Source of the DNA: Enterococcus asini ATCC 700915 | GTDB taxonomy: Bacteria; Bacillota; Bacilli; Lactobacillales; Enterococcaceae | Direction of reading: 5' to 3' | DNA: 64,000 bases | Assembly: GCF_000407365.1 (NCBI RefSeq) | Contig: NZ_ASVU01000001.1 | Coordinates: forward strand, 1,149,501-1,213,500 | Shown: piece by piece, positions 1 through 64,000 of the stretch | Numbering within the stretch: position 1 is the stretch's first letter | Layout: each line of letters starts with the position of its first letter | The notes under the pieces: generated by a model | What the model saw: the letters and a program-made list of their open reading frames with translations, nothing else | Database searches by the model: none | Told to the model about the DNA's origin: nothing | Made by a program: the position numbers and the translations under genes

Positions 1-767
1 TGAGCAGCTTCAAAGTTTTCATACGCTTTTGATGGATAGACTTCTTCTTTTTTGAGTGAGGCGTGAAACGATTCGATACCGGCATTGTCATACGGACAGC
101 CTTTACGACTAAAGGAGTGCCGAATGTTCAATTCTTTCAACTTTGCCTCATAGGCTTCGCTAGTGTACTGAGAACCCAAGTCTGAGTGGATGATCAAGTT
201 CTCGGAGGGCGTGTGGTTTAAGAGCGCATGGTCAAGGGTTTCGATAACCAGTTCTTTCGTCATCTGCTTGCCAAACTTCCAACCGATGATTTTCTTTGTG
301 TGAAGATCTTGGATGGTGGAAAGATAGGTCCAGCCATCTTTTAGGGTATGAATATAGGTAATGTCTGTCACCCATTTTTGATTGATCGACGTAGTGGTAA
401 AATCTTGGTTTAACAGGTTTTTACGTCCTTCACTTTTAACTTTTGCTTGTTTGCCAGGCTTGTACTTCTTGAGGGTGATTGAACGCAAGCCTAATTTTCT
501 CATCAGTATTTGTACTTTCTTTAGGGACAAGGTCTCGCCACGGCCAACAAGAATCTTATGAATTTTGGGCGCACCATAGATACCCTTGTTTTCAAAGTAG
601 ATTCCTGAAATCAAGCGGTTTAAGCGTTTGTTTTCTGATTGGCGCTTGGAAGGCTTCTTTTTCTTCCAGTCATAGTAGCTGGATTTCGGTGCTTCCAAAA
701 CGGTACACATTTGTTTTACGTCATGATCATGAACATTTGATTGAATAAATTCGAAGACATCACTCAT
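1..767 (-). CDS. IS3-family transposase OrfB, partial (copy A)
   Basis: DDE integrase-type transposase, the catalytic half of an IS3-family OrfAB enzyme. The visible 255 residues match copy B (3112-3987) without an obvious difference. The HTH_21 region, the rve core with the first Asp (WVTDITYI), the second Asp (HSDLGSQYT) and the Glu (NAGIESFH) are all present. Only about 36 C-terminal codons lie off the window. The start is an ATG two bases after the orfA stop, in the -1 frame, so most of the enzyme is expected as an OrfAB frameshift product. Confidence 0.93.
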   Translation of the reverse strand, partial: MSDVFEFIQSNVHDHDVKQMCTVLEAPKSSYYDWKKKKPSKRQSENKRLNRLISGIYFENKGIYGAPKIHKILVGRGETLSLKKVQILMRKLGLRSITLKKYKPGKQAKVKSEGRKNLLNQDFTTTSINQKWVTDITYIHTLKDGWTYLSTIQDLHTKKIIGWKFGKQMTKELVIETLDHALLNHTPSENLIIHSDLGSQYTSEAYEAKLKELNIRHSFSRKGCPYDNAGIESFHASLKKEEVYPSKAYENFEAA

Positions 768-769
768 TT

Positions 770-1033
770 TTACTTTTGAGCGAATATGGTTAAAGCCTTT
801 TTTAGGATAGTGTTTTCCTCCTGCATGCGGGCCATTTCCTTTTTCATTGCTAGGATTTCTGCCTTAGTCATGCCGGTTGCTTCATTCTTTGTATAAAGCT
901 TCTTCCAACGATAAATCGTTTGTGTAGCGATACCATATTGCGCTGCCAGTTCCTCGACCGATTGGCCAGACTGGTTTAAATCTAAGATCATCTTCTTAAA
1001 GTCTTCATCAAATTTTTTCTTGGCTTTTGCCAT
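770..1033 (-). CDS. IS3-family transposase OrfA (copy A)
   Basis: A helix-turn-helix protein of 87 residues that recognises the element ends. The HTH_Tnp_1 domain spans about residues 1-55 (SVEELAAQYGIATQTIYRWKK). A leucine-zipper-like helix follows (KKEMARMQEENTILKKAL). I chose the ATG at 1033 because AAGGA lies about ten bases upstream; an in-frame GTG at 1042 is too close to that site. A run of six A followed by G near the 3' end is a typical IS3 -1 slippage site leading into orfB. Confidence 0.92.
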   Translation of the reverse strand: MAKAKKKFDEDFKKMILDLNQSGQSVEELAAQYGIATQTIYRWKKLYTKNEATGMTKAEILAMKKEMARMQEENTILKKALTIFAQK

Positions 1034-1058
1034 CGTGGACACGTCCTTTTCTTAGTAG

Positions 1059-1388
1059 TTAGATTCTACCAAATCGTGTCCATGAAATCATCCTAACATC
1101 AGTCCATATACCTTCTACTGGGAAAGAAGTCCAATCAACAACTTCTTCGTAGTTTCTACTTCGCACATAATCTGCAAATCTTTTGTTATAAAAAAGTCGC
1201 AATTCAAAACATTCCAGATTGGTTTTTCTTTTGCCATTGTATTTATAGATCACCTGATAATAAATACCACAATTGCACAAACGAAATTCTTCATATCCAT
1301 ATTTTTCGAATACAGCCATAACATCAAGGAAGTTCTTTTGAGCTCTTGCTTCCTTTGAAACAATTCTATCGAAATAAGATAACTTCAA
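1059..1388 (-). CDS. Unknown small protein, 3' end replaced by the IS
   Basis: A 109-residue frame starting at TTG behind GAGGAG. I do not recognise the family. It is rich in aromatic and charged residues (FRLCNCGIYYQVIYKYNGK). The last dozen residues (from VRMISWTRF) are encoded inside the insertion sequence, so the native C-terminus is lost. It lies 35 bases after a ribbon-helix-helix gene and after the methyltransferase fragment, all on the minus strand. It was probably the last gene of the operon that carried the restriction-modification gene. The function is unknown. Confidence 0.6.
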   Translation of the reverse strand: MKLSYFDRIVSKEARAQKNFLDVMAVFEKYGYEEFRLCNCGIYYQVIYKYNGKRKTNLECFELRLFYNKRFADYVRSRNYEEVVDWTSFPVEGIWTDVRMISWTRFGRI

Positions 1389-1423
1389 TTTTTGTTACTC
1401 CTCATTACTTACTTTTACTGATA

Positions 1424-1612
1424 TTAGTTATTGTTACTTTCTTCAGCTCGTTTCATTTTTTCGTTGTAGTCCTCAACATAAGCTTCAACGGCTCTTTCAA
1501 TAGCTACCGTTTTAGGCTGTCCAGACTCTTCGCAAAATGCTTCAAGCTTGTCATATATTGTTTTGTCCATTCGGATTGAGAATGGCTTGCTGTCTTTTTT
1601 TTGTCTTGCCAT
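1424..1612 (-). CDS. Ribbon-helix-helix (CopG/Arc-type) DNA-binding protein
   Basis: A 62-residue basic protein. Residues 10-50 (PFSIRMDKTIYDKLEAFCEESG, then KTVAIERAVEAYVEDY) fit a ribbon-helix-helix fold, with one beta strand making DNA contacts and two helices for dimerisation. A strong AAGGAGGAG site precedes the ATG. The gene starts 12 bases after the stop of the methyltransferase fragment, so it was co-transcribed with it. Such proteins usually act as local repressors, and control of the restriction-modification gene is a reasonable inference. No operator could be assigned. Confidence 0.75.
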   Translation of the reverse strand: MARQKKDSKPFSIRMDKTIYDKLEAFCEESGQPKTVAIERAVEAYVEDYNEKMKRAEESNNN

Positions 1613-1624
1613 ACATTCTCCTCC

Positions 1625-2779
1625 TTATTCCATTGGTTTTACCATTGTATCAATCATTTGAATTTCATCTTCTGAAAGACCATATTTCTGATACAACTGA
1701 GCATCAATATTAGAAGGAGTTTCTTTCCAATTTATAGTTGAACTGTTTGTGAAGTCTAACAAAGGAACAAACCTATAAACATTTTGGGAAATATTCTGAG
1801 AAACCTTTAAGATACCAATCATGAATCTAAAGAATTTTGTTGTCATATATTTTTGAAGATTCACGGCTTCTTCTTTAGTGTCAAAGCATCCGATTGGAAT
1901 AAGTGAATCTGTACAAGCAGATTGAGGCTTACCAATATATGCTTTTCCAATTATAGCAACAGGCTTTTCATTGTTAAGAATTCCAGCTCCACCATTGCCT
2001 TTTGAAGTAAATACTTTCCACTTATCTGCAATTTCCAGATTCTTACTAATATTGGTTTTTGACGTATACTTTATTTCTTCGTGAGCACAACGTAATTCGT
2101 AAGCACCTTCAAAGTATTTATCAGAAGTAATCTTCTTTAACTCGCTTTCTTTACCAACTATGCCAAAAGCATTTCTTCCTTGGGTTATAGTCATCATTGA
2201 AACAAAGTCAGATGCAGATCTAACTTTATTTAACACATTAACAAATCCATTCATTGAAAGAATTATATCTAATCCATCTTCAAATAATGGACGAGAAATG
2301 CAATCTTTCATTTCGCTTGTACACTCATAGAAGTTTACATCTCCATTGTGAGATTGCTTGTACAAGAAATAGTTAACTCCTCCCGCTATTTCTACGCCAT
2401 TAAAGATGTCCTTGTTGTTTGGATAGTGATAAATAGCTTCAAAATGTTGTTTGTCACTAATAAACTCTCTCAACTTGATAAATGATTTATCTTGTGCATC
2501 TGCAGTAAACCATCTAGAAGGTGTAATCAATGAAACATATTCTGCACCTAATGTTATGGATTGCTGTATAAAAGTTGGGAACATCTGTTTAGAAAGAGAT
2601 GCATTTTCATCACTATTTGAAATATTACTTTGATAAGGTGGATTACCTACTATCGCATCAAATTTCATTTCTCCTCCTCCTTTATTCCAGAAGTTCGCTC
2701 TTAACACTCTTTTTCTAAATTGTTCAGGCTTATTCTGCAATATATTCAATAAATCATCGAAACAATGAGCATTAACCTG
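1625..2779 (-). pseudogene. Helicase-methyltransferase (type ISP/IIG-like R-M) fragment: methylase motif IV and target recognition part
   Basis: An open frame that has no native start and runs from the insertion sequence boundary. The protein opens VNAHCFDDLLN, then MKFDAIVGNPPYQ. NPPY is the amino-methyltransferase motif IV of N6-adenine methylases. The roughly 300 residues that follow (LITPSRWFTADAQDKSF, GGVNYFLYK, then a divergent C-terminal half) resemble the rest of the methylase and a target-recognition domain. The first open codon that could start is a TTG at 2749, but coding similarity clearly extends upstream of it to the IS edge. The matching upstream half lies on the plus strand at 4017-5867. 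This piece alone lacks the AdoMet-binding motif I, so it is very probably inactive. Confidence 0.8.
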
Positions 2780-2845
2780 ATGTTAGGATGATTTCATGGA
2801 CACGATTTGGTAGAATCTAACTACTAAGAAAAGGACGTGTCCACG

Positions 2846-3109
2846 ATGGCAAAAGCCAAGAAAAAATTTGATGAAGACTTTAAGAAGATGATCTTAGATT
2901 TAAACCAGTCTGGCCAATCGGTCGAGGAACTGGCAGCGCAATATGGTATCGCTACACAAACGATTTATCGTTGGAAGAAGCTTTATACAAAGAATGAAGC
3001 AACCGGCATGACTAAGGCAGAAATCCTAGCAATGAAAAAGGAAATGGCCCGCATGCAGGAGGAAAACACTATCCTAAAAAAGGCTTTAACCATATTCGCT
3101 CAAAAGTAA
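2846..3109 (+). CDS. IS3-family transposase OrfA (copy B)
   Basis: An 87-residue helix-turn-helix protein that appears identical to the copy at 770-1033, with an HTH core and a C-terminal leucine-zipper-like helix. The ATG is preceded by AAGGA at about ten bases. Near the 3' end a run of six A plus G (3076-3082) gives an IS3-type slippage site. In the -1 frame the sequence stays open from there into orfB (KKGFNHIRSKVK then MSD), so an OrfAB fusion can be made. Confidence 0.92.
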   Translation: MAKAKKKFDEDFKKMILDLNQSGQSVEELAAQYGIATQTIYRWKKLYTKNEATGMTKAEILAMKKEMARMQEENTILKKALTIFAQK

Positions 3110-3111
3110 AA

Positions 3112-3987
3112 ATGAGTGATGTCTTCGAATTTATTCAATCAAATGTTCATGATCATGACGTAAAACAAATGTGTACCGTTTTGGAAGCACCGAAATCCAG
3201 CTACTATGACTGGAAGAAAAAGAAGCCTTCCAAGCGCCAATCAGAAAACAAACGCTTAAACCGCTTGATTTCAGGAATCTACTTTGAAAACAAGGGTATC
3301 TATGGTGCGCCCAAAATTCATAAGATTCTTGTTGGCCGTGGCGAGACCTTGTCCCTAAAGAAAGTACAAATACTGATGAGAAAATTAGGCTTGCGTTCAA
3401 TCACCCTCAAGAAGTACAAGCCTGGCAAACAAGCAAAAGTTAAAAGTGAAGGACGTAAAAACCTGTTAAACCAAGATTTTACCACTACGTCGATCAATCA
3501 AAAATGGGTGACAGACATTACCTATATTCATACCCTAAAAGATGGCTGGACCTATCTTTCCACCATCCAAGATCTTCACACAAAGAAAATCATCGGTTGG
3601 AAGTTTGGCAAGCAGATGACGAAAGAACTGGTTATCGAAACCCTTGACCATGCGCTCTTAAACCACACGCCCTCCGAGAACTTGATCATCCACTCAGACT
3701 TGGGTTCTCAGTACACTAGCGAAGCCTATGAGGCAAAGTTGAAAGAATTGAACATTCGGCACTCCTTTAGTCGTAAAGGCTGTCCGTATGACAATGCCGG
3801 TATCGAATCGTTTCACGCCTCACTCAAAAAAGAAGAAGTCTATCCATCAAAAGCGTATGAAAACTTTGAAGCTGCTCATTTAGCGTTATTTCAATACATT
3901 GAAGGATTTTACAATCGCAAGCGAATCCATAGTAGTATTAATTATTTAACACCAAATCAGATGGAAGAGTTGGCATTGCAAGCTTAG
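3112..3987 (+). CDS. IS3-family transposase OrfB (copy B)
   Basis: A 291-residue DDE transposase. An N-terminal helix-turn-helix region (IYFENKGIYGAPKIHKIL, HTH_21) precedes the retroviral integrase-like core: Asp in WVTDITYI, Asp in HSDLGSQYTS, and Glu in NAGIESFHASLKKEEV, with IS3-like spacing. The C-terminal FYNRKRIHSSINYLTP is typical of the family. The length is full and no lesion is visible. It is probably active mainly as the OrfAB frameshift fusion. Confidence 0.95.
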   Translation: MSDVFEFIQSNVHDHDVKQMCTVLEAPKSSYYDWKKKKPSKRQSENKRLNRLISGIYFENKGIYGAPKIHKILVGRGETLSLKKVQILMRKLGLRSITLKKYKPGKQAKVKSEGRKNLLNQDFTTTSINQKWVTDITYIHTLKDGWTYLSTIQDLHTKKIIGWKFGKQMTKELVIETLDHALLNHTPSENLIIHSDLGSQYTSEAYEAKLKELNIRHSFSRKGCPYDNAGIESFHASLKKEEVYPSKAYENFEAAHLALFQYIEGFYNRKRIHSSINYLTPNQMEELALQA

Positions 3988-4016
3988 TTCCTAGCTACCA
4001 CCTACATTTTTTTTGC

Positions 4017-5867
4017 GAGATTTCCACAGGGCTTCAACTTCATCGCTTCGATCAGCGGTCAAACGGTTTTGGTTTGACGGCTGGTCGAAACGATGAGATA
4101 CTAACCCGCTGGAATCTCGAAAAAATTCTCACAAATCGTGTCCGAGGTATTGACTCAAATCCAACTGGTGATTTCAGCGTTGATTATGCTGATATGCCTG
4201 TTGGTGCTGAAATTGGGGATTTTGTACATGAATCCGATGTATGGTCTTTCCTTAACCTTATGACAAAGGAAAGTGAAGATAGCTATTATCCATACAGCAA
4301 CGATGAATACAGAGCCTTATTCAAACATTCTCTTTGGATGGTGCCTGGTGTCAAAGAAGCCAGAGCATTAAAGAAATTGATGTTAAAGCACCCAGTCTTT
4401 GGCTGTGGTCAGTTTAACATTGTCAATGTTGCTGGTAATGGTGACGAGGAAGAAGCATCAGAAGAAGCACTTAAAAAGGTTCGTAAAGCCATTAAAGATG
4501 CTGGGGATGATTACACAATTACCTTATCTTGTGGCAAGCTGACAACTGGTGTTACCGTCAAGGAATGGACTGCTGTATTTATGCTTGCAGGATCGTATTC
4601 GACTTCTGCCGCAAACTACTTGCAGACAATATTCCGTGTTCAGAGTCCTTGCAATGAAAACGGTAAGATAAAGGAAAATGCTTATGTATTTGACTTTGCA
4701 CCAGACAGAACTTTGAAAATGGTATCTTCTGCTGTATCGGTATCTTCCAAAGCTGGAAAGACAAAGATCGGTGATAAGCAGATTATGGGAAAATTCTTGA
4801 ACTACTGCCCTGTTATCGGCATTAGTGGTTCAGAAATGCAAGAATACTCTGCAACCGTTCTTCTTCAGCAATTAAAGAGAGCTTATGCCGATAAGGTTGT
4901 TAGAAACGGATTTGATGATAGCAACCTTTACAATGATGAACTGTTCAAACTTCAAGCCGTAGATATTAAGAAGTTTGATGAATTGAAAGGTATTATCGGA
5001 TCTTCAAAAGCTCAGCCTAAAGCAAAAGATATTACTGTCAATGATCAGGGCTTAACAAACGAGGAATACGAAGAAGCCGAAAAGCTTAATAAGAAAAAGA
5101 AGAAAGAACTTACACCAGAGGAAAAAGCACGACTTGAAGAATTAAAACGACTCAAGAAAGTTCGTAACGATGCAATCAGTATTCTTAGAGGTATTTCTAT
5201 AAGAATGCCATTGCTGATTTATGGTGCTGATATTCCTTATGACGAAGAAATTACCTTAGACAAATTTGTTGATGTTGTAGATGATTCTTCTTGGGATGAG
5301 TTTATGCCTACTGGTGTAACTAAAGAGAAGTTCAAGGAATTCCAAAAGTATTACGATGAAGAAGTCTTCATTGCAGCTGGTCGCAGAATTAGAAATATTG
5401 CAAGAGAAGCAGATACTTTGGATCCTACTGAACGAGTTATAAAGATTGCAAGTCTGTTCAGTTACTTCAAGAATCCTGATAAAGAGACTGTTCTTACTCC
5501 ATGGAGAGTAGTGAATATGCATATGAGTGATACTCTTGGTGGTTGGGATTTCTGGGACGAACAGCATGCCGATACTTTAGACTCTCCTCGATTTGTTGAT
5601 CGTGGTGAAGTAACAGCAAAAACATTCGGAAAGAATGATGCTCAGATACTTGAAATAAACAGCAAAACAGGCCTTTATCCTTTGTATGTTGCTTATAGTT
5701 TTTATAGAAACAAGCTTGAAGCTTTGCATAAAGATGAAGTGTCTGAAGAGACAAAACAAAGATTATGGAATAAATCAATTGAAGAAAATATATACGTTAT
5801 ATGCAAAACGCCGATGGCTAAGGCTATTACGAAAAGAACATTAACTGGATATGGTTCAGTAAAGGTT
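4017..5867 (+). pseudogene. Helicase-methyltransferase (type ISP/IIG-like R-M) fragment: helicase C-terminal half, coupler and methylase motif I
   Basis: The frame is open from the insertion sequence to 5948, but coding that fits the family stops near 5867; the last 27 codons are read from the next IS. It carries superfamily-2 helicase motif V (KLTTGVTVKEW) and motif VI (YLQTIFRVQSP), then a long charged coupler (EEYEEAEKLNKKKKKE). A methylase motif I-like segment (QILEINSKTGLYPLY) comes near the end. Walker A/B helicase motifs and any nuclease domain are missing and were lost upstream at the IS junction. No native start is visible; TTG 4074 is only the first possible start codon. The remainder of the methylase is at 1625-2779 on the other strand. 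Confidence 0.8.
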
Positions 5868-5908
5868 GGATTTGAGTCAATATCTTGGACACATTTTAGT
5901 AGAGACGG

Positions 5909-6730
5909 TTACGCCATTTTTTCTTTTGCTAACTCTTCAAACTCCTGAGGGGTTAGATAGTGAATCGAGCTGTGAATTCGATTCCGGTTATAAAATCCTT
6001 CAATGTAACTAAATAGTGCTCGATTCGCTTCTTCGAAGTCTGAGTAAGTCGTCGTGTATACTTCTTCTTTTTTCAATGATGCATGGAAGGACTCAATTCC
6101 TGCATTATCATAGGGTGTTCCTTTGCGACTATAGGAATGTCTTATTTTATTGTTTTCAAGCCAACTTTCCACTTCGATTGCTGTATATTGACTACCTAAA
6201 TCGGTGTGTAGAATCATTCCTTCTGGAATGTGGTACCGTTGTTTCGCTTGATTGAGTGTTTGTAACACACAATCGACAGTCATTCGCTTAGAAAATGTAT
6301 AGCTAATAATCTTTTTCGTGTGTAAATCCATAATTGAAGATAAGTAACACCAACCATTTTTCTTAGTTGGAATGTAGGTGATATCAGCTACCCATTTTTC
6401 ACAGATAGTTTTAGTAGAAAAGTCCTGATTTAAGATGTTCTCTTTTAAAACAACCGGCTGAACAGACCGTTGAGGTCTGTATTTCTTAACCACAATTGAC
6501 CTTAGATTTAATTGTTTCATCAATTTTTGAACATGCTTAAGAGATACTGAAATTCCTTCTTTTAGCAACACTTGATGGATTTTTGTTGCACCATATCTCT
6601 GTTTATGATCAAAAAAGATCGTTGAAATCTTCTTTTTCAATTGGTTATTTCTGACTTCTGTAGCTGTTAACGATTTATTTTTATAAAAATAGTAGACGCT
6701 CCTAGGAATTTCTAATAACCGACACAACAA
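5909..6730 (-). CDS. IS3-family transposase OrfB (second element)
   Basis: A DDE transposase of at least 273 residues. Catalytic residues are in WVADITYI, HTDLGSQYTA and NAGIESFHASLKKEEV, and the C-terminus FYNRNRIHSSIHYLTP is family-typical. The only start inside is a TTG without a good ribosome site. Upstream, the frame stays open back to the A7 run of orfA (about 6817), reading through SLVRFIEKWCKDYT. The product is therefore most likely made only as an OrfAB fusion by -1 slippage. It is about 60 percent similar by eye to the OrfB of the other element. Confidence 0.9.
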   Translation of the reverse strand: MLCRLLEIPRSVYYFYKNKSLTATEVRNNQLKKKISTIFFDHKQRYGATKIHQVLLKEGISVSLKHVQKLMKQLNLRSIVVKKYRPQRSVQPVVLKENILNQDFSTKTICEKWVADITYIPTKKNGWCYLSSIMDLHTKKIISYTFSKRMTVDCVLQTLNQAKQRYHIPEGMILHTDLGSQYTAIEVESWLENNKIRHSYSRKGTPYDNAGIESFHASLKKEEVYTTTYSDFEEANRALFSYIEGFYNRNRIHSSIHYLTPQEFEELAKEKMA

Positions 6731-6780
6731 AGAAACAGTGTAATCCTTACACCATTTTTCAATGAATCGGACAAGTGACT

Positions 6781-7044
6781 TCAGGTCTTTCGAGAGAATA
6801 TGGCTGCGGCTTTTTTTAATATTTCAAGTTCCTCTTTCAAACGAGCATTTTCTTTTCTCAAATCAGCCGCTTCTTTTCCGGTTAGTCCTGTGGACGGATC
6901 AGGTAAGTATAAATTCTTCCACTTATAAATCGTCGCTTCAGCTAAGCCATATTCTTTCGCCAACCCTCGAACAGAACGTCCAGTTTGATTTAGTTCAACA
7001 ATCATCTGTTTAAAATTTTCTTCATATCGGGTCATAAAATCCAT
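6781..7044 (-). CDS. IS3-family transposase OrfA (second element)
   Basis: A helix-turn-helix protein of 84-87 residues (SVRGLAKEYGLAEATIYKWKN) with a C-terminal zipper-like helix (KENARLKEELEILKKAA). Two in-frame ATGs, at 7044 and 7035, follow GAGAGG; the second has the better spacing. A run of seven A at 6811-6817 (minus strand) forms the slippage site for OrfAB production. Confidence 0.9.
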   Translation of the reverse strand: MDFMTRYEENFKQMIVELNQTGRSVRGLAKEYGLAEATIYKWKNLYLPDPSTGLTGKEAADLRKENARLKEELEILKKAAAIFSRKT

Positions 7045-7217
7045 CCTCTCGTAGATAAGTTTAATTTATTTCTGTCTCTACGAAAAGATGTCTAAGATTT
7101 GATACTAACACTACATCTACCGATAGCTTTTCCAGAAATGCCTGTATTTATCACATAAGTATCGGTATTTTTCCTTAATACTATTTTGACATTGGTTTAT
7201 CACCTAATTATGTGAAA

Positions 7218-7799
7218 TTAAGCATAATTTGAAAAGTCATCGTCTATTGGAAACTCTTGTTCTATTAAATCTAATTCTTCTTCAAGTGTCTTTTTATCAG
7301 GTATAGGTAACAACTTAACATCCGAAACAGACTCCCCAGTTCTGGCTCTTTCATTACATTCTCGCCTTGACTTTCTTTGTTGGTTTACTTCTTCATAGGC
7401 ATATACAATAAAACGATCTACAAGAACTTGAAATCCATACATAGTACTTGTATCAACAATACAGAAATAATTGAGATGGAGTAATTCTCTATAACACTTC
7501 TCAACCGTTTCTAATTCAAGATCGTACTTGCATGCAAATTGTGCTAATAGACCTTTTACCTCGTATTCGTCAATATAGAAGCCGTTATGTAGTATCTGTG
7601 TTCTTAGAAACATATACAAGGACATCGGTATTAGCTTAAACTTTCTTTGGATAGCTCGGAATTGAGGGTTATCAATCATTTGAATATCAGTGCTTATATA
7701 GTTAATTTTGCTTATGTAAGTAGTCTTTCTGTAAGTTTCATCAATTGTATAGATTATTTCGGGTGTAATAGCTTTTCCTTTTTGATAGATTTTTGCCAT
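7218..7799 (-). CDS. Unknown protein, replication-initiator-like (Lin1244/DUF4373-type N-terminus)
   Basis: A 193-residue protein behind a strong AAAGGAG site. Residues 40-110 (FRAIQRKFKLIPMSLYMFLR, then ILHNGFYIDEYEVKGLLAQF) look like the winged-helix N-terminal domain found in phage and plasmid DnaD/Lin1244-type proteins. The C-terminal part is charged, with an acidic tail (EEELDLIEQEFPIDDD). The resemblance is by pattern only. It sits next to a repeat-rich gap with DnaA-box-like sequences, which suits a replication role for the accessory element. GC content is low, as in the rest of this segment. Confidence 0.6.
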   Translation of the reverse strand: MAKIYQKGKAITPEIIYTIDETYRKTTYISKINYISTDIQMIDNPQFRAIQRKFKLIPMSLYMFLRTQILHNGFYIDEYEVKGLLAQFACKYDLELETVEKCYRELLHLNYFCIVDTSTMYGFQVLVDRFIVYAYEEVNQQRKSRRECNERARTGESVSDVKLLPIPDKKTLEEELDLIEQEFPIDDDFSNYA

Positions 7800-7973
7800 A
7801 TCATAAATCTCCTTTCAAATTAAAACGTTTTTATTATTAAGGTCAGAGAAACCAAATATCCATATTTTCAAATCCTTTGCAGTCTAAAAGTAATTAGTTA
7901 AATAAAGTATTTAGTATGAGTAATAGTAAATAGTAAGTGTGTATATACACATGGTTATACATAAAGAAGCGTC

Positions 7974-8088
7974 AAAAAAAGACGCAAGTATGTTAAAGAA
8001 CCCTTTAGTCATACTTACGCCTTAAAAAACGCTCTATATTCAATAAGTAAATTTAACCCTTCTAATTGATTTCTCTATGTATATTTTA
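7974..8088 (-). ncRNA. Possible small RNA (promoter and intrinsic terminator without a long ORF)
   Basis: On the minus strand a promoter-like TTTGTG-17-TATAAT (8095-8123) is followed about 75 bases later by a hairpin (GCGTAAGTATG pairing with CATACTTGC, 7984-8020) and seven U (7974-7980). A small frame beginning MTKGFFNIL starts inside the hairpin but runs past the terminator, so a non-coding transcript is the simpler reading. In plasmids such units often are antisense regulators of replication; that role is an inference. Confidence 0.35.
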
Positions 8089-8159
8089 CCTCTGATTATA
8101 GTTAATACAAGAGAGTTCACAAAGTGTTCAGAAACAAAGAAAAACTGTTAAAAGCAGTC

Positions 8160-8213
8160 ATTCACAGTCTTTGTATTCACAGTTATTAAAATTCACAGTT
8201 ATTTATTCACGTT
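8160..8213. repeat. Four iteron-like direct repeats resembling DnaA boxes
   Basis: Copies of ATTCACAGT or ATTCACGTT start at 8160, 8175, 8191 and 8205, a spacing of 14-16 bases. Read as nine-base boxes, two copies differ from the DnaA consensus TTATNCACA at a single position (GTATTCACA and TTATTCACG). Surroundings are very AT-rich. Together with the neighbouring 193-residue gene this may be a remnant replication origin of the accessory element. Confidence 0.45.
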
Positions 8214-8233
8214 TATATTTACAGCAACCATAC

Positions 8234-8267
8234 AAAAAGAAAGGGCTGGTCTATTCGACCAACCCTT
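8234..8267 (-). terminator. Intrinsic terminator
   Basis: An eleven-base stem (AAGGGTTGGTC / GACCAGCCCTT in the minus orientation, one G-U pair) with loop GAATA, followed by TTTCTTTTT. It lies directly downstream of a stop codon at 8291-8293 belonging to a truncated gene end (see findings) and now terminates the broken rnfC transcript. Confidence 0.85.
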
Positions 8268-9138
8268 AAAAATACCGTAAAATCAATATATTATTTACCG
8301 AAGTAACGATCCAAAAGACCCTTAAGAGCTTTTCCATGTCGATATTCAGCACGAGGCATCCCACGGCACTGGGCAGCCCTCCAGTAGGTACTCGACGCTT
8401 CGTGGTGGCAAAAATCAGCATCTTTTCCGCCCCTTGAGGATAGCGAGGGGGCAAGGATTGTAGCGTGATTCGGTCTGTAAGTTCTAACGCTTGAATCTGC
8501 GCTGCTAAAGTCGCGATGGCTTCCGGTTTATTGCTTTCGATGCCGATAATGCTTCGAGAAATCTCTAGCCAATCCAAAAGGGTCACGATGCCGCGTAAAA
8601 TCCGCTGGGGTTCTTCTACTGCTTCCCGATTATCCGAGGTGATGAAGGGCTCACATTCGGCACCATTGATGATCAAGGTATCGATGGCATCTTTTGTCGC
8701 AAGCTTGACGTGCAGGGGAAAGCCGGCACCACCGATTCCTACTACGCCACTGTCACAGGCTGCTTGCAACAGCTCATCTTTACTAGTAATCCTTACGGGG
8801 GCCAAAGCGGGATGAGGGGTATTCAAGCCATCATTTTCGATTAGAATCGCCTCACAGCTTTGACCATTCGCGAGTAAAGTAGGTTTGATGCTCTTGACCT
8901 TTCCCGATATAGGGGCATGAATTGGCGTGGAGACATAGCCGGTCCCGGTAGCAATTACTTGGCCTACTGTCACCAGTTCTTTGGCTTTGACGGTGGCCTT
9001 GCAGACTGCGCCAATATGTTGCTGGAGTGGGAGTAAGACGCTAGCGGGCGGCTCTATGGTTTTGGTTGGGACTTGGGCCGTTCGCTTTTTGTGGGTAACC
9101 AAGGTGCCACCGGAAAATTTTCGTAAAGAAGCAAACAT
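8266..9138 (-). pseudogene. rnfC: RnfC/RsxC electron-transport subunit, truncated
   Basis: RnfC is the peripheral NADH-oxidising subunit of the Rnf complex, a membrane ferredoxin:NAD+ oxidoreductase. The N-terminal barrel-sandwich domain (about residues 5-110) and the FMN/NADH-binding 51-kDa-like part (GIGGAGFPLHVKLA near 140; INGAECEPFITSD) are present. The family continues for some 150 more residues with a SLBB domain and two 4Fe-4S clusters; here similarity ends at GCLVLNID (about 8338) and 23 unrelated codons follow. The break coincides with the edge of the AT-rich accessory segment. The start ATG has a good AGGAGG. No other rnf gene is in the window. The product should be non-functional. 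Confidence 0.85.
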
Positions 9139-9274
9139 AAGCTCCCTCCTTTCTGTTCTTTTGAAGCGTTTTCTTTATTATACAAGTTCTCTTTGGGAAA
9201 CAATAGTCTTTGTGAAAAAATAATCCTAATCATAGATGAGATACTTCGTAATGTGATAATACAACTGGTTTAAT

Positions 9275-9289
9275 TGAGAATCGTTATCA
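9275..9289. promoter_or_regulatory. Fur/PerR-box-like palindrome upstream of rnfC
   Basis: TGAGAATCGTTATCA has the 7-1-7 form of Fur-family boxes (TGATAAT-n-ATTATCA) with two mismatches. It lies about 135 bases upstream of the rnfC start and downstream of the kinase terminator. The score was made by eye. Confidence 0.35.
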
Positions 9290-9332
9290 GAACGAATCGT
9301 ATAAAATTTCACAGAGTTTCTCGGGATAATAA

Positions 9333-9363
9333 AAACACCTCTCGTAAAAAACGAGAGGTGTTT
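9333..9363 (-). terminator. Intrinsic terminator of the ABC1 kinase gene
   Basis: A perfect 13-base stem (AAACACCTCTCGT / ACGAGAGGTGTTT) around an A-rich loop, with T-rich flanks on both sides, so it can act in both directions. It ends the kinase transcript 12 bases after its stop codon. Confidence 0.9.
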
Positions 9364-9374
9364 GAAATTTGATG

Positions 9375-11102
9375 TTATTTTCTGCGACGCCACCAGGAAA
9401 GCAATTGTTGCAAAGCGAGTAGTCCTGTAACGACGAGCCCCAATGTGATGCCGCTAAAACCTAGCCGCTGGGTGGTAGGGTTATCCGGAATGCCGAGTAA
9501 AAGAGCGGAAGCGATGAACAGACCACAGACAATCAAAGCCCAGGTCAGACGATTGCTCAGGCTTTCCAGGCGGTTTAGGAACTGTTTTTGCTCCTTGAAA
9601 CTCATGGTTACTTGACTCTTTCCCCGAATAAAGGTTTCTAAGGCTTGCAAACTCCGGGCAGGTAACCGGGGCAGGCTCTTGCTACTCTTGGCAAAATCCA
9701 AACCTAGGCGCTTTACGCTATCGGCGACATCCAGTTGCTTTAAGTAGTATTTTTCAGCGTAAGGCTGGATGACTTCCATTAAGGAAAGCTCAGGGTCCAG
9801 TTCTTCAATGACTCCTTCCAAAGTGCTTAAGGCTTTCATTAGCATGGTGACTTGGGGAATCAGCTGCAAATTATTCCGGTGGCAAATCTGTACCACTTCT
9901 CCGAGCACCGCTTGAATATCCAATTCTTTTAGTGGCAAGTTGGCGTAGCGTTCCAGAAAGCCACCTAGTTCGCCATAAAAGGTTGTTTCATCAAAAGGAC
10001 CTTCCAAGCGACAAAGGTGCAAGACGGCTTCTCCCATTTGCTGGCTATCCTGGGTGTACAAGGCCAATAGGGCATCGATTAAGCGACTTCTCAAATGGTC
10101 CGGTAGTTCCCCCATCATGCCAAAGTCCAAGTAGATTAGCTGATAAGCGTAGTCAGGCTGTTCGTCTTGCCACTTTAACTGATAGTCCACTCCGGCAAAG
10201 ACGCCGACTTTTTTCTTTGAGGCAAAACCGGGGCTGCCAGTGGGAAGAAAACGGGTCAAGAGATTGCCTGGATGGGGATCCGCGTGGAAAAAGCCGTCTT
10301 CAAAGACTTGCTTCATAAAGCTTTTCACTAACAAGAGGGCCACGTCTTTTTTAAATTCACCATTGGTTAAGCCTTGCTCTGCGTAGGCTTTCGGATCGGC
10401 CTCCAGCAAGTAACGCAGGCTTTTGCCGGTCATCATTTCTAGAAGGATGACCCGCTTGGTGCAGTATTCGGGATAGATTTTTGGCACTTTTACTTGGTGC
10501 CAATTGTTGTTTAGCTCATAGAAACGTTCTCCGTAATGAGCTTCTTTTAAAAAGTCGGTTTCGTCATCTAAGGAACGGCGGACATCTGCCAAAGCGCTTT
10601 TCAAGTCGATGACATTGGACTCTGGTACATAGGAAATCAAGGGGATGGCTTTTTCAAAAAGGGCCAAATCCACGTTAATATCCGCTACAATTCCCGGATG
10701 TTGGACTTTGACTACCACCTCTTGGCCGTTTTTTAAGCGGGCATGATGGGCTTGGCCGATGGAGGCGGAGGCAAAAGCTTCCTCTGCAAAATAGTCAAAG
10801 ATTTCCGTTAGAGGTTGTTGCCATTCGGCTTCCAACAAGGCTTTGACCTTGGGAAAAGGGTCACTTTTCACTGAATCTTGCAAGGACTTGAATGCTTGCA
10901 AATAGGCCGGCGTCAACAAATCCGTGCGCACGGAAAGGACTTGGCCGATTTTAATAAAGGTGGGCCCTAGGCGTTCGAAGGCCTCCCGCACGGCTTGAGG
11001 ATTTTCCTGACGGCTAAAATTTTGGATGACCTTGTATTGGCGGAAGGTTTGCAGGATTTCTTTTAAGCGTTGAGTACTGGATTTTCCTTGACTGGTGGGC
11101 AT
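9375..11102 (-). CDS. ABC1/AarF/UbiB-family atypical kinase
   Basis: A 575-residue member of the UbiB/ABC1 protein-kinase-like family. The KxGQ motif (FIKIGQVLSVR, about residue 50), the Ala-rich nucleotide loop (ASASIGQAHHA), the Lys in VVVKVQHP, the catalytic HADPHPGN and the metal-binding YLDFGMMGEL are all present. Two hydrophobic segments at the C-terminus (ALIVCGLFIASALLLGI; LGLVVTGLLALQQLL) anchor it in the membrane. In other bacteria relatives support isoprenoid quinone synthesis or membrane lipid homeostasis, but the substrate is not established here. The gene is monocistronic, with AGGAGG before the ATG. Confidence 0.9.
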   Translation of the reverse strand: MPTSQGKSSTQRLKEILQTFRQYKVIQNFSRQENPQAVREAFERLGPTFIKIGQVLSVRTDLLTPAYLQAFKSLQDSVKSDPFPKVKALLEAEWQQPLTEIFDYFAEEAFASASIGQAHHARLKNGQEVVVKVQHPGIVADINVDLALFEKAIPLISYVPESNVIDLKSALADVRRSLDDETDFLKEAHYGERFYELNNNWHQVKVPKIYPEYCTKRVILLEMMTGKSLRYLLEADPKAYAEQGLTNGEFKKDVALLLVKSFMKQVFEDGFFHADPHPGNLLTRFLPTGSPGFASKKKVGVFAGVDYQLKWQDEQPDYAYQLIYLDFGMMGELPDHLRSRLIDALLALYTQDSQQMGEAVLHLCRLEGPFDETTFYGELGGFLERYANLPLKELDIQAVLGEVVQICHRNNLQLIPQVTMLMKALSTLEGVIEELDPELSLMEVIQPYAEKYYLKQLDVADSVKRLGLDFAKSSKSLPRLPARSLQALETFIRGKSQVTMSFKEQKQFLNRLESLSNRLTWALIVCGLFIASALLLGIPDNPTTQRLGFSGITLGLVVTGLLALQQLLSWWRRRK

Positions 11103-11216
11103 GATTTACCGCCTCCTTTTCCAGGCTGTTCTTGTTTTAATAGTAGAAGAAATCTGGGGAAGTTACAAGCAATGCCCCGTCTTTAGAAAATATAGTTTTT
11201 CTGCGTTCGGATTTTG

Positions 11217-11225
11217 TGCTAAAAT
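11217..11225 (+). promoter_or_regulatory. Extended -10 promoter of ddl
   Basis: TGCTAAAAT, an extended -10 element (TGn-TAAAAT), lies about 48 bases before the ddl start. The -35 region is poor. The same TGCTAAAAT occurs upstream of queA (39287-39295). Confidence 0.55.
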
Positions 11226-11272
11226 GTGGTGAATCGATTGGATGAACTTTCAAATCATGGGAGGAAAAACAT

Positions 11273-12337
11273 TTGAAAATCGTATTGCTTTACGGTGGCC
11301 GGTCGGCAGAACATGAGGTTTCTATTCTTTCTGCGTATTCCGTGCTACAGGCAGTTTATTATGACTATTACCAAGTACAGTTAGTCTTCATTGCCAAAAC
11401 TGGCGAATGGGTGAAAGGTCCTTTGTTGACGGAAAAACCTACTTCTGAAGAGGTCTTGCATTTGACTTGGGGAGAAGGCGCAGGCGACTTTAGCGGGGAA
11501 GTGATTCAACCTTCCAGCATTAAAGAAGACGACGCCATCGTGTTCCCAATCTTACACGGACCAAACGGAGAAGACGGTACCATCCAAGGCTTCTTTGAAA
11601 CCATCGGCATGCCGTATGTAGGAGCTGGGGTTTTGACCAGTGCTTGTGGCATGGATAAAATCATGACCAAGTACATCTTACAAGCCGGGGGCATCCCTCA
11701 AGTACCTTATGTACCGGTCTTGAAAAACCAATGGAAAGAAAATCCTAAACAAATTTTCGAGCAATGTGAAGGCACCCTGCTTTACCCGATGTTTGTCAAA
11801 CCTGCTAACATGGGGTCTAGTGTAGGTATCTCTAAAGCAGAAAATCGCGAAGAGTTACAAAATGCCCTTCACGAAGCTTACAAATACGATACCCGGGCGA
11901 TTGTGGAACAAGGTATTGAAGCCCGAGAAATCGAAGTGGCGATTTTAGGCAATGAGGACGTGCGCACGACTCAAGCTGGGGAAATTGTTAAAGATGTAGA
12001 CTTCTACGACTATAATTCCAAATATATCGACAACAAAATTGTGATGCAAATTCCGGCCGAAATTCCCGATGAGGTTCAAGAAAAAGCCCAAGAATACGCG
12101 AAAAAAGCTTATATTCTTTTGGGAGGCAGTGGTTTGTCTCGCTGTGATTTCTTCTTGACCAATAAAAACGAACTCTTCTTAAACGAGTTAAACACCATGC
12201 CTGGTTTCACTCAGTTCTCCATGTACCCATCACTGTGGGAAAAAATGGGGCTGAAATACGGCGACTTGATTGAAGAATTGATCCAATTAGGACTGAATCG
12301 CTTCAACCAACGGCAAGCCTTTTTAATGGATGCTTAA
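11273..12337 (+). CDS. ddl: D-alanine--D-alanine ligase
   Basis: An ATP-grasp ligase of 354 residues that makes the D-Ala-D-Ala dipeptide for peptidoglycan in the cytoplasm. Visible motifs are GGRSAEHEVS at the N-terminus, HGPNGEDGTIQG (about 95), the ATP-binding KPANMGSSVGIS, the omega-loop FYDYNSKYID and the metal-binding FLNELNTMPGFT. The Tyr in the SKY motif indicates a D-Ala rather than a D-lactate acceptor, so this is not a vancomycin-resistance type ligase. It starts at TTG behind GGGAGG. murF follows 90 bases downstream behind a terminator. Confidence 0.96.
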   Translation: MKIVLLYGGRSAEHEVSILSAYSVLQAVYYDYYQVQLVFIAKTGEWVKGPLLTEKPTSEEVLHLTWGEGAGDFSGEVIQPSSIKEDDAIVFPILHGPNGEDGTIQGFFETIGMPYVGAGVLTSACGMDKIMTKYILQAGGIPQVPYVPVLKNQWKENPKQIFEQCEGTLLYPMFVKPANMGSSVGISKAENREELQNALHEAYKYDTRAIVEQGIEAREIEVAILGNEDVRTTQAGEIVKDVDFYDYNSKYIDNKIVMQIPAEIPDEVQEKAQEYAKKAYILLGGSGLSRCDFFLTNKNELFLNELNTMPGFTQFSMYPSLWEKMGLKYGDLIEELIQLGLNRFNQRQAFLMDA

Positions 12338-12349
12338 AAGCTGCAAAAC

Positions 12350-12382
12350 AAAACGCGGAGTCCAAGGGGCTGCGCGTTTTTT
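12350..12382 (+). terminator. Intrinsic terminator after ddl
   Basis: Stem AAAACGCG / CGCGTTTT with a 15-base loop and a trailing T run. It would separate ddl from murF, although read-through is likely because no strong promoter is apparent between them. Confidence 0.75.
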
Positions 12383-12427
12383 GTGGTACAATCGATGTGA
12401 GATTTTCACCAAGAAGGGGTCTACAAG

Positions 12428-13789
12428 ATGAAATTAACAGTAAAAGAAATCGCGACAGTATTTGATCAAGCCGGGGATTTTCCCGATAGTACACTTCACC
12501 AAGTTGAGTTTGACAGTCGAAAAATTACAGCCGGGGATTTATTTGTGCCCTTAGCCGGCGTTCGAGATGGCCATGAGTTTGTCCAAGCAGCGATTGACAA
12601 TGGAGCCGTGGCAACCTTTTGGAGCCGTCCCCTAAGTGAAGCGCCAGCAGGTATTTCCGTCATTTGCGTGCCCGATGCTTTAAAAGCTTTGCAGAAACTA
12701 GCTGTGTATTACAAAGAAAAATTGCAACCTAAAATCGTGGCCATCACCGGCAGTAATGGCAAGACTACCACGAAGGACTTAACGGCGGCGGTTTTGAGTC
12801 AGCGTTTTGTGACCTATAAGACCCAAGGCAATTACAACAACGACATCGGTATGCCTTATACGATTTTGCATATGCCTGAAGATTGCGAAATGCTTGTTTT
12901 GGAAATGGGCATGGATCACGCGGGGGAACTACAAGTTTTGTCGGAATTGGCCCAACCGGATGCGGCAGCCATTACGATTGTGGGAGAGGCCCATATTGAA
13001 AACTTGGGTTCTAGAGAAGGAATCGCCAAAGCCAAGATGGAAATCATCTCCGGGGAAAAAGCGGATGGGGTCTTGTTTGTCCCTGAGGATGAGCCTTTGC
13101 TGCGTCCTTTGACGGCTAATTTGACTCAAGACGTCCGGACTTTTGGCCTTGATGCCGGGGATATTCGCGGGACTGTCTTAGCAGAGCACCGGGAAAAAAC
13201 GGTCTTTGCGGTAGCTGGCGAGACCTTTGAGATTCCCGTGATTGGGGCCTACAATGTGAAAAATGCCTTGATTGCTTATGGCTTTGGTCAGTACTTTGGC
13301 TTAACTACGACGGAAATCCGTCAAGGGTTGGCGACAGTCTCACTGACGAAAAACCGTACCCAGTGGCTAGAAGCACCGAATCAAGTACGTATCCTTAGCG
13401 ATGTCTACAATGCCAATCCCACGGCTATGGGGCTGGTTTTAGATACCTTTGGCAAATTGCCTACATCAGGACGCAAGTTGGCTGTTTTAGGGGACATGCT
13501 AGAGTTGGGCCCGGATTCCAAAGCCATGCACCGGAGTATGGCGGACCATATTACAGCAGACTACGATGTGATTTTCTTGTATGGCTCGGAAATGACCGCT
13601 CTTTTCCACGCTTTGACGGAAAAAGATGCCGACTTAACCGTGTACCACTTTGATAAAGAAAATAAAGCCGCTTTGATTCAAATGATTAAAGGGGAGTTGC
13701 GTCCGGAAGACAGCATCTTGCTAAAAGGAAGCAACGGCATGGGCTTGGCCGAAGTGGTAGCCGCTTTGCAAGAAGTGTCAGCAGATTAA
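12428..13789 (+). CDS. murF: UDP-N-acetylmuramoyl-tripeptide--D-alanyl-D-alanine ligase
   Basis: A 453-residue Mur ligase that adds the D-Ala-D-Ala made by Ddl to the UDP-MurNAc-tripeptide. The N-terminal substrate domain has FDSRKITAGDLFVPL. The P-loop AITGSNGKTTTKDL lies at about residue 110. The central domain has GNYNNDIGMPYTIL and LEMGMDHAGEL. The C-terminal domain has NANPTAMGLVLD and VLGDMLELG. The length is normal. AAGAAGGGG stands before the ATG. Ddl and MurF act in consecutive steps, which explains the neighbourhood. Confidence 0.97.
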   Translation: MKLTVKEIATVFDQAGDFPDSTLHQVEFDSRKITAGDLFVPLAGVRDGHEFVQAAIDNGAVATFWSRPLSEAPAGISVICVPDALKALQKLAVYYKEKLQPKIVAITGSNGKTTTKDLTAAVLSQRFVTYKTQGNYNNDIGMPYTILHMPEDCEMLVLEMGMDHAGELQVLSELAQPDAAAITIVGEAHIENLGSREGIAKAKMEIISGEKADGVLFVPEDEPLLRPLTANLTQDVRTFGLDAGDIRGTVLAEHREKTVFAVAGETFEIPVIGAYNVKNALIAYGFGQYFGLTTTEIRQGLATVSLTKNRTQWLEAPNQVRILSDVYNANPTAMGLVLDTFGKLPTSGRKLAVLGDMLELGPDSKAMHRSMADHITADYDVIFLYGSEMTALFHALTEKDADLTVYHFDKENKAALIQMIKGELRPEDSILLKGSNGMGLAEVVAALQEVSAD

Positions 13790-13852
13790 GAACGACTAAA
13801 AAACGCTCTTTACATGAAAAGGATGAAACGAAATCCTGCTAAGGTTGAAAAC

Positions 13853-13881
13853 TTGATGAAAGTTTCATCTTGTGGTATACT
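13853..13881 (+). promoter_or_regulatory. Promoter of the cshA leader
   Basis: TTGATG-17-TATACT, close to the sigma-A consensus. Transcription should start near 13888, about 285 bases before the cshA start codon. Confidence 0.75.
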
Positions 13882-13887
13882 ATCCAA

Positions 13888-14171
13888 ATGCCGAAAAGAA
13901 GTAACTGGAGATAACTCATCCATGAATTGACTTGTGATGATCGGTGGCAAAGGAGCCTTCCTTTGACCACCGTTTTTTACAGATATATTGCATCGGGCGT
14001 GGTATTTGCCACCGGATGTGCCTTTTCTAATGCCTTCGTGAAGCGATTTTCGGCGCCAAAGCGAAAGTGGGAAATGACAGGAACCATTTCCTGCGAACCG
14101 CGGGGAACCCTACGCTTCAAAAACAAGAGTGTTAGGCACTTTAGTTGGCCTAACGATTAGGAGGATATTTT
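13888..14171 (+). promoter_or_regulatory. Long structured leader of cshA, possible attenuator
   Basis: Between murF and cshA there is no credible gene. The leader contains a full intrinsic terminator (13942-13978), a CAGGAA/TTCCTG hairpin near 14070-14090 and a GTTAGGC/GCCTAAC hairpin (about 14130-14155) immediately before the AGGAGG of cshA. The layout suggests premature termination plus control of translation initiation. DEAD-box helicase genes in other bacteria are often controlled through long leaders (autoregulation or cold shock); that this one is, is inferred. Confidence 0.5.
13942..13978 (+). terminator. Intrinsic terminator inside the cshA leader
   Basis: Stem CGGTGG / CCACCG extended by AAAGGA / TCCTTT, then TTTTTT. 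It would release an RNA of about 90 nucleotides from the promoter at 13853. Either it is an attenuator or the 3' end of a separate small RNA. Confidence 0.8.
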
Positions 14172-15713
14172 TTGAAATTTAGTGAATTACAATTATCACC
14201 TGAGCTACTAAAAGCTGTGGAACGCTCCGGCTTTGAAGAAGCTACCCCAATCCAAGCAGCGACGATTCCATTGGCTTTGGAAGGCCGCGACGTGATTGGC
14301 CAAGCGCAAACAGGTACCGGGAAAACCGCCGCTTTTGGTTTGCCAATGCTAGAAGAAATCGACACAACGAGACATGAATTACAAGGTTTGGTCATCGCCC
14401 CAACTCGGGAATTGGCTATCCAAACCCAAGAAGAATTGTACCGCTTAGGCCGGGACAAGAAAGTTAAAGTACAAGCCGTTTACGGTGGTGCGGATATCGG
14501 CCGCCAAATCCGTGGTTTGAAAGATCGTCCACATATTGTTGTGGGGACACCAGGACGGATGTTGGACCACATCAACCGTCACACCTTAAAACTTGGCACT
14601 GTCCGGACTTTGGTCTTGGATGAAGCCGACGAAATGCTCAACATGGGCTTTTTAGAAGACATCGAAAAAATCATTTCTCAAGTTCCTGAAGAACGGCAAA
14701 CATTGCTGTTTTCTGCTACAATGCCGCCAGCTATTAAAAACATCGGCGTGAAGTTCATGAAAAATCCTGAACACGTACAAATCAAAGCCAAAGAAATGAC
14801 GGCTGATTTGATCGACCAATACTACGTGCGGGCAAAAGACTTCGAAAAATTCGATATTATGACTCGTCTTTTGGATGTACAAACACCAGATTTGGCCATC
14901 GTCTTCGGGCGGACCAAACGTCGGGTGGACGAATTGGCTCGTGGTTTGGAACTACGGGGCTACAAAGCAGAAGGCATCCACGGGGACTTGTCCCAACAAA
15001 AACGGATGAGCGTTTTGCGTTCCTTTAAAAATGGTCACTTGGATATCTTAGTAGCAACCGACGTAGCTGCTCGGGGCTTGGATATCAGTGGTGTGACCCA
15101 TGTGTACAACTACGATATTCCACAAGATCCTGAAAGTTACGTTCACCGGATTGGCCGGACGGGTCGGGCTGGTAAAGGCGGGATGTCCGTAACATTCGTG
15201 ACACCAAACGAAATGAGTTACTTGCACACCATCGAAAACTTGACCAAAAAACGCATGACTCCTTTACATCCACCAACCGAAAAAGAAGCTTTCAAAGGGC
15301 AATTAGGCGCTGCGGTAGAACAAATCGAAGCGAAACTTGCGGAAAACGGTTTGGAAAAATACACCCAAACTGCGGACCAACTTTTGGAAGGCTATGAACC
15401 AGAAACCTTGGTTGCTTTGCTCTTGAAGACCATCGCCAAAGACCCAGCAGACGCTGTGCCGGTAAAAATCACACCGGAACGGCCATTGCCTCAAGGGAAA
15501 AAAGGTGGCTACAACAAGAACAACCGCGGCCGTGGTGGCGGTGGCAATCGCAACCGCAAAGACGGTAGCAACTATCGTGGGGGCAACAAAAAAGGTAACT
15601 ACAATAAAGACAACCGTTACAGTGGCGAACGTCGGAAAAACGACCGGGACCGCAACAGTAACAATGGCGGCGGCAAAAAACGTGGCTTTGTGATCCGTTC
15701 CAATAACGACTAA
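14172..15713 (+). CDS. cshA: DEAD-box ATP-dependent RNA helicase (CshA type)
   Basis: A 513-residue RNA helicase acting in RNA turnover and ribosome assembly, especially in the cold. Motifs in order: Q motif ([13 protein letters not shown]), [57 protein letters not shown] and [11 protein letters not shown]. After the RecA domains and a DUF-like linker, the C-terminus is a basic Gly/Arg/Asn-rich tail ([13 protein letters not shown]), typical of the RNA-binding tails of CshA. It starts at TTG behind AGGAGG, as the upstream hairpin ends directly before this site. Confidence 0.95.
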
Positions 15714-15735
15714 TCAGGTCAATCAGTGACCACTT

Positions 15736-15780
15736 AAAAAAGACTTCCTAGAAGAGGTATTCTTCTAGGAAGTCTTTTTT
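15736..15780 (+). terminator. Intrinsic terminator after cshA
   Basis: A perfect 20-base stem with loop GGTAT whose descending arm ends in six T. No gene follows on the plus strand for over 800 bases. Confidence 0.95.
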
Positions 15781-15896
15781 GTTTGGCTTATCAGGTGGTG
15801 GCGCCAAAGCTCTGATGAAAGAGGAGGCTTGCTTTCATGTGGCCCAAGTAGTCAGGTCGACGTTCCTGTTTTTCGTCTACCTAACGAAAGGAGAGG

Positions 15897-16505
15897 CTAG
15901 AGTAATGCCAGTAAATCCACTCCCACATGGGTCAACCAAGATCCCCAGATACTCTTGCCCATTAAGAGGTAGACGTAGTTGAAGATCAAGCGGGCCACCC
16001 CTTGGAGTAAAAGCACATGGAGCAAAGTGGAGAACCAAGAGCCGTCCCAGTACACAAAGACGTGCATCAAGCCGAAAATCAAAGCACTGAGCAAGGTACT
16101 AGTGGTCAAAGATGCTCCTTTGTTTCGAGCCGCTTCTAAAATCCCGATGCCTAATAATTCTTCCCCCATTAGCATGAAAGGAATCTTGAAAATAAGTAAC
16201 CCCAGATGTCCCGCAGCGGGATTGGCTGACCAATTGAGACCAAATTTTAATGCTAAATTGCCCACGACAAGCCCAAAAAGTAAGTAGACAACAATCCCAA
16301 TGGGAATGATCCACAGTTTTTTAGGCATGGAGAAGGCTGCTCGTGCATGGCCTTGAAAAACCACCGCCCAAGCAATCAACCCACCAATAAACAGTGCCCA
16401 CCAGGCCCAGGGGAAAGTTGACAACAGCCAAAATCCACTGGCAAGTGCCACACCACCGACTCCTAAACGCCAACCTTCAATCTTGAAATTCTTTACGTCT
16501 TCCAT
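15897..16505 (-). CDS. CPBP-family (CAAX/Abi) intramembrane metalloprotease homologue
   Basis: A 202-residue polytopic membrane protein. Motif 1 is GEELLGIGILEAA; the Glu pair is present, but the Arg of the usual EExxxR is absent. Motif 2 is FGLMHVFVY (FxxxH). Motif 3 is THVGVDLL, with Asp where Asn is common. Six to seven hydrophobic segments are visible. I chose the ATG at 16505 because AGGAGG lies just upstream; a longer frame to 16571 lacks a site. Family members cleave membrane substrates or give bacteriocin self-immunity. Activity is uncertain because of the motif changes. It is transcribed alone, divergent from the Rgg-like gene. Confidence 0.8.
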   Translation of the reverse strand: MEDVKNFKIEGWRLGVGGVALASGFWLLSTFPWAWWALFIGGLIAWAVVFQGHARAAFSMPKKLWIIPIGIVVYLLFGLVVGNLALKFGLNWSANPAAGHLGLLIFKIPFMLMGEELLGIGILEAARNKGASLTTSTLLSALIFGLMHVFVYWDGSWFSTLLHVLLLQGVARLIFNYVYLLMGKSIWGSWLTHVGVDLLALL

Positions 16506-16654
16506 TGTTCGCTCCTCCTTTTGTCTGTTGCCAATCTCCAAAATTGTCTTGGGATGCTGTTTCTTATACACTTGTGTGAGATGATTATAGGTGATGAATG
16601 GCAGAAAAGGAAAAAAAGTGTACTATTTGAGACCTAAATTTGAAGGAGAAAATA

Positions 16655-17557
16655 ATGGATAATTTTGGTGAAACTTTGCGCAAAATCCGACTGGAAAAAG
16701 GCCTGACACAAAAGGCTTTGTATCATGATTTACTATCAAAATCCTATGCCATTCGTTTCGAGCAAGGCAAGCATGATATCTCATTCGTCTTATTGCTGGA
16801 AATATTAGAACGGCTGCCTATGGAAATTTCGGAGTTTCTTTTTATCCATAGAAATTATCAGCCCAGTGAGACCCAGTGGTTTTACGAGCAGTTGATCAAA
16901 AGTGGCAATAACATGGACTTAGCTGCTTTGGCGACTTTAAAGAAGGAATACCAAACGCGCTATGCAGATAGTCAGCAGCAAAGTGCGCGACTGGTGCAAT
17001 TGGACTATCGGTTGGAACAACTCCGCTATTATGATCAAAGGGGGCAAATCACCGAGGAGTCTGTGACCCCGGAGCTACAAAGGAAGATTCAAAGTTTGCT
17101 AGCGGCGACCCAGTCTTGGACAATGGAGGATTTGCGCTTTTTTGCGGCCACCTTGGATCTGGTACCAACCAGTGATTTGACCTTGTTTTTTAAAGGACTG
17201 ATTCCCAGTATCAAGCGCTATCGAGAGTTTGCAGCGGGGAAAAATGTCTTGTGCATTCTTTTGATTAATGCCATCCACAAGGCGCTTTTTTCACAGGCGT
17301 ACGGAATTGCCCAGGAATTATTGGCGCTGTTAGACGACTTTGCCGATGGACTGGATTACTTGGCGTATCGCAATTTTGCGGAGTTTTATGCCGGTTTGTT
17401 ACAACTAGTGGGGAGCAAACCGGGGCAGCTGGAATACGACCAAGGGATTGCCAGCGTCCAGCAAGCAAGTCTGATTTTCCGCCAGTTAAAGTACCCTTTT
17501 TACGCACAAATGACTCAAGATATTTTGCAAGCCTTTTTGGATTTTCAAGAATCATAA
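16655..17557 (+). CDS. Rgg/GadR/MutR-family transcriptional regulator
   Basis: A 300-residue regulator. An XRE-type helix-turn-helix occupies residues 5-60 (FGETLRKIRLEKGLTQKALY, then FEQGKHDISFVLLLEIL). The all-helical C-terminal part resembles the TPR-like domain that binds short peptides in Rgg proteins. The ATG at 16655 follows AAGGAG; a TTG 15 bases upstream overlaps that site and is less likely. The divergent protease gene at 15897-16505 could be its target. No small hydrophobic-peptide gene was recognised nearby. Confidence 0.85.
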   Translation: MDNFGETLRKIRLEKGLTQKALYHDLLSKSYAIRFEQGKHDISFVLLLEILERLPMEISEFLFIHRNYQPSETQWFYEQLIKSGNNMDLAALATLKKEYQTRYADSQQQSARLVQLDYRLEQLRYYDQRGQITEESVTPELQRKIQSLLAATQSWTMEDLRFFAATLDLVPTSDLTLFFKGLIPSIKRYREFAAGKNVLCILLINAIHKALFSQAYGIAQELLALLDDFADGLDYLAYRNFAEFYAGLLQLVGSKPGQLEYDQGIASVQQASLIFRQLKYPFYAQMTQDILQAFLDFQES

Positions 17558-17678
17558 GGTAGCCGTTTTTTTGCTAATTTTTTCCTACTTTTCTACAGAG
17601 GAAATGTTTTCCCATGGTTTTTCCAAAAATATTTGGTAGAATAGGACTAGTTCGACAGTTTGCAAAGGAAGTGGACCA

Positions 17679-18029
17679 GTGATTAAGGGAATCGGCATTG
17701 ACGCCGTAGAATTACCCCGGATGCAAGCCATCATCAACGACAAACCGCGCTTTGTTAAACGGGTATTGACTCCAGGTGAGATGGCTTTATTTGAGGCATT
17801 ATCGCCAAAGCGGCAAGTGGAGTTTTTAGCCGGGCGCTTTGCCTGTAAAGAGGCATTTTCTAAGGCTTGGGGGACAGGCATCGGTGCGGTGACGTTTCAC
17901 GAGCTGGAGATTTTAAACAATGAGTTAGGCGCACCATTTCTAAATCAATCGCCTCATAAGGGCAAGTCCTTTGTGAGTATCACCCATACAGAATCCATGG
18001 CTTTTGCTCAGATTTTGTTGGAAGAATAG
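17679..18029 (+). CDS. acpS: Holo-[acyl-carrier-protein] synthase
   Basis: A 116-residue phosphopantetheinyl transferase that loads CoA-derived phosphopantetheine on apo-ACP. Motifs GIGIDAVELPRM at the N-terminus, RFACKEAFSKAWGTG (the Mg-binding Glu and the helix) and SITHTESMAFA at the C-terminus are present. It starts at GTG with AAGGAAG upstream. The alr start lies 15 bases downstream, so acpS-alr-mazF form one operon, a common Firmicute arrangement. Confidence 0.95.
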   Translation: MIKGIGIDAVELPRMQAIINDKPRFVKRVLTPGEMALFEALSPKRQVEFLAGRFACKEAFSKAWGTGIGAVTFHELEILNNELGAPFLNQSPHKGKSFVSITHTESMAFAQILLEE

Positions 18030-18044
18030 AAAGAAGGAAGACAC

Positions 18045-19166
18045 TTGGTTGCATCAATTCATCGACCAACTAGAATCATCGTACATAATGAAGCAATTAG
18101 TCAAAATGTGAAAAATGAAATCGCCCGCTTGCCTAAGGGGCGGGAACTATTTGCGGTAGTCAAGGCAAATGGCTACGGCCATGGTGCCATAGCCGTAGCC
18201 AAAGCCGCTCGCGCGGGAGGGGCCACCGGTTTTTGCGTGGCCACTTTAGATGAAGGCATCGAACTTCGAGAAGCCGGCTTTACCGAACCCATCTTGGTTT
18301 TAGGCGTCGTGGATGTAGTCTATTTACCACTACTTGCGGAGTATCAGCTAGCCTTTCCCGTAGCCAGTGAAAATTGGTTGGTGCAAGCTCGGGAATACTT
18401 AGCCACCACAGAAATCACCGCACCACTTTTAGCCCATGTCAAGGTGGATACGGGGATGGGGCGGATTGGCTTTCAAGACAAAGAGGCCGTGTTGCGGGGC
18501 ATTGACACACTAAAAACACTGCCATCCATGGTTTTTGAAGGCATCTTCACGCATTTTGCTACGGCGGATGAAGCAGATGGCCAGTATTATCAAGAGCAAC
18601 ACGCCGCTTTTAAAGATATTCTCGAAAGTTTGCCGGAAAAACCTCGTTACATCCATGTTTCCAACAGTGCTACGGCTTTGTGGCATGAGGAAGAACTAGG
18701 CAATATGGTTCGTTACGGAGTAGCACTTTACGGCTTGAATCCTTCAGGGCACACCTTGGAAGCAAGCTATCCTTTGCAACCGGCTTTGGAATTTGTCAGC
18801 CAACTGGTACAGGTGAAACAAGTACCACAAGGCGCCAAAATTGGCTACGGTGCTACGTATACCGCACCAAAGGCCGAATGGATTGGCACCGTGCCTGTAG
18901 GCTATGCGGACGGTTGGTTACGGAAGATGAGCGGCTTTTCAGTCTTAGTAGAGGGCGTTTATTGTGAAATCATCGGCCGGGTGTGCATGGATCAATTCAT
19001 GATTCGTCTGCCTCACGAATTTCCCGAGGGCACCAAGGTTACGTTAGTCGGAAAAAATAAAGAACAAGAAATTACTTTACAGGATATAGCAGATCATCTG
19101 GATACCATCCACTATGAGGTTGCTTGCCTGTTATCAGAACGGATACCACGAGACTATCAAAAGTAG
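18045..19166 (+). CDS. alr: Alanine racemase
   Basis: A PLP enzyme of 373 residues converting L- to D-alanine for Ddl. The PLP lysine is in AVVKANGYGHGA (about residue 40). The partner tyrosine is in KIGYGATYT (about 267). GYADGW, RVCMDQFM and HYEVACLLSERIPRDY close the C-terminal beta domain. It starts at TTG behind GAAGGAAG. A mazF gene follows 13 bases later in the same operon. Confidence 0.97.
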   Translation: MVASIHRPTRIIVHNEAISQNVKNEIARLPKGRELFAVVKANGYGHGAIAVAKAARAGGATGFCVATLDEGIELREAGFTEPILVLGVVDVVYLPLLAEYQLAFPVASENWLVQAREYLATTEITAPLLAHVKVDTGMGRIGFQDKEAVLRGIDTLKTLPSMVFEGIFTHFATADEADGQYYQEQHAAFKDILESLPEKPRYIHVSNSATALWHEEELGNMVRYGVALYGLNPSGHTLEASYPLQPALEFVSQLVQVKQVPQGAKIGYGATYTAPKAEWIGTVPVGYADGWLRKMSGFSVLVEGVYCEIIGRVCMDQFMIRLPHEFPEGTKVTLVGKNKEQEITLQDIADHLDTIHYEVACLLSERIPRDYQK

Positions 19167-19179
19167 GAAGGAGAATTAG

Positions 19180-19545
19180 GTGAAACGAGGAGAAATTTAT
19201 TTCGCCGATCTTTCGCCGGTTATCGGCTCGGAACAAGGGGGCGTGCGCCCGGTCTTAGTGATTCAAAACGACCGGGGCAACCACTTTAGCCCCACTGTGA
19301 TCATCGCCGCGATTACCGCAAAGATGGCCAAACCCAAACTCCCCACCCATGTGGGCATCAAAGCTTCAAAAATGGGCATCTCCCGGGATTCTGTTATTTT
19401 ATTGGAACAGATTCGCACCATTGACAAAAGCCGCCTGAAAGAAAAGGTCTGTCAATTGGACGAAAAGAAGATGCGGGAAGTGGACCAAGCACTTAAAATC
19501 AGTATCGGTGTGGTCAATCTGGCCCAAACCATAGAAGTCGGCTAA
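19180..19545 (+). CDS. mazF: MazF/PemK-family mRNA interferase
   Basis: A 121-residue SH3-like endoribonuclease toxin that cleaves mRNA at short sequences. The fold begins [21 protein letters not shown], followed by RPVLVIQND, the catalytic-region Arg in GGVRP and Thr/Ser in AAITAK. It ends with the dimer helix [15 protein letters not shown]. It starts at GTG behind AAGGAG. The usual mazE antitoxin gene is not found: the gap to alr is only 13 bases and a terminator follows downstream. The antitoxin may be encoded elsewhere. Confidence 0.93.
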
Positions 19546-19561
19546 GCGAGCATACATAAAG

Positions 19562-19597
19562 AAAACCCCAACTAGTCAGTGATTAGTTGGGGTTTTT
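19562..19597 (+). terminator. Intrinsic terminator of the acpS-alr-mazF operon
   Basis: Stem AAAACCCCAACTA / TAGTTGGGGTTTT with a nine-base loop and a T run. Confidence 0.93.
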
Positions 19598-19680
19598 GTA
19601 TGGTTCTGTAAAGGAGATGCCGGCTTTTTGTAAATGGTGTAAGCAGCTGGCTAAATCGGTAAAATCTCAGACCAAATTAT

Positions 19681-19730
19681 TTGACGAGATGGCGAAGGTT
19701 TTGTATGATACTGAATGTGAACGGTGTTCA
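19681..19730 (+). promoter_or_regulatory. Promoter and operator of the TetR gene
   Basis: Promoter TTGACG-17-TATGAT (19681-19709). A palindrome TGAACGGTGTTCA (19718-19730) covers the expected transcription start. A second copy of the same pattern, TGAACACAGTTCA, lies at 20330-20342, before the next gene. The two half-sites TGAAC/GTTCA with a three-base centre fit a TetR dimer site, so autorepression is likely. Confidence 0.7.
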
Positions 19731-19759
19731 TGTTCGTTTTTCGTAAGGAGGTGTTACAA

Positions 19760-20314
19760 ATGAATATTGCGGTGAGTTCCAAAGAGGACTTGATTACTGA
19801 ATGCAAGAAGATTGTGAAACAGCAAGGGATTAAAGGGGTGAGCATCCGCTCTTTGGCCAAGGAAGCGGGGATTTCTACGGGAGCTGTGTACAATTATTTT
19901 CCATCGAAAAATCAATTGCTGGCTGAAACCATTGGCAGTATTTGGGGGGAGATTTTTCATTTTTCCAGCTCGAATCTGACCTTTACCAGTTTTTCTCAGT
20001 GCTTACAGGCCTTATTTGACAGTATCGAAGCAGGCAAGCAGCTGTATCCTCACTTTTTTACCGAGCATGCCTTGGTGATGTCTATGGAAAATGAAAAAAT
20101 GGGCAAAAAGCTAATGGCCAGTTACTGGGACCATATTAAAGAAAGTATGTTGCTGACTTTGCGGAGCGATCAACAGGTTCGCCAAGGTGTCTTCGGGCCA
20201 GATTTGACCCCAGAGGAGTTTGTCGAGTATTGCTTTGAATTGTTTTTATCCGTGATGGTTAGTGAGAAGCGCTCCGAAAGTTTATTGAAATTTGTGGAAA
20301 ATGCGCTGTATTAA
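19760..20314 (+). CDS. TetR/AcrR-family transcriptional regulator
   Basis: A 184-residue repressor. The N-terminal HTH is clear (VSIRSLAKEAGISTGAVYNYFPSK at about residues 28-52). The rest is an all-helical ligand-binding domain of unknown ligand. I chose the ATG at 19760 because AGGAGG stands upstream; the earlier in-frame ATG lies over the operator. Downstream on the same strand are three membrane genes preceded by a second copy of the palindrome, so it probably controls itself and that group. Confidence 0.9.
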   Translation: MNIAVSSKEDLITECKKIVKQQGIKGVSIRSLAKEAGISTGAVYNYFPSKNQLLAETIGSIWGEIFHFSSSNLTFTSFSQCLQALFDSIEAGKQLYPHFFTEHALVMSMENEKMGKKLMASYWDHIKESMLLTLRSDQQVRQGVFGPDLTPEEFVEYCFELFLSVMVSEKRSESLLKFVENALY

Positions 20315-20329
20315 TTTTTTAGATGAAAA

Positions 20330-20342
20330 TGAACACAGTTCA
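20330..20342. promoter_or_regulatory. Second TetR-type operator
   Basis: TGAACACAGTTCA between the tetR stop and the first membrane gene, matching TGAACGGTGTTCA upstream of tetR at both half-sites. Confidence 0.6.
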
Positions 20343-20357
20343 AGTTGGAGGTGGAAG

Positions 20358-20786
20358 ATGGTTCGTCAGAAAACGTTACTTTTATTTGCCGGGATTGTCT
20401 GGCTGATTGCAGGGGGCAATGTCTTAAAAATCGGCTTGGAAACTTATCAAGATCATCTTAGTAGTGGCAATCTTCTACTGTCAGTGCTTGTGTTTCTCAT
20501 ATTTTGGTTCATGATTTTTGGGCCGATGACTAAAAAGCATCAGCAGAGAATTTTGAGTTATTCCGGGAAACGGTATTTTTGGTAGTTCTTTGATGGAAAA
20601 TCCTTTGTGATTATGGCAATTATGATCATTGGTGGGGTAAGCATTCGCGTATTCCATTTGCTTCCTGAATTTTTTATCGCCTTTTTTTATACGGGGTTAG
20701 GGGCCGCTTTAGCATTGGCCGGTCTCGCCTTTTTACAAAACTATCTCAAAGAAAGAAGGAAATCAGATGAAAAAAGTAATGAATAG
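20358..20786 (+). pseudogene. Small membrane protein gene with in-frame nonsense codon
   Basis: From ATG 20358 (GGAGGTGG upstream) the frame runs 75 codons to a TAG at 20583-20585, right after GKRYFW. With no frame change it continues FFDGKSFVIMAIMIIGG and so on for 66 codons to TAG 20784. The second part has two clear hydrophobic helices and a basic end (KERRKSDE). Read through, it is a coherent membrane protein of about 142 residues with four hydrophobic stretches. It overlaps the next gene by 20 bases, as coupled genes do. I infer a recent point mutation. The family is not recognised. Confidence 0.7.
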
Positions 20787-21186
20787 TGCGGTGATCTATT
20801 TTATTGTGGCTATGGTCTCCGGTGTTTTTTATCGGGAGTTCACCAAAATGGCAGACTTCTCTGGAAATACGACACTGGGCGTTTTGCACACGCATTTATT
20901 GATTTTAGGGACCGGTGTCGCCTTGTTGCTGGCCTTTGTGTTTAAGAAGGAGCAACCAAAAAACTTCAATAAGCTCTTTATCGCCTACAATATCACCTTT
21001 CCGCTAATGATTTTGACCATGCTTTTAAGAGGAATTGTGGAGGTCAAAGAAATCACGTTATCACCGGCGTTAAATGCGTCTTTGTCCGGTGTAGCAGGGC
21101 TTTCTCACATTGGCATGGCCGTGTGTCTCTTGTTGTTTTTGTTGGAAATCAGAAAAAAATACCTGAAAGAAATCGAGGAATTCTAA
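20767..21186 (+). CDS. DUF2871-family membrane protein
   Basis: A 139-residue protein with four membrane segments (SAVIYFIVAMVSGVFY; VLHTHLLILGTGVALLLAFVF; LMILTMLLRGIV; LSHIGMAVCLLLFLL). The HTHLLILG and SHIGM histidines are typical of DUF2871 proteins, which have no established function. Its start overlaps the end of the preceding broken gene and its stop abuts the next start, so the three are translated together. Confidence 0.8.
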   Translation: MKKVMNSAVIYFIVAMVSGVFYREFTKMADFSGNTTLGVLHTHLLILGTGVALLLAFVFKKEQPKNFNKLFIAYNITFPLMILTMLLRGIVEVKEITLSPALNASLSGVAGLSHIGMAVCLLLFLLEIRKKYLKEIEEF

Positions 21187-21561
21187 ATGTCACCATTGTT
21201 ACTTAGCGCCATTGTTTCGATGATTTTAGCCCTGACTTGTTATACGATTGGGGTCTTTGCAGAGCGCAAAAAAGGGCTGCTTTTACCTTGGCATGCCGTC
21301 ATTTTTTGGCTAGGTTTTCTTTTTGACAGCACCGGTACGAGTATGATGAGCCGCATTTCAGGAGGGCACTTTGCCTTTAATCTCCATGGGGTGACCGGAT
21401 TGATTGCCCTTTTGTTAATGGCCTTTCACGCAGTGTGGGCCACGGTGATCTTGGTCAAAAAAGATCATCGCTCCCAGGAGCAGTTTCATAAATTCAGCAT
21501 CGTCGTTTGGGCCATTTGGTTGGTACCCTTTGTGATCGGGATGTTTATCGGCATGAGCTGA
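21187..21561 (+). CDS. HsmA-family (TIGR03987) membrane protein
   Basis: A 124-residue protein with four hydrophobic segments (AIVSMILALTCYTIGVFAE; AVIFWLGFLFDSTGT; LHGVTGLIALLLMAFHAVWA; IVVWAIWLVPFVIGM). The FDSTGT and LHGVTG patterns match the HsmA family as I know it; the biochemical role is not established. The ATG follows the DUF2871 stop directly. It is the last gene of the TetR-linked group and is followed by a hairpin terminator. Confidence 0.75.
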   Translation: MSPLLLSAIVSMILALTCYTIGVFAERKKGLLLPWHAVIFWLGFLFDSTGTSMMSRISGGHFAFNLHGVTGLIALLLMAFHAVWATVILVKKDHRSQEQFHKFSIVVWAIWLVPFVIGMFIGMS

Positions 21562-21572
21562 TGGATTTTGGC

Positions 21573-21635
21573 AAAAGCCTTAGTCAAAGTGCTTCCACTA
21601 AAGGATTTGGAAGCTGCTTTAACTTAGGCTTTTTT
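21573..21635 (+). terminator. Intrinsic terminator of the TetR-linked operon
   Basis: A long hairpin with outer stem AAAAGCCT / AGGCTTTT and inner stem GCTTCCA / TGGAAGC, followed by six T. Confidence 0.85.
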
Positions 21636-21831
21636 GTTTGGGTAAAGATGAAGTCCTAGCTTGTAGAAAGTGCTTTCGAAATTCGCAGAGATGCGTAAAA
21701 TATTCTTGACCTTTTATTCAGATTCCGCTAGTTTTAAAATAGGGAGCGTTACGTATTTGACTTATTAGAATCATGGGGATTTTACAAAAAGTGACCAGAT
21801 TAGGAATTGAAATCACAAGGGGAGTGAGCCT

Positions 21832-23427
21832 ATGCGAGCACTATTGAGTAAAACGATTCAAAGACGCTTGCACTTAATCGAAAGTCTGGCCCATTTGAAT
21901 ACCTGGGTGGCGGTGGATCAGCTAGTTCAGCTGTTGGACTGTACCGACAAGACGTTGATGAAGGATATGGAAATCATCAATGACGAATGGGAAGAATATT
22001 TACAAATCGATTTTTCCAAGCGGAAGGGGTTAATGATCCGGGGGGGTCAAACAAACAAGATCAAAAATGTTTACCAACAGGTTTTGCGAGAGTCCACAGA
22101 GTTCCAGTTTTTGGAGCGGATTTTCTTCGATCCAACCCAAGATGCGGAATATTGGATGAAGAAGCTGTATTTAAGCAAGACCTCGTTTTATCGCATGGTG
22201 CGTCAGTTGACGAAGGCTTTGAAGCGCCATGGGCTGACATTGCAGCGCAAGCCTATTTGTTTAGTGGCAGAGGACGAACGCTGGGTGCGGCTGTTTTATG
22301 AGAGTTACTTTGAAGAAACTTATGGCGGGGATTTGTGGCCCTTTGAGACGGATGAGCAGGAGACTTTTTGTTTTCTAATGCGGACGACCACGGACTTTGA
22401 TGTGTTGTTGGACAACCGCCAAATTCTCCAGCATGCTTATTTATTCATGGTGACCTGTATTCGGGCATCCCAGGGCTTTTTATTGAACCAGGAGATTTAC
22501 GACGAGCCGGCGGACATTATCGAGCAGTTGATTACCATTTCAAAAAAATACGTGGAGCAGTTGTTGGAAGGAACTAGTTATACTTTGGTGGATGGCTGGA
22601 TGCGGGAAATCAGTCACGGGGTCTTTTACGAATTTTACAACTGGGCCAATCCCCAGCAAGAATTGCGGATCAAGTTAGCGGTGGATCGCTTTTTGGATAA
22701 ATTCGTCCGGGCGGTAGATTATCCATTGCCGGCGGAAGATCGCAAGAAGATCGGTCAGCAGATGATGCACTGGTACTTGTCTTACACGATTTATCCTTAT
22801 GACCGGGTGATTTTGCGGGACGAATGCGAAGAACCAGCCCGGGGCATCCGCACGCTGTATCCGATTTTTTCAAAAATGGTGACGGTTAATTTACAAGAAA
22901 TCGAGAAAGAGTGCAACTTTCCATGGGCTAAAACCCGGGAAGCGGACATCCTCTGCGCTTTGATTTCCGAGTGGGAAGGCTTGCCTTTGCGCTTAGAAGA
23001 ACGCCGGCGTCAAGTGCATTTATTAGTGGTCAGTGATCGAGGGCCCAAACATGGGAAGATGCTACGGGATTTATTGAAAGGGCAACTGTACAATAAAGTC
23101 ACGATTGACATCTACCAAGGCTTTGTCTTGTTTGTGCCACCGGAAGAATTAAAGGAGTTTCAAAGGTACGATATCGTCTTGGCAAACAATCCCATTGAGG
23201 GGTATCATGAAGACAACTTGCTGTTGATCGATAACTTTATTTCGGAGGCAGACTGGGGACGCTTGAACAAGGCCATCATCCAAATGCAACGGAAAAAATC
23301 CCGGGAATACTTGCGTAAGTTAGACCAAGGAAAGCTTCGTTCCGGGCAGGATGTCTATCCACAACAGGCACGTAAAATTTCCAATTTTCTCTTTGAAGAA
23401 GAATCCGACAGTTTTTTTGAGCTGTAG
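21832..23427 (+). CDS. Mga/AtxA-like PRD-type transcriptional regulator
   Basis: A 531-residue regulator. Two N-terminal helix-turn-helix regions are visible: residues 15-60 (LIESLAHLNTWVAVDQLVQL) and about 105-135 (YLSKTSFYRMVRQLTKALKRHG). A long helical middle of the PRD type follows, then an EIIB-like C-terminal part (LLVVSDRGPKHGKMLRD). This is the architecture of Mga, AtxA and MafR global regulators of streptococci, bacilli and enterococci. Signal and targets are unknown. It is probably transcribed with the small gene downstream, 13 bases away. Confidence 0.88.
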   Translation: MRALLSKTIQRRLHLIESLAHLNTWVAVDQLVQLLDCTDKTLMKDMEIINDEWEEYLQIDFSKRKGLMIRGGQTNKIKNVYQQVLRESTEFQFLERIFFDPTQDAEYWMKKLYLSKTSFYRMVRQLTKALKRHGLTLQRKPICLVAEDERWVRLFYESYFEETYGGDLWPFETDEQETFCFLMRTTTDFDVLLDNRQILQHAYLFMVTCIRASQGFLLNQEIYDEPADIIEQLITISKKYVEQLLEGTSYTLVDGWMREISHGVFYEFYNWANPQQELRIKLAVDRFLDKFVRAVDYPLPAEDRKKIGQQMMHWYLSYTIYPYDRVILRDECEEPARGIRTLYPIFSKMVTVNLQEIEKECNFPWAKTREADILCALISEWEGLPLRLEERRRQVHLLVVSDRGPKHGKMLRDLLKGQLYNKVTIDIYQGFVLFVPPEELKEFQRYDIVLANNPIEGYHEDNLLLIDNFISEADWGRLNKAIIQMQRKKSREYLRKLDQGKLRSGQDVYPQQARKISNFLFEEESDSFFEL

Positions 23428-23440
23428 AAAGAAGGCAATA

Positions 23441-23755
23441 ATGGGGCAAGGACAATGGCAAGTCATTAAAGAAAATTTCGGTGAAAAGGAATACCTCGAC
23501 GGCAATTACTATCGCTTGCGACAAAAAGCAGACGACGAGTATGAGTTGACGATTTTAAAAGGCGGCGTCTGTGGGGAGCCAATCTACCATCCCCGCATTT
23601 TGCTCAAAGAGACGGGAAATCTTTTGACTCCCATCAGTCTCTATGACAATTACGAAACGCCTGTGGTTTCCTTACGCTACGAAGACGATCCAGAGCGTCT
23701 GACAGAAGCTTTGCAAAACGTGATGCAACAGTTTATCAGTGCGAAGGAATTGTAG
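23441..23755 (+). CDS. Conserved small cytosolic protein of unknown function
   Basis: A 104-residue, mixed-charge protein without membrane segment or recognised motif (VIKENFGEKEYLDGNYYRL...). The ATG at 23441 has GAAGG upstream; the same frame extends upstream inside the Mga-like gene without a better start. It follows that gene closely and precedes a terminator, so both probably share a transcript. Confidence 0.6.
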   Translation: MGQGQWQVIKENFGEKEYLDGNYYRLRQKADDEYELTILKGGVCGEPIYHPRILLKETGNLLTPISLYDNYETPVVSLRYEDDPERLTEALQNVMQQFISAKEL

Positions 23756-23756
23756 A

Positions 23757-23806
23757 TAAAAGAAGCCAAGAACGGCCTAGTGTAGGCTGGTCTTGACTTC
23801 TTTTTT
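23757..23806. terminator. Bidirectional terminator
   Basis: A hairpin with A-run and T-run flanks (AAAAGAAG ... CTTCTTTTTT, inner CCTA / TAGG) shared by the convergent genes on each side. Confidence 0.85.
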
Positions 23807-24170
23807 AGCGCCAAAATTTATCGTGATCGGCTTTATCTTGAATATTGAATACGATGATTTCCTGGAGCAAGGCCCAGTTCACCGGCTTGTTCCAAGGAAT
23901 GCGGAAAAGATGACTAGTGGGTTGGTAGCCGGCGTCTGTCAAAGCCTCGTGAAATTTCTTCATTCCAGCGACTTCCGGGGAGACGGAGAGATGTTTTTTG
24001 GCACTGCTAAAGCCGATAATAAAGGTACCGTGATCGGTGTACATAGGCTGATTCCAAGCGACTCTGCGTTTTAAAGTGGGAAATGTTTCCTCCACCCAGG
24101 CGAAGATTTCCTGAAAACGAGGGACTTGCTCTTCTGGCACGGTGGCCAGATACTCTTCAAAGGTTTCCAT
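23805..24170 (-). CDS. DUF1801 (YdhG/frataxin-like) protein
   Basis: A 121-residue protein of the DUF1801 fold (YLATVPEEQVPRFQEIFAWV, RVAWNQPMYTDHGTFIIGFSSAKKHLSVSP, FRIPWNKPVNWALLQEII). A Bacillus relative was proposed as a frataxin-like iron chaperone; here that is only by similarity. The ATG follows AAAGGAGG. A monocistronic gene convergent with the Mga-like pair. Confidence 0.85.
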   Translation of the reverse strand: METFEEYLATVPEEQVPRFQEIFAWVEETFPTLKRRVAWNQPMYTDHGTFIIGFSSAKKHLSVSPEVAGMKKFHEALTDAGYQPTSHLFRIPWNKPVNWALLQEIIVFNIQDKADHDKFWR

Positions 24171-24516
24171 GGGATTGCCTCCTTTTCTTTAGCCTAAGCA
24201 TAGCAAATACTCGCTCAAACTGCCTATTGCTTTGCTTACGGTGATGCCGGGATTGAGGGCGTTTTTTCTTTTGGTTATTTTTAAGCCTAATATTATCTTC
24301 CTGAGCACTTTCATGATAAATTTAAAGTAAGTCTTAAGGTGGTTTGCTGGGACTTTTTTTGAAAGAGGTTCCAATTGTGACAGATTTTTTAATTTGTCAG
24401 ACTCCCCTGGCTTTGGAATCTTTTTTGATAGTAGCAACCGGAATTTCGTGCTAAAGTTACAAAATGAACCGAGGCGCATAGCCTCCTACTAGACGCGTAA
24501 CATTATGAATTAAAGG
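24171..24516. other. Intergenic stretch without a credible gene
   Basis: About 345 bases between divergent genes. A 96-codon minus-strand frame (24189-24479) lacks a ribosome site and has no recognisable features. A TTGATA (about 24426) followed 18-21 bases later by TGCTAAAGT is a possible promoter for the YhgE gene. Confidence 0.5.
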
Positions 24517-24525
24517 ATGAGAATG

Positions 24526-27231
24526 ATGAAAAAAATCAAGCATGTTTTTGAGCTGTATCGATTGGATTGGAAACGTATCGCCAAGAGTCCTGTGGCGGTC
24601 TTTTTAATCGTGGCCTTGATGATTTTGCCTTCCCTTTATGCTTGGTTTAACATCAAAGCGTTATGGGACCCTTACGGCAACACCGGGGAGCTGCCCATTG
24701 CCATTTACAGCAATGACGCCGGGGCGAGTTTGCAGGACAAGGAGCTAAATATCGGCGACCAGGTGTTAGACACCTTGAAGGACAATAAACAGCTAGGCTG
24801 GCGCTTTGTAAAATCAAAAAAAGCCGTGGTTGACGGGGTTCGTTCTGGGAAATACTACGCCGGGATTTACTTGCCTAAGAATTTTTCCGAGGACTTGTTG
24901 AGTTTTCTTTCCGGGGACATTCAGAAGCCGAAAATCGAATACTTTATCAATGAAAAAATCAACGCCATTGCGCCGAAGATTACCGACAAAGGAGCTAGCA
25001 GTCTGCAAGAACAGATTACAGAAAACTTCATTAAAACCGCGAGCGAGACGGTTTTGAAAGTAATGAATGAAGTCGGCTATGACATCGACAGCAATCTGGT
25101 AAGCATTAACAAAGTCAAAAATATGATTTTGACCACGGATGAAAATGCCGACGAAATCGACGGCTATGCTAACCAAATTTTGGAACTCAATGACAAGATG
25201 CCAGAAATCAAAGAGAAGTTGAAAAAGGCGGAAAGCTTTGTGGATTACTTGCCAGAAGTGGATGCCATGGGGGAAAAGGTCATCGCTTTAAATGACAAAA
25301 TGCCCGAGCTAGAAGAACAAGCGAAGATTATTTTGACCTTGCAAGAAAAAATCCCTGAAATCAAAAATGCCGGAGATCAGTTGGCTTCTGTGGACAATGA
25401 CTTCGAAAAAGTGGAGTCGGTTATGAATGACGGGATTACCGAAGCCAAACAAGGCCTCGAAATCATCGCCGCGGTGCAAAAAATCTTGCCTGATGTGGAA
25501 AGTATGGGCAACAACGCCAATGAATTTGCCAAACAAATGCAAGCAGCAGCGGAACAATTAGAAACCACCTTGCCTTCCATTACTACTACGGTGAAGACCG
25601 TGATTTCTGATTTGACCACGATTAATTCCTTTGTACAATCGGCGGCAGATGAAGTCTCTGCGGCCTTACAGGACAATCAGTTAACCGACGAGGAAAAAGC
25701 CGCTTTAGGTGCGACTTTGACCAGTATCTCGGATCGGTTAGGGGATAAGGTTACCAATGTGACCAATTTGCAAAACTTTATTAAAGACTTGCCAAATTAC
25801 GCCGACGATACCAATTTGCAAAACATCGTCAGCCAATTGGAAAATGTGAAGACCTTGATTCAAGGCTTGCAAACCCGGGTGAATAATTTAAATGCGGCCA
25901 TTCAAGCCGGAAATATCGATGAAGCCACCAATGCTTTAGGTGCTGTCAGCGATTTGGCCAACCAATTGAACAGTGCTTTAGGTAATATCAGTGTCGATAA
26001 TATCGCCGCTCAAGTGGACAAAGGCTTGCAATTAGTAATCGGCACCATGAAAGATGCGCAAACGGCTATCGGCAAAGCGCAAGGCATCGACTTTACCAGC
26101 CTTTTGAGCAATACCTCCAAAACGGTTTCCAACGCCGTTGATTTATTGGAAAAATATCAAAAGCAAATGCCGGCAATCAAACAGGAAGTTCACGATGCCA
26201 ATGTCTTGTTAAATGGCCACATGGATGAGATTGTCAATGGCATTAACAAAGGCGCCGACTTGTACAACAATGAATTGCCTGAGTTGAAAGCCAAATTGGC
26301 CCTAGCGACAGATTTCCTTAAGAATGACTGGCCGGGGATCAAAAAAGAAATCACTCAAACCATGGACATGGTAGAAGAAAAAATGCCGCAATTAGAAGAA
26401 GGCTTGTCTCTGGCTTCTGATTTGATTAAAAATGATTGGCCACTTTTGAAAGAAGGCCTACACAAAGCCGCCGAAGCCATTCGCAAAGGGGAAAAAGAAG
26501 CCGACCTAGGGGAAATCATCAAACTTTTGAAGTCGGATGCCAATGCGGAAAGTGAATTCTTCACCAATCCAGTGGAACTGGATACCACCCAAATGTACCC
26601 AATTAAAAACAATGGTTCGGCTAGTACGCCGTTCTACACTGCTTTGTGTCTGTGGGTTGGAGCATTATTGCTATCCAGTGTGGCTAGCACGGAGTACTTC
26701 CTAGAAGGCAAAGACAAGGAAAAATACAGCAAACGGGAAACTTTCGTGGCCCGGATGTTGACCTTCTTGACCATGGCGGTAGCCCAATCCTTAGTGGTTT
26801 CTCTGGGGAACTACTTCTTACTGGGCGTGGACGTGCGGGCGCCGTTTTACGCAGTACTCTTTGCCCTCTTGGTAGGCCTGGCCTTTATGATGATCGTCTA
26901 CGTCTTAGCCGCCTTGTTTGGCAATATCGGAAAAGGGATCGCCATTATCATTTTGGTCTTGTCCATTTCCGGTGGTGGGGGGAACTATCCAATCCAAGTT
27001 TCCGGGAAGTTCTTCCAAATGATCAATCCGTTTCTACCATTCACCCATGCGGTGGACCTGTTACGGGAGTCCGCCGGGGGAATCTACTGGCCGAATGCTT
27101 GGCCGAATATCTTCATTATGATTGGCTTGTTTGTAGGCTTCGCAATTATCGGATTGCTTGCGTATCCGAAAATCGATGTCTTCACCAAGCGCATGGACAA
27201 AGTCTCCAAAGAAAGTCATTTCTTCCATTAA
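24526..27231 (+). CDS. YhgE/Pip-domain (phage infection protein) large membrane protein
   Basis: A protein of about 901 residues. One N-terminal membrane helix ([20 protein letters not shown]) is followed by the YhgE/Pip ectodomain with the family's [24 protein letters not shown] region. A long, repetitive, coiled-coil-prone extracellular stretch (about 170-680) follows. At the C-terminus five or six membrane helices resemble an ABC-2 permease ([27 protein letters not shown]). Relatives include lactococcal Pip (phage receptor) and EsaA-like secretion proteins. Start codons at 24517, 24523 and 24526 are all possible; AAAGGA favours the last two. Confidence 0.88.
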
Positions 27232-27249
27232 TCCTAAGAAATACTAGAC

Positions 27250-27284
27250 AGCGCCTCAACGAATCTTGTTGGGGCGCTTTTTTT
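27250..27284 (+). terminator. Intrinsic terminator after the YhgE gene
   Basis: Stem AGCGCCTCAAC / GTTGGGGCGCT with seven T behind it. Confidence 0.93.
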
Positions 27285-27334
27285 GCGGAAATCTGCTAGG
27301 ATAATAGTGAGTCGATAAAAAGGAGGGGCGCCAG

Positions 27335-28168
27335 ATGAACAGGACAGACATTCAATTAATCGTAAGCGACATCGATGGCACAATCTTAAATTCGGAACAT
27401 CAAGTCACCCAGGAGCTAAAGGGAACCTTAGAAGCAGTAACTAAAGTCAGTATTCCCTTTGTTTTGACTTCTGCCCGGTCGCCTTTGGCCATGGCGCACA
27501 TTCGAGACGAGTTGGGCTTAGAAACGCCCCTAGTCGCTTATAACGGGGCCTATATCAGTGAGTACCAGACGGAAAAAGAGCTCTTTAGTCTGCCGGTGGA
27601 TTTTACAGAGGCTAACAAAGTGATCCAGTTGGCGAATCGTCGCTATCCGGAAGTGGCCATTAACATCTATGCCGGAAATCGTTGGCTAGTGCCTAAGCGC
27701 AATCCTTGGGTGCAATTGGAAGAAGAGATCACCCAAATGAAAGCAGAAGAAGTGGAGTTACACCGTTTTTTAGCAGAAGAACCAGCGATTCATAAAGTCC
27801 TTTTCATTGGAGATCAAGAACCTTTGGAACAATTAGAGCGGTCCATTGGCAATCTCGTCTTATTGGAGTCCGCACAATACCGCTCGAAGGAAAACTACTT
27901 GGAATTCACCCATAAAAAGGTCTCTAAGGCCTTGGCCTTGGAACAGGTGGCTGCCTATTACCAAGTGGATTTGGCCCACACCTTGGCCATTGGAGACCAC
28001 GATAACGACGTGAGTATGATCGGAGCTGCAGGGGTAGGGGTCGCCATGGGCAATGCCTCGGAAGCTGCCAGAAAAAAAGCCGACTTTATCACCGCCGACA
28101 ACAATCACAACGGTGTGGCAGTGGTCTTAAAACAAGTGCTACAAGGCAAGCAAGAAAGAAGTGAGTAA
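27335..28168 (+). CDS. HAD-superfamily (Cof-type) sugar-phosphate phosphatase
   Basis: A 277-residue HAD hydrolase of the Cof/YidA type (IIB cap). Motif I with nucleophile Asp is VSDIDGTILNS. Motif II is VLTSARSP. Motif III Lys is in THKKVSKALALEQV. Motif IV is AIGDHDNDVSMIGAAGVGVAMGNA. Enzymes of this group dephosphorylate sugar phosphates or flavin mononucleotide, and the substrate cannot be told from sequence. AAGGAGG stands before the ATG. An IS200-type element follows directly. Confidence 0.92.
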   Translation: MNRTDIQLIVSDIDGTILNSEHQVTQELKGTLEAVTKVSIPFVLTSARSPLAMAHIRDELGLETPLVAYNGAYISEYQTEKELFSLPVDFTEANKVIQLANRRYPEVAINIYAGNRWLVPKRNPWVQLEEEITQMKAEEVELHRFLAEEPAIHKVLFIGDQEPLEQLERSIGNLVLLESAQYRSKENYLEFTHKKVSKALALEQVAAYYQVDLAHTLAIGDHDNDVSMIGAAGVGVAMGNASEAARKKADFITADNNHNGVAVVLKQVLQGKQERSE

Positions 28169-28323
28169 GTAGGCAATCGTTTCGTCAATCATTACCACCC
28201 GTCTAACGGGTGGTTTGCTCTGCGGGTGTAACCCCTTGTTGCTATGGCTACGCCTAAAGACGTTATCCTTCACTTTGTTCAGGCTCAATGCCCTTGGCAC
28301 TTTCACTTACCGGTCAAACCGGT

Positions 28324-28806
28324 TTATTTTTTTCTGAAGCCACCATCTGAAAATGGGTCTTCATATTCTCGTACACTCAATTTATCGAGTGCGATATCGT
28401 GTGATTCCTGTTCCCGAATATACTTTGCGATTGTTTTTTCGTTTAATCCCACGGTACTAACATAATATCCTTCTGCCCAAAATTTTCGATTGCCATACTT
28501 ATATTTCAAGTTGGCATGACGATCAAAAATTTGTAAGGCACTTTTGCTCTTTAAATAGCCAACAAATGAAGAGATACTAATTTTGGGTGGAATACTTACC
28601 AATATATGAACATGATCTGGCATCATATGTCCTTCGATAATTTCGACTCCTTTGTACTTGCACAAGAGTTGGAAGATCTCAATTAAATCTCGCCGTACTT
28701 GATTGTAAATTAGTTTCCGTCTATACTTTGGTGTAAATACAATATGATACTTACACATCCATTTTGTATGCGCTAAGCTGTTTGTTTTATTTGCCAAAAA
28801 TCCCAT
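28324..28806 (-). CDS. tnpA: IS200-family Y1 transposase TnpA
   Basis: A 160-residue HUH/Y1 transposase. The sequence KYHIVFTPKYRRK, the metal-binding HUH pair in MMPDHVHILVSI, and the catalytic tyrosine helix TIAKYIREQE are intact. I chose the ATG at 28806 (MGFLANKTN), the usual N-terminus for the family; a longer frame to 28872 has no site. The start codon lies inside a 17-base stem with the sequence just upstream, which should suppress translation. It looks intact and potentially mobile. Confidence 0.92.
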   Translation of the reverse strand: MGFLANKTNSLAHTKWMCKYHIVFTPKYRRKLIYNQVRRDLIEIFQLLCKYKGVEIIEGHMMPDHVHILVSIPPKISISSFVGYLKSKSALQIFDRHANLKYKYGNRKFWAEGYYVSTVGLNEKTIAKYIREQESHDIALDKLSVREYEDPFSDGGFRKK

Positions 28807-28860
28807 TCCTTTCAATTGAGCCTGAACAACCCAATTGTACGACAGGAATGGGATTTTTGG
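28794..28860 (-). promoter_or_regulatory. Hairpin burying the tnpA start codon
   Basis: A perfect 17-base inverted repeat (28794-28810 with 28844-28860; ends CCAAAAATCCC / GGGATTTTTGG). The tnpA ATG (28804-28806) is within the stem, so the mRNA would hide the start. IS200 elements are known to silence tnpA by such leader structures. Confidence 0.75.
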
Positions 28861-28953
28861 TGGCATAGCCACTGATTCTCTACCCGCATAGCGGGTAGTT
28901 TTTTGTTTCGGACGCTGTGCGACCTCAACAGGGCTCCACGCCCAACTAACAAA

Positions 28954-28986
28954 AAAAGCCCTCAGGCAATTTGCCTGAGGGCTTTT
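28954..28986. terminator. Bidirectional intrinsic terminator
   Basis: A 16-base stem AAAAGCCCTCAGGCAA / TTGCCTGAGGGCTTTT. On the minus strand it lies downstream of the small gene that ends at 28995. Confidence 0.92.
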
Positions 28987-28994
28987 CGAATCAC

Positions 28995-29414
28995 TTATAA
29001 AGCTTTTTCAATGTCTTGAAGCAAGTCTTCGTAGAGGCTAGTCCAAGATTTTTGACCGAGGTATTTGATGCGCATTCCTTCGGTGAAGTTTTCAAAGAGA
29101 GTGCTGACTTGGGCTTTTACTTCAGGTGCTAGAGTCAGAGCCGCAATTTTTTCTTGAATCATTTGATTGGCTTGCCAGCTGCGTAGCGTTTCCCATTGGT
29201 TATAGGTCATGGGAACGACTTCTGCGTCGTTAAAGACCATGGCAAAGGTATCTGAGGTGATCATTTTTTCTAAGTCTGCAAGGGTTGCCCCTGGGTTCAA
29301 GGCGATTTCAGCTAATTTTTCGCTTTCTTCAATACGGGGAGCAGCTTCCCAAGTGATGGGTAAGTTGACCATTTTGTCTGCTACTTGGTTGTAGAAAATA
29401 ATTGTTTCGTTCAT
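28995..29414 (-). CDS. Unknown small soluble protein
   Basis: A 139-residue, helical, cytosolic protein (MNETIIFYNQVADKMVNLPI...). I do not recognise it. The ATG at 29414 follows AAAGGAG; the longer frame to 29510 runs over the terminator of the operon upstream and is unlikely. It lies just behind the hexuronate operon but has its own leader, since a hairpin terminator separates them. Confidence 0.6.
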   Translation of the reverse strand: MNETIIFYNQVADKMVNLPITWEAAPRIEESEKLAEIALNPGATLADLEKMITSDTFAMVFNDAEVVPMTYNQWETLRSWQANQMIQEKIAALTLAPEVKAQVSTLFENFTEGMRIKYLGQKSWTSLYEDLLQDIEKAL

Positions 29415-29461
29415 GTGAAACACTCCTTTGATAAAAATATTCGCCAAATTTTTAAAACCAT

Positions 29462-29506
29462 TGAAAAGAAAGGCTCCTAGACCGACTAGGCGTTGATCTA
29501 GGAGCC
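29462..29506 (-). terminator. Intrinsic terminator of the hexuronate operon
   Basis: Stem GGCTCCTAGA / TCTAGGAGCC with a 15-base loop and TTTCTTTT on the minus strand. Confidence 0.85.
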
Positions 29507-29531
29507 CCAAGTTATTGCTTAACCAAATTGC

Positions 29532-31079
29532 TTAGGTTAAGGGTTGATCAGGCCAGCTTTCTTGATAAGGGTGGCCAGTCAATTCTTCCACAACTTCTTT
29601 TGCTTCAGGAGTGACATCGTCTTTTGAGCCACCAGCTTCTAAACGGTTGATTTCAGCTTTCAACACGGCATGAGTTTCACGATTCAAGCGGAATTTCCAT
29701 GCAGTGAACAAGGACAAAGCAAAGAGTACAACCGGTGCTACGAAGAAGATCAATGCAATCCCTACTTGAACATTGTGAGGGGTTGAATTCAAATCCAACA
29801 TAGTTTTGGAATCAAAGCCGATTTCGGCTAATAAAATCCCGGCAATCCAGGAAGCCAAGGCACCAGTTGATTTTCTGAAGAAGGTCATTACAGAAGCGTA
29901 AACCCCAGCCCGGTCGCCCCGAGTCATGATTCGGTCAACGTCTGGGATAAATGGAAAGACATTCCATGGAGTGAATTCCAAAATTGCCCGAGCGCATTGA
30001 TACAAAATAGAAATGATGATCAAAACCCAGACAGCGTTCTTGACTTGGAAAGCCCAAGTTAAGAAGTAACCAACCATGGTGATAATCAAAGTGGTGTAGC
30101 TAAGGGTAAACAAGTATTTCGGTCCGTGAGTCAACATCAACTTAGCGGCACCTAGTGTAGCAAGGATCCCAAAGACGGATAAAGCTTGCAAGGTCCAAGG
30201 AGTATCGGCTTTGGCACCGTGGATACAGCAGATGATGAAGGTTGGCAACATAGTGGAGTAGAAGTCTTTCCCGGTGAAAGAAAGCAGGTAAATTGCCAAA
30301 TGTTTACGGAATGCTTTGTTTTTAAAGGTGGAGAAATAATCGGAAACGGTCTTTTTAACAAAGGCGCCTAAACTTAATTTTGGTTGACTTTCTAATTCTG
30401 CAATAAATTCAGGCGTTAATGGACGTTCCCAAGTTGTACGGTAGGAAACAAAGATTGCCACAACGAAGATGACGGTCCAAATAATCCCGGTGATCAAGTA
30501 AGCATTAGGATTTTCCATCCGTTTTAAAGCGGCCAAGACTAGGAATACAATGGCAGTCCCAGTTGCGGAAATAAACATCCGAGAACCAGACAAGACAGTC
30601 CGTTTGTTGTAGTCGTCGGTCATTTCAGTTGGCAAGGTTTCCCATGGAATCAAGATCATGGCAATCGCAATTTCGATGGCGATGTAAATGATCAAGTAAT
30701 AATGCCAATCATCTGATTGAATCCAAAACAGTGGGAACAACACGGCGAATAAAATACCGCCTAAGAGCATGAAGAAGTGGCGTCGGCCAAAACGTTGCCC
30801 TAATTTTGTCTTGTAGAAACCATCTGTAATAGCACCGAAGAAGAGGGTGAAGATGGCATCCACAATCCGACCAATCCCGGTAATCGCCCCGGCAAATGCC
30901 GGATTGATCCCTTGGCTTAATACAAAGGCGAAAATAACGCCGGAAACAATATTATTCCAACCGCCACCCATTAAGTCGGTTAACCCGTAACCAATCCCGC
31001 GAGCAACGGTGATATCTTTTGGTTGATATACCCAATTTTTTTCTGACTCATTACTTTTCTTATTCTCCTTAGGCTTCAA
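29532..31079 (-). CDS. GPH/MFS-family hexuronide (glucuronide) transporter
   Basis: A 515-residue, twelve-helix transporter of the glycoside-pentoside-hexuronide cation symporter group. N-terminal RGIGYGLTDLMGGGWNNIVSG, then FFGAITDGFYKTKLGQRFGRRH (the loop 2-3 signature), PWETLPTEMTDDYNKRT and a cytosolic C-terminal tail are visible. It overlaps the uxaC stop by 11 bases and ends the operon uxuB-uxuA-uxaC-transporter. Uptake of glucuronate or a glucuronide is the natural role. Confidence 0.85.
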   Translation of the reverse strand: MKPKENKKSNESEKNWVYQPKDITVARGIGYGLTDLMGGGWNNIVSGVIFAFVLSQGINPAFAGAITGIGRIVDAIFTLFFGAITDGFYKTKLGQRFGRRHFFMLLGGILFAVLFPLFWIQSDDWHYYLIIYIAIEIAIAMILIPWETLPTEMTDDYNKRTVLSGSRMFISATGTAIVFLVLAALKRMENPNAYLITGIIWTVIFVVAIFVSYRTTWERPLTPEFIAELESQPKLSLGAFVKKTVSDYFSTFKNKAFRKHLAIYLLSFTGKDFYSTMLPTFIICCIHGAKADTPWTLQALSVFGILATLGAAKLMLTHGPKYLFTLSYTTLIITMVGYFLTWAFQVKNAVWVLIIISILYQCARAILEFTPWNVFPFIPDVDRIMTRGDRAGVYASVMTFFRKSTGALASWIAGILLAEIGFDSKTMLDLNSTPHNVQVGIALIFFVAPVVLFALSLFTAWKFRLNRETHAVLKAEINRLEAGGSKDDVTPEAKEVVEELTGHPYQESWPDQPLT

Positions 31080-32484
31080 AAAAGCCGAAATAATTGTAGG
31101 CGTTGTTGTAGCAAATGTCTGCTACGATTTGTCCCAAGTACGCTTCGTCGGCAGGTAGACGACCAGCATCGACCCATTCCCCTAGTAATTGACACAGTAC
31201 GCGGCGGAAGTATTCGTGACGAGGGTAACTTAAGAAACTCCGGGAATCTGTAAGCATCCCAGTGAAATTAGCCAATAAGCTTTGTTGAGCCATGGTGGTT
31301 AATTGTTGACGCATGCCTTCAGCGGTATCGTTGAACCACCAAGCACAGCCTAATTGAAGTTTTTGTACCATGCCACCTTGGAAGCTTTGCATTGCGGTAG
31401 CTAAAGGCAACCAGTCTGTTGGATTCAAGGAATACAAAATGGTTTTTGGTAAGTGACCAGCGGCTTCGGCTTCATCAAAGAGAGCCACGATATTGTGTGC
31501 AAGACCGGCTTGGTCCCCCATGGAGTCGCCACCCACGTTGATACCGACTTCTTTTTTCAAGGTGCGAGAGTCATTCCGCAAAGCATTCATGTGCATTTGC
31601 ATTGTCCAGCCGTGTTTTTCATATTCGGCCATTAAGTGCAATTGAATAGCGGTAACAAATTGGGCAACTTCGTCGGCAGTAAAAGCAGTTTTGCCACTTA
31701 AAGCAGCTTGTAAGATTTCGTCCAATGCTTCTGGTGTACTAGTATGGTAATAATAGGTGTTCAAACCTTGGTCAGCTAGGCGTCCGCCAATGCTGTGGAA
31801 GTAATCCACTCGTTGGCTTAGCGCTTGTTTCAAATCAGCGAAAGTTTTAATGGTGATACCAGCGGCTTGACCGAGTTTTTCAATGTAAGCTGGATAGCCG
31901 TCCGCCGTAATGCCCCAAACATTATCTGGTCTAAAGGTTGGCAAAACTTTAAAGGCGTTGTTTTGTTTTGCCAATTCTTGATGGTAGTGCAAATCATCAG
32001 CAGGATCATCTGTGGTGCAGACGGCTTTGACGTTCATCATTTCCAATAATTGTTTTGGACGGTAGTCGTCTGTTTGGATTTTTTCATTGGCTAAGCGCCA
32101 GATTTCTGGTGCATTCTTTTCATTGATCGTTAAGTCAATGTCAAAATAGCGACGCAATTCTAAATGAGACCATTCAAAAATAGGATTGCCAGGAGCCTTT
32201 TCGATTGTTTTCACAAAGGCGAAGAACTTATCGTAATCGTCACCATTGCCACTAATCAATTCTTCCGGGACACCGTTTGCCCGCATTAGACGCCATTTGT
32301 AGTGGTCGCCAGCGCCACGGTCATTTAACCAAACTTGAGTCAAATTGGCATATTGTTCATTTTTGAACATATCAATCGGTTCTAAATGGCAGTGGTAGTC
32401 GATAATCGGTTGTTCCTCTGCAAATTTGTGGAACAGCGCTTTGGCAGTTTCATTTTCTAATAAGAAATCTTGATCTAAAAACAT
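31069..32484 (-). CDS. uxaC: Uronate (glucuronate) isomerase
   Basis: A 471-residue enzyme of the amidohydrolase-like fold that isomerises D-glucuronate to D-fructuronate (and galacturonate to tagaturonate). The metal-binding IIDYHCHLEP is at about residue 30. AVCTTDDPADDLHYH, TFRPDNVW, MQMHMNALRND, SLNPTDWLPLAT and GMLTDSRSFLSYPRHEYFRR are family hallmarks. The length is normal. It overlaps the transporter downstream and follows uxuA by 64 bases. Confidence 0.96.
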   Translation of the reverse strand: MFLDQDFLLENETAKALFHKFAEEQPIIDYHCHLEPIDMFKNEQYANLTQVWLNDRGAGDHYKWRLMRANGVPEELISGNGDDYDKFFAFVKTIEKAPGNPIFEWSHLELRRYFDIDLTINEKNAPEIWRLANEKIQTDDYRPKQLLEMMNVKAVCTTDDPADDLHYHQELAKQNNAFKVLPTFRPDNVWGITADGYPAYIEKLGQAAGITIKTFADLKQALSQRVDYFHSIGGRLADQGLNTYYYHTSTPEALDEILQAALSGKTAFTADEVAQFVTAIQLHLMAEYEKHGWTMQMHMNALRNDSRTLKKEVGINVGGDSMGDQAGLAHNIVALFDEAEAAGHLPKTILYSLNPTDWLPLATAMQSFQGGMVQKLQLGCAWWFNDTAEGMRQQLTTMAQQSLLANFTGMLTDSRSFLSYPRHEYFRRVLCQLLGEWVDAGRLPADEAYLGQIVADICYNNAYNYFGFFEA

Positions 32485-32548
32485 AGATAAACGCTTCCTT
32501 TTTTAATAGTTTAGGATGAGGAGTATGGCTCCTCATCCAGTGTAATCC

Positions 32549-33628
32549 TTATTTTTTGTCGGCTTTTTCCAAAGCTTCCCACAGGCCGTTCAAGTAAACA
32601 GCACCTAGGGCACGGTCGTATAAGCCATAGCCGGGACGACCTGTTTCTCCCCAAATCATGCGGCCATGATCGGGACGGATGTAGCCGTCAAAGCCATTGT
32701 CATACATTGCTTTCAAGACTTTGTACATATCTAATGAACCGTATTCTGATTTATGTGGTGCTTCGTAAAAATCAAGGCCATTGTCGTTGATGTACTTGAT
32801 ATTGCGCACGTGGGCGAAGGGGATGCGATCCCGTTTACAAAATTCAGCTAAAATTTCGTAGACATCATTGTCTGGACGTTCGGCAATACTACCAGTACAC
32901 AAGGTGATGCCGTTGCTTGGAGAGTCTACAACGTTACAGATCCAATCAAGGTCATCGCGGTTTTTCACAACCCGTGGCAAACCAAAGATGGAGTATGGAG
33001 GATCATCTGGGTGAACCGCCATTTTTATGCCGACTTCTTCACAAGTAGGAATGATGGCTTTCAAGAAGTACGCGAAGTTTTCCCGTAGTTTTGCTTCATC
33101 TACATCTTTGTAAGCTTCAAACAATTGTTTCACTTGGGCCAAACGTTCTGGTTCCCAGCCTGGTAATTCGAAATCATTGCTAGAACCTTCTACTTTTTTG
33201 ATGATTTCTTCTGGATCTTCTGGAATATCCTTCGCGATGTAAGCAAGGGTAGAAGAGCCATCAGCTAATTTGTAATCCAAGTCTGATTTTACCCAGTCAA
33301 AGACAGGCATAAAGTTGTAACAAATCACTTCGATGCCGAATTCGGCTAAATTGCGAATGGTTTGTTTGTAGTTTTCAATATATTGATCCCGAGTTGGCAA
33401 CCCGATTTTAATGTCATCATGAATGTTGACACTTTCGATGACTTTTAAGGTCATGCCATTGGCTTCGATTTCTTCTTTTAAGGCTTTGATTCGATCTTTG
33501 GGCCAAACTTCACCGGCTGGGATATCCATTAAAGTTCCTACAATCCCTTTCATACCTGGGATTTGGCGGATTTCTGATAATTTGATTTTTTCTTCGTTGG
33601 CGCCATACCATCTAAAGGTCATTTCCAT
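32549..33628 (-). CDS. uxuA: Mannonate dehydratase
   Basis: A 359-residue TIM-barrel enzyme that dehydrates D-mannonate to 2-keto-3-deoxy-D-gluconate. Characteristic segments are TFRWYGANEEKIKLSEIRQIPG at the N-terminus, VICYNFMPVFDW, MAVHPDDPPYSIFGLPR, GITLCTGSI, FAHVRNIK and YIRPDHGRMIWGE. The length matches the UxuA family. The start follows the uxuB stop by two bases, so the two are coupled. Confidence 0.96.
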   Translation of the reverse strand: MEMTFRWYGANEEKIKLSEIRQIPGMKGIVGTLMDIPAGEVWPKDRIKALKEEIEANGMTLKVIESVNIHDDIKIGLPTRDQYIENYKQTIRNLAEFGIEVICYNFMPVFDWVKSDLDYKLADGSSTLAYIAKDIPEDPEEIIKKVEGSSNDFELPGWEPERLAQVKQLFEAYKDVDEAKLRENFAYFLKAIIPTCEEVGIKMAVHPDDPPYSIFGLPRVVKNRDDLDWICNVVDSPSNGITLCTGSIAERPDNDVYEILAEFCKRDRIPFAHVRNIKYINDNGLDFYEAPHKSEYGSLDMYKVLKAMYDNGFDGYIRPDHGRMIWGETGRPGYGLYDRALGAVYLNGLWEALEKADKK

Positions 33629-33630
33629 TG

Positions 33631-35265
33631 TTATTTACCTCCAAATTTTGTTACATAGGAATGCAAAGTGTTGCGGACCGCATCAGGGCCGACTAGCATT
33701 TCTTTCAAGATTGCTTCGATTTTTTCGCCTAAACCGGCTTGATACAAGTCAGTTCCAAAGATGCTTGCATTGGCTAAGATTTTTTCAGCAGCGGCGTGGA
33801 TTTTCGCTTCATCTTGTTCGCCTAGTTGAATGCCTGCCAAGTTTGCTTGTAAGTCCGCCAATAATGGGTCAGGACTTGGTTGGAAAGCTTGTCCTTTGTC
33901 GTCTACGGCTAATAAGTAACGCAACCAAGCGGCAATGGCAACTGGGATGAAGACGAGTTTTGCAGATGCTTCTGGGCCTTTTTCCAAGTAGCGTTTGATA
34001 GTTTCACCAAAGCGAATCGCAACTTTTTGTGAAGTATCACTGGCAATCCGTTGAGGTGCATCAGGAATATTTGGATTTGGCAAACGTTTTTGCAAAAGTT
34101 CGTCGATGAATTGTTTAGGATCGATGATGCCAGGGTTTGCGACAACAGGTAGGCCTTCTTGATAGCCAATCCCTTTGATCAAACCGACTAAATCAGCATC
34201 TTGCATTTCAGCAGCAATGGAAGTGTAACCTAAAAGACAGCCAGTAACTGCTAGAGCCGTATGCAATGGATTCAAGCAAGTAGTTACTTTCATAACGTCT
34301 GCTTTGTCGACGGTTTCCCGATCCGCAAGCATTACCCCAGCTTTTTCCAAGGCCGGACGACCATTCGGGAAGGAGTCTTCGATTACCAAATAGTGGATGA
34401 CTTCCGTATTGGCAAAAGGCGCGATGTTGGTGCCTTTGCTTGTGTGGATGATATCCATGTCGCTAAAGCCGTCTTCATTTAAGATGGCTTCCACAGAGGT
34501 AGAAGGATTTGGCGTGATCCGGTCAATCATGCTCCATGGGAAGGTAACTTTGTCTGTATTCAATAGATAAGTTAGGAAAGCTTCTGGTACAAAACCAGCT
34601 TTTTGCCATTCTGTCGCTAATGTGATGATGCTGTCTTGGAAGCGTTGGCCGTTTTGAGAGAAGTTGTCGGTGGAAACCATGGCAATTGGTAGTTCACCGG
34701 CCAAAAAGCGTTTGTATAAAAGCGCCGTTACGATACTAATCGTATGTTGGGCTGCTTCAGGACCATTTTTAATGTCTGCTTGGATGACTGGGAAAAAGTT
34801 GCCTTGAGGATCTTTTAGGGCATAGCCTTTTTCAGTAATCGTAAAGGTAGTAAATTGCAATGCAGGATTTTCAAAGTAAGCGACGATTTGTGAAAAACTA
34901 TTTTTGTCGGCTGGATTGCAGTAAAAGCTGTCTGCGGTTACGGCTATCAAGCGTTTGTCTAAGGTTCCGTCTTCGTGCATTACGACTTCAAGGAAATCAT
35001 TGTTGAAAGCTCTGTAGGCCTTTTCAACGACTTCATTGTCGAAAGTTTCACATACAACGACGCCAGAAGATAAGTCACCGCTGTTTGCCAAACGTTGTGC
35101 TACTTCAGCGTGAAAACCACGGTAAAGATTTCCGCCACCAAAGTGTAACCAAACAGGTGCCTTTTGCCCTTGAGCCTTGAGGGAAGCAACGTCGAATTGG
35201 GGTAGTTCCACACCGAGTTGTACTAGCTCATCTTTTGATTCTTGCCAATTTTTCAAAGTAATCAC
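33631..35265 (-). CDS. uxuB: Fructuronate reductase (mannitol dehydrogenase family)
   Basis: A 544-residue long-chain polyol dehydrogenase using NAD(H). The nucleotide-binding N-terminus is PVWLHFGGGNLYRGFHAEVA. Central elements are STDNFSQNGQRF, YLLNTDKVTFPWSMIDRITPNPS, EDSFPNGRPALEKAGV and KVTTCLNPLHTALAVTGCLLG. With uxaC and uxuA next to it, reduction of fructuronate to mannonate is the likely reaction. A tagaturonate reductase role is possible but would not feed UxuA. First gene of the operon; GTG start at 35265 with AGGAGG. Confidence 0.9.
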   Translation of the reverse strand: MITLKNWQESKDELVQLGVELPQFDVASLKAQGQKAPVWLHFGGGNLYRGFHAEVAQRLANSGDLSSGVVVCETFDNEVVEKAYRAFNNDFLEVVMHEDGTLDKRLIAVTADSFYCNPADKNSFSQIVAYFENPALQFTTFTITEKGYALKDPQGNFFPVIQADIKNGPEAAQHTISIVTALLYKRFLAGELPIAMVSTDNFSQNGQRFQDSIITLATEWQKAGFVPEAFLTYLLNTDKVTFPWSMIDRITPNPSTSVEAILNEDGFSDMDIIHTSKGTNIAPFANTEVIHYLVIEDSFPNGRPALEKAGVMLADRETVDKADVMKVTTCLNPLHTALAVTGCLLGYTSIAAEMQDADLVGLIKGIGYQEGLPVVANPGIIDPKQFIDELLQKRLPNPNIPDAPQRIASDTSQKVAIRFGETIKRYLEKGPEASAKLVFIPVAIAAWLRYLLAVDDKGQAFQPSPDPLLADLQANLAGIQLGEQDEAKIHAAAEKILANASIFGTDLYQAGLGEKIEAILKEMLVGPDAVRNTLHSYVTKFGGK

Positions 35266-35281
35266 AAGAATTCCTCCTAAA

Positions 35282-35293
35282 CTGATATATTAA
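35282..35293. promoter_or_regulatory. Operator-like site, proximal (hexuronate operon)
   Basis: CTGATATATTAA lies in the leader just downstream of the promoter. It is the inverted partner of TTGATATATCAG at 35391-35402. See the entry for the distal copy. Confidence 0.5.
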
Positions 35294-35310
35294 TTTAGTT
35301 CACAGGATGC

Positions 35311-35339
35311 ATTTTATTCCTGTAATATTCCTTTGTCAA
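35311..35339 (-). promoter_or_regulatory. Promoter of the hexuronate operon
   Basis: On the minus strand TTGACA-17-TAAAAT, an almost perfect sigma-A promoter, 46 bases upstream of the uxuB start. Such a strong promoter needs repression, which the flanking TGATATATCA-type sites could give. Confidence 0.85.
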
Positions 35340-35390
35340 CTTAAAACACCCTTGATTTTTCAGGAATCACTCCCTTGGCAGGGAAAAATA

Positions 35391-35402
35391 TTGATATATC
35401 AG
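35391..35402. promoter_or_regulatory. Operator-like site, distal (hexuronate operon)
   Basis: TTGATATATCAG, near-palindromic, about 52 bases upstream of the -35 element. With the proximal copy it brackets the promoter, a layout that suits looping repression by a GntR- or LacI-type hexuronate repressor, not encoded in the window. A cre-like GAAAAACGTTTTCT lies at 35441-35454. Confidence 0.5.
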
Positions 35403-35463
35403 ATTTTGCGGGCATTTTTTAAATTTTGGAGCCGATTCCAGAAAAACGTTTTCTATGTAAAAT

Positions 35464-35505
35464 AAAAAAGATTGTTGAACCAGTAATCGGTCCAACAATC
35501 TTTTA
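35464..35505 (-). terminator. Intrinsic terminator of the opuC operon
   Basis: A 16-base stem (AAAAGATTGTTGGACC-type, one mismatch) with a U run on the minus strand, 27 bases after the last opuC gene. Confidence 0.88.
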
Positions 35506-35531
35506 AAGGTTTTGAGTGCTCGATCAGTTGA

Positions 35532-36200
35532 TCAGTTGCCGGTTTTTCCCACTGGATCTAGTCGGCGCTCAATAATGCCTAAGAGCCAGTCGGTGATGAT
35601 TGCCATGAAAGCTGTCGGCAGTGCCCCGGCGAGAATGATGGAAGCACCGTCTGTGGCATTGGTACCACGAATGATGATATCCCCGAGACCGCCGGCGCCC
35701 ACAAAGGCCCCAATGGCAGTAATCCCAATGGCGACTACCAAGGCATTACGAATCCCCGCCATAATGACGGAAACAGACAGGGGTAGTTCAATCATGTACA
35801 GCCGTTGCCAGGCGGTCATGCCCATGCCTTTTCCTACATCTAAGATATCTTTGTCCACTTGATTCATTCCAGTGTAGGTGTTTTTCAAAATCGGTAAAAG
35901 GGAATAGAGGAAGACGGTGGTAATAACCACGTTGACACCTAGACCCATACCAATCATCAAAATCGAAATCATGGCCAATGAAGGCACGGTTTGGATGATA
36001 TTTGCCAAACGAATCACCCAGTCTGCCAATTTGTGATGGCGACTGATCCAAATCCCTAAAGGAATGGCGATGATGGCGGCAAAGAGGACTCCGTAAAGGG
36101 AGATCAGGAAATGCCGCAGAAATTGGCTAAAGACGTAACTACCGTTTTGCTGGTAGTAATAGAAAAATTGTTGCAGTAAGTTCATCTCTTGCAAGTCCAT
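35532..36200 (-). CDS. opuCD: Osmoprotectant ABC transporter permease (OpuCD-like)
   Basis: A 222-residue integral membrane protein with five or six helices and the permease EAA-type loop (GMTAWQRLYMIELPLSVSVIMAGIRNA). It is a subunit of the glycine betaine/carnitine/choline importer. The N-terminal MDLQEMNLLQQFFYYYQQNG is typical of OpuCD. It follows the binding-protein gene by two bases, the last gene of the OpuCABCD-type operon. Confidence 0.92.
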   Translation of the reverse strand: MDLQEMNLLQQFFYYYQQNGSYVFSQFLRHFLISLYGVLFAAIIAIPLGIWISRHHKLADWVIRLANIIQTVPSLAMISILMIGMGLGVNVVITTVFLYSLLPILKNTYTGMNQVDKDILDVGKGMGMTAWQRLYMIELPLSVSVIMAGIRNALVVAIGITAIGAFVGAGGLGDIIIRGTNATDGASIILAGALPTAFMAIITDWLLGIIERRLDPVGKTGN

Positions 36201-36202
36201 GA

Positions 36203-37126
36203 TTATTCTCCCTCCTCGAAGTAGTTGTGTTCTGCTAAGAATTCTTTGGCAACCACACTTGGTTCTACCAAGTTGTTGTCGGCTTCATAGTTTAGTTTTT
36301 GCATTTGTTCCGTATCGATTTTTCCGGCCAGTTTCGCCACGGCATCTTTGATTTCCGGAGATTCCTTGATCAATTTGTTGCTGATGACCGCTGCGGCATC
36401 GTAAGGGGGGAAGAAGTGGCGGTCGTCTTCTAACATAACCAGATCATAGCTGGCAATCCGTCCGTCTGTGGAGTAGCCCAAGACGATATCCATCTTCCCG
36501 GCAGCCACTGCATCGTAGACTAGACCAATTTGCATAGGTAAAATCTTTTCAAAGCTAAAGCCGTATTCCTCTTGGAAGCCATCGTAGCCATCTCCTTCGC
36601 GGGTAATCCAAGAAGTATCCACACCGGCGACTAATTCACCCGCGTGATCGGCTAAATCGCTGACGGTTTTCAAGTTGTATTTTTCCGCGGTATCTTTACG
36701 GACTAAGAAGATATAGGTGTTGTCAAAACCGTAAGAAGGCATAAAAGTCTGATTGAAGCGTTCGTTAAAGGCGTTTTTCACCAAGTCGAAAGCCTCGGCT
36801 GGGTCTTTTACCGGATCCATTCCTAATGTAGTGGTCAAATCGGTCCCAGTGTAGCGAGCCGCCGAGATTTGTGCGTCTCCTTGAATCATGGCTTGGTGGT
36901 TAATCGTCGTGGTAGCTAAGTTGTTGATAATCGTGGTCTCTTTGTCGGTATCGTGCTCAATCATTTCCGCCACTAACGAAGCGAGAATCTGGGCCTCGGA
37001 GGTGATTCCCCCAGTAATGGCCACGGTATTGTCACTCGTAGCCGTAGCTAGTCCAGGGAGAGAACAGCCGGCCAAGGTCAAGAGACTAACAAAGAGTAGC
37101 AATAAAGTATTTAGTTTGCGTTTCAT
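36203..37126 (-). CDS. opuCC: Osmoprotectant-binding lipoprotein (OpuCC-like)
   Basis: A 307-residue substrate-binding protein. A lipoprotein signal (LLLLFVSLLTLAGCSLPG, Cys at about 21) tethers it outside the membrane. The OpuAC-type domain follows (VAITGGITSEAQILASLVAEMIE; DIVLGYSTDGRIASYDLVMLEDD; PPYDAAAVISNKL). It presents quaternary amines to the OpuCB/CD channel. It overlaps nothing but starts one base after the upstream permease stop. Confidence 0.93.
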   Translation of the reverse strand: MKRKLNTLLLLFVSLLTLAGCSLPGLATATSDNTVAITGGITSEAQILASLVAEMIEHDTDKETTIINNLATTTINHQAMIQGDAQISAARYTGTDLTTTLGMDPVKDPAEAFDLVKNAFNERFNQTFMPSYGFDNTYIFLVRKDTAEKYNLKTVSDLADHAGELVAGVDTSWITREGDGYDGFQEEYGFSFEKILPMQIGLVYDAVAAGKMDIVLGYSTDGRIASYDLVMLEDDRHFFPPYDAAAVISNKLIKESPEIKDAVAKLAGKIDTEQMQKLNYEADNNLVEPSVVAKEFLAEHNYFEEGE

Positions 37127-37762
37127 TTAATTGGCCTCCCTTGTGGTTTTTGGGGTCAAGTGCTTTTCCAAAATTCCTAGGAAGAAATCCGCCGCCAATG
37201 CTAAAATCGTTACCGGAATCGTCCCGGCAAAAATCAATGGTGGTTGGTAGTTGTTAAGCCCGGAGAAAATCAAGTCCCCTAAGCCCCCGGCACCGATGTA
37301 TGAAGCCAAGGTGGCCCAAGCAATCACGTAGACTGCCGCCAGGCGAATCCCCGCCATAATCGTCGGCAAAGCCAAGGGTAATTCCACCATGCGAATGGAC
37401 TCAAAGTTGGTCATCCCCATACCTTTGGCCACGTCCCGGTAATTGGCGTCGACATTTTTCATACCAATATAAGTGTTTCGTAAAATCGGCAAAAGGGAAT
37501 AGATGAACAAGGCGATAATCGCCGGGAATTTCCCAACACCGAAAAAGGGAATCATCAAAGCCAAGAGCGCCAGTGACGGCACGGTTTGTAACGCACTGGT
37601 AATGCTGATGACCACATTGGCGACTTTTGGAGTGCGGGTTAACAAGATGCCTAAAGGGACCGCTATGACAATCCCTAAGAGCAGTGCAATCACGGAGATA
37701 TACAAGTGCTCGGCGCTTTTTGATAGCATTTGACTGCCGTATTCATTGAAATAGGCGACCAT
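37127..37762 (-). CDS. opuCB: Osmoprotectant ABC transporter permease (OpuCB-like)
   Basis: A 211-residue integral membrane protein. The EAA loop [25 protein letters not shown] and the hydrophobic segments [22 protein letters not shown] and [23 protein letters not shown] fit OpuCB. The ORF begins four bases after the opuCA stop. It pairs with the second permease as a heterodimer. Confidence 0.92.
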
Positions 37763-37765
37763 CTT

Positions 37766-38929
37766 TTACGCCCCCTCTTTCGCTGATTCCACGGCCTCAC
37801 TGATGGTTTGCTCGTCGCCCCACAGGACGTCGTAAACGATATCCACGAGGGAAGCTCGGGTCAAAATACCGATGACGCGATTTTGGTCATCCACCACAGG
37901 GACGTATTTCAAACCCCGTTTTAAAATCCGTTGCAACACGTGGCGCAGTTGGGTTTTTTGATTGACATAAAAGACTTGGGGGTTGAGGATATCACCGACA
38001 CTAGTGGCTTTCCCCCGCATTTTGTCCATGGTTTCCACATCCACAAAGCCTTTTAAGACTTGACTGTCGTCTGTGACAAGCAAGGTATCCACCCGTTTTT
38101 CCCGCATGAGCTTAATGGCTTCCCGGAGTGATTTTTCCGGGGTGATGGTGATGGCGTGATTCAACATGACCTCACCCACTGTGGTAGTGTCCGGTTTGGC
38201 TTGAAGCAGGCGTTCTTCCCCAATGAGTTCTTCCACAAATTCATTGGCCGGATGATGCAAAATGGCTTCCGGAGTGTCAAACTGGATGACTTTACCGTGA
38301 CTCATAATGACGATGCGATTGGCTAATTTCAAAGCTTCGTCCATATCATGGGTGACAAAGACGATGGTTTTTCCTAAGCGTTCTTGCAAGTCTTTTACCA
38401 AATCTTGCAAAGCATCTCGGGTAATCGGGTCCAAAGCGCCAAAGGGTTCATCCATTAAGATGATGTCTTGGTCTGCCGCCAATGCCCGGACGACACCAAT
38501 CCGTTGCTGCTGGCCACCGGAAAGTTCGCTAGGGTAACGGTCCAGCATTTCCCGGGGAAGTTCCACTAGGTCAATCATTTTTTCCGCAGTTTGGTTCCGG
38601 GTGTTTTCGTCCACTTTCAATAAACGCTGTACTAAAGTGATGTTTTCCCGAATAGTCATGTGGGGGATCAGGCCGATGTTTTGGATAACATAGCCGATCT
38701 TCCGGCGCAATTCCACGGGGTTGAGTTCCTGGATGTCTTGATTGTCAATCAGAATCTTGCCCTTAGTGGGTTCGTTCATCCGGTTGATCATGCGCATACA
38801 GGTGGTTTTACCGGAGCCAGAAGTACCGATAAAACAGATGAATTCGCCCCTTTCAAAGGACAGATTCACGTCTTCCACGGCCATCTTGCCGCCTTTGTAG
38901 ATTTTTGTTACCTCCTGAAATTCGATCAA
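37766..38929 (-). CDS. opuCA: Osmoprotectant ABC transporter ATPase with CBS domains (OpuCA-like)
   Basis: A 387-residue ATPase. Walker A GTSGSGKTTCM (about 36), Q-loop GYVIQNIGLIPHMT, signature LSGGQQQRIGV, Walker B IILMDEPFGALDP and H-loop FVTHDMDEAL are present. Two CBS domains follow (about 255-370: MLNHAITITPEKSLREAIKLM; VFYVNQKTQLRHVLQRIL). In OpuA/OpuC proteins such domains sense ionic strength or cyclic di-AMP. First gene of the operon, so its upstream region should hold the control elements. Confidence 0.94.
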   Translation of the reverse strand: MIEFQEVTKIYKGGKMAVEDVNLSFERGEFICFIGTSGSGKTTCMRMINRMNEPTKGKILIDNQDIQELNPVELRRKIGYVIQNIGLIPHMTIRENITLVQRLLKVDENTRNQTAEKMIDLVELPREMLDRYPSELSGGQQQRIGVVRALAADQDIILMDEPFGALDPITRDALQDLVKDLQERLGKTIVFVTHDMDEALKLANRIVIMSHGKVIQFDTPEAILHHPANEFVEELIGEERLLQAKPDTTTVGEVMLNHAITITPEKSLREAIKLMREKRVDTLLVTDDSQVLKGFVDVETMDKMRGKATSVGDILNPQVFYVNQKTQLRHVLQRILKRGLKYVPVVDDQNRVIGILTRASLVDIVYDVLWGDEQTISEAVESAKEGA

Positions 38930-38965
38930 TTGAATTCGCCTCTTTCTTTTGCTAATTTCCTAAAA

Positions 38966-39017
38966 GTTGCGAAAAAGTTTGACGAGAAGGATGAAAAAAT
39001 CGTCAAAAATCCGCAAC
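38966..39017. promoter_or_regulatory. Large interrupted inverted repeat upstream of opuCA
   Basis: GTTGCG (38966-38971) and TTTGACGA (38978-38985) recur inverted as TCGTCAAA (39000-39007) and CGCAAC (39012-39017). The two-block arms differ by two bases in the inner spacing. It lies 40-90 bases upstream of opuCA and probably is an operator for an osmotic or other regulator. The rest of the gap to queA (39018-39286) holds no clear gene. Confidence 0.5.
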
Positions 39018-39286
39018 GTGTCATTACCAGTGTGACAAAAATTTCACAAAACAGCAAATCACTCGCTCAAGTCTCAAATGCTTTTCTCATTTGGAAATGT
39101 AAAAACATTTGTAACTTCCAGAAAAAATTCCTAATTAAAAAAAGCGCTGAGCCCTTGCTAGGAAAACTCTCTGTAACTTTTAGCACCAAAGAAAAAAATA
39201 GGAAAGAATTCATCCTCATTGTTTTCACAGAAACTTTGTGATTATTCCAGGGGAAAAAGCCCTTTGTCGATAAAGCGAGGAAAACG

Positions 39287-39295
39287 TGCTAAAAT
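39287..39295 (+). promoter_or_regulatory. Extended -10 promoter of queA
   Basis: TGCTAAAAT, the same extended -10 seen before ddl, 35 bases upstream of queA. A TTGTCG lies 20 bases before the TAAAAT. Confidence 0.55.
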
Positions 39296-39329
39296 AGCCA
39301 AGACAATTCAGTAGAAGAGAGTGACGGAA

Positions 39330-40361
39330 ATGTTAACAACAGAAGATTTTGATTTTGACTTACCAGAGGAATTAATCGCCCAGACGCCTTTGGCAGATCG
39401 CAGTGCATCCCGGCTGTTGGTCTTGGACCGAAAGAGCGGGGCCATTAGTGACAAGCACTTTGCCGATATCGTCGACGAGCTAAATCCGGGAGACGCCTTG
39501 GTGATGAACGATACTCGGGTTTTGCCGGCCAGACTTTACGGGGAAAAACCGGATACGGGAGGCCACTTGGAAGTCCTTTTATTGACCAACCAAGAAGGCG
39601 ATACGTGGGAAACCCTGATTAAACCGGCGAAACGGGCCAAAGTCGGCACGAAGATTTCCTTTGGGGATGGTCGTCTGCAAGCGGTAGTAGAAGAAGAGTT
39701 AGAGCACGGGGGACGGATCATTACCTTTACTTATGAAGGCATCTTCCTAGAAATTTTGGAATCCTTAGGGGAAATGCCCTTGCCTCCATATATTAAGGAA
39801 CGTCTGGAAGATCCAGAACGCTATCAAACCGTTTACGCTAAGGAAAACGGCTCGGCGGCGGCACCTACAGCGGGATTACACTTTACGAAGGAACTCTTGG
39901 AAAAAATTCAAGCCAAGGGAGTGGAATTGGTGTATTTGACCTTGCACGTGGGGCTAGGCACGTTCCGCCCAGTGAGCGTGGACAATATCGCCGATCACCA
40001 AATGCACAGTGAGTTTTATCGCTTAACGGAAGACGCGGCGGCTAAATTGCGGGCCGTCAAAGCCAATGGTGGCCGGATCGTGGCCGTGGGTACCACTTCC
40101 ATTCGTACTTTGGAAACCATCGGCACGAAATTCGCCGGCGAAATCAAAGCCGACAGTGGCTGGACGGACATCTTTATCACCCCGGGCTATACCTTTAAAG
40201 TGGTGGATGCCTTTTCTACCAATTTCCATTTGCCAAAATCCACGTTGGTCATGTTGGTTTCCGCTTTTGCTGGTCGGGAACACGTACTAAATGCCTACCA
40301 ACACGCCATTGAAGAAGGTTACCGCTTCTTTAGCTTCGGGGATGCCATGTTTGTGAAATAG
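39330..40361 (+). CDS. queA: tRNA preQ1(34) S-adenosylmethionine ribosyltransferase-isomerase
   Basis: A 343-residue enzyme that transfers and isomerises the ribosyl part of AdoMet to preQ1 in tRNA, the step after Tgt in queuosine synthesis. [74 protein letters not shown] and [23 protein letters not shown] are family hallmarks. I chose the ATG at 39330; an in-frame GTG at 39321 is also possible. tgt is found 4.4 kb downstream on the same strand, separated by other genes. Confidence 0.96.
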
Positions 40362-40371
40362 CTTGTTCTTT

Positions 40372-40422
40372 GGGCTTTTTTCGGTGGGACAGTTCGTTTG
40401 ACTGTGCCACGGGAAAAAGCCC
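40372..40422. other. Long hairpin behind queA
   Basis: An inverted repeat GGGCTTTTTTC...GAAAAAGCCC with an inner ACAGT/ACTGT. There is no U run directly after it, so it is a doubtful terminator and may instead protect the queA mRNA end. Confidence 0.5.
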
Positions 40423-40472
40423 CGGACTGAGCCAATAGTAGTAAGGAACAATAATTTAACTGAATCATGCCA

Positions 40473-40506
40473 CAAAAATAGGACGAGCTCTCGAAAGCTC
40501 GTCCTT
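40473..40506 (-). terminator. Intrinsic terminator of the 40.5-40.9 kb transcript
   Basis: A perfect stem AGGACGAGCT / AGCTCGTCCT with TATTTTTG on the minus strand. A weaker TTATTT on the plus side could also serve queA. Confidence 0.8.
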
Positions 40507-40855
40507 ATTTAATGGAAGGATTTGATGAAAAGGGTTAGTTTGCAGATTATACATGCAACGTAAGAAATCTCTTGTCATAAACAAAAAACTTTGTCTTCAC
40601 TACATTTTCTACTCTAAAATCATGTGGTTCTTGTTTCGGTGTACTCATGTGTTACTTGGTTACGTATCTTTTGTAAATTGTTTCCGTGTTGTCTGTAATG
40701 CTTTGTGCAACCTTTGATACGCATTCACTATTTGTAAGGCTTACCTCGCACATATAAATCTAGGTGAATCTTGTACGTCGAACAACTTTTTATACTTGTT
40801 TACTTTTCGTATTTTCCTCGAGATCTCCTTTCCATCAAATACTATCCTTCCTTAC
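40480..40855 (-). ncRNA. Unassigned transcription unit, no long ORF
   Basis: A strong minus-strand promoter (40862-40890) and a strong terminator (40473-40506) delimit about 375 bases between queA and the P-type ATPase gene. No frame longer than about 60 codons is open. There are only fragments: an 11-codon frame starting ATGGAAAGG behind AAGGAAGG, then VSLTNSECVSKVAQ... and MSTPKQEPHDFRVENVV, which have no good ribosome sites. Base composition is more AT-rich than the neighbours. It may be a regulatory RNA, a small-peptide mRNA or a decayed gene. I cannot match it to a known RNA family. Confidence 0.5.
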
Positions 40856-40861
40856 ACCCAT

Positions 40862-40890
40862 ATTATAGCACGGACTGTAATCGCTTTCAA
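40862..40890 (-). promoter_or_regulatory. Strong promoter of the unassigned transcript
   Basis: On the minus strand TTGAAA-17-TATAAT with the extended TGC in front of the -10. It is among the best promoter matches in the window, yet no long gene follows it. Confidence 0.8.
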
Positions 40891-41035
40891 TAGATTTGGT
40901 TCTATTTTTGAAATTTGAGGAAATCGTGAACATTTGTCAAAAATATGAAAAAATACGCAATTATTTGAAAATATAAAAAAAGTCGTGTTATAGTTAAAGT
41001 AGCTTTAATGTGAAAAAAGAATTGGAGGAATGCAA

Positions 41036-43666
41036 ATGCAAGAGTACCAAAAGACGATCCCCGAGGTAGTTCATGAGTTTCACACGAGTACCCAGGGGCT
41101 TGATGTGGACACAGCAGCCAAGCGCTTGCACGAAAATGGTCCCAATCGTTTTGATGAGGCCAAAAAGGATTCATTAGCAAAGAAAATCCTGCGCAGTTTG
41201 ATGGATTTTACAACGATTGTCCTATTAGTCGCCGCAGCGATTTCTTTTTATACGGCGATTGCCACCGATCACGGAGATTATTTCGAAGGATTATTGATTA
41301 TTGCCATTGTTGTCATTAATTCGGTGTTGGCTATTTACCAAGAGGGCAACGCGGAAAAAGCACTGGAAGCCTTGCAAGATATGAATAAACAGACGGCGCT
41401 GGTGATTCGGGACGGTCAGCAACAGGAAATCAACGCAGAAGAATTGGTCGTAGGAGACGTTTTAGTATTGGAAAATGGCTCCATGGTAACGGCGGATGCT
41501 CGGTTAATTCAAACTTCCCAAATGCGTATTGAGGAGTCTGCCTTAACCGGGGAGAGTGAAGCGGTGGAAAAAGATGCGGATTTCGTGGCGGAAGAAGAAC
41601 TGCCCTTAGGCGATCAGCTAAATATGGCCTTTAAAGGCTGTACGGTGGTCAATGGCCGGGGGCGAGGCATCGTCACAGCAGTGGGTATGGACACGGAGAT
41701 GGGGAAAATCGCCGGCTTACTAGGCAGCAACACCCATCAGACTACCCCTATGCAAAAGCGACTGAATCAGCTAGGCAAACGCATCAGTGTCTTGGCCTTG
41801 GCTGCGGCGGCCTTTGTCTTTTTCCTCGGCTATTTGCAAAATGAAGAACTCCTGGATATGTTTTTAACCGCGGTTTCCTTAGCGGTTGCCGCAGTACCTG
41901 AGACGTTAATGGTAATCGTGACTTTGACTTTGGCCTATGGGGTTCAGAAGATGGCCAAGAAAAATGCCATTATTCGCCGACTGCCTGCCGTGGAAACCTT
42001 GGGGACGGCCAGTGTGATTTGCTCGGATAAGACTGGAACCTTGACCCAGAATAAAATGCGAGTGCGCCGGGTGTGGTCTCGGGGAGATGTGGTCACCGAT
42101 GTGGAAGATCAGATGACCGATGAAGCCATGGAAGTCCTGAAAATCGCGACTTTATGTACCGATGTCTTGGTAGCCACCAATGAAGATGGAGACAAAGAGT
42201 ACCAAGGCAATCCTACTGAACGGGCCATCGTGCGAGCAGTGGAAGAAAGCTACCATACGAAAAAAGAACTAGACGAAGAATATCCGCGAATCGCCGAGTT
42301 GCCCTTTGATTCGGAGCGGAAAATGATGACCACGGTGCACAAAAAAGGCAAAAAATACATCTCTGTCACGAAAGGTGCCTTTGATGTGCTTTTGCCGAAG
42401 TTCCACTATGGAGATGTGGAGAAAGCCACCATCGTCAACGACCGTTTCGGCAAGCGGGCTTTGCGAGTGATTGCTGTGGGCTTCCGGATTTTTGATGAAG
42501 AACCAAGTGAAATCACCTCGGAATACTTGGAGCAAGACTTACAACTTTTAGGGCTGATTGGTATGATTGATCCGCCACGGCCGGAAAGTAAAGGTGCCAT
42601 TGCCAAAGCAAAACGGGCGGGGATTACCACGGTGATGATTACCGGGGACCACGTGGTGACTGCCAGTGCCATCGCCAAAGAGTTAGGCATCTTGAGCAAT
42701 CCCAAGCAAGCCTTAACCGGTGCTCAGTTGCAAAAGATGTCCGATGAAGAATTGGATCAAAAAGTGGAAAAACTTCGGGTTTACGCCCGAGTGACGCCGG
42801 AAGATAAGATCCGTATCGTGCAATCCTGGCAACGGACCGGTGCTGTGGTCGCCATGACCGGGGATGGAGTCAACGATGCTCCGGCCCTAAAAGCGAGTAA
42901 TGTCGGCTGTGCCATGGGAATTACCGGGACAGATGTGGCCCAAGGTGCGGCGGATATGATTTTAACGGATGACAATTTTGCTACGATTGTAGATGCAGTG
43001 GCTCAAGGACGCACGGTGTACCAAAATGTCCGCAAAGCCGTGAATTTCCTGTTAAGTTGTAATATCTCGGAAATTTTTATCGTGATCATTGCCATGCTCT
43101 TAGGCTGGGGCGCACCTTTTACCGCGGTACAACTGCTCTTTGTCAACGTAGTAGCAGATGGCTTGCCCGGCTTTGCTTTAGGCCGTGAACCAGCAGAAGC
43201 AGGAATCATGGACGAGCCACCGATTCCAGCCCACGAGAGCATCTTCGCTCGAGGACTAGGAAAGAAAATCGCCATTAATGCCGCTAGCTTTACAGTGGTG
43301 GCACTCTTAGGCTATTACTTAGGACGCTTTGGGGAAAATATCAGCCATTGGGTCGCAGGTAGTCCTGAGGTTGGTCAAACTGTAGCCTTTCTCGTATTGG
43401 CTTATTCTTCTATCTTACATGTGTTCAACGTGCGCAGCAGTCGCTCGATATTCCGAGTGCGCCTGTCTTCGAACAAATCACTGTTTGAAATGGCGGTCTT
43501 GGCGGTTTTGATTACTACGGCAATCGCCTTATTCCCCCTTACGCAAAATCTTTTTGATCTCGTATCCATTAGTTTAAATCACTGGCTTTTGGTGGGCATC
43601 TTGTCCATCGTGCCGATTTTCGTCAATGAAATGATCAAATTCCACTTCTCACCAGAAGAGGAATAA
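41036..43666 (+). CDS. Cation-transporting P-type ATPase (P2A, calcium type)
   Basis: An 876-residue pump. An N-terminal cation-ATPase domain (VVHEFHTSTQGLD...LHENGPNRF) precedes the TGES actuator loop (ALTGESEAV), the M4 motif AVPETLMVIV (PExL ion site), the phosphorylation site ICSDKTGTLTQNKM, TGDGVNDAPALK, and M5-M6 with FVNVVADGLPGFALG. The length and the ten predicted helices fit PMR1/SERCA-like calcium or manganese pumps. The ATG at 41036 has GGAGG at a good distance; the ATG at 41030 is too near. Confidence 0.93.
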   Translation: MQEYQKTIPEVVHEFHTSTQGLDVDTAAKRLHENGPNRFDEAKKDSLAKKILRSLMDFTTIVLLVAAAISFYTAIATDHGDYFEGLLIIAIVVINSVLAIYQEGNAEKALEALQDMNKQTALVIRDGQQQEINAEELVVGDVLVLENGSMVTADARLIQTSQMRIEESALTGESEAVEKDADFVAEEELPLGDQLNMAFKGCTVVNGRGRGIVTAVGMDTEMGKIAGLLGSNTHQTTPMQKRLNQLGKRISVLALAAAAFVFFLGYLQNEELLDMFLTAVSLAVAAVPETLMVIVTLTLAYGVQKMAKKNAIIRRLPAVETLGTASVICSDKTGTLTQNKMRVRRVWSRGDVVTDVEDQMTDEAMEVLKIATLCTDVLVATNEDGDKEYQGNPTERAIVRAVEESYHTKKELDEEYPRIAELPFDSERKMMTTVHKKGKKYISVTKGAFDVLLPKFHYGDVEKATIVNDRFGKRALRVIAVGFRIFDEEPSEITSEYLEQDLQLLGLIGMIDPPRPESKGAIAKAKRAGITTVMITGDHVVTASAIAKELGILSNPKQALTGAQLQKMSDEELDQKVEKLRVYARVTPEDKIRIVQSWQRTGAVVAMTGDGVNDAPALKASNVGCAMGITGTDVAQGAADMILTDDNFATIVDAVAQGRTVYQNVRKAVNFLLSCNISEIFIVIIAMLLGWGAPFTAVQLLFVNVVADGLPGFALGREPAEAGIMDEPPIPAHESIFARGLGKKIAINAASFTVVALLGYYLGRFGENISHWVAGSPEVGQTVAFLVLAYSSILHVFNVRSSRSIFRVRLSSNKSLFEMAVLAVLITTAIALFPLTQNLFDLVSISLNHWLLVGILSIVPIFVNEMIKFHFSPEEE

Positions 43667-43705
43667 CAGAGTGAAAATTCATCTTATCTATTTAATAGAC
43701 ACAGA

Positions 43706-43742
43706 AAAGCTCGGAGCGGTAACTTTGCTCCGAGCTTTTTTT
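43706..43742. terminator. Bidirectional terminator
   Basis: A 12-base stem AAAGCTCGGAGC / GCTCCGAGCTTT followed by T residues, shared by the ATPase gene and the convergent DUF975 gene. Confidence 0.92.
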
Positions 43743-43745
43743 AGC

Positions 43746-44486
43746 TTAAAACGTAACGGCTTCGTCTGGTAGGGCATTGTAAAAGGCTGCCCGTGTAGCT
43801 TGGTAATAAGGGATGAACCACAAAAGCCCAATTACGGTGATGCTGGCCAAGATGCCCCAACCGATAAAGCTTAAGTCTAGGACAAAGAGTTTCCATTTGT
43901 AGCCGTCCATTAAACGGCGACTAGCAGTGATGCATTCCAAAGCTTTTGGTTTTTCTCCGGTACCTTCATGAATATCATAATAGATAAAATAGCTTTGAGA
44001 ATAAGAATAAAACTTGATGATACCAGGAATGATCAAGAGCAATGTCCACAAGTAGCTAAAAATCGAAACCAAGATGAAGACTACAATTAAGCCCAAAAGA
44101 TACGGGGAACGGAAACAACGGAAGGCATCGGCTACCCGATACGGTTCTTCCCGACGGCCGCGAAGTGCATCCAAATAGGTGAAGTTTACCCCACTTTGCA
44201 AAACGATTTGAATCAAGGATGCGGCAATGGTAATCAAGGTGTAGGTTCCCATCATCGGTGCCATGGTGGCAAAGGTGGCAAGGGACATTTCCGCACTATT
44301 GCTACTGTCTGCAATCATCTCGGAGACCGCGCTAGTAAAGACAAAGGGTACCGAAGTCAAGGCCATTAAGATCCAAGTGATCAAGACGACGATGATTCCC
44401 GGCACGACAGTCATTAAGATTGCGCCCCCCCAGCGCCCGCTTAAGGCGTCTTTGGCCTCTTGCTTTAATTCTTTTCTGCTTTTCAT
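43746..44486 (-). CDS. DUF975-family integral membrane protein
   Basis: A 246-residue membrane protein starting MKSRKELKQEAKDALSGRW, which is the DUF975 signature, with six hydrophobic segments. FLRTAYLGVI-type positions appear here as GVNFTYLDALRGRREEPYRVADAFRCF. SYSQSYFIYYDIHEGTGEKPKALECITASRRLMDGYK is the conserved cytosolic loop. The function is unknown. I chose the ATG at 44486 because the longer frame to 44531 lacks a site, while GAGGGGAG precedes this one. Confidence 0.88.
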   Translation of the reverse strand: MKSRKELKQEAKDALSGRWGGAILMTVVPGIIVVLITWILMALTSVPFVFTSAVSEMIADSSNSAEMSLATFATMAPMMGTYTLITIAASLIQIVLQSGVNFTYLDALRGRREEPYRVADAFRCFRSPYLLGLIVVFILVSIFSYLWTLLLIIPGIIKFYSYSQSYFIYYDIHEGTGEKPKALECITASRRLMDGYKWKLFVLDLSFIGWGILASITVIGLLWFIPYYQATRAAFYNALPDEAVTF

Positions 44487-44732
44487 TTTTTCAGACTCCC
44501 CTCTAAACGAGTTTTCACCCAGCAAACCCACTGAGTTAGTAACAGTATATCAAACTGCTAGAAATTCGTCTGGCATAAGCGCTGTTTTTTTCAAGGAAAA
44601 GTCGGCGTGAAAGGAACTTGGGGCTTTGGTATTTTCTTAAGAAGGTAGGGGAGGTCTTTACTTTTTTTAGGCCAGTTAGTATCATGGGAGAGTTGACACA
44701 AAGCCGAATAAGGGCTGTTGTGAGGAAAGTAG

Positions 44733-45893
<1,161 letters not shown>

Positions 45894-46003
45894 TCTCAGA
45901 GGAAAACCTAGTGAAAACGGCTTAAGTTTGGTATAGTATAATTTGTACGTTCCTTGGCAGAAATCTGTCAAGCGTGATTTTTAAAAATCGAGGTGAATAT
46001 TCT

Positions 46004-46387
46004 ATGGAATTACTGATTCCGATTATTGTCTTAGCGGCAATGTGGTTCTTCATGTCTCGTTCTACAAAGAAACAACAACAAGAACGTCAAAACACATTGA
46101 GCGCGATGAAAGCTGGGGACAACGTGGTAACCATCGGCGGTTTGCATGGCGTCTTGTCTGAAGTCAACGACAAAACTGTCATCATCGACTGCGAAGGCAT
46201 CTACTTGGAGTTTGATAAGGCAGCGATTAAATCTGTCACTCCAGGCACTGCCATTCACACGGAAGACGCAGTAGCAGAAGTGGAAGCAAACGAAGCGGCA
46301 GAAGCAACGAAAGTAGAAGCTCCTGAAGCACCAGTTGACGCCCCAAGCGAAACAACTGACACAGACACAACTGAACAAAAAGACTAA
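46004..46387 (+). CDS. yajC: Preprotein translocase subunit YajC
   Basis: A 127-residue protein with one N-terminal membrane helix (LLIPIIVLAAMWFFM) and the YajC core (NTLSAMKAGDNVVTIGGLHGVLSEVNDKTVIIDC). The acidic Ala/Glu/Thr-rich tail is variable in the family. YajC associates with SecDF. Start chosen at ATG 46004 behind GAGGTG. It follows tgt, an order common in Firmicutes, and is closed by a short hairpin terminator. Confidence 0.93.
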   Translation: MELLIPIIVLAAMWFFMSRSTKKQQQERQNTLSAMKAGDNVVTIGGLHGVLSEVNDKTVIIDCEGIYLEFDKAAIKSVTPGTAIHTEDAVAEVEANEAAEATKVEAPEAPVDAPSETTDTDTTEQKD

Positions 46388-46414
46388 TCCTGCGATTCGT
46401 AGGATTTTTCTTTT
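46386..46414 (+). terminator. Intrinsic terminator after yajC
   Basis: A nine-base stem AATCCTGCG / CGTAGGATT (one G-U pair) with a three-base loop and TTTCTTTT. Confidence 0.75.
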
Positions 46415-46427
46415 GGATTCCTAAGGG

Positions 46428-46473
46428 AAAAAATCGCTAACCTCCTAGTCAAAAAGAGGGTAGCGATTTTTTG
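46428..46473 (-). terminator. Intrinsic terminator of the AraC-type gene
   Basis: Stem AAAAAATCGCTA / TAGCGATTTTTT with inner CCTC / GAGG, active toward the minus strand. Confidence 0.85.
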
Positions 46474-46490
46474 TTTAGGAAGAGCTACGG

Positions 46491-47324
46491 CTAGGAACGG
46501 TTGCGGTATTGACTGGGCGTGCAGCCGTAGCGTTTTTTAAACAAACGATGAAAGTGATTGATATTGGCAAAGCCCGATTGATAGGCTGCCTCTTGGATGG
46601 TCATCGACTGGTTGGTGATGTGGTAAAGCGCCAGCTGCAGACGCGCACAGATAAGTTCTTCATTAGGCGTGGTGTGAAAGTACTCCCGGTACAGGCGATA
46701 GAACTTGCTCTGGCTGATTTGCAACAAGTCGCTTAGCTTTTCTGCCGTCCACTCCGTTTGACAATCTGCTAGCATGGACAAACGCAAAGAGTGCATTTCT
46801 TGGTAAAGAGAGGTGTCATTTTGTAAGCGTTGGTGATGGGCAACACCTCGGGCAGCCAGTAGCAACAACTCCTGTACATACAAGGCCATCAATTGCCCAC
46901 TTTCCGGCTGTTGCAACAAAAATTCCTGGTGAATCTTTTGTAATAAACGGTTGAGTTGGTCTAGATTGCTAGGATAAAACAAGCGATTGGTTGGTAAACT
47001 CATCGGAAAGTCTATCTGAGGAAGTCCGGTAAATTCCACGAAGCTGTTAAAAAATTCCTCTTCGGCTTGGTAGTGTTGAAAAGTACCGGGCAGATATAAC
47101 ATGCAAGCACCTCGCTGGGCACGGACTTGTTCCCCATTGGCAAAGGTGAACTCCATGGGTGCCAAGACTAACAAAAATAAATACTCTTCTAAGCCATTAG
47201 GACGATAGATCACGTCTTGGTTTTGATTATGAGTGTGGTAGCCACAAAAAGTCACAGACATTTGAAATGTTGTCCTTTCATGTTGATTTGCTGTAAGTGT
47301 CTCAAGGAAAGGAGCTTCTGTCAA
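46491..47324 (-). CDS. AraC-family transcriptional regulator
   Basis: A 277-residue regulator. The N-terminal cupin-like sugar-binding half has YRPNGLEEYLFLLVLAPMEFTF and CMLYLPGTFQHYQAEEEF. The C-terminal two-helix-turn-helix domain has WTAEKLSDLLQISQSKFYRLYREYF and SMTIQEAAYQSGFANINHFHRLFKKRYGCTPSQYR. It starts at TTG 47324 (GGGGAAGG upstream) or at ATG 47258 (AAAGGA upstream). It is divergent from the arabinofuranosidase gene, with a clear inverted repeat in between, so it is its likely activator. Confidence 0.9.
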   Translation of the reverse strand: MTEAPFLETLTANQHERTTFQMSVTFCGYHTHNQNQDVIYRPNGLEEYLFLLVLAPMEFTFANGEQVRAQRGACMLYLPGTFQHYQAEEEFFNSFVEFTGLPQIDFPMSLPTNRLFYPSNLDQLNRLLQKIHQEFLLQQPESGQLMALYVQELLLLAARGVAHHQRLQNDTSLYQEMHSLRLSMLADCQTEWTAEKLSDLLQISQSKFYRLYREYFHTTPNEELICARLQLALYHITNQSMTIQEAAYQSGFANINHFHRLFKKRYGCTPSQYRNRS

Positions 47325-47372
47325 TCGTCCTTCCCCTGTGAGAGGCTAGTTCACTACTTTCTATGATAAAAA

Positions 47373-47408
47373 GCAAATGATCTGGTGGAGAAAAAGTCAA
47401 TCATTTGC
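47373..47408. promoter_or_regulatory. AraC-type operator between divergent genes
   Basis: GCAAATGAT (47373-47381) and its inverse ATCATTTGC (47400-47408) separated by 18 bases. They lie upstream of a TATACT -10 (47444-47449) whose -35 is poor, as at activator-dependent promoters. Confidence 0.65.
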
Positions 47409-47462
47409 GAGATTCCTTCCTTATCTCATGGGCTAGACACTTTTATACTAGAAAGTAAATAA

Positions 47463-48983
<1,521 letters not shown>

Positions 48984-49081
48984 GCAATCCCCTCCATTTT
49001 TCTCCTGAAGTACGGTACTATAGAGATAGTCGACTTACGGTAAGAGTAAAGAAAGCGACTAGACTAAAGGAGTGTACCTAG

Positions 49082-49351
49082 ATGAAGTGGTGGGAAAAAT
49101 GGTACTTTGGCAAAAGCTTACGGCAAAAACTCAGTGAATTTCACGGGGCAGGCTACGAGCACGTCACCATAGCTGAACTGTGGGAGTACTGTCAGTGGTT
49201 GTGGTCAAAGAAAAAAGTGCAAAAAAAGTCTGAACAGCGCCAATTACTGCAACAAGTTACTCCTTATGATTTTTTTGACTACCAACAAATTCAGATTCGT
49301 ACTCATCAAGAGAGCCTGCAAGAGATGGAGGACTTCTCTGATTTGTTCTGA
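49082..49351 (+). CDS. comN: ComN-like post-transcriptional regulator
   Basis: An 89-residue protein whose pattern LRQKLSEFHGAGYEHVTIAELWEYCQWLWSKK then TPYDFFDYQQIQ fits the ComN/PF13797 family, known in Bacillus to affect comE mRNA. ComN genes usually lie near tgt and yajC. Here the AraC/GH51 pair sits between yajC and this gene. The ATG follows AAGGAG. The symbol rests on similarity by eye and on position. Confidence 0.65.
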   Translation: MKWWEKWYFGKSLRQKLSEFHGAGYEHVTIAELWEYCQWLWSKKKVQKKSEQRQLLQQVTPYDFFDYQQIQIRTHQESLQEMEDFSDLF

Positions 49352-49394
49352 TTGAGAAACACTTCACATTTTATTCTGACCTTGAAAAAAATTT

Positions 49395-49440
49395 AAAGAA
49401 AGTCCGACTGCGATAGAAAAAAAGCGGAAGGGCTTTCTTT
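49395..49440 (+). terminator. Possible terminator after comN
   Basis: An 11-base stem AAAGAAAGTCC / GGGCTTTCTTT (one G-U pair) with a long A-rich loop, then TGTTTTG. Confidence 0.55.
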
Positions 49441-49502
49441 GTTTTGCCAATAGTCTTTATCCCAGCTCGCTTTTCCTGATGAAAAAACTTCTTCAAAAAA
49501 AC

Positions 49503-49518
49503 TGTGAAAAAAATCACA
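49503..49518. promoter_or_regulatory. Rex (redox) operator of adhE
   Basis: TGTGA-AAAAAA-TCACA is a perfect match to the palindromic Rex site core TGTGA-N6-TCACA. It stands nine bases upstream of the adhE -35 element. Rex represses fermentative genes when the NADH/NAD+ ratio is low. Confidence 0.85.
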
Positions 49519-49526
49519 AAAAACTA

Positions 49527-49555
49527 TTTACAAGTTTCTGACTTTCGTGTATCAT
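49527..49555 (+). promoter_or_regulatory. Promoter of adhE
   Basis: TTTACA-17-TATCAT, 55 bases upstream of the adhE start and right beside the Rex palindrome. Confidence 0.75.
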
Positions 49556-49610
49556 TCAGTATGTGAAATGATTAACAAAGAAAATGATCCACAACATAGG
49601 AGGATTGACA

Positions 49611-52217
49611 ATGGCTAAGACATTGGAAAAAGAAGTAGAAATCATCGACGTTGATACGGTAATCGACGACCTAGCAGCGAAAGCAAATGAAGCTGCGAAA
49701 CAAATGGAAAACTTCACGCAAGAACAAGTGGACCACATCGTACACGAAATGGCGATGGCAGCTTTAGACAAACACATGCCTTTAGCGAAAATGGCCGTAG
49801 AAGAAACTGGCCGGGGGATTGTGGAAGATAAAGCAATCAAAAACATGTACGCTTCTGAATATATCTGGAACTCCATCAAACACGACAAAACAATCGGCGT
49901 GATTGGGGAAGACAAACAAAAAGGCTTGATCGAAGTTGCTGGACCAGTTGGGGTTGTGGCAGCGGTTGTACCAACGACGAACCCAACCTCCACTACGATC
50001 TTTAAAGCAATGATTTCATTGAAGACTGCAAACTCTGTAATCTTCTCCTTCCACCCATCTGCACAAGCTTGTTCCGTGGAAGCTGCGAAAATCGTTCGGG
50101 ATGCAGCGATTGCCGCTGGTGCTCCTGAAAACTGTATTCAATGGATTGAAAAAGAAAACTCTTCAATTGAAGCAACTCAAAAATTAATGAACCACCCAGG
50201 CGTAGCAATCGTCTTGGCAACTGGTGGTCCTGGCATGGTGAAATCTGCTTACTCTACAGGGAAACCTGCACTAGGGGTAGGGGCTGGTAACGTACCTGCT
50301 TACATCGAAAAAACTGCGAAAATCAAACGGGCAGTTAACGACGTCATCGTTTCAAAAACGTTCGACAACGGCATGATCTGTGCGTCTGAGCAAGGGGTCA
50401 TCGTGGACAAAGAAATCTACGACGAAGTCAAAGCAGAATTCGAAGCACACCAATGCTACGTAGTGAAGAAAAACGAATTGTCTAAATTAGAAGACGCAGT
50501 GATGAACGAAGGCAAATATGCCGTTAACGCAAAAATCGTTGGTCACTCTGCCATGGATATCGCAAAACTTGCAGGCATCAAAGTTCCAGAAGGCACGAAG
50601 ATGTTAATCGCTGAACTAGACGGTGTGGGCGCAGACTTCCCACTCTCTCGTGAAAAACTATCCCCAGTCTTGGCTATGATGAAATCAAACAGCCACGAAG
50701 AAGGTTTTGCTTTGGCATTGGGTATGTTGGAACTGGGCGGTTTAGGCCATACAGCAGTTATCCACACAGAAGATGAAGGCTTGCAATTGCAATACGGCTT
50801 GAAGATGAAAGCTTGCCGGATCTTGGTAAATTCACCATCTGCGGAAGGCGGAATCGGGAATATCTACAACGAAATGATTCCTTCCTTAACCTTGGGCTGT
50901 GGTTCATACGGTCACAACTCTGTATCTAAGAACGTATCGGCGATCAATTTGATCAACGTGAAGACTATCGCGAAACGGAGAAACAATATGCAATGGTTTA
51001 AATTACCTTCTAAGATTTACTTTGAAAAGAACTCCTTGTTGTACTTGGAAAAAATGGAAAACGTGGAACGGGTAATGATCGTCTGCGACCCAGGGATGGT
51101 GCAATTCGGTTATGCGGATACAGTTCGTGAAGTCTTGCAACGTCGTAAAAACGATGTGAAAATCGAAGTCTTCTCTGACGTAGAACCAAACCCATCTACT
51201 AACACTGTTTACGCTGGTACTAAAGTCATGGTTGACTTCCAACCAGACACAATCATCGCTCTTGGTGGTGGTTCGGCAATGGATGCGGCGAAAGGCATGT
51301 GGATGTTCTATGAGCACCCAGATACTTCCTTCTTCGGCGCAAAACAAAAATTCTTGGATATCCGCAAACGGACGTACAAGATTGACAAAGCAGTGAAGAC
51401 ACAGTTCGTATGTATCCCAACTACTTCCGGTACTGGTTCTGAAGTAACACCATTTGCAGTAATCACGGACAGCGACACTCACGTGAAATACCCATTGGCT
51501 GACTACGCTTTGACGCCAGACGTAGCGATTGTGGACCCTCAATTCGTATTATCTGTACCAGCTAGCGTAACGGCTGACACTGGGATGGACGTTTTGACTC
51601 ACGCGATTGAATCTTACGTATCTGTTATGGCTTCTGACTACACGCGTGGTTTGAGCTTACAAGCGATTAAATTAGTCTTTGACTACTTGGAAAAATCCGT
51701 GAAAGTGGGCGACCCTGAATCACGGGAAAAAATGCACAATGCGTCTACTATGGCAGGGATGGCCTTCGCCAATGCCTTCTTGGGAATTTCCCACTCCATC
51801 GCACACAAAATCGGTGGTGAATACGGTATCCCTCACGGACGGACCAATGCGATTCTATTGCCACACGTAATCCGTTACAATGCGAAAGACCCTCAAAAAC
51901 ATGCGATGTTCCCTAAATATGACTACTTCCGGGCTGACACAGACTACGCTGATATCGCGAAGTTCTTAGGCCTGAAAGGTGAAACTACTGCGGAATTGGT
52001 AGAAGCTTTGGCAACTGCCGTTTACGAATTGGGTCATAAGATTGGCATCGAAATGAACTTGAAAGCACAAGGCGTAACCAAACAAGTATTGGATACAACT
52101 GTGGATCGCATGGCTGAATTGGCTTATGAAGACCAATGTACAACAGCTAATCCGAAAGAACCTTTGATCTCTGAATTGAAGGGCATCATCATCGAAGCTT
52201 ACAACGCAAAAGCGTAA
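49611..52217 (+). CDS. adhE: Bifunctional acetaldehyde-CoA/alcohol dehydrogenase
   Basis: An 868-residue fusion enzyme reducing acetyl-CoA to ethanol with two NADH. The N-terminal aldehyde dehydrogenase half (1-440) has GPVGVVAAVVPTTNPTS and the catalytic Cys in NGMICASEQG. After a linker comes the Fe-dependent alcohol dehydrogenase half, with GGGSAMDAAKGMW, PTTSGTGSEVTPFAVI, and the iron ligands in GISHSIAHKIGGEYGIPHGR. AGGAGG precedes the ATG at 49611. Codon use is highly biased, as for abundant proteins. The Rex operator fits its fermentative role. Confidence 0.97.
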   Translation: MAKTLEKEVEIIDVDTVIDDLAAKANEAAKQMENFTQEQVDHIVHEMAMAALDKHMPLAKMAVEETGRGIVEDKAIKNMYASEYIWNSIKHDKTIGVIGEDKQKGLIEVAGPVGVVAAVVPTTNPTSTTIFKAMISLKTANSVIFSFHPSAQACSVEAAKIVRDAAIAAGAPENCIQWIEKENSSIEATQKLMNHPGVAIVLATGGPGMVKSAYSTGKPALGVGAGNVPAYIEKTAKIKRAVNDVIVSKTFDNGMICASEQGVIVDKEIYDEVKAEFEAHQCYVVKKNELSKLEDAVMNEGKYAVNAKIVGHSAMDIAKLAGIKVPEGTKMLIAELDGVGADFPLSREKLSPVLAMMKSNSHEEGFALALGMLELGGLGHTAVIHTEDEGLQLQYGLKMKACRILVNSPSAEGGIGNIYNEMIPSLTLGCGSYGHNSVSKNVSAINLINVKTIAKRRNNMQWFKLPSKIYFEKNSLLYLEKMENVERVMIVCDPGMVQFGYADTVREVLQRRKNDVKIEVFSDVEPNPSTNTVYAGTKVMVDFQPDTIIALGGGSAMDAAKGMWMFYEHPDTSFFGAKQKFLDIRKRTYKIDKAVKTQFVCIPTTSGTGSEVTPFAVITDSDTHVKYPLADYALTPDVAIVDPQFVLSVPASVTADTGMDVLTHAIESYVSVMASDYTRGLSLQAIKLVFDYLEKSVKVGDPESREKMHNASTMAGMAFANAFLGISHSIAHKIGGEYGIPHGRTNAILLPHVIRYNAKDPQKHAMFPKYDYFRADTDYADIAKFLGLKGETTAELVEALATAVYELGHKIGIEMNLKAQGVTKQVLDTTVDRMAELAYEDQCTTANPKEPLISELKGIIIEAYNAKA

Positions 52218-52247
52218 GCCTCGGTAACCACCCACAAGCACATAGTA

Positions 52248-52292
52248 AACCCCCGCTCACGGCTTCTTAGCAGCTGTGGGCGGGGGTTTTTG
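52248..52292 (+). terminator. Intrinsic terminator of adhE
   Basis: A GC-rich stem AAACCCCCGC / GCGGGGGTTT with inner CAC / GTG and a T run. Confidence 0.9.
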
Positions 52293-52426
52293 TTTGGAGT
52301 ACCGATGGTGGAATCCGGGGTTTGTTTGTTACGATAACTGCCCTATAGTATAATTTTAACAAGTAGAGATTTATTTGGGACAAGATGTGAAGAGGATGAA
52401 GGGAATTACCGACTGGGGGACTGGAC

Positions 52427-52999
52427 ATGAAAAAAGTGCTGTTTTGTTTGTTGGCATTGGGCTTTTTAGGTGGGTGTTCCACCAAGGAAGAGCCCAAGGA
52501 TGTGACCTATGACTGGGCGCCACCTTTTGAAGAGGTGCGGTGGAGTATGGGGGAAGATGCGGTCTTTGAAACCTTGGATTTGGATGAGGAAGATGCAACG
52601 CTGAATGTGAATCCGGAAAAACAGCGGGTCTTCTCTTTTGCCAGCGCCATGGAGACGGAAGTCGGTATGGTAGCCCCGGATTTCATCTTTGAGCCAGGTT
52701 TTGGCTTAGTTGGAGTGAACCTGCACTACATTCCAATGGAGAAGGAAGCGGCGGAGACCTTGGCGAAGCTGGAAGCGGCCTATGGCAAAAGTGATGATGG
52801 CACGTGGTCAGGGACGAAATTTGGCGAATTGAATCTTTCAGATGAGCAAGTTGCCGCCTTCAAGAAAGAAGCGGATATCGACAAGGATGAGCCAGTGGTT
52901 ACGATTGCTTTAAATCAAGATGCTCAGGCGGTGAAATACCAAGAGTGTGTGTTTGAAGGCAAGAATGCGGCGATTTTGGAGCAAGTATTAGCTAAGTGA
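52427..52999 (+). CDS. Lipoprotein of unknown function
   Basis: A 190-residue protein with a lipoprotein signal (VLFCLLALGFLGGCSTKEE, Cys at about 17). The mature part is acidic (ADKDEPVVT, KAEAAYGKSDDGTW). I do not recognise the domain. It overlaps the next small gene, whose start codon lies nine bases past its stop in the same transcription direction. Confidence 0.75.
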   Translation: MKKVLFCLLALGFLGGCSTKEEPKDVTYDWAPPFEEVRWSMGEDAVFETLDLDEEDATLNVNPEKQRVFSFASAMETEVGMVAPDFIFEPGFGLVGVNLHYIPMEKEAAETLAKLEAAYGKSDDGTWSGTKFGELNLSDEQVAAFKKEADIDKDEPVVTIALNQDAQAVKYQECVFEGKNAAILEQVLAK

Positions 53000-53007
53000 G
53001 GGACAAG

Positions 53008-53307
53008 ATGAAGAAGCGAGACTTGAATTTTAAACTTGGGGTAGTTCTGGGAACGATTATTGGTTTGTTTGTTATTTGTCATTTATCCCCGCAAATCGCC
53101 TTAAGAACGCATCTCTTTTTTTCTGGGCACCCGGTTAGTAGTGTGACAACAGGTATCAGGCTAGTGGAGAAAGTGGATGCCAACACTGGCATTTATCAGC
53201 TACAGGAACCGGTGATAGAAAGAGCCACGCAAGCATCACTAGAGCATTTTGAAGTCAAGCGGTACTCGGGGATTTTCTATTTTGCGGAGTATGTGGGGGA
53301 AGCGTGA
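53008..53307 (+). CDS. Small single-span membrane protein of unknown function
   Basis: A 99-residue protein with one N-terminal hydrophobic helix (GVVLGTIIGLFVICHLSPQI), then an exported domain of about 65 residues (VSSVTTGIRLVEKVDANTG). ATG 53008 has GAGGGACA before it. It follows the lipoprotein gene directly, so both are likely co-expressed at the cell surface. The family is not recognised. Confidence 0.65.
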   Translation: MKKRDLNFKLGVVLGTIIGLFVICHLSPQIALRTHLFFSGHPVSSVTTGIRLVEKVDANTGIYQLQEPVIERATQASLEHFEVKRYSGIFYFAEYVGEA

Positions 53308-53346
53308 GGTGTCAGGAACTAATAGTAAAACTGAGAAAGCAAAAAC

Positions 53347-53390
53347 AAAAAGTGATTAAGCTCGAAATCGGGCTCAATCACTTTTTATTT
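53347..53390. terminator. Bidirectional terminator
   Basis: Stem AAAAAGTGATT-AGC / GCT-AATCACTTTTT (one mismatch) between convergent genes. Confidence 0.88.
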
Positions 53391-53396
53391 TGCTAG

Positions 53397-54346
53397 TTAC
53401 TTGCCTTCCAATACTTTATGGAGGCTTTCATTGATGATCGCTGCATCTTCGGGATGTTCCATTTGTAAACGATTGGCTTCAAAGATGGCGGCAGAATGAG
53501 ACGTTTGGACGGATTGCTTCACTGCATCATCCTCGATGGAGACGATGTAATCATGTTGCCGTTGCCATGCAGCAAGGATCGAATCGTAGTAAGTATCGCT
53601 GTCGACTTCACTTTCGGCAGGAGTAGTAGGCTCCTCAGCCGTGGAATCTTCTTGGAGGTATTCCACTAGATTAGTGGTATCAAGCGCTGTACCGGCTGTA
53701 TTTTCAGCGAAATTCCGAGTTGCTAGAGAAATCGTTCCTTGATTATTGTAGAAGAGAAAGTAGGTGTCGCCAACGATTTGCATGGGATCGGAACTATCCT
53801 CAGGTGTGGCTACTTTTATGACCGTGTTTACTTTTACTTCCCGATTTTTGCCAGCGTCATTTGTGACGGTAATTGTTTTGGTGGGTTCCTCTGCTAAGGA
53901 CACAGGATAAAAAAACTCGTCTCCCCCGGTAGTAGTGATGTACAGGCCGTTGCCGGTGTTGTTTAAATCTTTGGTGTTTAGCAGGATGGTCGTAGGTTGA
54001 TCTTTTTGTTTCGATTCAAACTCGAGGTGATGAATCGTTTGTTTGCTGCCGTCTTGTAAGGTCAATTCTTGTGTGAAATCATCTAAATTCACGGCGTAAG
54101 AAACTGACTCATCCTGTGTATCGCTGCTTGTTTGTTGAGAAGAGGATTGAACAGTGCCGTTTGTTGAGATGAGGAGGACTGCGCAACGCTCATTTGTTGA
54201 GATGAGGAGGACTGAACGACCGTGGTCGAAGTTGCTGTTGTTTCAGAGGATTTATCGGTTGAACTGGAATCGGCTTTACTTTGTGAACAAGCAGCTAATG
54301 CGAGGACGCTAAATAACAATACAGATACTTTTTTCATTAATCTCAC
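53397..54346 (-). pseudogene. Frameshifted lipoprotein gene (signal and Ser-Gln repeats in one frame, main domain in another)
   Basis: The 5' part (54089-54346) encodes a lipoprotein signal (KVSVLLFSVLALAACSQSK) and Ser/Gln-rich repeats (QSSSSQQ twice), then goes into an unrelated frame and stops. The other frame reads VQSSSQQTSSDTQDESVSYAV before NLDDFTQELTLQDG and the rest of a 231-residue domain (53397-54092). Thus one net base is missing or added near 54150-54180, next to two 21-base direct repeats (CAGTCCTCCTCATCTCAACAA). The main domain alone would lack a signal and has no good start. The domain family is not recognised. Confidence 0.75.
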
Positions 54347-54525
54347 GCTCCTAATTATATAGATAATAACATATAGAGGAGGTGGTTAATAGAGCGTGGC
54401 GCAGTATAAAATATTTTCATAAATGGATAGTATTTTGTGTTAGGTAGAAATGGAAAAAGCGGGTTTTGAAAAGTGGAAGATAAAAAGTAACTTCCTCTCA
54501 AAAGAGATGCTTTTCCCAAAATACC

Positions 54526-54563
54526 CAAAAGCCCCTTCCATGTTTTCCATGGAGGGGGCTTCT
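54526..54563 (-). terminator. Intrinsic terminator of the transcript from 57.7 kb
   Basis: Stem AAAAGCCCCTTCCATG / CATGGAGGGGGCTT, one G-U mismatch, active on the minus strand, just after the endonuclease/phosphatase-family gene. Confidence 0.85.
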
Positions 54564-54574
54564 GCTACTTTTTT

Positions 54575-55399
54575 TTATTCCTCACCCGTCACCAAAATTC
54601 CAAAGTGATCGCTGATTTTCGGACTGTGATGGTCGTCGAATACGATTTGGTAATGGGTTATTGGTAAGTTGCGGACAAAGACATAGTCGATGCGCATAGG
54701 TTCGGTGGCTTCTTCCCAACCGGCGATTTTAGCCGGAATGGTAAAGGAACCTTGGCGTTCGCGGGCGATTTGATAGCTGTCTTGGAGCTGCAAGGGACTC
54801 TGCATGACCAAGTCATAGCCACCGGCGGTAATGTGAGCGGGATTGTTGAAATCGCCTAGTAAAGCGATAGGTAGCTGACTATCTGCTAGCACTTCTTCTA
54901 GGCGTTGCCATTCATAGGCAAAACCGCTCGTAGCGCCTTCCCACCAAGAGAGGTGAAGGCTAGCGGCCAGGATGTTTGTCCCGGCGACTGTGGTTTGGGC
55001 TAGTAGACCGTAGCGCGTGTGGTAGTCGGTGGGGTCCGTGGTTTCCGAAAGCAGGTGAGCGCTAGGTGTCAGCGGTTCCTTACTCAAAAGTGCGACGCCT
55101 TCTTGGAAGCGGTCGTAGCCGATGTGGTTGTAGGCCCAGCTCCAATAATAGGCACAACCCAACGCTTGCAAGCGTTGGGTTAGGCGATAGGCAAAGTTGT
55201 CGATTTGAATCGGTGTTTGATCGGCAATCGGCGTAAAGTAAGCGTCGGTGTCGGCCAAAGGGGAGGTCAGACCTTGGTTGACCTCTTGCAAGGCTACTAG
55301 ATCGCAGTCTGCTTCCTGAATCAAGCGCGCTAGCTCGTTGATTTGAGCCTCGTCTTTGTCTTCCAACCAACTATGGGTGTTTAAGGTCAGTAGTTTCAT
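54575..55399 (-). CDS. Endonuclease/exonuclease/phosphatase-family protein
   Basis: A 274-residue member of the EEP fold. MKLLTLNTHSWLED, DLVALQEVNQ (catalytic Glu), AASLHLSWWEG, ALLGDFNNPAH and RIDYVFVRNLPI, then DHHSPKISDHFGI (catalytic His) mark the metal-dependent phosphoesterase site. The substrate is unknown: nucleic acid, sphingomyelin-like or phosphoinositide-type. ATG 55399 has AAGGAGG at a good distance. It lies 15 bases downstream of the PTS gene stop and is probably co-transcribed with it. Confidence 0.88.
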   Translation of the reverse strand: MKLLTLNTHSWLEDKDEAQINELARLIQEADCDLVALQEVNQGLTSPLADTDAYFTPIADQTPIQIDNFAYRLTQRLQALGCAYYWSWAYNHIGYDRFQEGVALLSKEPLTPSAHLLSETTDPTDYHTRYGLLAQTTVAGTNILAASLHLSWWEGATSGFAYEWQRLEEVLADSQLPIALLGDFNNPAHITAGGYDLVMQSPLQLQDSYQIARERQGSFTIPAKIAGWEEATEPMRIDYVFVRNLPITHYQIVFDDHHSPKISDHFGILVTGEE

Positions 55400-55414
55400 G
55401 GGTGGCAAGCCTCC

Positions 55415-57601
55415 TTAGTAATCGATACTGCCGATGGCTTCCCCGTAAGAAACGGTGCCGGTTTTGTCAAAGTGATAGTCTTTAATGGCCTCGCCGTTTG
55501 TGAAGACCACGATCATGGTGGTTAATTTCCCGGCGGCGGTAATTTTTTCCAGATCCGCTTTGGCTAGTTTGGCGCCGGCTTTCACCTGGTCGCCTTCTTT
55601 TACAAAGAGGGTAAAGGCGTCTCCTCCAAGGGCAACGGTATCGATCCCCATGTGCACGAGGACTTCGATGCCTGCTGCCGTCTTCAGGCCAATGGCGTGT
55701 TTCGTCGGGAAGACGGAAACCACGGTACCGCTGACGGGACTGACGATTTCTTCGTTTTCAGGAATCACGGCGAATCCTTCTCCCATCATCTTTTGGGAGA
55801 ATACATCGTCTTCCACTTGGTCAATGGCAATCAAAGTACCATTTGCCGGAGCGACAATCGTTTCGCTTTGACCTTTAAAGTGGGTTTCCCCTTTTGGCGC
55901 TGGGGTGGTGCTGTCCGCAAAATCAATCACCGGAATTTCCGCACCGGAGTCGAGTAAGTCTTGGATATCGGATTTCAAGATGTCGGCTTTGGGCCCATAG
56001 ACTGCTTGAACCCCGGTATCTTTGACCAACAAGCCTAGAGCACCGGCTTTTTTCCATTGTTCTTCGTTGCCGACGATTTCTTTGTCTTTGACGGAAACAC
56101 GGAGGCGGGTCATGCAGGCGTCCACGTCGGTGATGTTTTTGGCACCACCTAAAAGGTTGACGATTTGAACGATTTGGGAATTGGCATCCGCCGTACCCGT
56201 AGTACCAGCTGCCTCAGGAGTATCGTCGTTGTCCACTTCGTAGTTGCCGTTGCGTCCTGGTGTAGCAAAGTTGAATTTCTTAATCAAGAAGTTTGCCAAG
56301 AAGTACGTGAAGACTCCAAAGGCGATAGTCACAAGGACAAAGTTCAGTAAATCATTACCCAGGCCGGCTTTTAGTGCCATAGGAACCCGGGTCAAAAGCT
56401 CGATGTTCCCGAAAGAGTGCACGCGCAAGTTAATAATATCGGCCATGGCAAAGGCTGCCCCTTGAATCACGGCATAGACTGCGTAAAGCGGTGTTGCGAC
56501 AAACATAAACATGAATTCCAAAGGTTCTGTTACCCCGGTTAAGAAAACGGCAGCCGCAGCAGAGACAAACATGGATTTGTATTTGTGGCGTTTGTCAGGG
56601 TCAACATTGCGGTACATGGCTACGGTTAAGCCCATTAAAATCCCGGAGGAACCAATCATTTGGCCGACTTTAAAGCGAGCAGGGGTGAAGCCGTTTAAGA
56701 CTTCGGTGTATTGGCTCATGTCGCCGGCGCCTTTTAAGTTTACCAGGTCGGTGGCCCATGCTAACCACAATGGGTCTTGCCCGAAAACTTGTGAGCCGGC
56801 TTGGGCGCCAGTCAAGATTTCGTAAGTGCCGCCTAATGCGGTGTAGTTCATCGGAATCGTCAGCATGTGGTGCAAGCCAAATGGCAAGAGCAACCGTTCC
56901 AAAGTCCCGTACAAGAATGGGGCCAAAATCGGTGCGGTGTCTTGTGAATTGGCAATCCAAATCCCGAAATTGTTGATCCCGGTTTGGATAATCGGCCAGA
57001 AGATTGCGAGAATCAAGGACACGATGATGGAGCGAAAGATGACCACGAAAGGCACAAAGCGTTTGCCGTTAAAGAAGGTCAAGACATCTGGGAGTTTCCG
57101 GAAATTGTAGTATTTGTTGTAAGCTGTGGCGCCCACAAAACCGGCGATGATCCCCACGAAGACCCCCATATTTAAAGCAGGTGCTTCCAAGACACTAGTA
57201 AAATAGCCGTTTACGGCGATTTCTTGCCCGAATAAGGTGTGCGTCACGGCCTCAGGATCGGCCAACATGGCAGAAGTCACGCCGAAAATCGCCCCGGTAA
57301 TCCGGTTTAACAAGATGAAGGACAATCCGGCAGCGAAGGCCCCGCCAGCCCGTTCCTTGGCCCAGCTACCCCCGATGGCTAATGCAAATAATAAGTGCAG
57401 ATTGCCGATAACGGCCCAACCAATCTGTTCTACGACGCCCCCGGTAGTAGCGAGCCAGGCCCATTGGTCATTGATCAGGGGGATAGTTTTCCCGATACTG
57501 ATCATCAAACCCGCCGCGGGCATCACGGCGATAACCACCATTAAGGCTTTCCCAAATTTTTGCCAAAATGCAAAACTGAAAATCTTTTTGAACTCTTTCA
57601 T
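55415..57601 (-). CDS. PTS EIICBA, glucose/maltose class
   Basis: A 728-residue fused PTS permease. EIIC (1-440) has WQKFGKALMVVIAVMPAAGLM, GTLERLLLPFGLHHML and GVTEPLEFMFMFVATPLYAVYA. EIIB (about 480-555) has phospho-Cys in ITDVDACMTRLRV. EIIA (about 575-728) has VVSVFPTKHAIGLKTAAGIEVLVHMGIDTV with the phospho-His pair. The family covers glucose (PtsG) and maltose (MalT) carriers of lactic bacteria. MalR-like boxes at the promoter tilt the reading to maltose/glucose. It starts at ATG 57601. Confidence 0.92.
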   Translation of the reverse strand: MKEFKKIFSFAFWQKFGKALMVVIAVMPAAGLMISIGKTIPLINDQWAWLATTGGVVEQIGWAVIGNLHLLFALAIGGSWAKERAGGAFAAGLSFILLNRITGAIFGVTSAMLADPEAVTHTLFGQEIAVNGYFTSVLEAPALNMGVFVGIIAGFVGATAYNKYYNFRKLPDVLTFFNGKRFVPFVVIFRSIIVSLILAIFWPIIQTGINNFGIWIANSQDTAPILAPFLYGTLERLLLPFGLHHMLTIPMNYTALGGTYEILTGAQAGSQVFGQDPLWLAWATDLVNLKGAGDMSQYTEVLNGFTPARFKVGQMIGSSGILMGLTVAMYRNVDPDKRHKYKSMFVSAAAAVFLTGVTEPLEFMFMFVATPLYAVYAVIQGAAFAMADIINLRVHSFGNIELLTRVPMALKAGLGNDLLNFVLVTIAFGVFTYFLANFLIKKFNFATPGRNGNYEVDNDDTPEAAGTTGTADANSQIVQIVNLLGGAKNITDVDACMTRLRVSVKDKEIVGNEEQWKKAGALGLLVKDTGVQAVYGPKADILKSDIQDLLDSGAEIPVIDFADSTTPAPKGETHFKGQSETIVAPANGTLIAIDQVEDDVFSQKMMGEGFAVIPENEEIVSPVSGTVVSVFPTKHAIGLKTAAGIEVLVHMGIDTVALGGDAFTLFVKEGDQVKAGAKLAKADLEKITAAGKLTTMIVVFTNGEAIKDYHFDKTGTVSYGEAIGSIDY

Positions 57602-57626
57602 AGTACCTCTCCTTCATTTAAACCTG

Positions 57627-57640
57627 TGCAATCGGTTTCG
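57627..57640. promoter_or_regulatory. LacI/MalR-type operator, proximal
   Basis: TGCAATCGGTTTCG lies just downstream of the promoter, one of two similar boxes. It is also near the CcpA cre pattern but ends in CG rather than CA. Confidence 0.55.
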
Positions 57641-57648
57641 TTAAATGT

Positions 57649-57677
57649 ATTATAGCCGGGGTATGGTGATTTGTAAA
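57649..57677 (-). promoter_or_regulatory. Promoter of the PTS gene
   Basis: On the minus strand TTTACA-17-TATAAT, 48 bases before the PTS start, between two LacI-family boxes. Confidence 0.8.
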
Positions 57678-57749
57678 CTGTTTCAATTGAATTTATGAAA
57701 TAAGTGTGAATAATCGTTCGGTTCTTTGACTGATAAAAGCAGATGAAAG

Positions 57750-57763
57750 TGCAAACGGTTGCG
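57750..57763. promoter_or_regulatory. LacI/MalR-type operator, distal
   Basis: TGCAAACGGTTGCG contains the palindrome GCAAACGGTTGC, close to the MalR box GCAAACGTTTGC. It lies 73 bases upstream of the -35 element. Confidence 0.6.
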
Positions 57764-57851
57764 TTATAAACTGAAATGATTTGCCGCGGATTTTAAGCTG
57801 AAGGGGCTTGCCAATTATGGTAAGATAAAGACAATAGAAGGAGGCGTTAAC

Positions 57852-58343
57852 ATGTCGGAATTAACCGAGTCGATTCAGGCTTTGAGTACTTCCCAAGCCT
57901 TATTGAAAGAATTTGCCAAGAATATGGAAAAAGATCGCACCTTTGGTAAGGAAGCGTATCAAGAAAAAATCAACGATATCCGGGATTACGCCAATGGTTT
58001 GGCCATTGTGACCTATTTGGTACCGGCGCAAAATCAAACGGTTTTTGGGGATGTCAGTTTGCAAGAAATCTTGCGCACCCAGCTGGGCCAGATTCAAAAC
58101 GTGATTCATGCGTTGCGCACCCCAGAAGGCGCCAGTGAGGCGGAAGCGACCTATGATTTGAAGGAAAGCGATGTGCGACGGATGGTTTCTAGTCTGCAAG
58201 GAATGATCGAGATGAACAACCTTATGCGCAAGGAAGAAGATGTAGTCTTTTCTGCCAAAAAAGTAGAAGCGGCACAACTTAAAGAAAAGCCAGCCGCTAC
58301 TAGTGAAAAGAAAGGCTTCTTCCAGAAATTGTTTGGGAAATAA
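57852..58343 (+). CDS. Unknown helical cytosolic protein
   Basis: A 163-residue, mostly helical protein (MSELTESIQALSTSQALLKEF...) without membrane segment. The C-terminus is Lys-rich, ending KKGFFQKLFGK, a short amphipathic tail that may bind membranes or partners. I do not recognise the family. It has its own GGAGG site and is followed by a terminator. Confidence 0.65.
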   Translation: MSELTESIQALSTSQALLKEFAKNMEKDRTFGKEAYQEKINDIRDYANGLAIVTYLVPAQNQTVFGDVSLQEILRTQLGQIQNVIHALRTPEGASEAEATYDLKESDVRRMVSSLQGMIEMNNLMRKEEDVVFSAKKVEAAQLKEKPAATSEKKGFFQKLFGK

Positions 58344-58423
58344 TTTGGATTGGTAGGGATTCAGGCTAAAGTCGAGAGACTCACTAGTTTGGTACAATAA
58401 ACTGGTTTTAAAACGATAGAAGT

Positions 58424-58467
58424 AGAGCTATGACACTGATTGACGCGTCGTAGCTCTCCTTTTTTTG
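58424..58467 (+). terminator. Intrinsic terminator
   Basis: Stem AGAGCTA-GA / TC-TAGCTCT followed by seven T. Confidence 0.85.
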
Positions 58468-58572
58468 TGGGATACATAGGAAGCACTGAAGTTTGCGCTA
58501 TTTGCACAATGATTTACTAGTAATAAAAGATATACTATAATAATGTATATCCAAAGAGAGGATGTAGTTACA

Positions 58573-58814
58573 ATGAATGATGTAGATATTAAAAAGTATA
58601 AAGTTCGCAAATCTGGAAACAGTGATGTGACCACCATTCCTGTCGAAGTGAAAGAGAAGTTAAATCTAAAAACTGGTGAATCTATCCGATATATTTTTGA
58701 AACCGATGGCTCTGTAAAAATCGTAAAAGCGGAAGAAGAAGTTGATGTGGATTCAATCGTAGACGCAGTCATGAGCCAATATGAACAAGCCATTAAGGAT
58801 TTGGTTGATCTATG
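58573..58814 (+). CDS. AbrB/MazE-type antitoxin
   Basis: An 80-residue protein. Residues 9-50 (YKVRKSGNSDVTTIPVEVKEKLNLKTGESIRY) form a SpoVT/AbrB swapped-hairpin DNA-binding domain as in MazE. The C-terminal helix (DVDSIVDAVMSQYEQAIKDLVDL) would bind and block the toxin. ATG 58573 has AGAGAGGAT upstream. Its stop overlaps the toxin start by four bases (ATGA), the classic coupling in toxin-antitoxin operons. The partner is a Doc/Fic protein rather than MazF. Confidence 0.88.
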
Positions 58815-59231
58815 AAGTATTTGACTGTAAAAGACATCATAAAAATCAATGCAAAGTTGATTACCACCGTTTCTTCAGGGGAATTAATCGGGTTAAAGGA
58901 TGCGGCAGCCTTAGACATGGCCGTAAATCAACCACAGCAAGAGGTTTTCGGTGAAGAATTGTATCCGACAATCTATGATAAAGCTTCTATCTTAGCAATC
59001 AATCTGGCTAAGAGACACCCCTTCCAAAATGGCAACAAGCGCACTGCTTTAGTTTCGATGATTACTTTTTTGATGATGAATGGTTATACTACTTCCTTTA
59101 CACAAGAAGAGGCAGTCCAATTCATTTTAAACATTACAACAAGCAATCAAGAGTTTGATTTGATGAAGGAAGAAGTAGCGCACTTTTTAGAAACATCAGG
59201 AAAGGTGACAAAATTGAGCCTCGATAAGTAG
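58812..59231 (+). CDS. doc: Doc/Fic-family death-on-curing toxin
   Basis: A 139-residue Fic-domain toxin. The Fic motif HPFQNGNKRTAL (about residue 66) has the catalytic His and the NKR that bind the nucleotide phosphate. The length and the N-terminal TVKDIIKINAKLITTVSSG fit Doc, which phosphorylates EF-Tu in phage P1. A Phd antitoxin is usual; here an AbrB-type gene precedes it with overlap. The pair is followed by a strong terminator, so it forms its own unit. Confidence 0.9.
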   Translation: MKYLTVKDIIKINAKLITTVSSGELIGLKDAAALDMAVNQPQQEVFGEELYPTIYDKASILAINLAKRHPFQNGNKRTALVSMITFLMMNGYTTSFTQEEAVQFILNITTSNQEFDLMKEEVAHFLETSGKVTKLSLDK

Positions 59232-59270
59232 AAGGGCTACTGACTGCTACGAAGGCCGCTAGCTGAACAA

Positions 59271-59304
59271 ATAACCCCCAACCAGATTCTGGTTGGGGGT
59301 TATT
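59271..59304. terminator. Bidirectional terminator
   Basis: A 15-base stem ATAACCCCCAACCAG / CTGGTTGGGGGTTAT between the toxin gene and the convergent fni gene. Confidence 0.92.
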
Positions 59305-59332
59305 TGTTATCCTTAGGTTTTGCACATTGTCC

Positions 59333-60373
59333 TTAGCGCAAACTATATTTCTTAATATCGATTTCCCGATTGAAGCACCATTCCAAAAGACTGCCGGAGA
59401 AAGTCACAGGGACTTCTCGCAGGTCTTTTAAGTTCCGTTGGCCGGTTAAGGTCATCAAAAGGCGCAGTTCTTTTGACCAGTCTTCCACTAGGCGAATGCC
59501 GGCTTCAGGGCCGCCGTTGATCACCGTGTGGAGCATCTTACCCGAAACCCCACAGCTACGAGCACCGAGCACCAATGCTTTGTAGATATCATAGGCGTTT
59601 TGGATGCCCCCAGAAGCGATCAAATCAAAAATTTGTGGCACTTCCAATGCTTCCAACAAGGCTTCTGGGGTGCTTTGACCGAAATTGGTTAAGTAGGCCA
59701 GTTCTTGTTGGGGCCGGCGAGCGTTTTCGATACGGGTGAAGCTGGTGCCCCCACGGCCGCTGATGTCAATGGCGGTGACGCCACAGTCCACCAGTTGTTG
59801 AACCATTTTGCGAGACATCCCGAAGCCGACTTCTTTGACGATTACCGGCACGGGTAAATGGCGGACGATGGTTTCGATTTTGGCTAGCCATTGGGAAAAA
59901 TCCCGATCCCCTTCAGGCATGACCAACTCTTGGGCCACGTTCACGTGGATTTGGAGTGCGTTGGCTTCTAAGAGGTCCACGGCACGTTGGGCTTGTTCTA
60001 AATTGGAGCCGGCGCCGATATTGCTGGCGATAAAGCCATTGGGATTGACTTGGCGCACCACGGTGAAGCTATCCGCCACGCTAGGATCTTTTAAAGCGGC
60101 ACTTACGGAACCCGTGGCCATCATCAAATCGCATTCTTTGGCGACTTCGGCTAGTTGCCGGTTGTATTCCTTGGTCTTTTCACTGCCCCCAGTCATGGCG
60201 TTGATGAAAAAGGGGAGAGGGAATTCTCGATCCAAAATTTCCGTGGTTAGGGAGGTCTCCGCCACGCTCATTTCCGGAAATGAATTGTGCACTAGGCGAA
60301 TCAGATCAAAGTCATTGCCGCTTTCCCGGTAGAAATCCATGGCCAAGGCCGCGTGTTCATCTTTTCGATTCAT
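59333..60373 (-). CDS. fni: Type 2 isopentenyl-diphosphate isomerase
   Basis: A 346-residue FMN/NADPH-dependent TIM-barrel enzyme that interconverts IPP and DMAPP, the last step of the operon's pathway. FPLPFFINAMTGGSEKT, MATGSVSAALKD, VNVAQELVMPEGDR (acid-base region), VIVKEVGFGMSRK, ISGRGGTSFTRIENAR and LIASGGIQNAYD are signature segments. It is the last gene of the mva operon on the minus strand, 32 bases behind mvaK2. Confidence 0.96.
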   Translation of the reverse strand: MNRKDEHAALAMDFYRESGNDFDLIRLVHNSFPEMSVAETSLTTEILDREFPLPFFINAMTGGSEKTKEYNRQLAEVAKECDLMMATGSVSAALKDPSVADSFTVVRQVNPNGFIASNIGAGSNLEQAQRAVDLLEANALQIHVNVAQELVMPEGDRDFSQWLAKIETIVRHLPVPVIVKEVGFGMSRKMVQQLVDCGVTAIDISGRGGTSFTRIENARRPQQELAYLTNFGQSTPEALLEALEVPQIFDLIASGGIQNAYDIYKALVLGARSCGVSGKMLHTVINGGPEAGIRLVEDWSKELRLLMTLTGQRNLKDLREVPVTFSGSLLEWCFNREIDIKKYSLR

Positions 60374-60405
60374 AAAAACCTCCGTGATTCCTTAGTGTGG
60401 GCGTG

Positions 60406-61479
60406 CTAATTAGGATAATGGTAAACGTGTAGTGGCAAAGGAGTGATTTCGGCTTTTTCCCAAGAACTCATTAAAGGTAGGATGCCGCTTTTTTGGTCCA
60501 CGATTACGATGCCGCAATCACCACCACCGGCTCCGGAAGACTTCGCCGCTCCTTGGAATTGTTCTGCTAAGTCGCACATTTTTTTCAAGGCGGGCGTTTC
60601 AATCATCACTCCGGTGACTTGGCTCAAACGATTTAATAAGCTCCGGTTTTTGGTAATCATTTCTTTAATCAAAGGGACGTTTTGCTCTTGGAAAGCTTGA
60701 ATCAAGGTCTCCACGCAGTCTTTGCTGTCCGCAAGAAATTGCTGGTAATCTCGTTCTTCGGTTTCCCGGGATTCGTGGACTTGATCCACCAAATCACTGG
60801 TGGAAGCCGGGCTGCCGGTCCAACCGATTAACAGGCGGACGTTTTTCGGCACGGTTAGCGGCTCGATCATCAAAGAAGGCCAAGGTGTGGCCAAAAGTTC
60901 CGTTAGACTCATGGTCTCCTGGGCATTTTTAACCCAGTCTGGTTCAAAGGTGGAAAAAGCAATCCAGCCCCCGAAACAGCTGGCGGCGATATCCCCACAA
61001 GAACCATTTCCTTGCACTTGCAAATGGGCCAAGGCCGAGAGTTTGAAGATGGTCATTTGATCCATTTCCAGCTGATAAAAGGCGTTTAGCGCTTTGACGG
61101 TAGCCACGGTAACGGCGCCACTGGAACCAAGACCGTACTTGCGCCCGGTGGAATTGTCCAATTCACTGGTTACTTTCAAGTCGTAAAAAGACAAAGTGCG
61201 CCCTTGTTCTTGGGCGTAGCTTTCCGTCAGGTGAATGGCGGCTAAAATATAATGGAAAGGATTGTCCCGCACATCTAGGACGAGCTGATTGTTTCGACGG
61301 GTCCAACGAATGGGTAGTTCACTGTATTGTTGTGATTGGATACTGCCGTTTTTCTTCGCGGTGGCAATGGTAATGGTGATAAACTGATCCACTGCCACGA
61401 TAATGGCGGGATGGCCGGCTTCGACTACGGCATATTCCCCGGCGATAAATAATTTTCCCGGGACGGATACTTCATACAT
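60406..61479 (-). CDS. mvaK2: Phosphomevalonate kinase
   Basis: A 357-residue GHMP kinase making mevalonate 5-diphosphate. VPGKLFIAGEYAVVEAGHPAI at the N-terminus, the ATP-binding GLGSSGAVTVATVKAL (about 108), SCFGGWIAF, and the C-terminal KSSGAGGGDCGIVIVD are the family motifs. The length is normal. It begins 36 bases after mvaD. Confidence 0.95.
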   Translation of the reverse strand: MYEVSVPGKLFIAGEYAVVEAGHPAIIVAVDQFITITIATAKKNGSIQSQQYSELPIRWTRRNNQLVLDVRDNPFHYILAAIHLTESYAQEQGRTLSFYDLKVTSELDNSTGRKYGLGSSGAVTVATVKALNAFYQLEMDQMTIFKLSALAHLQVQGNGSCGDIAASCFGGWIAFSTFEPDWVKNAQETMSLTELLATPWPSLMIEPLTVPKNVRLLIGWTGSPASTSDLVDQVHESRETEERDYQQFLADSKDCVETLIQAFQEQNVPLIKEMITKNRSLLNRLSQVTGVMIETPALKKMCDLAEQFQGAAKSSGAGGGDCGIVIVDQKSGILPLMSSWEKAEITPLPLHVYHYPN

Positions 61480-61515
61480 GAAATTTTGACTCCTTAAAAT
61501 TGGGTTTGGTTTTCT

Positions 61516-62490
61516 TTAAATCACAGTTGCGCCGTAACCAGCATGGGCTAGAATCAGGCGTTCTGGGGCAAAGTGTTGGCTTAAGGCTTGTTTCAGGGCG
61601 TCTTCGTCTTTTCTTTGGCAGAGGACTTTCACATTGGGACCAGCGTCCATGGTGAAGTAGCACTCTAAGCCGATTTGCCGCAGTTGGCGCACGAGATTCA
61701 TAGCTACCAAACTATCTGGGGACCAATAGGTAAAAGGCGGCACGGCGCCAAGGGTGGTGGCGTGCATCTTTAACCCATTGGCTTCGGTGACTTCCCCTAA
61801 AGCGGTGAAATCTTGGGTAGCAATGGCGCTTTTTGCGTGGGCCAAGTCGGTGGGCACACTGGCCAACCAGCCAGGATAAAAACTCGAGGTAGCCACGGTG
61901 CGCCGCATACCATCCCGGCTAGAGACGTCTTTTTGTTGGTCATTAATCAAAACAAAAAGCATGGCCAGATCTTGTTCCCAGTCATTTGAAGGGATTTGTT
62001 GGGCGAAGCTAGTTTCATCATCTTCCCCTTGTTCCCATTCCACAAAGCCGGGAAAAAGACTGCGACAAGCCGAACCGGAACCCCGACGTGCCAAACGAGA
62101 AAGGCCCCGATCGTCTAAGCCGAGGTTTAGCGCGGCATTGCTGGCCGTAGCCAAGGCTGCTAAACCACTGGCAGAAGAGGCCAGACCGGCTGCGGTGGGG
62201 ACAAAATTGCGACTTTCGACTACGGCACCCCAGTTGACTTGGGCTTTTTCTCTTGCTAAGTCCAGAAAGCGACTGATTTTTTTTGTCGCTTTTTCGTCTT
62301 GCACAACCCCGTCCAAGACAAAGTGGTCGGCGGTTTGATTAGGCTCAAAGGTGACACTGGTTTCCGTGTAGAAAGCATCCAGTGTCAATGAGAGACTGTT
62401 GTTCATAGGGAGGATTAATTCTTCATTTTTCTTGCCCCAATATTTGATTAAGGCGATATTGGTATACGCCCGGGCGCTTCCTTTATACAT
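61516..62490 (-). CDS. mvaD: Diphosphomevalonate decarboxylase
   Basis: A 324-residue GHMP-type enzyme that makes isopentenyl diphosphate with ATP. ARAYTNIALIKYWGKKNEELILP, the P-loop AAGLASSASGLAALA, GSGSACRSLFPGFVEW, DVSSRDGM and MDAGPNVKVLCQ are conserved. Its start overlaps the mvaK1 stop by eight bases, so translation is coupled. Confidence 0.96.
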   Translation of the reverse strand: MYKGSARAYTNIALIKYWGKKNEELILPMNNSLSLTLDAFYTETSVTFEPNQTADHFVLDGVVQDEKATKKISRFLDLAREKAQVNWGAVVESRNFVPTAAGLASSASGLAALATASNAALNLGLDDRGLSRLARRGSGSACRSLFPGFVEWEQGEDDETSFAQQIPSNDWEQDLAMLFVLINDQQKDVSSRDGMRRTVATSSFYPGWLASVPTDLAHAKSAIATQDFTALGEVTEANGLKMHATTLGAVPPFTYWSPDSLVAMNLVRQLRQIGLECYFTMDAGPNVKVLCQRKDEDALKQALSQHFAPERLILAHAGYGATVI

Positions 62491-63418
62491 ACTGACAAAC
62501 TCCTAATTCTTGGATCCAAGTCGCCTTGGCTCCTGCATTTTCTAATTGATTGGCGATGATGGCGGCTGTGTGGCGGTCTTTGGCTAAGGCAATCATACAG
62601 CCGCCGCGGCCGCCACCGGTAAGTTTCGCTCCTAAAGCGCCGTTATGGCGGGCAACTTGCACCAAGTGATCCAAGCTGGCGTCACTGACGGAAAGCTGCT
62701 GCAACAACGTTTGGGCTTGATTCATCAATTCACCTAGTGTGGCCGGTTGATTGTCACTAATGGCGATTCGGGCTGCCCGGGTTAATTGACCTAATTCCCC
62801 AATGGCTGCCCGGGTTTTCTCTGGTTGTAGGCGCAATAAAGTCGCCACGTCTTGCACCGTGTCTCGGGTTTTGCCCTTAACGCCGGTGTCCGCCACGATT
62901 AGCGCCCCGGTTAAGTTTAATTGAAACGGCTCTAAGGGCTGCTCTTTCTGGAAAAAGACCGGCTGCTGGCCACTCGTGGCCGCCGCATCGATGCCGCTGG
63001 GATTGCCATGGGCGATTTGTTCTGCGCCATTGACGTAGTTCAAAACCCGTGCTTGATCAGTGGGGATTTCTTGCCAAGCAAAAAAAGCCCGGGTGACCGC
63101 CACCGCCACCGCTGCGCTGGAACCCATGCCACGCTCAGCGGGGATGGTGCTCACAATGCGACAGTCCACAGGTGGGGCGTCAAAATCCTGGCGCAGTTTG
63201 CCAATCAAGTTTTGCAAGTTCAGTAAGTTAGCGGGGGCTTCGGCTAAGCTCCCGCTATAATAGTTGGATGTCAATTGATCCTGGGAAGCCTCTTGCATGG
63301 TGGCCGTAATCTTAGTAGCCGCAAAAGGCATGGCAATCGCCGGTTCCCCGTAGACCACGGCGTGTTCGCCCATTAGGATGATTTTACCGCTGGCCGCTCC
63401 TTCGGCAATGACCTTCAC
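62483..63418 (-). CDS. mvaK1: Mevalonate kinase
   Basis: A 311-residue GHMP kinase that starts the kinase series from mevalonate. ASGKIILMGEHAVVYGEPAIA, the P-loop ERGMGSSAAVAVAVTRAF, HGNPSGIDAAATSG (catalytic Asp) and AKLTGGGRGGCMIALA are present. It is the first gene of mvaK1-mvaD-mvaK2-fni. The upper-pathway genes (thiolase, HMG-CoA synthase and reductase) are not in the window. Confidence 0.96.
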   Translation of the reverse strand: MKVIAEGAASGKIILMGEHAVVYGEPAIAMPFAATKITATMQEASQDQLTSNYYSGSLAEAPANLLNLQNLIGKLRQDFDAPPVDCRIVSTIPAERGMGSSAAVAVAVTRAFFAWQEIPTDQARVLNYVNGAEQIAHGNPSGIDAAATSGQQPVFFQKEQPLEPFQLNLTGALIVADTGVKGKTRDTVQDVATLLRLQPEKTRAAIGELGQLTRAARIAISDNQPATLGELMNQAQTLLQQLSVSDASLDHLVQVARHNGALGAKLTGGGRGGCMIALAKDRHTAAIIANQLENAGAKATWIQELGVCQYV

Positions 63419-63441
63419 AATTCACACCTCTTTCTCAAATG

Positions 63442-63467
63442 GAAAGCTGACAAAATTGTCAGCTTTC
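63442..63467. promoter_or_regulatory. Palindrome in the mva operon leader
   Basis: Twelve-base arms GAAAGCTGACAA / TTGTCAGCTTTC with two bases between, 25-50 bases upstream of the mvaK1 start and just downstream of the promoter. It may be an operator or an mRNA hairpin. No U run follows in the minus direction. Confidence 0.55.
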
Positions 63468-63480
63468 TGCTCGCCTTACC

Positions 63481-63509
63481 ATTCTACTAGAAATTTTCAT
63501 TTACGTTAA
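63481..63509 (-). promoter_or_regulatory. Promoter of the mva operon
   Basis: On the minus strand TTAACG-17-TAGAAT, about 60 bases before the mvaK1 start. The rest of the gap to 63706 holds no gene that I can support. Confidence 0.6.
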
Positions 63510-63706
63510 TAGTTTCGAATAAAGAAAGGAAGAATCCCGAGATTTCTTAATACTTTATTGGAAAAAGTGGACGCTTTGGCGGTTTGATCCCGGTGGGTGA
63601 GACTTTTGGAAAAAGAAGAAGGAATCCTTACAAAAGCCTGCTACAATCGCATTTTTAACCGTTTTTTAGCGAGTGAAAAGGTCGGGATGTGACCCTCTGC
63701 TTTCAT

Positions 63707-63736
63707 TTGACCGCAAAACGTTTTCTGATGTATAGT
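63707..63736 (+). promoter_or_regulatory. Promoter of the deoxynucleoside kinase gene
   Basis: TTGACC-18-TATAGT with a TGATG just before the -10, 56 bases upstream of the start codon. Confidence 0.65.
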
Positions 63737-63791
63737 GTGGCAAGTGACTTCAAAAAGAGCACAATAATTAGACGAATGAGAGTTGGAGGCA

Positions 63792-64000
63792 ATGAGTGTG
63801 ATCGTATTAGCGGGCACGATTGGTGCAGGGAAATCAAGTTTAACAGAGATGATTGCGAATCATTTAGGCAGTGAGGCCTTTTATGAATCCGTGGACAACA
63901 ATGAAGTTTTGCCATTGTTTTACGCAGATCCTAATAAATATGCGTTTTTGCTACAAATTTATTTTTTGAACAAGCGGTTTGACAGTATCAAGCAGGCTTT
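63792..64000 (+). CDS. Deoxynucleoside kinase, 5' part (cut by window edge)
   Basis: The first 69 codons of a dNK-type kinase (deoxyadenosine/deoxyguanosine kinase) that phosphorylates salvaged deoxynucleosides. The P-loop is [17 protein letters not shown] (about residues 6-22). [36 protein letters not shown] is the substrate-binding region with the catalytic Glu. AGTTGGAGG stands before the ATG. The remaining two thirds lie beyond 64000, so substrate choice cannot be judged. Confidence 0.9.

What the first reader, a model, noticed from the sequence alone, without database searches (positions are those of the whole stretch)
1625..5867. One large helicase-methyltransferase gene split in two opposite pieces that rejoin in frame
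The plus-strand fragment ends ...AAG GTT at 5867, where the second IS begins. The minus-strand fragment begins at 2779, next to IS copy B, with (C)AG GTT AAT GCT CAT. Joining them at the shared AGGTT gives a continuous frame (KV-NAHCFDDLLN), placing methylase motif I before NPPY as in type ISP/IIG enzymes. The shared bases look like an old IS target duplication. Later IS recombination then inverted one half and removed the N-terminal helicase motifs. The host may have lost a phage barrier.
Basis: partly seen in the sequence, partly recalled or inferred. Interest (0 to 1): 0.7.

Follow-up and report, generated by a model that had tools for sequence, protein, structure and literature searches.

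The report
Transposon-broken restriction gene, shared half-methylase family
Two pieces of one large DNA-defence gene, now pointing opposite ways between jumping genes, are confirmed as remains of a single gene, and its intact relatives hint at an unusual restriction system in which half of the DNA methylase is shared between two partner proteins.

Summary
Observation confirmed. The plus piece H (4164-5866) and minus piece M (1625-2777), mapped apart, lie on one open frame in 78 of 80 relatives, with a projected gap of 0 residues in 74 of 78. The shared bases are a 3-base GGT target duplication, not AGGTT, and H rather than M is probably the flipped piece. The first ~400 residues and the partner gene upstream were not found in this genome. 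As a lesion it is ordinary IS damage.

The family is the interesting part. It resembles type ISP enzymes but fails two of their defining features: the first domain matches T5orf172, not Mrr, and a second gene, U, precedes it in 74 of 80 loci. U looks like the first half of an adenine methylase and lacks NPPY; M is the second half. In 20 chosen Lactobacillales loci M is its own gene (13), fused to U (6) or to the helicase (1). The helicase protein carries a look-alike first half with Lys in place of the first motif-I Gly. M may be shared: U+M methylating, helicase+M restricting. Fused genes, and the window at 2668, keep an internal start codon. This mechanism is inferred.

The parts
1..1101 (-). 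IS copy A (IS3 family, 1386 bp), continues to window -284 (G000:C1:1149216); flanks do not match (gac / cta)
1102..1388 (-). 109-aa open frame of unknown function, its 3' end cut by IS copy A
   Evidence: no relative in the 80 loci
1424..1612 (-). ribbon-helix-helix (CopG-like) gene 12 bases downstream of M
   Evidence: PF01402 E 7.4e-06
1625..2777 (-). M piece: C-terminal methylase half (NPPY and recognition region), 383 codons, no internal stop; begins GGTT at IS B
   Evidence: (Eco57I E 4e-19)
2633..2644 (-). NPPY (methylase motif IV)
2666..2683 (-). candidate internal start: AAAGGAGGAGGAGAA then ATG (ATG at 2668-2666), 36 codons inside M
2778..4163 (+). IS copy B, identical to copy A; left flank acc, right flank act
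4164..5866 (+). H piece: second helicase lobe, coupler-like region and a variant methylase first half; open throughout; no Pfam, NCBIfam or PADLOC match on its own
5646..5687 (+). motif-I-like ILEINSKTGLYPLY with Lys at the first Gly position
5867..7113 (-). IS C (IS3 family, 1247 bp); right flank acc (end of H), left flank atg
7218..7799 (-). Lin1244/Lin1753 N-terminal-like gene, below Pfam's cut-off
   Evidence: PF14297 E 0.0027

Best explanation
Shown: H and M are two pieces of one gene of a nuclease-helicase-methylase family (N-H-M). Inferred order of events: one IS B entered the gene at GGT between H and M; IS C entered further upstream; H was then inverted between the two, whose right ends share the last 16 bases; and sequence next to the left end of IS C, with the first ~400 residues and the upstream gene U, was lost. 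The locus is therefore most likely dead. How the intact family most likely works (inferred): U is a methylase first half with motif X and motif I but no NPPY; M is the second half with NPPY and the recognition region. U+M forms the methylase. The nuclease-helicase protein ends in its own first half, in which a Lys sits where AdoMet should bind; paired with M, in cis in fused forms, it recognises the same site without methylating and drives ATP-dependent restriction. In fused forms an internal start would supply free M for U.
Against: No relative close enough to show the ancestral DNA was found: closest H about 78% protein identity, plasmid M matches all under 60%. The orientation argument for H is weak, since the neighbouring genes were not found beside relatives (RHH, 109-aa and Lin1244-like: 0 of 80 loci). 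Searches had no positive control. Internal start: the SD-like bases follow largely from the amino acids (mean 5.19 observed, 4.47 expected); no single homologue reaches P 0.05 (0 of 36) and the window's own P is 0.44. Met at this column is also kept in 6 of 6 U-M fusions and in 40 of 40 Bacteroidota, so it may be structural or a fossil of gene fusion. The Bacteroidota A-rich signal (z 8.29) stands less clearly above its controls (sd 2.83, maximum 6.30). Foldseek gave no match at E 0.001 or better for U. No assay exists.
Confidence: 0.72

Rival explanations
1. Plain IS casualty and nothing more: the conserved internal Met and its leader are a fossil of the fusion of two genes, and U is a leftover or regulatory methylase half without shared use of M.
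For: Met is kept where no internal start is needed (6 of 6 U-M fusions); SD excess is modest.
Against: U stays next to the fused gene in 71 of 74 loci; the SD excess exceeds all 82 control offsets; the one exception to Met is GTG, itself a start codon; invariant Lys in the fused motif I.
Confidence: 0.45
2. M, not H, was inverted, by recombination between the identical inverted IS copies A and B.
For: A and B are 1386-bp perfect inverted repeats flanking M; such recombination is easy.
Against: M, RHH, the 109-aa frame, integrase and Lin1244-like gene share one strand; swapping the inner flanks of A and B gives acc/cta and gac/act, still unmatched.
Confidence: 0.25
3. The arrangement is an assembly error across identical IS copies.
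For: Eight identical copies of IS B in the genome; reads were not available.
Against: The unique junctions (M/IS B left, IS B right/H, H/IS C) each carry the exact IS end, and IS B and IS C share only 16-17-base exact words, so the H/IS C junction cannot come from a collapse of identical copies.
Confidence: 0.07
4. The M piece is still translated from 2668 as a stand-alone half and does something.
For: Complete C-terminal module with a strong SD-like leader; stand-alone M genes exist.
Against: No U found in the genome (without positive control).
Confidence: 0.12

Closest known systems
Type ISP restriction enzymes LlaGI and LlaBIII (PMC4872093, passages read)
   Same: Helicase-like ATPase followed by a gamma-class adenine methylase and C-terminal recognition region in one chain; the model of U resembles LlaBIII residues 781-1011.
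   Different: First domain matches T5orf172 rather than Mrr; a separate U gene; Lys in the fused motif I; no sequence match to any PDB chain with a 17-sequence profile at E 0.01.
DnmA-YeeB-YeeC of Bacillus subtilis (PMC9973331, passages read)
   Same: Adenine methylase, superfamily 2 helicase and T5orf172/GIY-YIG protein together; the paper calls the locus a relic of a restriction system.
   Different: Three whole proteins with an undivided methylase; here nuclease and helicase are one chain and the methylase is divided. Sequences were not compared.
Internal starts in defence genes: McrB (PMC12707154, passage), Cas11 and Rpn (search listing only)
   Same: A second, shorter protein made from inside a defence gene.
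   Different: Here the proposed inner product is the methylase half with the recognition region; only sequence evidence.
PADLOC models PDLC03626 (REase_MTase_IIG), PDLC03375 and PDLC03390 (MTase_II)
   Same: Fused protein, M and U respectively match, so the pieces are catalogued.
   Different: The models are listed as separate families; the libraries say nothing about U and M as halves of one enzyme.

Membership tests
Type ISP | N-terminal Mrr-family nuclease | tested here: not met
   T5orf172 in 13 of 13 relatives' first domains, best E 9.9e-07; no Mrr in the Pfam scans. In full-length scans T5orf172 was below the cut-off (L009, L013) and not seen in the plasmid relatives L131 and L132.
Type ISP | All functions in a single polypeptide | tested here: not met
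   A U gene on the same strand in 74 of 80 loci, within about 100 nt in 71 of 74. That U is needed is inferred.
Type ISP | Superfamily 2 helicase-like ATPase | tested here: met
   ResIII E 5.5e-17 and 2.1e-17 in L009 and L013; in the window only the second lobe remains.
Type ISP | Gamma-class methylase and recognition domain in the same chain | tested here: inconclusive
   Eco57I methylase match and NPPY present, but motif I has Lys at the first Gly position (79 of 80).
Type ISP | Sequence relation to LlaGI or LlaBIII | tested here: inconclusive
   No PDB chain matched at E 0.01 with the profile of 17 relatives; absence does not exclude distant kinship.
DnmA-YeeB-YeeC type system | Whole MmeI-like methylase gene beside helicase and T5orf172 genes | not tested
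   Known from passages of PMC9973331; sequences not compared.
IS3-family elements (IS B, IS C) | OrfA/OrfB transposase with integrase core | tested here: met
   transpos_IS3 E 4.2e-93 for IS B and 1.9e-85 for IS C.
IS3-family elements (IS B, IS C) | Short target duplication | tested here: met
   3-base in 5 of 9 IS B and 3 of 8 IS C copies, 4-base in one more IS B copy.

The most novel reading that the evidence does not exclude
A restriction-modification system with a swappable half-methylase. M (NPPY plus recognition region) is the shared half. Joined to U it methylates its site; joined to the helicase protein, whose own first half carries an invariant Lys in motif I, it recognises the same site without methylating and triggers cleavage. 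Fused genes keep an internal start so that one gene yields both the restriction chain and free M. Which form prevails would set the balance between protection and attack.
Probability: 0.33. Interest if true: 0.76.

Novelty: new variant of a known kind. Interest (0 to 1): 0.47.

Why it matters
The broken gene is ordinary, but following it shows a widespread helicase-methylase family (Bacillota, Bacteroidota, Spirochaetota and others among the 80 record titles) whose methylase comes in two halves that are fused, split or re-paired in at least four ways. If M is really shared, modification and restriction would read exactly the same site by construction, and the ratio of free to fused M would be a simple switch. 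It also means that database labels such as 'type IIG' and 'type II methyltransferase' for these pieces would be naming parts of one enzyme.

Tried and rejected
Type ISP as the family name: rejected on the nuclease domain and the U gene. Un-flipping M between IS copies A and B: gives no matching duplication. A near-identical intact relative: not found on plasmids, in 105 genomes of the family or in the 80 loci kept (147 were related; the best 80 were kept). Structures: no Foldseek match at E 0.001 or better for U or for the first domain. RHH, 109-aa frame and Lin1244-like gene gave no relatives in the 80 loci; the integrase gave weak matches in 7. Papers: no description of this divided arrangement turned up, which cover openly licensed PubMed Central papers only; two searches gave nothing I used. 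The idea that IS3-type elements insert beside related ends (IS911) is recalled and was not used as evidence. Rows dropped: L021, L024 and L078 from the internal-start counts (the script searched only after residue 700, or the contig ended), and L032 from the Met-only counts. The Bacteroidota group of 40 was set by me from record titles; L010 and L020 may be misbinned. The 20 loci were picked by me from the matches, not at random; in 3 of them no U was seen on the stretch. For L164 the script found no Met before NPPY.

Full report
What was checked. The window is G000:C1:1149501-1213500 of a 2.57-Mb genome in two contigs. I saw no drug-resistance gene near the locus, judging by eye from translations; no resistance database was searched.

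The lesion. The plus piece H (4164-5866) begins at the last base of IS copy B and ends at IS C; the minus piece M (1625-2777) begins at the left end of IS copy B. Both are open, 567 and 383 codons. Mapped apart onto 80 relatives from named genome contigs, H and M share one open frame in 78; the two exceptions end at a contig edge. The projected gap is 0 residues in 74 of 78, 1 in 3 and 6 in 1. The closest relatives, for instance Thomasclavelia (1338 aa) and Massilimicrobiota (1353 aa), run through the joint.

The flanks. IS B is present in nine copies, eight of them identical, and IS C in eight, two of these interrupted. Identical 3-base flanks occur at 5 of 9 and 3 of 8. Copies A and B and IS C of this locus all have unmatched flanks: A gac/cta, B acc/act, C atg/acc. 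The acc left of B (edge of M) and the acc right of C (edge of H) are the two halves of one GGT duplication. The simplest order is: B entered at GGT, C entered upstream of H, H was inverted between them, and sequence beyond the left end of C was lost. The right ends of B and C share 16 bases, while copy B has no mismatch to seven other copies, so the exchange lay within that end or was made by a transposase. This order is inferred. M and the other element genes lie on minus, as does the integrase at C1:1147904-1149241, so H is more likely the flipped piece.

What is missing. About the first 400 residues (first domain and first helicase lobe) and the upstream gene U gave no match in the own genome; those searches had no positive control, though the same tool found 30-50% relatives with H and M elsewhere.

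Three ways to arrange the same parts. In 395 genomes of the order, 53 matched M. In 20 loci that I chose, M is a separate gene of about 344-368 aa in 13 (with U seen in 10), is fused to U as a 640-669-aa protein in 6, and is fused to the helicase in 1, beside a second helicase gene. In the U-M fusions the end of U runs straight into MKFDVV.GNPPY, which is why I read U and M as two halves of one methylase. The separate helicase proteins end in a further first-half-like domain, FTPK.VV ... FADLYMKSGLY, with no NPPY (0 of 19) and Lys at the first Gly position of motif I (19 of 19); the fused proteins have LEINSK(S/T)GLY, again with Lys, in 79 of 80. That Lys in the AdoMet loop makes methylation by this chain alone doubtful is inference from the known role of motif I.

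Internal start. In 77 fused genes scored, the codon before KFDA..GNPPY is ATG in 76 and GTG in 1. In the 36 non-Bacteroidota with ATG, 31 have a Shine-Dalgarno-like match of 5 or more bases, against 0 of 40 Bacteroidota and 24 of 760 control Met sites. Part of this comes from the amino acids alone; against synonymous codons the excess is z 4.24 (36 sites), 3.36 (29 distinct hexapeptides) with 0 of 2000 simulations as high, and z 4.34 for 37 sites against a maximum of 2.71 at 82 control offsets. Bacteroidota show no such match (z -1.97) but an A-rich leader (z 8.29; control maximum 6.30, sd 2.83). No single homologue is significant (0 of 36 at P 0.05), the window's own P is 0.44, relatedness was handled only through the offset controls, and the Met is also kept in U-M fusions, so a fossil or a structural role remains possible. 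The window keeps the site at 2668.

Reading. The window holds a dead remnant. The intact system most likely restricts by a T5orf172-type nuclease driven by the helicase, with M providing site recognition, and methylates through U plus M. Closest in parts is DnmA-YeeB-YeeC, described as a conserved trio and as a non-functional relic in B. subtilis (PMC9973331, passages); closest in chain layout are the type ISP enzymes (PMC4872093, passages), from which it differs in nuclease, in the U gene and in motif I. I found no paper that describes the divided arrangement (openly licensed papers only).

Noticed in passing
window 8266-9138 and L089:17034-18328: The element sits in what looks like an rnf operon (names recalled): RnfC is cut short on one side and RnfA on the other. 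RnfD/E (PF03116) is absent from this genome and present in 7 of 10 genus genomes, the own genome being one of the ten.
   Followed up: partly
G000:C1:666262-668897: An IS B copy lies inside an IS C copy, so the two elements target each other in this genome.
   Followed up: no
L162:3623-11845: One locus has U, a fused helicase-M gene (1319 aa) and a second helicase gene without M (1112 aa) in a row, which might be two restriction chains sharing one methylase half.
   Followed up: no
L132:3324-13656 (Enterococcus faecium plasmid pK195-6b-A): The U plus fused form stands beside a DUF262 gene, with an McrC-family gene further on, in a possible defence cluster.
   Followed up: no
L032: The only fused gene scored without Met at the internal start column has GTG there, with GGAAAGGAAG upstream.
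   Followed up: yes
L131:2664-7046 (Lactococcus cremoris plasmid pUC047G): This fused relative carries about 150 extra N-terminal residues matching DUF4145 and no T5orf172 match, so the first module may be exchangeable.
   Followed up: no
G000:C1:1149216-1149241: IS copy A cuts the 5' end of the element's integrase gene, so the element itself is probably immobile.
   Followed up: no
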